From positions 1 to 20,078 of IMG/VR virus record IMGVR_UViG_3300020171_000576: a stretch of 20,078 nt of DNA; one strand, given 5' to 3'. This DNA is from a virus. The position numbers were made by a program, and so were the translations under genes. The notes beneath the pieces are model-generated. The model was given only the letters and a program-made list of their open reading frames with translations. It ran no database searches and was not told the origin of the DNA. Positions 1-20,078 of the stretch are shown here, in pieces (the first letter of the stretch is position 1; each line of letters opens with the position of its first letter).

Positions 1-193
1 CTGCACCCTCTGTTATCGCAGGAGTCCCTGTTGCTTGATACTTGTCTGATATTTCGGGTGGTAAAGCCCTCCTACCTTCGTCGGCTGGCAATGCCCCACC
101 TCCAGTTAAACTCATACCGTAATAGGGGCCATAACTTTCACCGGTTAAAGCCTTTCGACGAGTTCCGTAATAAGGTGTGTCGTAGACAGCCAT
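1..193 (-). CDS. Partial CDS, unknown phage protein (N-terminal 64 residues)
   Basis: An open frame starts with ATG at 193 and runs off the left edge without a stop. AGGAGG lies 6 nt before the ATG. The visible 64 residues begin MAVYDTPYYGTRR and are rich in Gly, Tyr and Pro, with YYG repeated twice, a GGGALPADEGRRALPPE stretch, and no membrane segment or signal peptide. It is the last visible gene of the minus-strand tail block, 26 nt after the preceding gene, so a virion or late-tail role is plausible. I do not recognise the family. Confidence 0.75.
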   Translation of the reverse strand, partial: MAVYDTPYYGTRRKALTGESYGPYYGMSLTGGGALPADEGRRALPPEISDKYQATGTPAITEGA

Positions 194-219
194 TTTCTTC
201 CTCCTATACTTATTTCATC

Positions 220-537
220 TTACGTAACGGTTTTTTTAGTCTTTTTTTCTTTTCTCTCAATTAACCTTTTTATTTGTGGAGTCCAATCCTGTTCTTTTCC
301 ATAAAATTCATAACCCAAACGATCATCTGGTACACATTCTTTCTCTAAATCAATACCACCCTCGCAATCTGATGAAAAAAATTCCATATAAGTATATGTT
401 TCTTCATCCATATATCCTTCGACTAATGCCACCCCCAAAATAGGCCATCTATATGCTTCCTTTTTTTCAAAATCATATCCTACATAATTTACTACAAAAG
501 GAACTGGAGCAATTTGCAGAATCCGTGGTTCTTTCAT
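220..537 (-). CDS. Hypothetical small acidic protein, 105 aa
   Basis: I chose the ATG at 537 because GGAGG lies 7 nt upstream. An in-frame TTG at 543 directly abuts the Shine-Dalgarno and is an unlikely start. The protein has a hydrophobic beta-type core (ILQIAPVPFVVNYVGYDF), an acidic aromatic middle and a Lys-rich C-terminus (ERKEKKTKKTVT). It has no signal peptide, transmembrane segment or cysteine pair motif. It lies between the tail-nozzle gene and the left-edge gene, and a possible promoter lies just upstream inside the end of the nozzle gene. Function is unknown. Confidence 0.72.
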   Translation of the reverse strand: MKEPRILQIAPVPFVVNYVGYDFEKKEAYRWPILGVALVEGYMDEETYTYMEFFSSDCEGGIDLEKECVPDDRLGYEFYGKEQDWTPQIKRLIERKEKKTKKTVT

Positions 538-560
538 TTTCAACCTCCTTTGTTAGAATA

Positions 561-589
561 GTTATACTATAAAACACTTTCTCTCACAA
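561..589 (-). promoter_or_regulatory. Possible sigma70-like promoter before the 105-aa gene
   Basis: Reading the minus strand, TTGTGA (584-589) is followed after 17 nt by TATAAC (561-566). A start site near 554 would give a leader of about 17 nt carrying the AGGAGG of the next gene. It overlaps the last codons of the upstream tail gene. The -35 matches only four of six consensus bases, so this is a tentative call. Confidence 0.3.
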
Positions 590-3431
590 TTTCGTGCATG
601 ATTCCCAATCCCACTGGCTCGAAAGCCACAGCTTCATTATCTGTTGTCAAAGAACAGAGAATACTATGGAAAAGGAAGTTCCCCCAATTAACAGATTTAG
701 TTGACCTTACAAATCTATTTGTCGTGTTCCTCACCGCAAGGGTAATGGAAGCGGAAGAACTTGTATTAATCCCATCCCCGAAGTGGGTAACTGAAACAGT
801 ATTCGTAGTCGTGGTTTTGGCTACGGCAATTAACCTAAAATGTCGAATTGCTGTTTCAATATTATATCCACCAAAGGGAATGTCGAGTGTCTTAAATTGG
901 CTTACGATACTGTTGGTGTCAAACGTAGTTCCATACTCAAGTCTTTCAATAAATCCCGTATCAATTCCTCCATAATTAAAGTTATTCCCGTTTGTATCTT
1001 TTACTGAAAATCCTATTTGTAGATACTTCCCTGTTCCCCTATCTATCTCAAACCATTTCCTTTTAAGAAGACTATAAACGAACTCTTTATTTAATGTAGT
1101 TGCACCTGCCCCACTCGCAAAACACCAATGGTATTCGTATCTGGATTCATCGTAGAAAGCGGTTGAACTACCCTTCATCAAATCGGGAATAAACTCAGAT
1201 TTTGTTCTATCAAAATAATTAGCAATATCTCCGCTTATCGGGCTTATCACATTTCCATCAAATATGACTACGGCATTTTCTGCCTGCCAGATAAGGACGT
1301 GTTTCGTTAATCCAGGGGCTATCTCATAACCCATATCGCAAGACCTTAATGTTTTTGGGGCAACACATCCGGTATTATCTCCGATTTTGTATTTCTTATA
1401 GTCTTGTGGAACAGTTCCATCTACCAACCATGCCTCGTCTTTTTTCAGTATGATGAGGTTGTCATAAATATTGCTTCCGAATCTGGTAAATAAGGTTGCT
1501 CCACACATTAAAGGTTCTTCATTCCCGAAGTATAAAGTCGTAGAATCACTTCCATTAAAAATAACGACTGTATCTTGACCAGAACATAATGCAGAGTTTC
1601 TTTTGTTTGAAGTTTCATCCAATAACCAAACCCTATTTTGCCACACAACAGGCCAGGAATATCCGGTTACGACTTTCTGGGCCGGTATTCCAGTAACAGC
1701 ATCAAGATAAACGTTTGCACTTAACGTCGCATTAAATGATATTTTATAATAGTGCCAGAGATCGCCGGTTGATATGGAACTCTTGAATTCAGACGAAGCA
1801 ACGGGGGCATCCCAGGTAACAGACCCACTTTTAGAAAAAGAGGTTCCTACGGTTCTTGTGCCATCATCTATCGTGCCTACCGAAGTCCAGGCCGTTCCAT
1901 TCCAGTAAGAAACAGTCATAATGCAAGCAGCGGTATTCGCTTTTCCGGTAACAATATTAAATCCAATTCCTGTCATCCTTTCGGCAAAACCACAGACCAG
2001 AAAACTGGCCGTAGCCAAAGAACTTATATCGGAATAGGTTAAAACTGCTGCGGCCACATAATCCTGAACTAAAACATTATAAGTCTCATCAGTATATGCG
2101 CCACTTATATTTTTCATGTAAGACAAAACCGGTCTATCGTTACCATCCCAGAGGTCAACCATCTGCTGAAAAGGACCATCAAGGGTAACATGATAAATGG
2201 AGGTAGTGGCATCTATTCCTGTAAATGTGAATAGATACCAATAGGCATAGACGTTGTTAATGATTCTTGGTTTGGCAACAGCAACCGTGGTATCGAAGGT
2301 TATCCAACCACTGGTTCCCGCCAATAAGGACAGGGTTTTACCAGCAACCAAGTCTGTCTGATCGTCAAGGGTTGTAACGGCTGTCCAGACAGAATTTGCC
2401 CAGTAAGATACGGTTACTGTTGCGGCTGACGTATTAGCAACTGAAACATAGAATTTAACCCCCTTGATGGGTCTTGTGGAAGCCACATAAACATAAGCCG
2501 GACTTACACTGAGGGTTGCCCTGTTTAAACTATCATTGATTGTATTGTTTATTTGTTCCGTGCTATCATATAAGTATGTAGTTCCCTCATCCAGTCCACC
2601 AGTAAGAGTTGCCGCACCCCAAGTTAAAGTGACAGCAACCTCGGTTGTGGCTATGCTATTACCCGAAGTCCCTGCCGTCTTTGCCTGAAATACCTGTGTC
2701 GTATCTGCGTTAGTAGTGGCAGTAACGGTAGGATGGACTGCCGCACATTTATAATCTGTATCTGGAGTTCCCGTGTGGTTCACGGCAGACTTTAGGTTAT
2801 CGAGGGCAACTGCCGCACTCCCACCTATTAAAACTTCACCCTCCGTTGGAGTCAATGCTGTTTTGAACGTATATACCTTAACATCAATAGTAACCGTATC
2901 CCCATCCGTAGGGGCAACTCCAGAAGAGGTCAAGGTTCCAGTAGCTGCAACAGAGGTGCTTTTTAAAATAAACCCTGCACAACGGTATTCACTCCCCCCC
3001 CAGACGCAAGCATCCTTGCCATTGGCATAAGTTGCACACCCATCTGGGGCATTGCTGAATTCCCCTGTCAATGCTCCAGAGGTATCAGACCATATTTCGG
3101 TTGCAGTAAAATTCCCTGCACTTGGGATTGCGGTAATGTTTTCGTATACTTTGGATGTTGCATCAGCCTTAAATGCCTGCACCAGAACATGAGATTCAGC
3201 GGGTTGACTCTTTCTGAAATGGAATCCAGCCCTCGGTTTGAGATAATCTGCATTGATTACAGAGGTATTGATCTTGGTCATTCCAGTAATGGACTTAGGG
3301 GTTATATCCCCATATCTCATATTCTTTAAGACTTGGAAATCCCCTTCAGCCAACGAACTTCCATCAATGGCCGTTATTAGCTTTCCACTAAGGGGAATAT
3401 TCACATATTTTAGGATAGATTTTTCTGGCAT
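567..3431 (-). CDS. Tail nozzle-like virion protein, 954 aa
   Basis: This is the largest gene, starting 1 nt after the stop of the adaptor candidate. After a short N-terminal arm, residues about 163-281 form a Thr/Ala/Gly-rich beta domain (GDTVTI, VYTFKTAL, KTAGTSGNSIATTE, ATLTGG) that I recognise as an insert seen in various phage structural proteins. Residues about 325-418 and 488-582 are two related beta-sandwich modules sharing TVSYW...W(T/S)xV and a later DxVTG or HVTLDG strand. From about 590 on, a pattern of VVWQNRVWLL, TLYFGNEEP and LIILKKDEAWLVDG resembles the propeller-like tail nozzle proteins of short-tailed phages (T7 gp12 or P22 gp10 type). The context after an adaptor supports this. 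It is longer than T7 gp12 because of the extra domains. A tail hub or other large tail protein is the alternative. Confidence 0.7.
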   Translation of the reverse strand: MPEKSILKYVNIPLSGKLITAIDGSSLAEGDFQVLKNMRYGDITPKSITGMTKINTSVINADYLKPRAGFHFRKSQPAESHVLVQAFKADATSKVYENITAIPSAGNFTATEIWSDTSGALTGEFSNAPDGCATYANGKDACVWGGSEYRCAGFILKSTSVAATGTLTSSGVAPTDGDTVTIDVKVYTFKTALTPTEGEVLIGGSAAVALDNLKSAVNHTGTPDTDYKCAAVHPTVTATTNADTTQVFQAKTAGTSGNSIATTEVAVTLTWGAATLTGGLDEGTTYLYDSTEQINNTINDSLNRATLSVSPAYVYVASTRPIKGVKFYVSVANTSAATVTVSYWANSVWTAVTTLDDQTDLVAGKTLSLLAGTSGWITFDTTVAVAKPRIINNVYAYWYLFTFTGIDATTSIYHVTLDGPFQQMVDLWDGNDRPVLSYMKNISGAYTDETYNVLVQDYVAAAVLTYSDISSLATASFLVCGFAERMTGIGFNIVTGKANTAACIMTVSYWNGTAWTSVGTIDDGTRTVGTSFSKSGSVTWDAPVASSEFKSSISTGDLWHYYKISFNATLSANVYLDAVTGIPAQKVVTGYSWPVVWQNRVWLLDETSNKRNSALCSGQDTVVIFNGSDSTTLYFGNEEPLMCGATLFTRFGSNIYDNLIILKKDEAWLVDGTVPQDYKKYKIGDNTGCVAPKTLRSCDMGYEIAPGLTKHVLIWQAENAVVIFDGNVISPISGDIANYFDRTKSEFIPDLMKGSSTAFYDESRYEYHWCFASGAGATTLNKEFVYSLLKRKWFEIDRGTGKYLQIGFSVKDTNGNNFNYGGIDTGFIERLEYGTTFDTNSIVSQFKTLDIPFGGYNIETAIRHFRLIAVAKTTTTNTVSVTHFGDGINTSSSASITLAVRNTTNRFVRSTKSVNWGNFLFHSILCSLTTDNEAVAFEPVGLGIMHEIVRESVL

Positions 3432-3432
3432 A

Positions 3433-4380
3433 TTATTTAAATGTCCCCGACCTTCCTGCTGGCTTATTGAAATTCACACCAAAACCGACTTTCCTCATCC
3501 CCTGTTGCAAATCGGCATTTAACTGTCTTGTAGTTAAATCCCAATACTTGTACCAGGCATCCCCGTAATTCAGTTCCCTATCCCGATATTTGAGTAACCA
3601 AGAGGCATATTTAACCAGTGCAGACTGGAATCCAGGGGCAAAGTTGTATCTCCTGTAATAAGAATACACTGGATCAGGCTTCTGGATATAAGGAACGGTA
3701 ATGGTATGTCCAGAGGTTGAAGAAGTAGGATCAATAATCAGTCTCAACCTACCCTGTGGATTGATGATATAGGTATCCCCTAACGTGAAATAGTTGAGTG
3801 TGCCATCGAATAAGGCACATACAACGGCAGTTGTAGAGGTTATGGCTACAACTACCCCATGACTGCCATCAGTCGTGTTGTGGACTAAATCCCCGACCTT
3901 GACGGTGCTCAAATCAGTGCCATTGAGGGTAGATTCTCCCCCGCCCGTCCCAAATATCGTATAGGATTGACTCATTACACTGGTAGAGGCAGCCGTCCCT
4001 GTAACTTGGGTAACTTCGGAGGCATCAATGATTGAAAAACGACTTGGGATAGAGGTTTCCGTAGTGTTATTTGCCAATACGATTGAATCATAAGCATCAA
4101 AGTAGATGAAATGGGTGTTACTCCCATCGTTATATTTGATGAAGTATTTGTTCTGATCGCTTGACAGATAAAGTTTTAGAAAGTTAGGGTTGAGGTTGTA
4201 TGAGGATGTGCCATCAACAGAAGTTATGGACTGAGTTGTCCTGAAGGCACTTGTCCTGGCAGCAGTTGCCAAGGCAGCCTGATAACCACAATCGTAAGCT
4301 GTCTTTAGGTCAAGCCATACCGAAGTAGATTGTTCGGATAAGACCTGCCGAAGTTCTCTTAAATATGATTGACCATCCAT
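3433..4380 (-). CDS. Head-tail adaptor candidate (tail tubular A-like), 315 aa
   Basis: The ATG at 4380 is preceded by AAGGGGA. The N-terminus (SYLRELRQVLSEQSTSVW followed by LKTAYDCGYQAALATAAR) is a pair of helices like those that open phage adaptor and connector proteins. The middle is beta-rich, with a loop containing GTGGGESTLNGTDLSTVKVGD and then a strand pair, and the C-terminus returns to helix (FQSALVKYASWLLKYRDRELNYGDAWYKYWDL). This helix-beta-helix plan and its place directly before the nozzle-like gene match the adaptor-nozzle pair of short-tailed phages (T7 gp11-gp12). The assignment rests on architecture and context, not on a clear family motif. Confidence 0.6.
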   Translation of the reverse strand: MDGQSYLRELRQVLSEQSTSVWLDLKTAYDCGYQAALATAARTSAFRTTQSITSVDGTSSYNLNPNFLKLYLSSDQNKYFIKYNDGSNTHFIYFDAYDSIVLANNTTETSIPSRFSIIDASEVTQVTGTAASTSVMSQSYTIFGTGGGESTLNGTDLSTVKVGDLVHNTTDGSHGVVVAITSTTAVVCALFDGTLNYFTLGDTYIINPQGRLRLIIDPTSSTSGHTITVPYIQKPDPVYSYYRRYNFAPGFQSALVKYASWLLKYRDRELNYGDAWYKYWDLTTRQLNADLQQGMRKVGFGVNFNKPAGRSGTFK

Positions 4381-4391
4381 TTTTAGTCCCC

Positions 4392-4568
4392 TTATGGTTT
4401 TATCGGTTTTTCCAGATTTCTATAAATTGCCCATTTACATGTTGGACACAGTAATGATCCATACATAGGAATATCGTCAAATAAAAATTCTTCACAATTT
4501 GGACAATAACCATACTTCGGTAAGAGTTTTTTATACGCTTGACTTAATTTCCTTATGACTTTCTTCAT
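4392..4568 (-). CDS. Small zinc-ribbon protein, 58 aa
   Basis: This small gene starts at the ATG in a TAATG junction, so its first base is the last base of the upstream stop codon. AAGGAGAG lies just upstream, and translational coupling is likely. The protein opens with a basic helix (MKKVIRKLSQAYKKLLPKYG), then has CPNC at residues 22-25 and CPTC at 41-44, a classic zinc-ribbon spacing. The C-terminus is KWAIYRNLEKPIKP. Function is unknown. Zinc binding and nucleic-acid or protein contact are inferred from the cysteine pattern. Confidence 0.75.
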   Translation of the reverse strand: MKKVIRKLSQAYKKLLPKYGYCPNCEEFLFDDIPMYGSLLCPTCKWAIYRNLEKPIKP

Positions 4569-5323
4569 TAATCTCTCCTTAAATACTCGATGTCGGTCGG
4601 CTGTTCCAGCATTTTAGAGGCAATCTTATAAACCTTTTCAGCCTCATTCCTTGTGATTTTTCCATCCCTTATCGTGATCCCACAGTCTTTTATAAACCCA
4701 GCCTGACAGTCACTTGTCACCCTTATGATAGGTTCGGTCATTCTCCTAACTTCTTCGTGAGCATCTGCTAAACCTTTTTCCCTCTGCGATCTGGTAAAAT
4801 GAGCTTCTCCGATGGATTCACCCAACTCCCCTCTCATTTTAAGGATTGCATCCTGTTCAGACCCCTTTAATTTGGGGGTTTCTTCGTTAATCTTGCTCAA
4901 CCTTTCTTTTCTTTGAGACAACTTCTCCCTGAACTTTGCCTTTGCAGGATAAGGGATTGCCTCTTGATCCAATGCCATTTCGTCCTGTGCAATACCTCTC
5001 TCCAGTTCATCCTTTTGCTGATCGAAATACCAGGCCGGAAACTCTGATGTAATCTTCCCCTTGCTGTCCCGATCCACAGACCCAAAGATTTTCATGTCCC
5101 TTTTGGGAATGATTATTTCAGGGGCAACCGGAGAAGAAACAGTTTTGGAGGAAACTTTAAGTATTGGAAGTTTATCTAATTTCTCTATAATTGGAACCAT
5201 ATTAAAAATATCGTTCTTTTTTGTCTCCCAATACTTTTTCCTTCCCTCTACCATTTTTTTCTTGTGTTCATCACTCAAAACCCTCTTTACCCTTCCATCT
5301 ACACTTCGTCCCTCAACCTGCAT
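4568..5323 (-). CDS. Phage protein with NUMOD3-like N-terminus, 251 aa
   Basis: The ATG at 5323 follows AAAAGGAGG at good spacing. Residues about 13-36 (VLSDEHKKKMVEGRKKYWE) look like a NUMOD3-type DNA-binding repeat, a short module usually attached to homing endonucleases. No nuclease motif follows. The central part holds FPAWYFDQQKDELERGIAQDE and then a highly charged, probably coiled-coil stretch (residues about 110-175). The C-terminus has DCGITIRDGKITRNEAEKVYKIASKM. It lies between the beta-helix gene and the adaptor region, so a structural or assembly role is possible. I do not recognise the whole family. Confidence 0.72.
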   Translation of the reverse strand: MQVEGRSVDGRVKRVLSDEHKKKMVEGRKKYWETKKNDIFNMVPIIEKLDKLPILKVSSKTVSSPVAPEIIIPKRDMKIFGSVDRDSKGKITSEFPAWYFDQQKDELERGIAQDEMALDQEAIPYPAKAKFREKLSQRKERLSKINEETPKLKGSEQDAILKMRGELGESIGEAHFTRSQREKGLADAHEEVRRMTEPIIRVTSDCQAGFIKDCGITIRDGKITRNEAEKVYKIASKMLEQPTDIEYLRRD

Positions 5324-5338
5324 AAATAATACCTCCTT

Positions 5339-5494
5339 TTAGAATTTTTTAGCCTTTGCAATAAACGGCTGTTTCACTGTTTTCTCTGTAAGTTCCAGAA
5401 GGTCTATGATCTCGTTTACCTTCTCTTCAAGCAGTATGATGTGAATTTTTATCTCTGCTCCTCCAGGTTCTTTTAACACTTCAAGTTTTTCCAT
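5339..5494 (-). CDS. Small helical protein, 51 aa
   Basis: A short gene begins with ATG at 5494, with AGGAG 7 nt upstream, and stops at 5339, where the TAA runs into the Shine-Dalgarno of the next gene. The translation begins MEKLEVLKEPGGAEIKIHI and continues as an amphipathic helix with hydrophobic positions every three to four residues (LLEEKVNEIIDLLELTEKTV), then a basic tail ending AKAKKF. It is the first gene after the hairpin at 5512-5540. Function is unknown; a small assembly or chaperone-type protein would fit the helix but is only inference. Confidence 0.7.
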   Translation of the reverse strand: MEKLEVLKEPGGAEIKIHIILLEEKVNEIIDLLELTEKTVKQPFIAKAKKF

Positions 5495-5511
5495 ATATTC
5501 TCTCCTTTAAA

Positions 5512-5540
5512 ATGGGGTGAGATTTAAAATCCCACCCCAT
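5512..5540 (-). terminator. Strong hairpin, probable Rho-independent terminator
   Basis: A near-perfect inverted repeat of 29 nt lies six bases after the stop of the beta-helix gene. The stem is ATGGGGTGGGAT paired with ATCTCACCCCAT, with a single G-T wobble and an AT-rich loop, and it is followed on the minus strand by TTTT. The U-tract is short, so read-through is likely. It may mainly lower expression of the downstream genes or protect the 3' end of the capsid and beta-helix mRNA. The symmetry means it could also act on the plus strand. Confidence 0.7.
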
Positions 5541-5546
5541 AATTTA

Positions 5547-6653
5547 TTATGATGTTGGCTCTACGGCAATACCAGCATTCGCAACATTTGTTACGGGCAT
5601 ATTAACTGAATACATAAGAGAACCAAGAGGATTTTGACCTGCCCTTACTATACGCCATTCAGCATAATTATGTGCCGAACAATCAACTATACCGACCTGA
5701 TGCCACGATAAAGAATTATCATCAAATACAGTAGTCTGATTGGCTGCCGCAGCTGCCATATAGTTTTGGAATGTACATCTAATGAACCAATGTACCCTAT
5801 CCATTGCCTCATCACCGGTAGGAACACCAGTCCCGCTACCTACCCTAACCATCGGAACAGTAATCGTTCCAGCACTTCGAGAAAGAAACAAACAATCTCT
5901 AAACATTCCATTCTGTGGGCCAACACCGGCAGCAGCACCAGAATCCCCCGTGCCACCATAGTGTAAATGACCCTGATACGCTACAGCCCTATCACCACCA
6001 AAGGTATTCTGACCTATGATACATTCCTCAAACATATAATTTGAGGCTCCAGAACCAATATCCAAAGAGCAGTTGCTTATGGTGTTCTGGGCTGTATCCA
6101 TACAACCATGAAAAGTGCAACGGCTAAAATAATTTCCATAAGCCGTATTAGTTGTAATACCACCAACTCTAACGGCACCAAGATTTGTGGCTGCTGCACC
6201 AGAATTAACAAAATCCATACCATAGAAATTGTTCCTATAGCCAGTTACTTTCACAGTCCACGGAACAGCCGCAGTATCACAATAGATAGTAACATTGTGC
6301 ATATCACGACTTGCTATTGTTCCAGCGGCAGTTATAAAATTGTTCGGGCCACCAGTGCCTACATAGTTGATATTGTTCTTGGTAAGATTTGTCTGTGTGG
6401 TTGTCGTATAGAGACCAGGGGTTACAAAGATTGTATCACTCTGACCACTCGTACAAGCATCATGAGCTTCCTGTAATGTTGCAAAGATATGGTCATCGTC
6501 TACTTTTTCTCTTAAATTGTCATACCAAAGATTGGTACTCTCTTTGGCAGCAACTACCCAATAAATATTCCCAATTCCAATACCCCAGTCTATCCCTGGC
6601 ATTACTGGAACACCAAAACTTGAAATTCCATGAGGAAATCGTGATATTGTCAT
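5547..6653 (-). CDS. Right-handed beta-helix virion protein, 368 aa
   Basis: The ATG at 6653 follows AAAAGGAGAAGAAA. The N-terminus contains FGVPVMPGIDWG and a GNIYWVV strand, then HIFATLQEAHDACTSGQSDTIFVTPGLY, the usual entry of pectate-lyase-like right-handed beta-helices (repeated-event set-up, then PG-Y). Later coils include NVTIYC, NNFYGMDFVNSGA, NYFSRCTFHGC, YMFEECIIGQNTF and WFIRCTFQNY, spaced as in parallel helix rungs. There is no signal peptide, unlike the beta-helix proteins further upstream in the operon. It follows the capsid gene apart from the homing endonuclease insert, so it may be a head decoration, head fibre or tailspike protein. I see no catalytic residues that would prove polysaccharide cleavage. 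Confidence 0.75.
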   Translation of the reverse strand: MTISRFPHGISSFGVPVMPGIDWGIGIGNIYWVVAAKESTNLWYDNLREKVDDDHIFATLQEAHDACTSGQSDTIFVTPGLYTTTTQTNLTKNNINYVGTGGPNNFITAAGTIASRDMHNVTIYCDTAAVPWTVKVTGYRNNFYGMDFVNSGAAATNLGAVRVGGITTNTAYGNYFSRCTFHGCMDTAQNTISNCSLDIGSGASNYMFEECIIGQNTFGGDRAVAYQGHLHYGGTGDSGAAAGVGPQNGMFRDCLFLSRSAGTITVPMVRVGSGTGVPTGDEAMDRVHWFIRCTFQNYMAAAAANQTTVFDDNSLSWHQVGIVDCSAHNYAEWRIVRAGQNPLGSLMYSVNMPVTNVANAGIAVEPTS

Positions 6654-6773
6654 TTTCTTCTCCTTTTTTATTCAGTGCGTCCGCCCTGTCTAATGCACAC
6701 GCTGGGGGAATCAAACCCTCCACTTAAACGAAGCTGGCAACCGAACCCTCGTCAGGTTTTGGATGCCCTTTAT
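6654..6773 (-). other. Non-coding 120-nt stretch with a hairpin and T-arm-like direct repeats
   Basis: Between the LAGLIDADG gene and the beta-helix gene lies a GC-richer stretch with no ORF that has a good ribosome binding site. On the minus strand it holds an imperfect hairpin at 6673-6704 (CAGCGTGTGC pairing with GGACGCACTG, two mismatches and one wobble). Two 15-nt direct repeats lie at 6736-6750 and 6706-6720 (GAGGGTTCGGTTGCC and GAGGGTTTGATTCCC, 12 of 15 identical). The repeats resemble tRNA T-arms, but no complete tRNA cloverleaf can be folded. It may be a leader of the beta-helix mRNA or a remnant of the homing endonuclease insertion. Confidence 0.35.
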
Positions 6774-7250
6774 TTAATTTTCAAATTGTTCAACTTCAGC
6801 CAATCTTTCAAATTTAGGCCGATTTAAAAATTTAACAGCTTCATAATATTTCTGCCTACTTTCCCAATTCTCCTTTGTAACTTTTACTTTTGGCAAACCT
6901 TTTGCCCACTTGGGAAATAATAATTTTTGAAACATAATTGCCAACTCTGCTTGCTTATTTTTAATTCTCAAATATGGCAATATTGTTTCAAGAAATATGG
7001 AAGCCCTAATAGATTCCATTCTTAAATCGGGACAATGTTTCTGTTTAATATGACCATAATTTGGATTTGCTATTCTTCCTCCAAATTTGCTTTGAATAAA
7101 TTTCAAAACATCTAACGTATTTTGGCCAATGGAAATATTAAGTTCATATGATAATTTTCCATTTTTATGATGAGCCATTCTTACAATTACAGACCCTTCT
7201 CCATCGAAAAAGCCTGCAATATAAGATTTCTCTAATTCGGTAATTTCCAT
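6774..7250 (-). CDS. LAGLIDADG homing endonuclease, 158 aa
   Basis: Residues 10-20 read YIAGFFDGEGS, a clear single LAGLIDADG motif, with the acidic residue pair D16/E18 in the active-site loop. The remainder (NISIGQNTLDVLKFIQSKFGG, then basic GHIKQKH, RASIFLETILPYL and KNKQAELAI) follows the alpha-beta-beta-alpha fold of single-motif enzymes, which act as homodimers and cut long DNA sites. The start at 7250 is 3 nt after the stop of the HNH gene, and GGAG lies 9 nt upstream, so the two form one unit. The length fits intact single-motif enzymes. The target site is not visible here. Confidence 0.9.
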   Translation of the reverse strand: MEITELEKSYIAGFFDGEGSVIVRMAHHKNGKLSYELNISIGQNTLDVLKFIQSKFGGRIANPNYGHIKQKHCPDLRMESIRASIFLETILPYLRIKNKQAELAIMFQKLLFPKWAKGLPKVKVTKENWESRQKYYEAVKFLNRPKFERLAEVEQFEN

Positions 7251-7253
7251 CCT

Positions 7254-7910
7254 TCAATTCTCCTTTAAGCTGGAGGTGACTTTCCTCGTCAGAAAGCCAC
7301 CCCCCTTAGGTTTTCGTTTTAAATAAAGTTCTTTGTGATACTCAAGAACCTTATCCCTGTTTCTCTCATAATATTGTTTCTGCCTTGCAATTCTTACCTC
7401 ACGATGTTTCTCGTAATATAACTTATCCGTTTGTCTCTTTGTTTCCTTATTGCGTTCCCTACCCTCCAACACTTTCCTTTTTCTTACTACTTCAGCACAT
7501 TCCAGAGAACAATATTTGGGAAAACCTTTTTTGGGTTTATACATCTTTTTACATTCAGAACAAGGCTTCTCCAATAATCCATATTTTTCTCTTTTGTACT
7601 GAAGCCCATGTTTACTGAGACCAAATTTCCTTTGAACCTCGGTAAGTGTTGGAGATGAACTAATCGCTTCCAGTAACTCTTCAGGAGAGACAGGTTTTCT
7701 TTCTGTCCCCCCATGAAGTTTTGTATGACATGATAAACAAAGAAGGATTTGAAATTTATGGTCAGCCTTATCTCGTAAATGGTGAACCGCAATTTTACGA
7801 TTTTCAAATTGTTCACCACACATTGCACAAACTGGACCAAACCTTTCAAGAAGAATCCTCCTTTTGCCACCATGCCTTGCTTTGTCCTTGTAGTCTTGAT
7901 GTGAAAACAT
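7254..7910 (-). CDS. HNH endonuclease with additional zinc finger, 218 aa
   Basis: The ATG at 7910 follows AAAGGAG with 8 nt spacing. The HNH core spans residues about 25-67: CAMC (28-31), VHH (H43-H44), then CLSCHTKLH with C58, C61, H62 and H66. The Asn usual in the middle of the motif is not evident (DKADHKFQIL). Residues about 75-111 look like a helix-turn-helix or NUMOD-type DNA-binding segment (TLTEVQRKFGLSKHGLQ). A second four-cysteine site (C117, C120, C134, C138) follows, then a long Lys/Arg/Glu helix with repeated YYE. It probably cleaves DNA as a homing endonuclease. It has its own promoter and is followed closely by the LAGLIDADG gene. Confidence 0.87.
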   Translation of the reverse strand: MFSHQDYKDKARHGGKRRILLERFGPVCAMCGEQFENRKIAVHHLRDKADHKFQILLCLSCHTKLHGGTERKPVSPEELLEAISSSPTLTEVQRKFGLSKHGLQYKREKYGLLEKPCSECKKMYKPKKGFPKYCSLECAEVVRKRKVLEGRERNKETKRQTDKLYYEKHREVRIARQKQYYERNRDKVLEYHKELYLKRKPKGGGFLTRKVTSSLKEN

Positions 7911-7946
7911 AATCTATTCTCCTTTCTTCATTGGATTATAGATTAT

Positions 7947-7975
7947 ATTTTAGCATATATGCCGGTATCAGTCAA
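7947..7975 (-). promoter_or_regulatory. Sigma70-like promoter with extended -10 for the endonuclease pair
   Basis: On the minus strand TTGACT (7970-7975) is separated by exactly 17 nt from TAAAAT (7947-7952), and TGC directly before the -10 gives an extended -10 element. Transcription would begin near 7940, about 30 nt before the HNH start codon, with AAGGAG in the leader. It lies in the 100-nt gap between the major capsid gene and the HNH gene, the largest gap in this part of the operon. The match is good, but activity is inferred. Confidence 0.65.
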
Positions 7976-8010
7976 GACCATTTTTTGTAATCTCTAACAT
8001 ATTGAAATCA

Positions 8011-8940
8011 TTAAGAAACTTGTTGGCCATATAAACATTGCCAAGAAATTGGCCCGCATCCTAACCGAAAATAGATGCTAACCATAGTCATGAGTGTATT
8101 CTTGTCAATGTCCGTATCGGTCTCCGGCTTGATCCTGTCGATGAAAAGATTTACTCTCTTCAGCATTCTGGAATCGGCCATAAACCAGTTCTTGGTCGAA
8201 GTATCGTCTAACAACCGATACCGAATGACCTTAAATCTTCCTTTCTGAACATTGATCGTCCCTTCAGCCGAATAGAGGCCGGCAGGAGTTCCAACAATCT
8301 CGTCTGCCTTGTCCCCAAGAGTATCAGGGACAATCAACAGGTCAGGATTGATGGAGATTCTTTCTCCAATGTCGTTCTTGAACCTTCTCATTAACAAATA
8401 GGTAGCCGCTACGCTGGTTTTATCAAGAGCGGATGTTCCTGAATTTCCAAAACCAGTTGTAGTTGCCGCACCTGATTTTGTGGTATGAGCCGTTGAACAC
8501 CATGAAACTCCTTCTTCTGATGTTAGGAAGGTAAAAGCAGCGGAAAAGGCGTTATTAAACCCTTTTGCGGCATACTTTTCCCTTACCCTAAAAGCAGAAG
8601 TGAACAGACCTTCCGCATCGGCCATCATTACAGGGAACTTCTTGTCATCGATAAATTTCCGTTCCCACATTAACTTCGCCCCGAACTCTTTGGGTTCAAT
8701 CTTATTGTAGTACCCAGGATAAACTGGTAAAGACTGAAGAACTCCATTGAATTCAGGAATATCAGGGACAGCCCCAACTGCGGCAAATTCCTCTACTGCA
8801 CTATCACTCTTTATAACTCGGTACAGTTGATCGAGAAAGGATTCTGTTTTAGTCAGATCCTCCCATACGTTCTCCTGCACTTCTCTGATTCGTTTATCAA
8901 ACAAGTTTGGAAACGCAGATTCTAAAATCGGGTGTGCCAT
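8011..8940 (-). CDS. Major capsid protein (Mu gpT-like, HK97 fold), 309 aa
   Basis: The ATG at 8940 follows AGGAGGG, one of the strongest ribosome sites in the window, as expected for the most abundant virion protein. The sequence follows the Mu gpT-like capsid pattern: an N-terminal helix, GAVPDIPEFNG, a KFPVMMADAEGLFTSA helix, EKYAAKGFNNAF, a WCSTAHTTKSG loop, then RRFKNDIGERISINPDLLIVP, an NVQKGRFKVIRYRLLDD strand, NWFMADSR and a C-terminal FRLGCGPISWQCLYG. There is no sign of an N-terminal propeptide or an attached protease, so scaffolding would come from the separate acidic protein upstream. It assembles the icosahedral head. Confidence 0.92.
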   Translation of the reverse strand: MAHPILESAFPNLFDKRIREVQENVWEDLTKTESFLDQLYRVIKSDSAVEEFAAVGAVPDIPEFNGVLQSLPVYPGYYNKIEPKEFGAKLMWERKFIDDKKFPVMMADAEGLFTSAFRVREKYAAKGFNNAFSAAFTFLTSEEGVSWCSTAHTTKSGAATTTGFGNSGTSALDKTSVAATYLLMRRFKNDIGERISINPDLLIVPDTLGDKADEIVGTPAGLYSAEGTINVQKGRFKVIRYRLLDDTSTKNWFMADSRMLKRVNLFIDRIKPETDTDIDKNTLMTMVSIYFRLGCGPISWQCLYGQQVS

Positions 8941-8964
8941 TGTTTTTTCCCTCCTTTACTGAGA

Positions 8965-9789
8965 TTATACTCTGAGAACATCAAAGTGAGTCGTTGCGAA
9001 TCTAAATTGCACCGTCTCCTTTAATGCGACCGATAAATCCATTTTGTAAATCATCACACTAAAATTGGTGTTAGCAGCATCCTCTATCGCTGAATCTACA
9101 GCCATCCCAGGGACTCCGTAACCAATATAAACCCCTGAAAATCCCTGTTTAAAAGGAACTCTCACAAACGTATCCCCTACTGCCACGTTATACGGGAATG
9201 CAGTTGTAACTTGAGGAACAGTCGTACTGGTATCCTTCGTTACACGATACAATCCTGCGTTTCTTCCTGAACGGCAATAAATTGTGCATTTATGGGCTAC
9301 AGGAGTAAACTGAGTGGCATTGGTCGTTACACCTACAGAGATCATCCCATCTGCATCCGTACTGGCTGAAACGGTAAGAAGAGTCGGGGCGGTTCCTATT
9401 GCCGCATTCCGAATGTCTCCTTCAATAATCGTCTCAGGGAGTATTTCCGCAAGTTGAATGAGTAGTTGAGGATCACCTTTTACATACATACCTTCCTGAA
9501 ACATCCAATCCCTTGCTAACTGATTGGCAGAACTAACTACGGCAGTGGAATACTGTCCACCTGAGTTTGAAGTCTGAACCCGACTATTAAACCCAACCGC
9601 TATACCTGCCGGAATCTGTTTGTTTGTAGTATCTGCTGCTCCTGCCGGAACAGCTAATGGAACGATTGTGCCAGGAGTAGCCGCTGCATTTGCAGCCAGA
9701 TAACTCTGGAGTTGACCTATATAATAGGTTCCAGTTCCATTACCAGCAACCCAGAAAGTTCTACTTGGCCCTTCGGCAATTCTAAACAT
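8965..9789 (-). CDS. Probable capsid accessory or decoration protein, 274 aa
   Basis: I set the start at ATG 9789 (MFRIAEGPSRTF), because GGAGG lies 8 nt upstream; longer in-frame starts overlap the previous gene and lack a site. The protein is Thr/Ala/Val-rich and beta-strand dominated. The N-terminal half holds GNGTGTYYIGQLQSYL and PAGIAVGFNSRVQTS, the middle a short helix (LLIQLAEILPETIIEGDIR), and residues about 150-225 a small barrel-like segment (CTIYCRSGRNAGLYRV, NVAVGDTFVRVPF). The end reads VQFRFATTHFDVLRV. Its place directly before the major capsid gene suggests a head decoration or accessory role, but I do not recognise the family with certainty. Confidence 0.68.
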   Translation of the reverse strand: MFRIAEGPSRTFWVAGNGTGTYYIGQLQSYLAANAAATPGTIVPLAVPAGAADTTNKQIPAGIAVGFNSRVQTSNSGGQYSTAVVSSANQLARDWMFQEGMYVKGDPQLLIQLAEILPETIIEGDIRNAAIGTAPTLLTVSASTDADGMISVGVTTNATQFTPVAHKCTIYCRSGRNAGLYRVTKDTSTTVPQVTTAFPYNVAVGDTFVRVPFKQGFSGVYIGYGVPGMAVDSAIEDAANTNFSVMIYKMDLSVALKETVQFRFATTHFDVLRV

Positions 9790-9820
9790 ATTCTTTACCT
9801 CCATTTTTAGATTTTTTAAA

Positions 9821-10192
9821 TTATCGCCAATTTTGCGATCCACATAAACTACAGCCCCCGACAATGACAGGATAATTATTATGCCTGTAATCTGTTACAG
9901 GGTTTCCATCAGCGCCGAGTTGTAAAAGGGTGAACATATCATCTACGTGAATATAGGTAGATAATGGATCCCCAGTCATCGCACTACCGTATGAAATATC
10001 GGGGACATCTGACTGAGTAATCCCATCGCCATCACTTAAAGTATTTCTTTCAATATCGTTAATAAAACCACAATGTTTGCACTTAAAGAAACGGTTAGCA
10101 TCCTCAAGATCGCCTGGAACAGGTTTTCCGCTTGGGGTTTTGCGTAACTTTGTGGTTCTGTAACGACCATATCTGTTTGAGTTAACGCTCAT
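9821..10192 (-). CDS. Zinc-ribbon head-region protein, 123 aa
   Basis: The start overlaps the stop of the scaffold-like gene by 4 nt (ATGA), indicating translational coupling. The N-terminus is basic (SNRYGRYRTTKLRKTPSGK). CKHCGF (C38, C41) and CSLCGSQNW (C114, C117) form two knuckles of a probable zinc ribbon, with a long 72-residue acidic loop between them. Such small zinc-ribbon proteins occur between scaffold and capsid genes in phage head operons. The role is unknown; a minor head or assembly protein is a reasonable guess. Confidence 0.78.
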   Translation of the reverse strand: MSVNSNRYGRYRTTKLRKTPSGKPVPGDLEDANRFFKCKHCGFINDIERNTLSDGDGITQSDVPDISYGSAMTGDPLSTYIHVDDMFTLLQLGADGNPVTDYRHNNYPVIVGGCSLCGSQNWR

Positions 10193-10962
10193 TTTTGGCC
10201 CATAGCTTTTCTTTGGCTTTCTTCAGACATTCCCGTTGACCTAACAAAAGACTCAGCAAGTGGGTCAAGTTTAAGTTCTTTTCCCTTTGAAGCTATATCC
10301 CTCGATTCAATACTTAAATCTGTTGAAGCAGTATCCTTCCCACCCTTCACATTTGGTTTCGGGCCTGAAGCACTTATCTTCTTAGCAAGAACAGCAGATT
10401 TAGCCTTGGTGTAATTAAGGTCTGCGTCAAGAGAGGGGTCATTACTCCTTCTCACATTGAAATTTGCCATCATTTCCTTAAATATCTCTTGGTGAAAGGT
10501 TGGATTATCCCTTTCAAAATTCCTTAATGTCCTAATGTAATTCTGTTCGTATTGCCCTTGATCTCTTGTCCTCTCCTGTTCTTCTTTTATCCTATCCGCC
10601 CTGGCTATCCTACGAACATCAGCCGCCGTTGCGATAACTTCATCCGCATCTTCGGAAGGACTCTCGTCTCTCGGTGGACGGTCAAAACGGGAAATAACCT
10701 CATCAAATTTTTGGCTAAGGTTTTCTCTTTCTAATTTATCCCTATCCAATCTTTCCTCAAGCCTCTTAAGGTGTCTTCCAAGCCTTGTTCGTTCTTCCTG
10801 ATCGGAAGGTAATTCTTTCCTTACCTCTGGTTCTACCTTTACTTCCAGTTCTGGTTCTATTACCGTTTCTGGTTGTTCTAAAGCGGATTCCAAGGCTTCA
10901 TCGGTTACTTTGTCTGTAACGGTTTCCTTGGTTTCGGGGCTTTCCTTGATTTCCTCTACCAT
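10189..10962 (-). CDS. Scaffold-like acidic coiled-coil protein, 257 aa
   Basis: The ATG at 10962 follows AGGAGG. Residues 1-50 are very rich in Glu, Pro and Val (ETVIEPELEVKVEPEVR). Residues about 50-95 form a charged coiled coil (RLGRHLKRLEERLDRDKLERENL), and a further helix-rich block runs to about 180 (DVRRIARADRIKEEQERTR and NFERDNPTFHQEIFKEMMANF). The tail is basic then polar (SASGPKPNVKGGKDTAST). No serine protease motif is seen. The composition and position between portal and capsid match phage scaffolding proteins, which guide procapsid assembly and then leave. The assignment is by architecture and position. Confidence 0.72.
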   Translation of the reverse strand: MVEEIKESPETKETVTDKVTDEALESALEQPETVIEPELEVKVEPEVRKELPSDQEERTRLGRHLKRLEERLDRDKLERENLSQKFDEVISRFDRPPRDESPSEDADEVIATAADVRRIARADRIKEEQERTRDQGQYEQNYIRTLRNFERDNPTFHQEIFKEMMANFNVRRSNDPSLDADLNYTKAKSAVLAKKISASGPKPNVKGGKDTASTDLSIESRDIASKGKELKLDPLAESFVRSTGMSEESQRKAMGQK

Positions 10963-10972
10963 AAAACCTCCT

Positions 10973-11293
10973 TTATTTTATGACTTTTTTGATCTCGTTT
11001 ACCTTCTTAAAATATGCATCTAACTTACCCATTATGTTGGGTAATCTAACTTTTTTTAAATATCTAAATTCTGCCTTTTCCTCTGGAGTGGCATCCTCAT
11101 TATAAATCTTTTCAAGAAGTTCTCCCATTCTATTAATGTCGGCTATTAAGACTTCCCTCCCTACCATTGTGTTAATATAGGTTTCAAAGGTGGGATGTAA
11201 TCTACCCAAGATAGATAGAATCTCCCCTCCACGTTTACCCATCATGTTGAGATATTTTTCAATCTCGGTAGTAGTTAATGTCTCAAATTCCAT
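10973..11293 (-). CDS. Small helical protein, 106 aa
   Basis: The ATG at 11293 directly abuts the stop codon of the portal gene, and the GGAG of its ribosome site lies within the last portal codons. The sequence is almost entirely helical and charged (EIEKYLNMMGKRGGEILSIL, GREVLIADINRMGELLEKIY, then EEKAEFRYLKKVRL and a Lys-rich end). There are no cysteines, signal peptide or membrane segments. It sits between portal and scaffold genes and may help head assembly, but no function can be assigned from the sequence. Confidence 0.75.
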   Translation of the reverse strand: MEFETLTTTEIEKYLNMMGKRGGEILSILGRLHPTFETYINTMVGREVLIADINRMGELLEKIYNEDATPEEKAEFRYLKKVRLPNIMGKLDAYFKKVNEIKKVIK

Positions 11294-13255
11294 TTATCTC
11301 CATCCTGCCCTTGTCATCTGCTCCTGTGAAGATTGAGGAGTTCCAGTTTGGTTCGTTGTCGGCACGGCGGAAAGTTTCCCCATTTGTTCTCCTCCACCAG
11401 TACCACCTTCGGGTTGCGGAGAAAACCTTTCATCCAAAAGGTATTTCTTGTATTCAGGGAACTCTTTGTCAAACGCCTCAAATGACAGGCTTAATAAATA
11501 ATTCAAAAGTTTTGTAGTATTAGGATTAGGAAATTGAACTAATCTTCCTATAAACTGGTCGATAATTTGAAGTTTCCTGTGCTTATTATATTGAGTTTCT
11601 ATATTGCTTGAAACTGGACTATAAGCATAGTCCGCATCTGCATCATAGTATTGGGCAACATCTCCCATCATCTTCACTGCTGTCTCTTCCTCCGCAAACT
11701 GATAAGTCATTTGTAGAATAATCCAGTAGTGATCTAACTGAAAAGTATATTCGTGTGTAAGGGATTTATAATTTTCTCTTGCATTTCCTCTCGTTTCGGC
11801 CCCCGCCACTGCCGTAGCTGTTGTCGAAGCCATTTCTGGCAACTGCCCCATTGTTGTCGGATAGATTGCAGAAACCTGTTGCATCTTACTGGCAAGCATT
11901 CCCTGCATTTTAAGGGAACCCTCTATGTTATCACTCAACTTAAACTCAACCAAATCTTCGGTATTCTCAAGTTGCATTACATGCTGTGGTTCAAAATAAA
12001 TTGTGCTGTTATCTTCTATGGCTAATCTTTTACCTTTCATTGTCGGAAGAGTAGCCAACTTAACCCTATCCTGTCCCATGTTAAAGTTATCATTCACCGC
12101 AATCTGAAGTTCCCTTAAATTCTTTCCATCTGATAATCCGCTATCCTTTGTCGGGTGAATATAACATAACCCTCTGGCAATCGGTTTATACGATTCCCCT
12201 TTGGTATCCCTGAAGGGATTGGGTTGAAATCTTATCAATATCTTTGAACTCCCCGAAACAACAAATTCCATTATTGTATCAATCAATTCAGCCTTCTCTG
12301 GAATCTCTCCATCCTTGTCATACCCTGGGGTTATCTCCAGCGGATAATCGTCTTCCGTTCTGCTTTTAACATTTGCCCAAGACTTTCCAAATCTCATAAG
12401 TCGATCAAAATATTTTATTACAACTTTATCAGAAGTGGGTTTCCCCTCATCCTTATTGTAGGTTTCTTTTGATTCCTCCGTTTCCGGTGGATACTGAAGT
12501 TCCTTTACCAAATCAAGATTAAAATATCCCTTCGTTTTTTCCTGTGTTTTTAGACTTTCATAATTCGTCTCTGACCTTATGTATATCCAATCCTTATCCT
12601 GGACGGAATAGCAATATTTATTATCCGTAACGACATTTGCTGGATGAAGAATGTCGTAATTGAAATGGTCAAAAACAATTTCCTTTCCCATGACAGGTTC
12701 TTGGATGACATTTGTAGCAGGAATCTGGTCTTCACTCGTTATCTCGTTCCCCTCAATATCAACACCAAGTTCCTCTACCTTATCCCTATACCCAATAATT
12801 TTAGGGTTTACTTTCTTTTCCCACCAACAGAGTGCATAGACCTCTGAATACAAGGTATTTATCAACCTTCCACGAATATATTTAATGTAATGGTGCAATT
12901 TTCTTCTGTTCAATGTCTGGTTAAGAGTTCTTTTTGCGGCAATACATTTTTTACTGTCATCTGGTTCATTCCCTTCAAGTTTTACTTCTACAAAATCTCT
13001 TGTTTTAAAATTCTGTCCAGCCCAACTGGCCATTTCTGTATTCATAATTGACGACATTTCTGGAATATTAATATCACTCATCCACTCATAATCTTTTTCG
13101 TCCCGTCTACCTTCGAGCATGGCGATTAAGGCTTCAAAATCCAACAGGTCGGCTTCTTTCGCTCTTTTGCCTACGGAATATTCCCCATCAACCAAATCTT
13201 TACACAAGAGGTTTTCTACGTCTTCATCAAATTTGTGTTTAGATTCCTTTGTCAT
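11294..13255 (-). CDS. Portal protein, 653 aa
   Basis: I set the start at ATG 13255 (MTKESKHKF) because TAGGAG lies 5 nt upstream. An ATG five codons earlier overlaps the terminase end and has no site. The N-terminal helices (NIPEMSSIMNTEMASWAGQ) are followed by a FKTRDFVEVKL strand, then LINTLYSEVYALCWWEKKV and HFNYDILHPANVV, the typical stem and wing segments of P22-type portals. Later come RFQPNPFRDTKGES, GKNLRELQIAVNDNFNMG and the ATLPTMKG segment. The C-terminus is Gly/Gln/Thr-rich. Twelve copies would form the ring through which the terminase pumps DNA. Position next to the terminase and the length agree with large podovirus-type portals. Confidence 0.88.
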   Translation of the reverse strand: MTKESKHKFDEDVENLLCKDLVDGEYSVGKRAKEADLLDFEALIAMLEGRRDEKDYEWMSDINIPEMSSIMNTEMASWAGQNFKTRDFVEVKLEGNEPDDSKKCIAAKRTLNQTLNRRKLHHYIKYIRGRLINTLYSEVYALCWWEKKVNPKIIGYRDKVEELGVDIEGNEITSEDQIPATNVIQEPVMGKEIVFDHFNYDILHPANVVTDNKYCYSVQDKDWIYIRSETNYESLKTQEKTKGYFNLDLVKELQYPPETEESKETYNKDEGKPTSDKVVIKYFDRLMRFGKSWANVKSRTEDDYPLEITPGYDKDGEIPEKAELIDTIMEFVVSGSSKILIRFQPNPFRDTKGESYKPIARGLCYIHPTKDSGLSDGKNLRELQIAVNDNFNMGQDRVKLATLPTMKGKRLAIEDNSTIYFEPQHVMQLENTEDLVEFKLSDNIEGSLKMQGMLASKMQQVSAIYPTTMGQLPEMASTTATAVAGAETRGNARENYKSLTHEYTFQLDHYWIILQMTYQFAEEETAVKMMGDVAQYYDADADYAYSPVSSNIETQYNKHRKLQIIDQFIGRLVQFPNPNTTKLLNYLLSLSFEAFDKEFPEYKKYLLDERFSPQPEGGTGGGEQMGKLSAVPTTNQTGTPQSSQEQMTRAGWR

Positions 13256-13263
13256 ATATACTC

Positions 13264-14871
13264 CTACCATCTCGGCTGCATGTAATTCTCGATCCCTGAA
13301 CGTCTCTGATTAGGCAATACATTCCTGAATCTACCCACCCTAAAAGCATCATTTTTGAAAATACATTCTATCGTAACAGGAAAGTGTGAATATTTATCTT
13401 GAGCCTTGTTTTTCTCTTCCTTTGTGATTAAGGATTCCCTGCTCGCCCATTGCTCCTGTCTCCAGTTCCTGAAACCATAATTCGTATGAACACAATTATC
13501 AAGAACCCAAAGGGTCGGCAGATAAGATTCCACCCCATCCTTAACAACTCTGTTATTGAAAGGTTTCCCTATCTTTCTTGAATTTTGTAATCTTTCCTTA
13601 ACAATGTCTCTTCCCCTTAGATTCTTGGTATCCCACGTCTGCCAGTATCCCCCACTACCTAACCCCTCTTTTTTAAAGTCGTGGAAGGCACGGTTTATAT
13701 CATCAAGGCACGTTTGACCAGTATTAACCTGTGTCTTTGCAGCCCAGGGGTCGACAAGATTTAACGGATAATGGTAGTCCTGACTCCTGACTGCGATCTC
13801 TCTTGCTATCTCCCTCGTTACCATTCTGCCAGGAGAGGGGTTATACTCTTCCCAGATAAAAGCCTCATTATCGGGAGAAAGGGCAACCCAACTACACGCC
13901 CAATTTGTAAATTCGTGAAAATCAATCCCCCTTGCATTCAGATAGGTATGAGGCATCCCTTCTGGAAAATATTTATTCCTGCTTATAAAATGAATCCCAG
14001 GGTCATATTCTTTATAGATGACACCTGATATTTGATGAAAAATACCGTATCTTCTGATCTCTTTCGTTACATCATCCAACCCTGAATATTTTTCCTCTAT
14101 GACGTTAATATCGAGGGTCGGGTTATCGTCTGAAGCAGCCCTAATTACTGCTATATTGGTATTTCTATCCATGACTTCTTTAACTTTATGAGTGATGCCG
14201 TCTCTCTTTTTAAGATATTTAATAATTGTAGGGGAATTGTAAATCTCACTTGCTCTCTCAAATATAAATTCATAGGTCCACGTCAACGATTCCGTTGGGG
14301 TCATCCCCAAAATTATATCGCCGTTTGATGCAAGAAGTCGAGGGACTTGTTCCTCATAAAAACTCAATGGTGATTCTTCATCTAAATAAATACTCCATCT
14401 CTGATGTCCTGCCTGACTCTGGACTTCTTGATTATAAGAAACAAATTCAACAACAATATCGCTTCCAAATTGTCTGTCTCTTATCGTAATCGCCGGTCTA
14501 CGTGCCGTAATGTCTTTCTTAATCAGATAAGAAGGAAAGAATTTTTTAAACTGTGGATATTGTGTATTTCTAATTTCACCACCGGCCTCTGATTCAGTCG
14601 GTAATGTTTGGGAGGCAAATCTAAGTACCCTAATCGGAGTGTTAGGTCTCATATTTTTTTCTTCTATGGGATGAAGACCCAAGATTCTATCAATATAATC
14701 TCTCTCAATATTGGCGTTTTTCCCTTGTTGATTTCCAGTAAAAACACCTATTACTTTCTTATCGCACTGAGATAATGCCCACTTAACAAAATTGGGTTTA
14801 AGGGAGAAATAACCTGCCCATTCATTATAGGTCTGAATATCCTCTTCTGGAATTTCATTAAATACTTCCAT
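13264..14871 (-). CDS. terL: Terminase large subunit, 535 aa
   Basis: This is the packaging ATPase-nuclease. With ATG 14871 as start, the Walker A region is TGNQQGKN at about 45-52, where the usual Ser/Thr after Lys is Asn. Walker B is IYLDEE (about 161-166), and the coupling motif is GMTPTESLTWTYEF near 189-202. The nuclease domain shows GIDFHEFTNW (D317) and LVDPWAAKT (D374), fitting an RNase H-like fold. The start is uncertain: the ATG has AGGAG only 1 nt away, and an in-frame GTG at 14883 (overlapping the previous stop by 7 nt) could be used instead. It lies directly before the portal gene, as usual. No small terminase is visible here. Confidence 0.92.
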   Translation of the reverse strand: MEVFNEIPEEDIQTYNEWAGYFSLKPNFVKWALSQCDKKVIGVFTGNQQGKNANIERDYIDRILGLHPIEEKNMRPNTPIRVLRFASQTLPTESEAGGEIRNTQYPQFKKFFPSYLIKKDITARRPAITIRDRQFGSDIVVEFVSYNQEVQSQAGHQRWSIYLDEESPLSFYEEQVPRLLASNGDIILGMTPTESLTWTYEFIFERASEIYNSPTIIKYLKKRDGITHKVKEVMDRNTNIAVIRAASDDNPTLDINVIEEKYSGLDDVTKEIRRYGIFHQISGVIYKEYDPGIHFISRNKYFPEGMPHTYLNARGIDFHEFTNWACSWVALSPDNEAFIWEEYNPSPGRMVTREIAREIAVRSQDYHYPLNLVDPWAAKTQVNTGQTCLDDINRAFHDFKKEGLGSGGYWQTWDTKNLRGRDIVKERLQNSRKIGKPFNNRVVKDGVESYLPTLWVLDNCVHTNYGFRNWRQEQWASRESLITKEEKNKAQDKYSHFPVTIECIFKNDAFRVGRFRNVLPNQRRSGIENYMQPRW

Positions 14872-14876
14872 TCTCC

Positions 14877-16706
14877 TCACCACGTTATCGAATGACTCCC
14901 TCCACCAATTGTGATGGATTGAGAGCCTGCTCCGATGGCTAAAGTATTAAACCCTTTAAGTGAAAAAGATATAGGATAAGATTCTGTATTTGGACTTGCC
15001 CCTACTGTGCATCTGACATATCTATTATAACTGTTTAAACAACTCAAAGAAGATAGGGTTGTCGAGTGATAAGTCCCCCCTGTGGTGGAAAAGGTGTTGG
15101 GCATATCAGCATACGCTTGATCTGTTATGCTCCATTTGCAGGTTGCAGCTTGATCAGTATTGATCGACATAAGGACATCTCTTGGATTGGAAGTGCAAAC
15201 TAAAGGGTTGGATGGGTGTCCAGCAAATATAACAGAAGGAGGAGTTATCCCCTCACCTCTCAACGGATGGGGATAGTTGTAAGGGGTGTAATAAGGAGTC
15301 CAAGTATTTGTTGCCGTGCATTTATAAAGAGTGCCTTGAAGGTAAGTATTTATCCCATCCGTTCTTTGAGTGGAATCCCCGACAAGACCTGTTAAATCAG
15401 AACAGGATTGATTTGTTGCCCAATATCCTACTCCAGTTGTGCAGGTGGCAGGACGGGAGGCAAGAGTACCACAACCTATACCTACCGTCCCATTAAAGGC
15501 TGCGGAATCTTGATACCATTCATCATTCTCATTGATCGAGTAACCATGTGTTATGTCTGAGCAAATTGGCGCAGAATCACCTATACTATCAGAACAAACA
15601 TTTTGAGATAAGTAGCTTGTCACTAAGTTACTATTATAGTTTTTACGGTTATTCCAATAATAAGAATCTGATACATGCTGTGGCTGTGTATTAGTTGTCG
15701 GATTGTATCCATCCCATACTTCTTCCCTAACTTTTACAGCATTTATGGTCCCAGTTGCCCCAATAACTGTATTGTGATGAAGAACAACCTTTCCTCCACG
15801 TTGGTCAAGGATTTGCCCTTTAATCATGTTTATTTTATTCCCATATATTTCACCACCAAACATGGAATACATATAGGTTGCACCTTGATTACCATGCATA
15901 TCCATAAACGGGTATGACCCACCGGATGTAGTTATTGTATTATAACGTAATGCGACACGATTGGCATATTGGCTGTAAAATAGTTCGCCAGTCAAGTTTT
16001 GAAAAATATTATCTTCAACATATATATTATTATCTGCTTTCCCGTAAACTATACCTTCCCAATTATCCCACCATGTTTCACCATTGCTATAAGAATTGAA
16101 AAAACCAAGGGGCCAACTGACGAAACCGTCAAAAATATTATTATCAATCACACCCCTCATGCCACTGATTCTAACTCCTATTGCTCCAGTTCCACCATTT
16201 AAAAATTTATTATGGTCAATTCTTATTTTTGTTTGGATTGTCAAATCAGAACTATGATGAGTTACACGAATTGCACCTTTTGTCGTACTATTAATGTTAA
16301 ATGTAATACCAGTAATACGAAAAGGATTATTAAGTGTGAAGTCAGAGGGAATATACTGAAAAGCCCATGCGTTCGCACCTTGTGTAACTATGGTATTAGT
16401 GATACCAGCACCCTGAATTGTTATACCCTTCGTGATATGGATATTTGCGTTAAGGTTTTGCTGAGTTGTATATGTTGTCCACGTTGCACTTCCAGCAGGG
16501 ATGTTGATGGTATCTCCAGCACTCGCCACTGTATTAATGCAATAATTTACATCTACCTGGGCAACACTGGGATTCCCACCCGCTCCATCCAACACATTCC
16601 ATGGAGAGGAGCCAGATGAACCACCATTCCAGCAGGTTCCAGCAAGAAGGGAAACAGGAGATACTAATAGAAAAATAAGTACTGTTAAAGGAGTTAAAAT
16701 ACCCAT
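14877..16706 (-). CDS. Secreted-type right-handed beta-helix protein, 609 aa
   Basis: The ATG at 16706 follows GGAGGAGGAG and overlaps the previous gene by 13 nt. The N-terminus is a Sec signal peptide (hydrophobic LTVLIFLLVSPVSLLA, cleavage likely after Ala22). Next come SAGDTINIPAGSATW and GITIQGAGITNT, which open a parallel beta-helix with rungs such as FRITGITFN, IRIDHNKF, GVIDNNIFDGF, IYVEDNIFQN, VALRYNTI and VVLHHNTVIG (about 60-330). A Cys-rich segment then ends near YTPYNYPHPLRG, and a C-terminal Ig or fibronectin-like domain (TDQAATCKWS, YVRCTV, YPISFSLKG) follows. These modules are typical of bacterial secreted proteins. It could be a polysaccharide-binding or depolymerising fibre; no catalytic residues are certain. 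Confidence 0.78.
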   Translation of the reverse strand: MGILTPLTVLIFLLVSPVSLLAGTCWNGGSSGSSPWNVLDGAGGNPSVAQVDVNYCINTVASAGDTINIPAGSATWTTYTTQQNLNANIHITKGITIQGAGITNTIVTQGANAWAFQYIPSDFTLNNPFRITGITFNINSTTKGAIRVTHHSSDLTIQTKIRIDHNKFLNGGTGAIGVRISGMRGVIDNNIFDGFVSWPLGFFNSYSNGETWWDNWEGIVYGKADNNIYVEDNIFQNLTGELFYSQYANRVALRYNTITTSGGSYPFMDMHGNQGATYMYSMFGGEIYGNKINMIKGQILDQRGGKVVLHHNTVIGATGTINAVKVREEVWDGYNPTTNTQPQHVSDSYYWNNRKNYNSNLVTSYLSQNVCSDSIGDSAPICSDITHGYSINENDEWYQDSAAFNGTVGIGCGTLASRPATCTTGVGYWATNQSCSDLTGLVGDSTQRTDGINTYLQGTLYKCTATNTWTPYYTPYNYPHPLRGEGITPPSVIFAGHPSNPLVCTSNPRDVLMSINTDQAATCKWSITDQAYADMPNTFSTTGGTYHSTTLSSLSCLNSYNRYVRCTVGASPNTESYPISFSLKGFNTLAIGAGSQSITIGGGSHSITW

Positions 16707-17626
16707 GCTCCTCCTCCACCTGCTGCTAAAGTGCCAGCATCATAAGCCCCTGTTGAGTTATTAAGTACCGATGTTCCAACTCCAACAACCGCAGCCGCAG
16801 GAGCTTTTCCTACATAAAGAGTTCCTATTTTCCAGTAGTCATTTGCAGCAGCATTCCAGGTAAAAGAACCTCCCATTGCAGATGCTTGCGTTGAATTTAC
16901 CAATTTAACACCAGCGGAAACAACTACCGCAGCAGCCGAACCTGATTGATTAAAAACACCAGTTGCAGTACTCCAGCTTCCTCCTGTAATTGTTCCACTA
17001 TTTATTGTTATTATGCTGGTTGAACTTCCTGCATTACTCACACCATATGCCACTCCGGAACCACCACCAGTAATATTTCCGTTAATGGTAGCCAATGCTC
17101 CAGCAACACCAATCCTAAGTCCAACACCTGTACTTCCACTACTTCCGATTAAATTGGCATTTACGATTGCCTTCGCTCCACCACCAATGATATGATGAAT
17201 TCCATTTTTACTACTTGTGGCTACAGAAGCAGTTATTGAAGTTCCATTGAAAGTTACATCGTTGGTAGTAGCAGTAGTTATTATCTGAAATAAATGTTCC
17301 GTCCCTGCCGCTGCTGTTGTAAAATTAATTTGGCAGGTTCCGGAAGTAAGACAGGCGGCATTACTAATGTCCATCGTAATTGTACCAGTCGTCGCAGCCG
17401 TAATTGTTCCCAATGATCCAGTTGCTGGTATGCGTTGGATGGTCGCAACATCCCATACTACAATATATGAAGCTAAGGCTACATCCTCACCTTCCGTTGG
17501 TACATGACCCAAATCCCAAACGGTAGTATCAGACCAATTTCCAGCCTTAGTAGCCGTATTGATTACGGCGTAAGAAGTCCCCGCCCATACCAGCACTGTC
17601 AATATCGAAAGAAGAAATTTTTTCAT
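16694..17626 (-). CDS. Signal-peptide beta-helix-like protein, 310 aa
   Basis: I chose the ATG at 17626 because GGAGG lies 6 nt upstream and the product then begins with a textbook signal peptide (MKKFLLSILTVLVWAGTSYA, cleavage after Ala20). A longer open frame runs upstream but overlaps the previous gene. The mature part starts with GNWSDTTVWDLGHVPTEGED, the entry motif of G8-like or polymorphic beta-helix proteins. It continues as low-complexity Gly/Ala/Thr/Ser strands (VNANLIGSSG, INGNITGGGS, INSGTITGG), then NDYWKIGTLYVG and a Gly-rich end. It is probably an extracellular or virion-surface beta-solenoid. The last four codons contain the next gene's start. Confidence 0.74.
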   Translation of the reverse strand: MKKFLLSILTVLVWAGTSYAVINTATKAGNWSDTTVWDLGHVPTEGEDVALASYIVVWDVATIQRIPATGSLGTITAATTGTITMDISNAACLTSGTCQINFTTAAAGTEHLFQIITTATTNDVTFNGTSITASVATSSKNGIHHIIGGGAKAIVNANLIGSSGSTGVGLRIGVAGALATINGNITGGGSGVAYGVSNAGSSTSIITINSGTITGGSWSTATGVFNQSGSAAAVVVSAGVKLVNSTQASAMGGSFTWNAAANDYWKIGTLYVGKAPAAAVVGVGTSVLNNSTGAYDAGTLAAGGGGAWVF

Positions 17627-17642
17627 TATAATCCTCCTTAAT

Positions 17643-18485
17643 CTAATCCGTGACCCATACGCCTTCAGACACACCGCACATCCATGACCAAGCGGCTGCA
17701 CCTGTCTTAAAGGTAAAACAGGACATTCTATCTCCTGCAACTGGAGATGTGTTGCTGACATAAGTCTTCCCAGAAACTAATCCTGCTCCGACATTTGCAT
17801 AGATATTGGCCGATCCACTTGTGAATCTCCAGTAATTTGCTCCCTGAGTTGTTCCGCATATAGCAATAAAGGTCATCCCTGCTACCGCCGTAGGAAGCGT
17901 CAGGTTAATATCCGCCGCTGCTTGTCCATAGTTATTTATAATTGTTCTTGAAACTTGTGCGGCAGATAGAGCAAAGGCAGTAGAGCCATCTATTTCTGGG
18001 GCTGTGATGGCTGGAGTAATAAGAGTTGAAGAAGTCTGTCTAACCGTTAACCCTGTTCCAGTGGGTTGAACTGATACAAGTTCACCACTTGCATTACTCT
18101 CAACCCCATAGGAAGCCGTGAAGCCACCGAGGGTTATGCCAGTAAGAGATGATTTAAACTCCAAGGCCGTGTTACCTGCATTGCTCCCAAGAAGTCTATT
18201 TGCTCCCCCACTTGTGACAACTGCTGAACCACCTACTCCCGTTAATTCTATGATAGAGACGTCAGCAAAGGTGAGGGCGTTAATGGAACTAAGATTAACC
18301 CAAATTTGCAAAAGATTGCCGATCTGGACTTTTCTATCCCCTGGGACTCCTACAGGATCATTGATAACATAAATAATATCATCAGTAGTAGGTGTGGTAT
18401 CTTCTGTCATATCCAGAATACCAGCAGGCCAAGCATTGGATGAAAGTAACAGAAACATCATCAAGGCAAGTATTAACTTTTTCAT
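17643..18485 (-). CDS. Signal-peptide fibre-like protein, 280 aa
   Basis: The ATG at 18485 follows GGGAG at 8 nt. Residues 1-21 form a Sec signal peptide (MKKLILALMMFLLLSSNAWPA). The following segment (TPTTDDIIYVINDPVGVPGD) is the N-terminal pattern of phage tail fibre proteins. The middle is a Ser/Thr/Gly repeat region of short strands (SIIELTGVGG, LEFKSSLTGITLGGF). The C-terminal domain (about 170-280) contains INNYGQAAADINLTLPTAV, GTTQGANYWRF and a final WSWMCGVSEGVWVTD, a beta-sandwich common at the ends of phage fibres. A fibre with a secretion signal is unusual. It starts 4 nt after the stop of a 48-aa mini-gene. Confidence 0.76.
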   Translation of the reverse strand: MKKLILALMMFLLLSSNAWPAGILDMTEDTTPTTDDIIYVINDPVGVPGDRKVQIGNLLQIWVNLSSINALTFADVSIIELTGVGGSAVVTSGGANRLLGSNAGNTALEFKSSLTGITLGGFTASYGVESNASGELVSVQPTGTGLTVRQTSSTLITPAITAPEIDGSTAFALSAAQVSRTIINNYGQAAADINLTLPTAVAGMTFIAICGTTQGANYWRFTSGSANIYANVGAGLVSGKTYVSNTSPVAGDRMSCFTFKTGAAAWSWMCGVSEGVWVTD

Positions 18486-18489
18486 TTTA

Positions 18490-18636
18490 TCAACTCCCTA
18501 TAATCTCGATTGGATTACCCTGAGAATCTAAGACAAGATTCCCTTGGGTATCCCTTAAATAATTTCCTGCTCCACCAACAACACTTATTCCATGTTTTTT
18601 TCCCATAGTAGGTATAGTTGGGATACTTGCTCTCAC
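18490..18636 (-). CDS. 48-aa mini-protein with GTG start
   Basis: A GTG at 18636 with GGAGG 5 nt upstream opens a frame that ends TGA at 18490, filling the gap between two larger genes. The translation begins MRASIPTIPTMGKKHG and ends with a small repeat, RDTQGNLVLDSQGNPIEI, where DxQGN occurs twice, typical of short beta-hairpin motifs in fibre proteins. The Shine-Dalgarno overlaps the stop of the upstream gene. It is shorter than common gene-finder limits but has good translation signals. A small fibre-associated peptide is possible. Confidence 0.62.
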   Translation of the reverse strand: MRASIPTIPTMGKKHGISVVGGAGNYLRDTQGNLVLDSQGNPIEIIGS

Positions 18637-18645
18637 GCCTTCCTC

Positions 18646-19242
18646 CTAAAAGTAAACCGTTATCTGAACAATTGAAACCGAAGCAGCCGTATAGTCGATA
18701 CATTTAAAGGCCCGGATCGAGTTGGCATCCTGAATCATAACCGAACTATTCGCTACCAGCGGTTGCCCTATCAAAGAAGTCTGATCTGGCGTGCTTCCGT
18801 TCCAAATGCAAAGGGCTGTGTTGGCATAGACAGAAACAAGTATCGCCTTTGCTAACATTCCTTTGTAGGCGTAATCGTCTGTAACGGGAACCTGTGTCGC
18901 TCCTGTGCGAACAGTAAGATGATCGAGATTTGCGCCATACCCAATATTTTCAGTGGAAGCGAAAGTCCCGCTGACTGATTTTAGTCTTAACGTCACTCTC
19001 GCATTGACGTTCCCGTATGCTCCGGCAGTAAGGGTTGCGCTGATAATAACCGCCCTTGCCCCACTGGTTTGCCCTACGATCCACCCTCCAGCAACAGGTT
19101 CGGTACTACCCGCATCTACACCATCGCATAGAAGGGTGAATTCAAGATATTCACGGCAACTTGCCGCAAGTCCCGTGGCGGTATTTCCTGGCACAATCTT
19201 CTGGTGGTTCAGAGCCATTCCGACATAATCATAGATATACAT
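18646..19242 (-). CDS. Hypothetical virion-type beta protein, 198 aa
   Basis: The ATG at 19242 follows AAAAGGAGG. The protein lacks a signal peptide and is beta-strand rich: EYLEFTLLCDGVDAG, GGWIVGQTSGARAVIISATL, NVNARVTLRLKSVSG, LDHLTVRTGATQVPV, then GMLAKAILVSVYANTALCIWNG and a final VSIVQITVYF. The composition resembles phage tail or fibre components. It ends just before the 48-aa gene and follows the repeat-rich protein, so it probably belongs to the fibre module. I do not recognise the family. Confidence 0.7.
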   Translation of the reverse strand: MYIYDYVGMALNHQKIVPGNTATGLAASCREYLEFTLLCDGVDAGSTEPVAGGWIVGQTSGARAVIISATLTAGAYGNVNARVTLRLKSVSGTFASTENIGYGANLDHLTVRTGATQVPVTDDYAYKGMLAKAILVSVYANTALCIWNGSTPDQTSLIGQPLVANSSVMIQDANSIRAFKCIDYTAASVSIVQITVYF

Positions 19243-19248
19243 TTTTTA

Positions 19249-20078
19249 CTACCTCCTTTTCCCAAAATTAGGCCATGTTGGTATTCCTGAAAACCATTTA
19301 TGTTTTTCTTCCTCTCCTCCACCACTTATAAATTTAGTTACAATATCAACCACTCCAGTGGCAGTAATGCTAATTAATTCAATAAAATGTGCAAACGCAG
19401 AAGCAGTAACTAAACCAATAGATGTTCCTACACTATTAACAAGAAAAGTGGCATTATTAGAAGCAGATACTATTCCGGTTGAAGTAAGTGAAAAGATTTT
19501 ATTTACTTGTTTTAATGCTGCCGGAATACCGGTTGCTGTTAAACCAAAAATCTTATTAATTTGACGACTACCTCCAGCTACTCCAAGAGATGTAATAGAG
19601 ATAATTTTATTAATCTGGAGAGTTCTCTCGACAATTCCAAGAGCAGTAAGGGCTGCATTAACAACATAAAACAGAGAAGCAGAAGCAGCAACTAAACCAG
19701 TTGCAGTTAAGGCTATGGTACTGAGAAGCATACTTCTGGTTGTAGCTACAAGTCCTGTTGCAATAGCATCTCCAGTAGCATAGAAAGTTGTAGCAGTATA
19801 TTCCTTAATTGCTAAAGCAGAATGGCAAACATCATCTGAAGCAGCGGTATAGCCAATGGTTGTAGAACCACCACCCGCCACGGATTTTCTTGCCCACATT
19901 GCCGAGTCAGCGCCATAGTCTTTGCCTGCTACATGGGTGCTACCTGTTTGGACGGTCGTAACGGGAGCGGCAAGGCCTGAAGCGATACCGTAGAAAATCT
20001 CGGCTGCAACAGTTGGGACAATTGTAAGTGATGGGTTAGCAATAATCCCCTCATCTGCTCCCGCACTTGTATCAACTG
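19249..20078 (-). CDS. Partial CDS, repeat-rich structural protein (C-terminal 275 residues)
   Basis: The frame is open to the right edge, so the start is missing; internal ATGs such as that at 19899 are not credible starts because coding continues without a break upstream. The visible N-terminal part (GLAAPVTTVQTGSTHVAGKD, then SVAGGGSTTIGYTA and ALAIKEYTA) looks like the last strands of a beta-sandwich of the kind found in phage structural proteins. It is followed by eight 18-20-residue repeats with a TATG(I/L/V) core and a hydrophobic strand, three sharing INKI-like ends. The C-terminus is charged and aromatic (GGGEEEKHKW, IPTWPNFGKRR). The gene is probably part of the fibre or tail block. 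Confidence 0.75.
   Translation of the reverse strand, partial: VDTSAGADEGIIANPSLTIVPTVAAEIFYGIASGLAAPVTTVQTGSTHVAGKDYGADSAMWARKSVAGGGSTTIGYTAASDDVCHSALAIKEYTATTFYATGDAIATGLVATTRSMLLSTIALTATGLVAASASLFYVVNAALTALGIVERTLQINKIISITSLGVAGGSRQINKIFGLTATGIPAALKQVNKIFSLTSTGIVSASNNATFLVNSVGTSIGLVTASAFAHFIELISITATGVVDIVTKFISGGGEEEKHKWFSGIPTWPNFGKRR
19327..19782 (-). repeat. Eight tandem 18-20-residue protein repeats (TATG core)
   Basis: Within the right-edge gene, the glycines of the TATG-like core fall at intervals of 19, 20, 18, 18, 18, 20 and 20 residues. The cores read IATGLV, TATGLV, TALGIV, TSLGVA, TATGIP, TSTGIV, TSIGLV and TATGVV. Three central units share an INKI or VNKI ending and have an exact 54-nt period. 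The pattern suggests a beta-solenoid or repeated strand-turn fold rather than membrane helices, because the hydrophobic runs are short and broken by Gly and Ser. Confidence 0.7.

Follow-up and report, generated by a model that had tools for sequence, protein, structure and literature searches.

Why three neighboring genes in the structural block of a tailed phage should each encode a protein with an export signal is the question raised by this locus. The window, meaning the whole stretch of DNA analyzed here, is a complete 20,078-base IMG/VR record covering part of the genome of a tailed phage that has not been cultured; its genes, nearly all on the - strand, include a terminase, a portal and a Mu gpT-like major head protein (Pfam E 4e-10). 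The usual assumption is that virion proteins remain in the cytoplasm; of the phage proteins known to be exported, most are small lipoproteins or enzymes of lysis. A search of the open-access literature returned no paper on signal peptides in tail-fiber cassettes. Exported phage envelope proteins are already known; the literature searched describes no multi-gene cassette in which exported fiber-type and beta-helix proteins have signals that can be exchanged.

All three genes lie side by side on the - strand. P1 (17643..18485, 280 aa) comprises a signal peptide (codons 1-21), a fiber-type N-terminal domain (TEDTTPTTDDIIYVINDPVG...RKV) and a C-terminal domain ending in SWMCGVSEGVW. P2 (16694..17626, 310 aa) has a signal peptide (codons 1-20) followed by a GNWSDTTVW fiber/beta-structure motif. 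P3 (14877..16706, 609 aa), whose first 13 nt are shared with the end of P2, has a signal peptide (codons 1-22), a predicted right-handed beta-helix at residues ~30-360, a conserved Cys-containing domain at 409-483 (GCGTLASRPATCTTGVGYWATNQSC...YKCTATNTW...YPHPLRG) and an Ig/fn3-like C-terminal tail. Signal peptides were assigned with a score built on our own rules (n-region charge, a charge-free hydrophobic 9-mer and an A-X-A-type site) rather than with SignalP, combined with the Shine-Dalgarno sequence at each start. They lie, all on the - strand, at 18423..18485 in P1 (MKKLILALMMFLLLSSNAWPA, then mature GILDM), 17567..17626 in P2 (MKKFLLSILTVLVWAGTSYA, then mature VINTA) and 16641..16706 in P3 (MGILTPLTVLIFLLVSPVSLLA, then mature GTCWN). 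The 15 other window genes first scored were negative, and when alternative starts were allowed the count among other window genes was still 0/16. Shine-Dalgarno sequences of 4, 6 and 6 bases were found at the signal-bearing ATGs (GGAG for P1, AGGAGG for P2, GGAGGAGG for P3); within the first 60 codons of these genes, every other in-frame start lacks a match of at least 4 bases. Wrong start calls were ruled out as the source of the signals, since a Shine-Dalgarno sequence is present only at the signal-bearing starts. The sequence-only reading had placed three adjacent genes with Sec-type signals at these coordinates and had found no signal elsewhere in the window; coordinates, adjacency, signals (3/3 positive) and exclusivity all held. 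Of its basic residue or short n-region, the basic residue does not apply to P3, whose n-region has no Lys or Arg, though the P3 homologues have MKK or MRR there. The cleavage sites are A-type (WPA, SYA, LLA) and lack a lipobox. Three consecutive export-signal genes among virion genes were thereby confirmed.

The large terminase gene (13264..14883, -), identified by its terminase relatives and a weak match to annotated terminases, lies directly downstream of P3 and anchors the cassette within the structural gene block. Upstream is a conserved gene without a signal (18646..19242, -), the relatives of which in L002 and L004 precede different cargo; judged by sequence comparison, this gene and the terminase frame a site whose content varies between relatives. 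The cassette adjoins fiber-like genes at 18646-20076, and in terminase relatives the site is filled by signal-less fiber-like or LamG genes. Pfam and PHROGs gave nothing above cut-offs for P1-P3, and tblastn of the three against 50,697 GenBank phage records gave no match, so no cultured relative with proteomics is among them.

Relatives of P3 were collected from 21 viral loci, two of which (L016 and L042) are the two ends of one record, and from 9 bacterial loci. P3 was signal-positive in 15 of the 19 viral loci scored, and in two more on re-reading; misses in L049 and L040 were start-calling errors or a hydrophobic segment just past the called start, and the relatives in L047 and L054 have no recognizable signal. 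The gene before P3 was positive in 13/19 loci and the second gene before it in 8/19, against a background of 5/89 (5.6%) for genes more than 4 places from P3. Runs of at least 3 signal genes were seen at 9 loci, where 2.6 were expected when flags were shuffled within loci (p ~2e-4). Some records are close relatives (L044, L045 and L049) and thus not wholly independent, which means that the p values overstate the case, but the pattern still spans records of quite different gene content. One cassette, in L018, has an additional exported esterase-like gene, and a further signal gene in L016 (MKKFIYAIAFLLVASTAWA) makes five in a row there. The sequence-only reading had proposed a search for the trio in related contigs, and L017 has P1, P2 and P3 in the same order, all signal-positive; its P1 relative (6184-7074) is full-span, with 44% identity over the C-terminal part, and its P2 relative lies at 7084-8013. 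The 58 kb L017 record contains no detectable match to the window terminase, nor does any of the 16 P3-bearing viral records, and P3 is absent from 7/7 terminase relatives; these records are fragments, which makes each absence weak. Taken together, P3-bearing records without this terminase and terminase relatives without P3 make it clear that the cassette is passed from phage to phage.

Genes for a small membrane protein and an endolysin (GH108; M15-like, below the Pfam cutoff) come after the cassette in L017 and L050, and in some records the runs of signal genes may partly reflect such lysis genes nearby. This layout is what would be expected if P1-P3 were themselves lysis-module genes, encoding spanin-like or holin-associated exported proteins. 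We consider that scarcely probable: the three proteins have no lysis-family match at a trustworthy score, their sizes and beta-structure are unlike those of spanins, and in the window it is terminase, not lysis genes, that follows the cassette.

P1 and P2 are homologous to proteins in the fiber position of other phages. The P1 N-terminal domain, 50% identical to its counterpart in L019, occurs without a signal in L019, L002 and L075 and with one in L021, where the protein matches phrog_24210 tail fiber protein. Signal-less P2-type proteins from many viral records begin M-ANVYAVKSGNWSDTTVWN or M-ANVYAVKSGNWSDTTVWNTG and align to P2 from residue 21 onward, which is the mature N-terminus; signal-less P1-type proteins begin MADTKVIDLTADATPTSDDLIYV and MPDTKLIDLTEDTAPASDSLVYT, aligned to mature P1, with L075 as a third case. 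Because these homologues start exactly at the predicted mature N-termini, the signals of P1 and P2 are added modules. Signal and mature part also diverge separately among close relatives: the P1 proteins of L044 and L045 are 93% identical in the mature part and 37% in the signal, and for L017/L049 the signal pS is 0.06 against 0.64 in the rest. Recombination, then, swaps signals while a signal is kept. One C-terminal fiber-type domain is found behind a type I signal (L050, L016), behind a lipoprotein box LAGC (L018) and with no signal (L019); L018 6493 is the only P1-like relative with a clear lipobox. According to the sequence-only reading, homologues starting downstream of the hydrophobic segment would refute its proposal. 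Among the P2 homologues, distant ones with similarity confined to the first 25-70 residues do start there, but the full-length relative in L017 does not, and neither does P3. AlphaFold returned no usable model of P1 (mean pLDDT 38.9).

The same alignments raise the possibility that P1-P3 are true fibers that pass through Sec, form periplasmic disulfides, lose the signal and attach to virions at lysis, in which case cleavage would restore exactly the N-terminus of the signal-less fiber homologues. P1 retains a domain that is probably the virion anchor in its signal-less relatives, and the cassette occupies a fiber position at which terminase relatives put signal-less fiber-like or LamG genes; these two facts favor fibers that mature in the periplasm and join virions at lysis, and form the strongest argument against action on the envelope. 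However, the lipoprotein version in L018 would be held in a membrane, the kin of P3 are bacterial secreted proteins with no virion role, and no tailed phage is known to load fibers after export. This account of the trio is on balance fairly unlikely. The general statement it would support, that some tailed phages make fibers by way of host Sec, with export, oxidation and cleavage in the periplasm, mounting delayed until lysis, and one stage of virion maturation thereby placed outside the cytoplasm, is likewise doubtful and rated slightly lower.

P3 has a different history. Its signal leads at once into the beta-helix region, with no N-terminal virion-anchor domain between, and no Pfam or NCBIfam family covers it. 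The AlphaFold model is a right-handed beta-helix with many core blocks at pLDDT >85, the last 120 residues being unpredicted. Foldseek matched this model to a Geobacillus virus tailspike, the AlgE4 epimerase, PL6 lyases, an alginate epimerase/lyase, RbmB and Klebsiella phage depolymerases at low TM-scores (0.2-0.4); the matches of the model show fold class, not homology. Nine residues (W76, E231, R254, N256, H271, E286, Y288, N290 and Y349) are invariant across phage and bacterial rows, which suggests a candidate shared site. The closest relative is a secreted KSB1 protein (L057) with a Sec signal, encoded in an exopolysaccharide cluster; it is 41% identical to P3 over residues 53-483, covering helix and Cys domain, and is its sister in the tree (100/99). 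Phage and bacterial rows are mixed in this tree, where well-supported branches require three or more switches between the two. The bacterial members (KSB1, Acidobacteriota) adjoin genes for Wzy/O-antigen ligase, polysaccharide flippase, glycosyltransferase and UDP-GlcNAc 2-epimerase; a prophage origin was ruled out for those inspected, as their neighbors are polysaccharide genes. As pointers to the host, these kin are hints only. A GxGSQSITIGGGSxSITW C-terminal stretch is common to P3 and L019 5217-6554; a scan for a third carrier of this candidate shared C-terminal sorting tag found none. The earlier suggestion of recruited bacterial surface modules with the signal kept therefore fits P3, with its secreted nearest relative in a polysaccharide-synthesis cluster and its intermixed phage and bacterial members, and fails for P1 and P2, which are phage fiber-type proteins with signals added.

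The fold class and exopolysaccharide-cluster kin of P3 would also suit a free soluble depolymerase that, with its companions, is exported or released for spreading through biofilm and has no part in exclusion. Soluble capsule enzymes encoded by phages are on record, phage phiNIT1 being a case cited in PMC6966330. Such an enzyme would leave the fiber-type P1 and P2, with their added signals, unexplained, and we judge it distinctly unlikely.

Cysteine content provides evidence on compartment that is independent of the signal score. After the signal, cassette proteins have 1.85 Cys per 100 aa against 1.02 in other genes (p 1e-6), and the excess is present in the non-P3 members alone (p 6e-4); P1 and P2 of the window are not Cys-rich. 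Among 20 rows of the P3 family, C412 and C435 are both present in 6 and both absent in 14 (Fisher p 2.6e-5, phylogeny uncorrected), and columns 245 and 282 covary without exception (4 and 16 of 20 rows, phylogeny uncorrected). C422 is invariant, and C463 is present in 19/20 rows. Excess and covarying pairs fit, as expected, disulfides that would form outside the cytoplasm. The covarying pairs count against another account, in which the signals are relics captured with the gene, or else uncleaved hydrophobic tips with a membrane-active part to play, on proteins that never leave the cytoplasm and are built into virions as usual. If P3 came from bacteria, a signal would have come with it, and the few relatives without a recognizable one (L047, L054) are compatible with this. 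P1 and P2, however, gained their signals and did not inherit them, and the signals are exchanged yet functional-looking, where relics would decay. That the signals are relics is very unlikely.

The reading we favor, and hold with about even confidence, is that of an exported cassette acting on the host envelope, which would cut or modify polysaccharide and occupy receptors and so resemble T5 Llp, but with several genes in place of one. Predicted export of P1-P3 is well supported; recurrence of the signals, their swapping and the covarying cysteines support the earlier proposal of export by the host during infection. The sequence also shows the starts, the fold and the bacterial kinship; actual export, enzyme activity, receptor occupation and benefit, and with them a role in exclusion or remodeling, are inferred. 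The three proteins would be expressed late, exported by the host Sec pathway and cleaved by signal peptidase I, and would thus work in or beyond the periplasm. P3, on this reading taken from bacterial exopolysaccharide clusters, may cut or modify the host's own surface polysaccharide, while P1 and P2, fiber-type proteins given signals, may occupy or mask receptors. Stripping or blocking the surface late in infection would mean less superinfection, fewer progeny re-adsorbed to debris and easier spread through the matrix. For free phage depolymerases, it has been argued that they hinder adsorption by stripping the capsule, or that they aid progeny spread (PMC6966330). Several observations count against action on the envelope: the P1 N-terminal domain is still conserved, which a role limited to the envelope would not need; related phages hold signal-less fiber-like genes at the same site; and for the polysaccharide-enzyme part, TM-scores are low and no known catalytic site was mapped. 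In diderms, moreover, a type I signal alone takes a protein only as far as the periplasm, which counts against action at the surface.

Recurrence of the cassette in unrelated phages suggests that some phages direct fiber-type proteins to the infected host's envelope, reshaping or occupying its surface. If so, host-surface remodeling or blocking by many environmental phages would go further than in the coliphage examples, or fibers would mature outside the cytoplasm, and a late exported cassette of fiber- and polysaccharide-type proteins would be common to uncultured phages that otherwise differ and would be exchanged with the exopolysaccharide clusters of hosts. Caution is warranted in annotation, as such genes should not all be called virion fibers.

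Lambda Lom and Bor are exported envelope proteins, and lom lies beside tail genes; they differ from P1-P3 in being an outer-membrane barrel and a lipoprotein expressed in lysogens. Exported endolysins (fOg44 Lys44, SAR endolysins) use the host Sec pathway (PMC6116005), but are peptidoglycan enzymes of the lysis module and not fiber-type. T5 Llp, which shows the principle, is exported, encoded directly downstream of the receptor-binding protein, and acts from the periplasm to block the receptor (PMC9586334). Llp and T1 Cor resemble the proposed cassette as phage-encoded exported proteins acting on the host envelope; their gene adjoins that of the receptor-binding protein, where the cassette lies in a variable site beside fiber-like genes, and they have an intramolecular disulfide (PMC9586334), as is predicted for P3. 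They are, however, small single lipoproteins with a lipobox cysteine after the signal, whereas the cassette comprises at least three larger proteins with type I signals and fiber and beta-helix domains, those of P1-P3 having A-type sites; no sequence match was found. With phage tailspike depolymerases P3 shares a predicted right-handed beta-helix and a phage setting, but tailspikes are virion parts assembled in the cytoplasm, while P3 and its kin have Sec signals, cysteine pairs and bacterial exopolysaccharide-cluster relatives. Secreted or periplasmic polysaccharide lyases and epimerases of such clusters (PL6, AlgE/AlgG-type, RbmB) likewise combine a signal with a right-handed beta-helix, and the bacterial P3 members have the same gene neighborhood; the P3 sequence family differs in lying outside Pfam and NCBIfam, and enzyme activity of P3 is putative. 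With the KSB1/Acidobacteriota exopolysaccharide-cluster beta-helix family, P3 shares both homology over helix and Cys domain and a Sec signal.

The final 23 residues of P3 (NTLAIGAGSQSITIGGGSHSITW, window 14880-14948) are 83% identical to the C-terminal end (6483-6551) of a signal-bearing protein in L019, another viral locus, and the rest of that protein is unlike P3. A scan for further carriers of this shared end found no third one. The P3 cassette of viral locus L018 includes an exported esterase-like gene (9719-10654; Abhydrolase_2/PHB esterase). The GNWSDTTVW family, named for the motif of P2, is present in two records from other phages, L026 (6691-11647) and L036 (6717-11604), as three to four paralogues in tandem, none of which bears a signal.

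A signal-less protein of 368 aa with 9 Cys residues is encoded downstream of the head protein (window 5547-6653); its N-terminal start, MTISRFPHGISSFGVPVMPG, is conserved, and relatives occur at the same position in the terminase-related records L002 and L011, the latter with two copies. The major head protein gene is immediately followed by two consecutive putative homing endonuclease genes (window 6774-7250, LAGLIDADG_1, Pfam E 8e-7; window 7254-7910, HNH/NinG-like), and relatives of both endonuclease genes are found in L003 and L009, also terminase-related.

The window terminase lacks the ~350-residue insertions that were found within the terminases of related phages L002 (6064-8718), L003 (1408-4002) and L011 (6639-9371), which are 864-910 aa in length. 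Given the LAGLIDADG domain inside the insertion in L002 and L003, these insertions are probably inteins.
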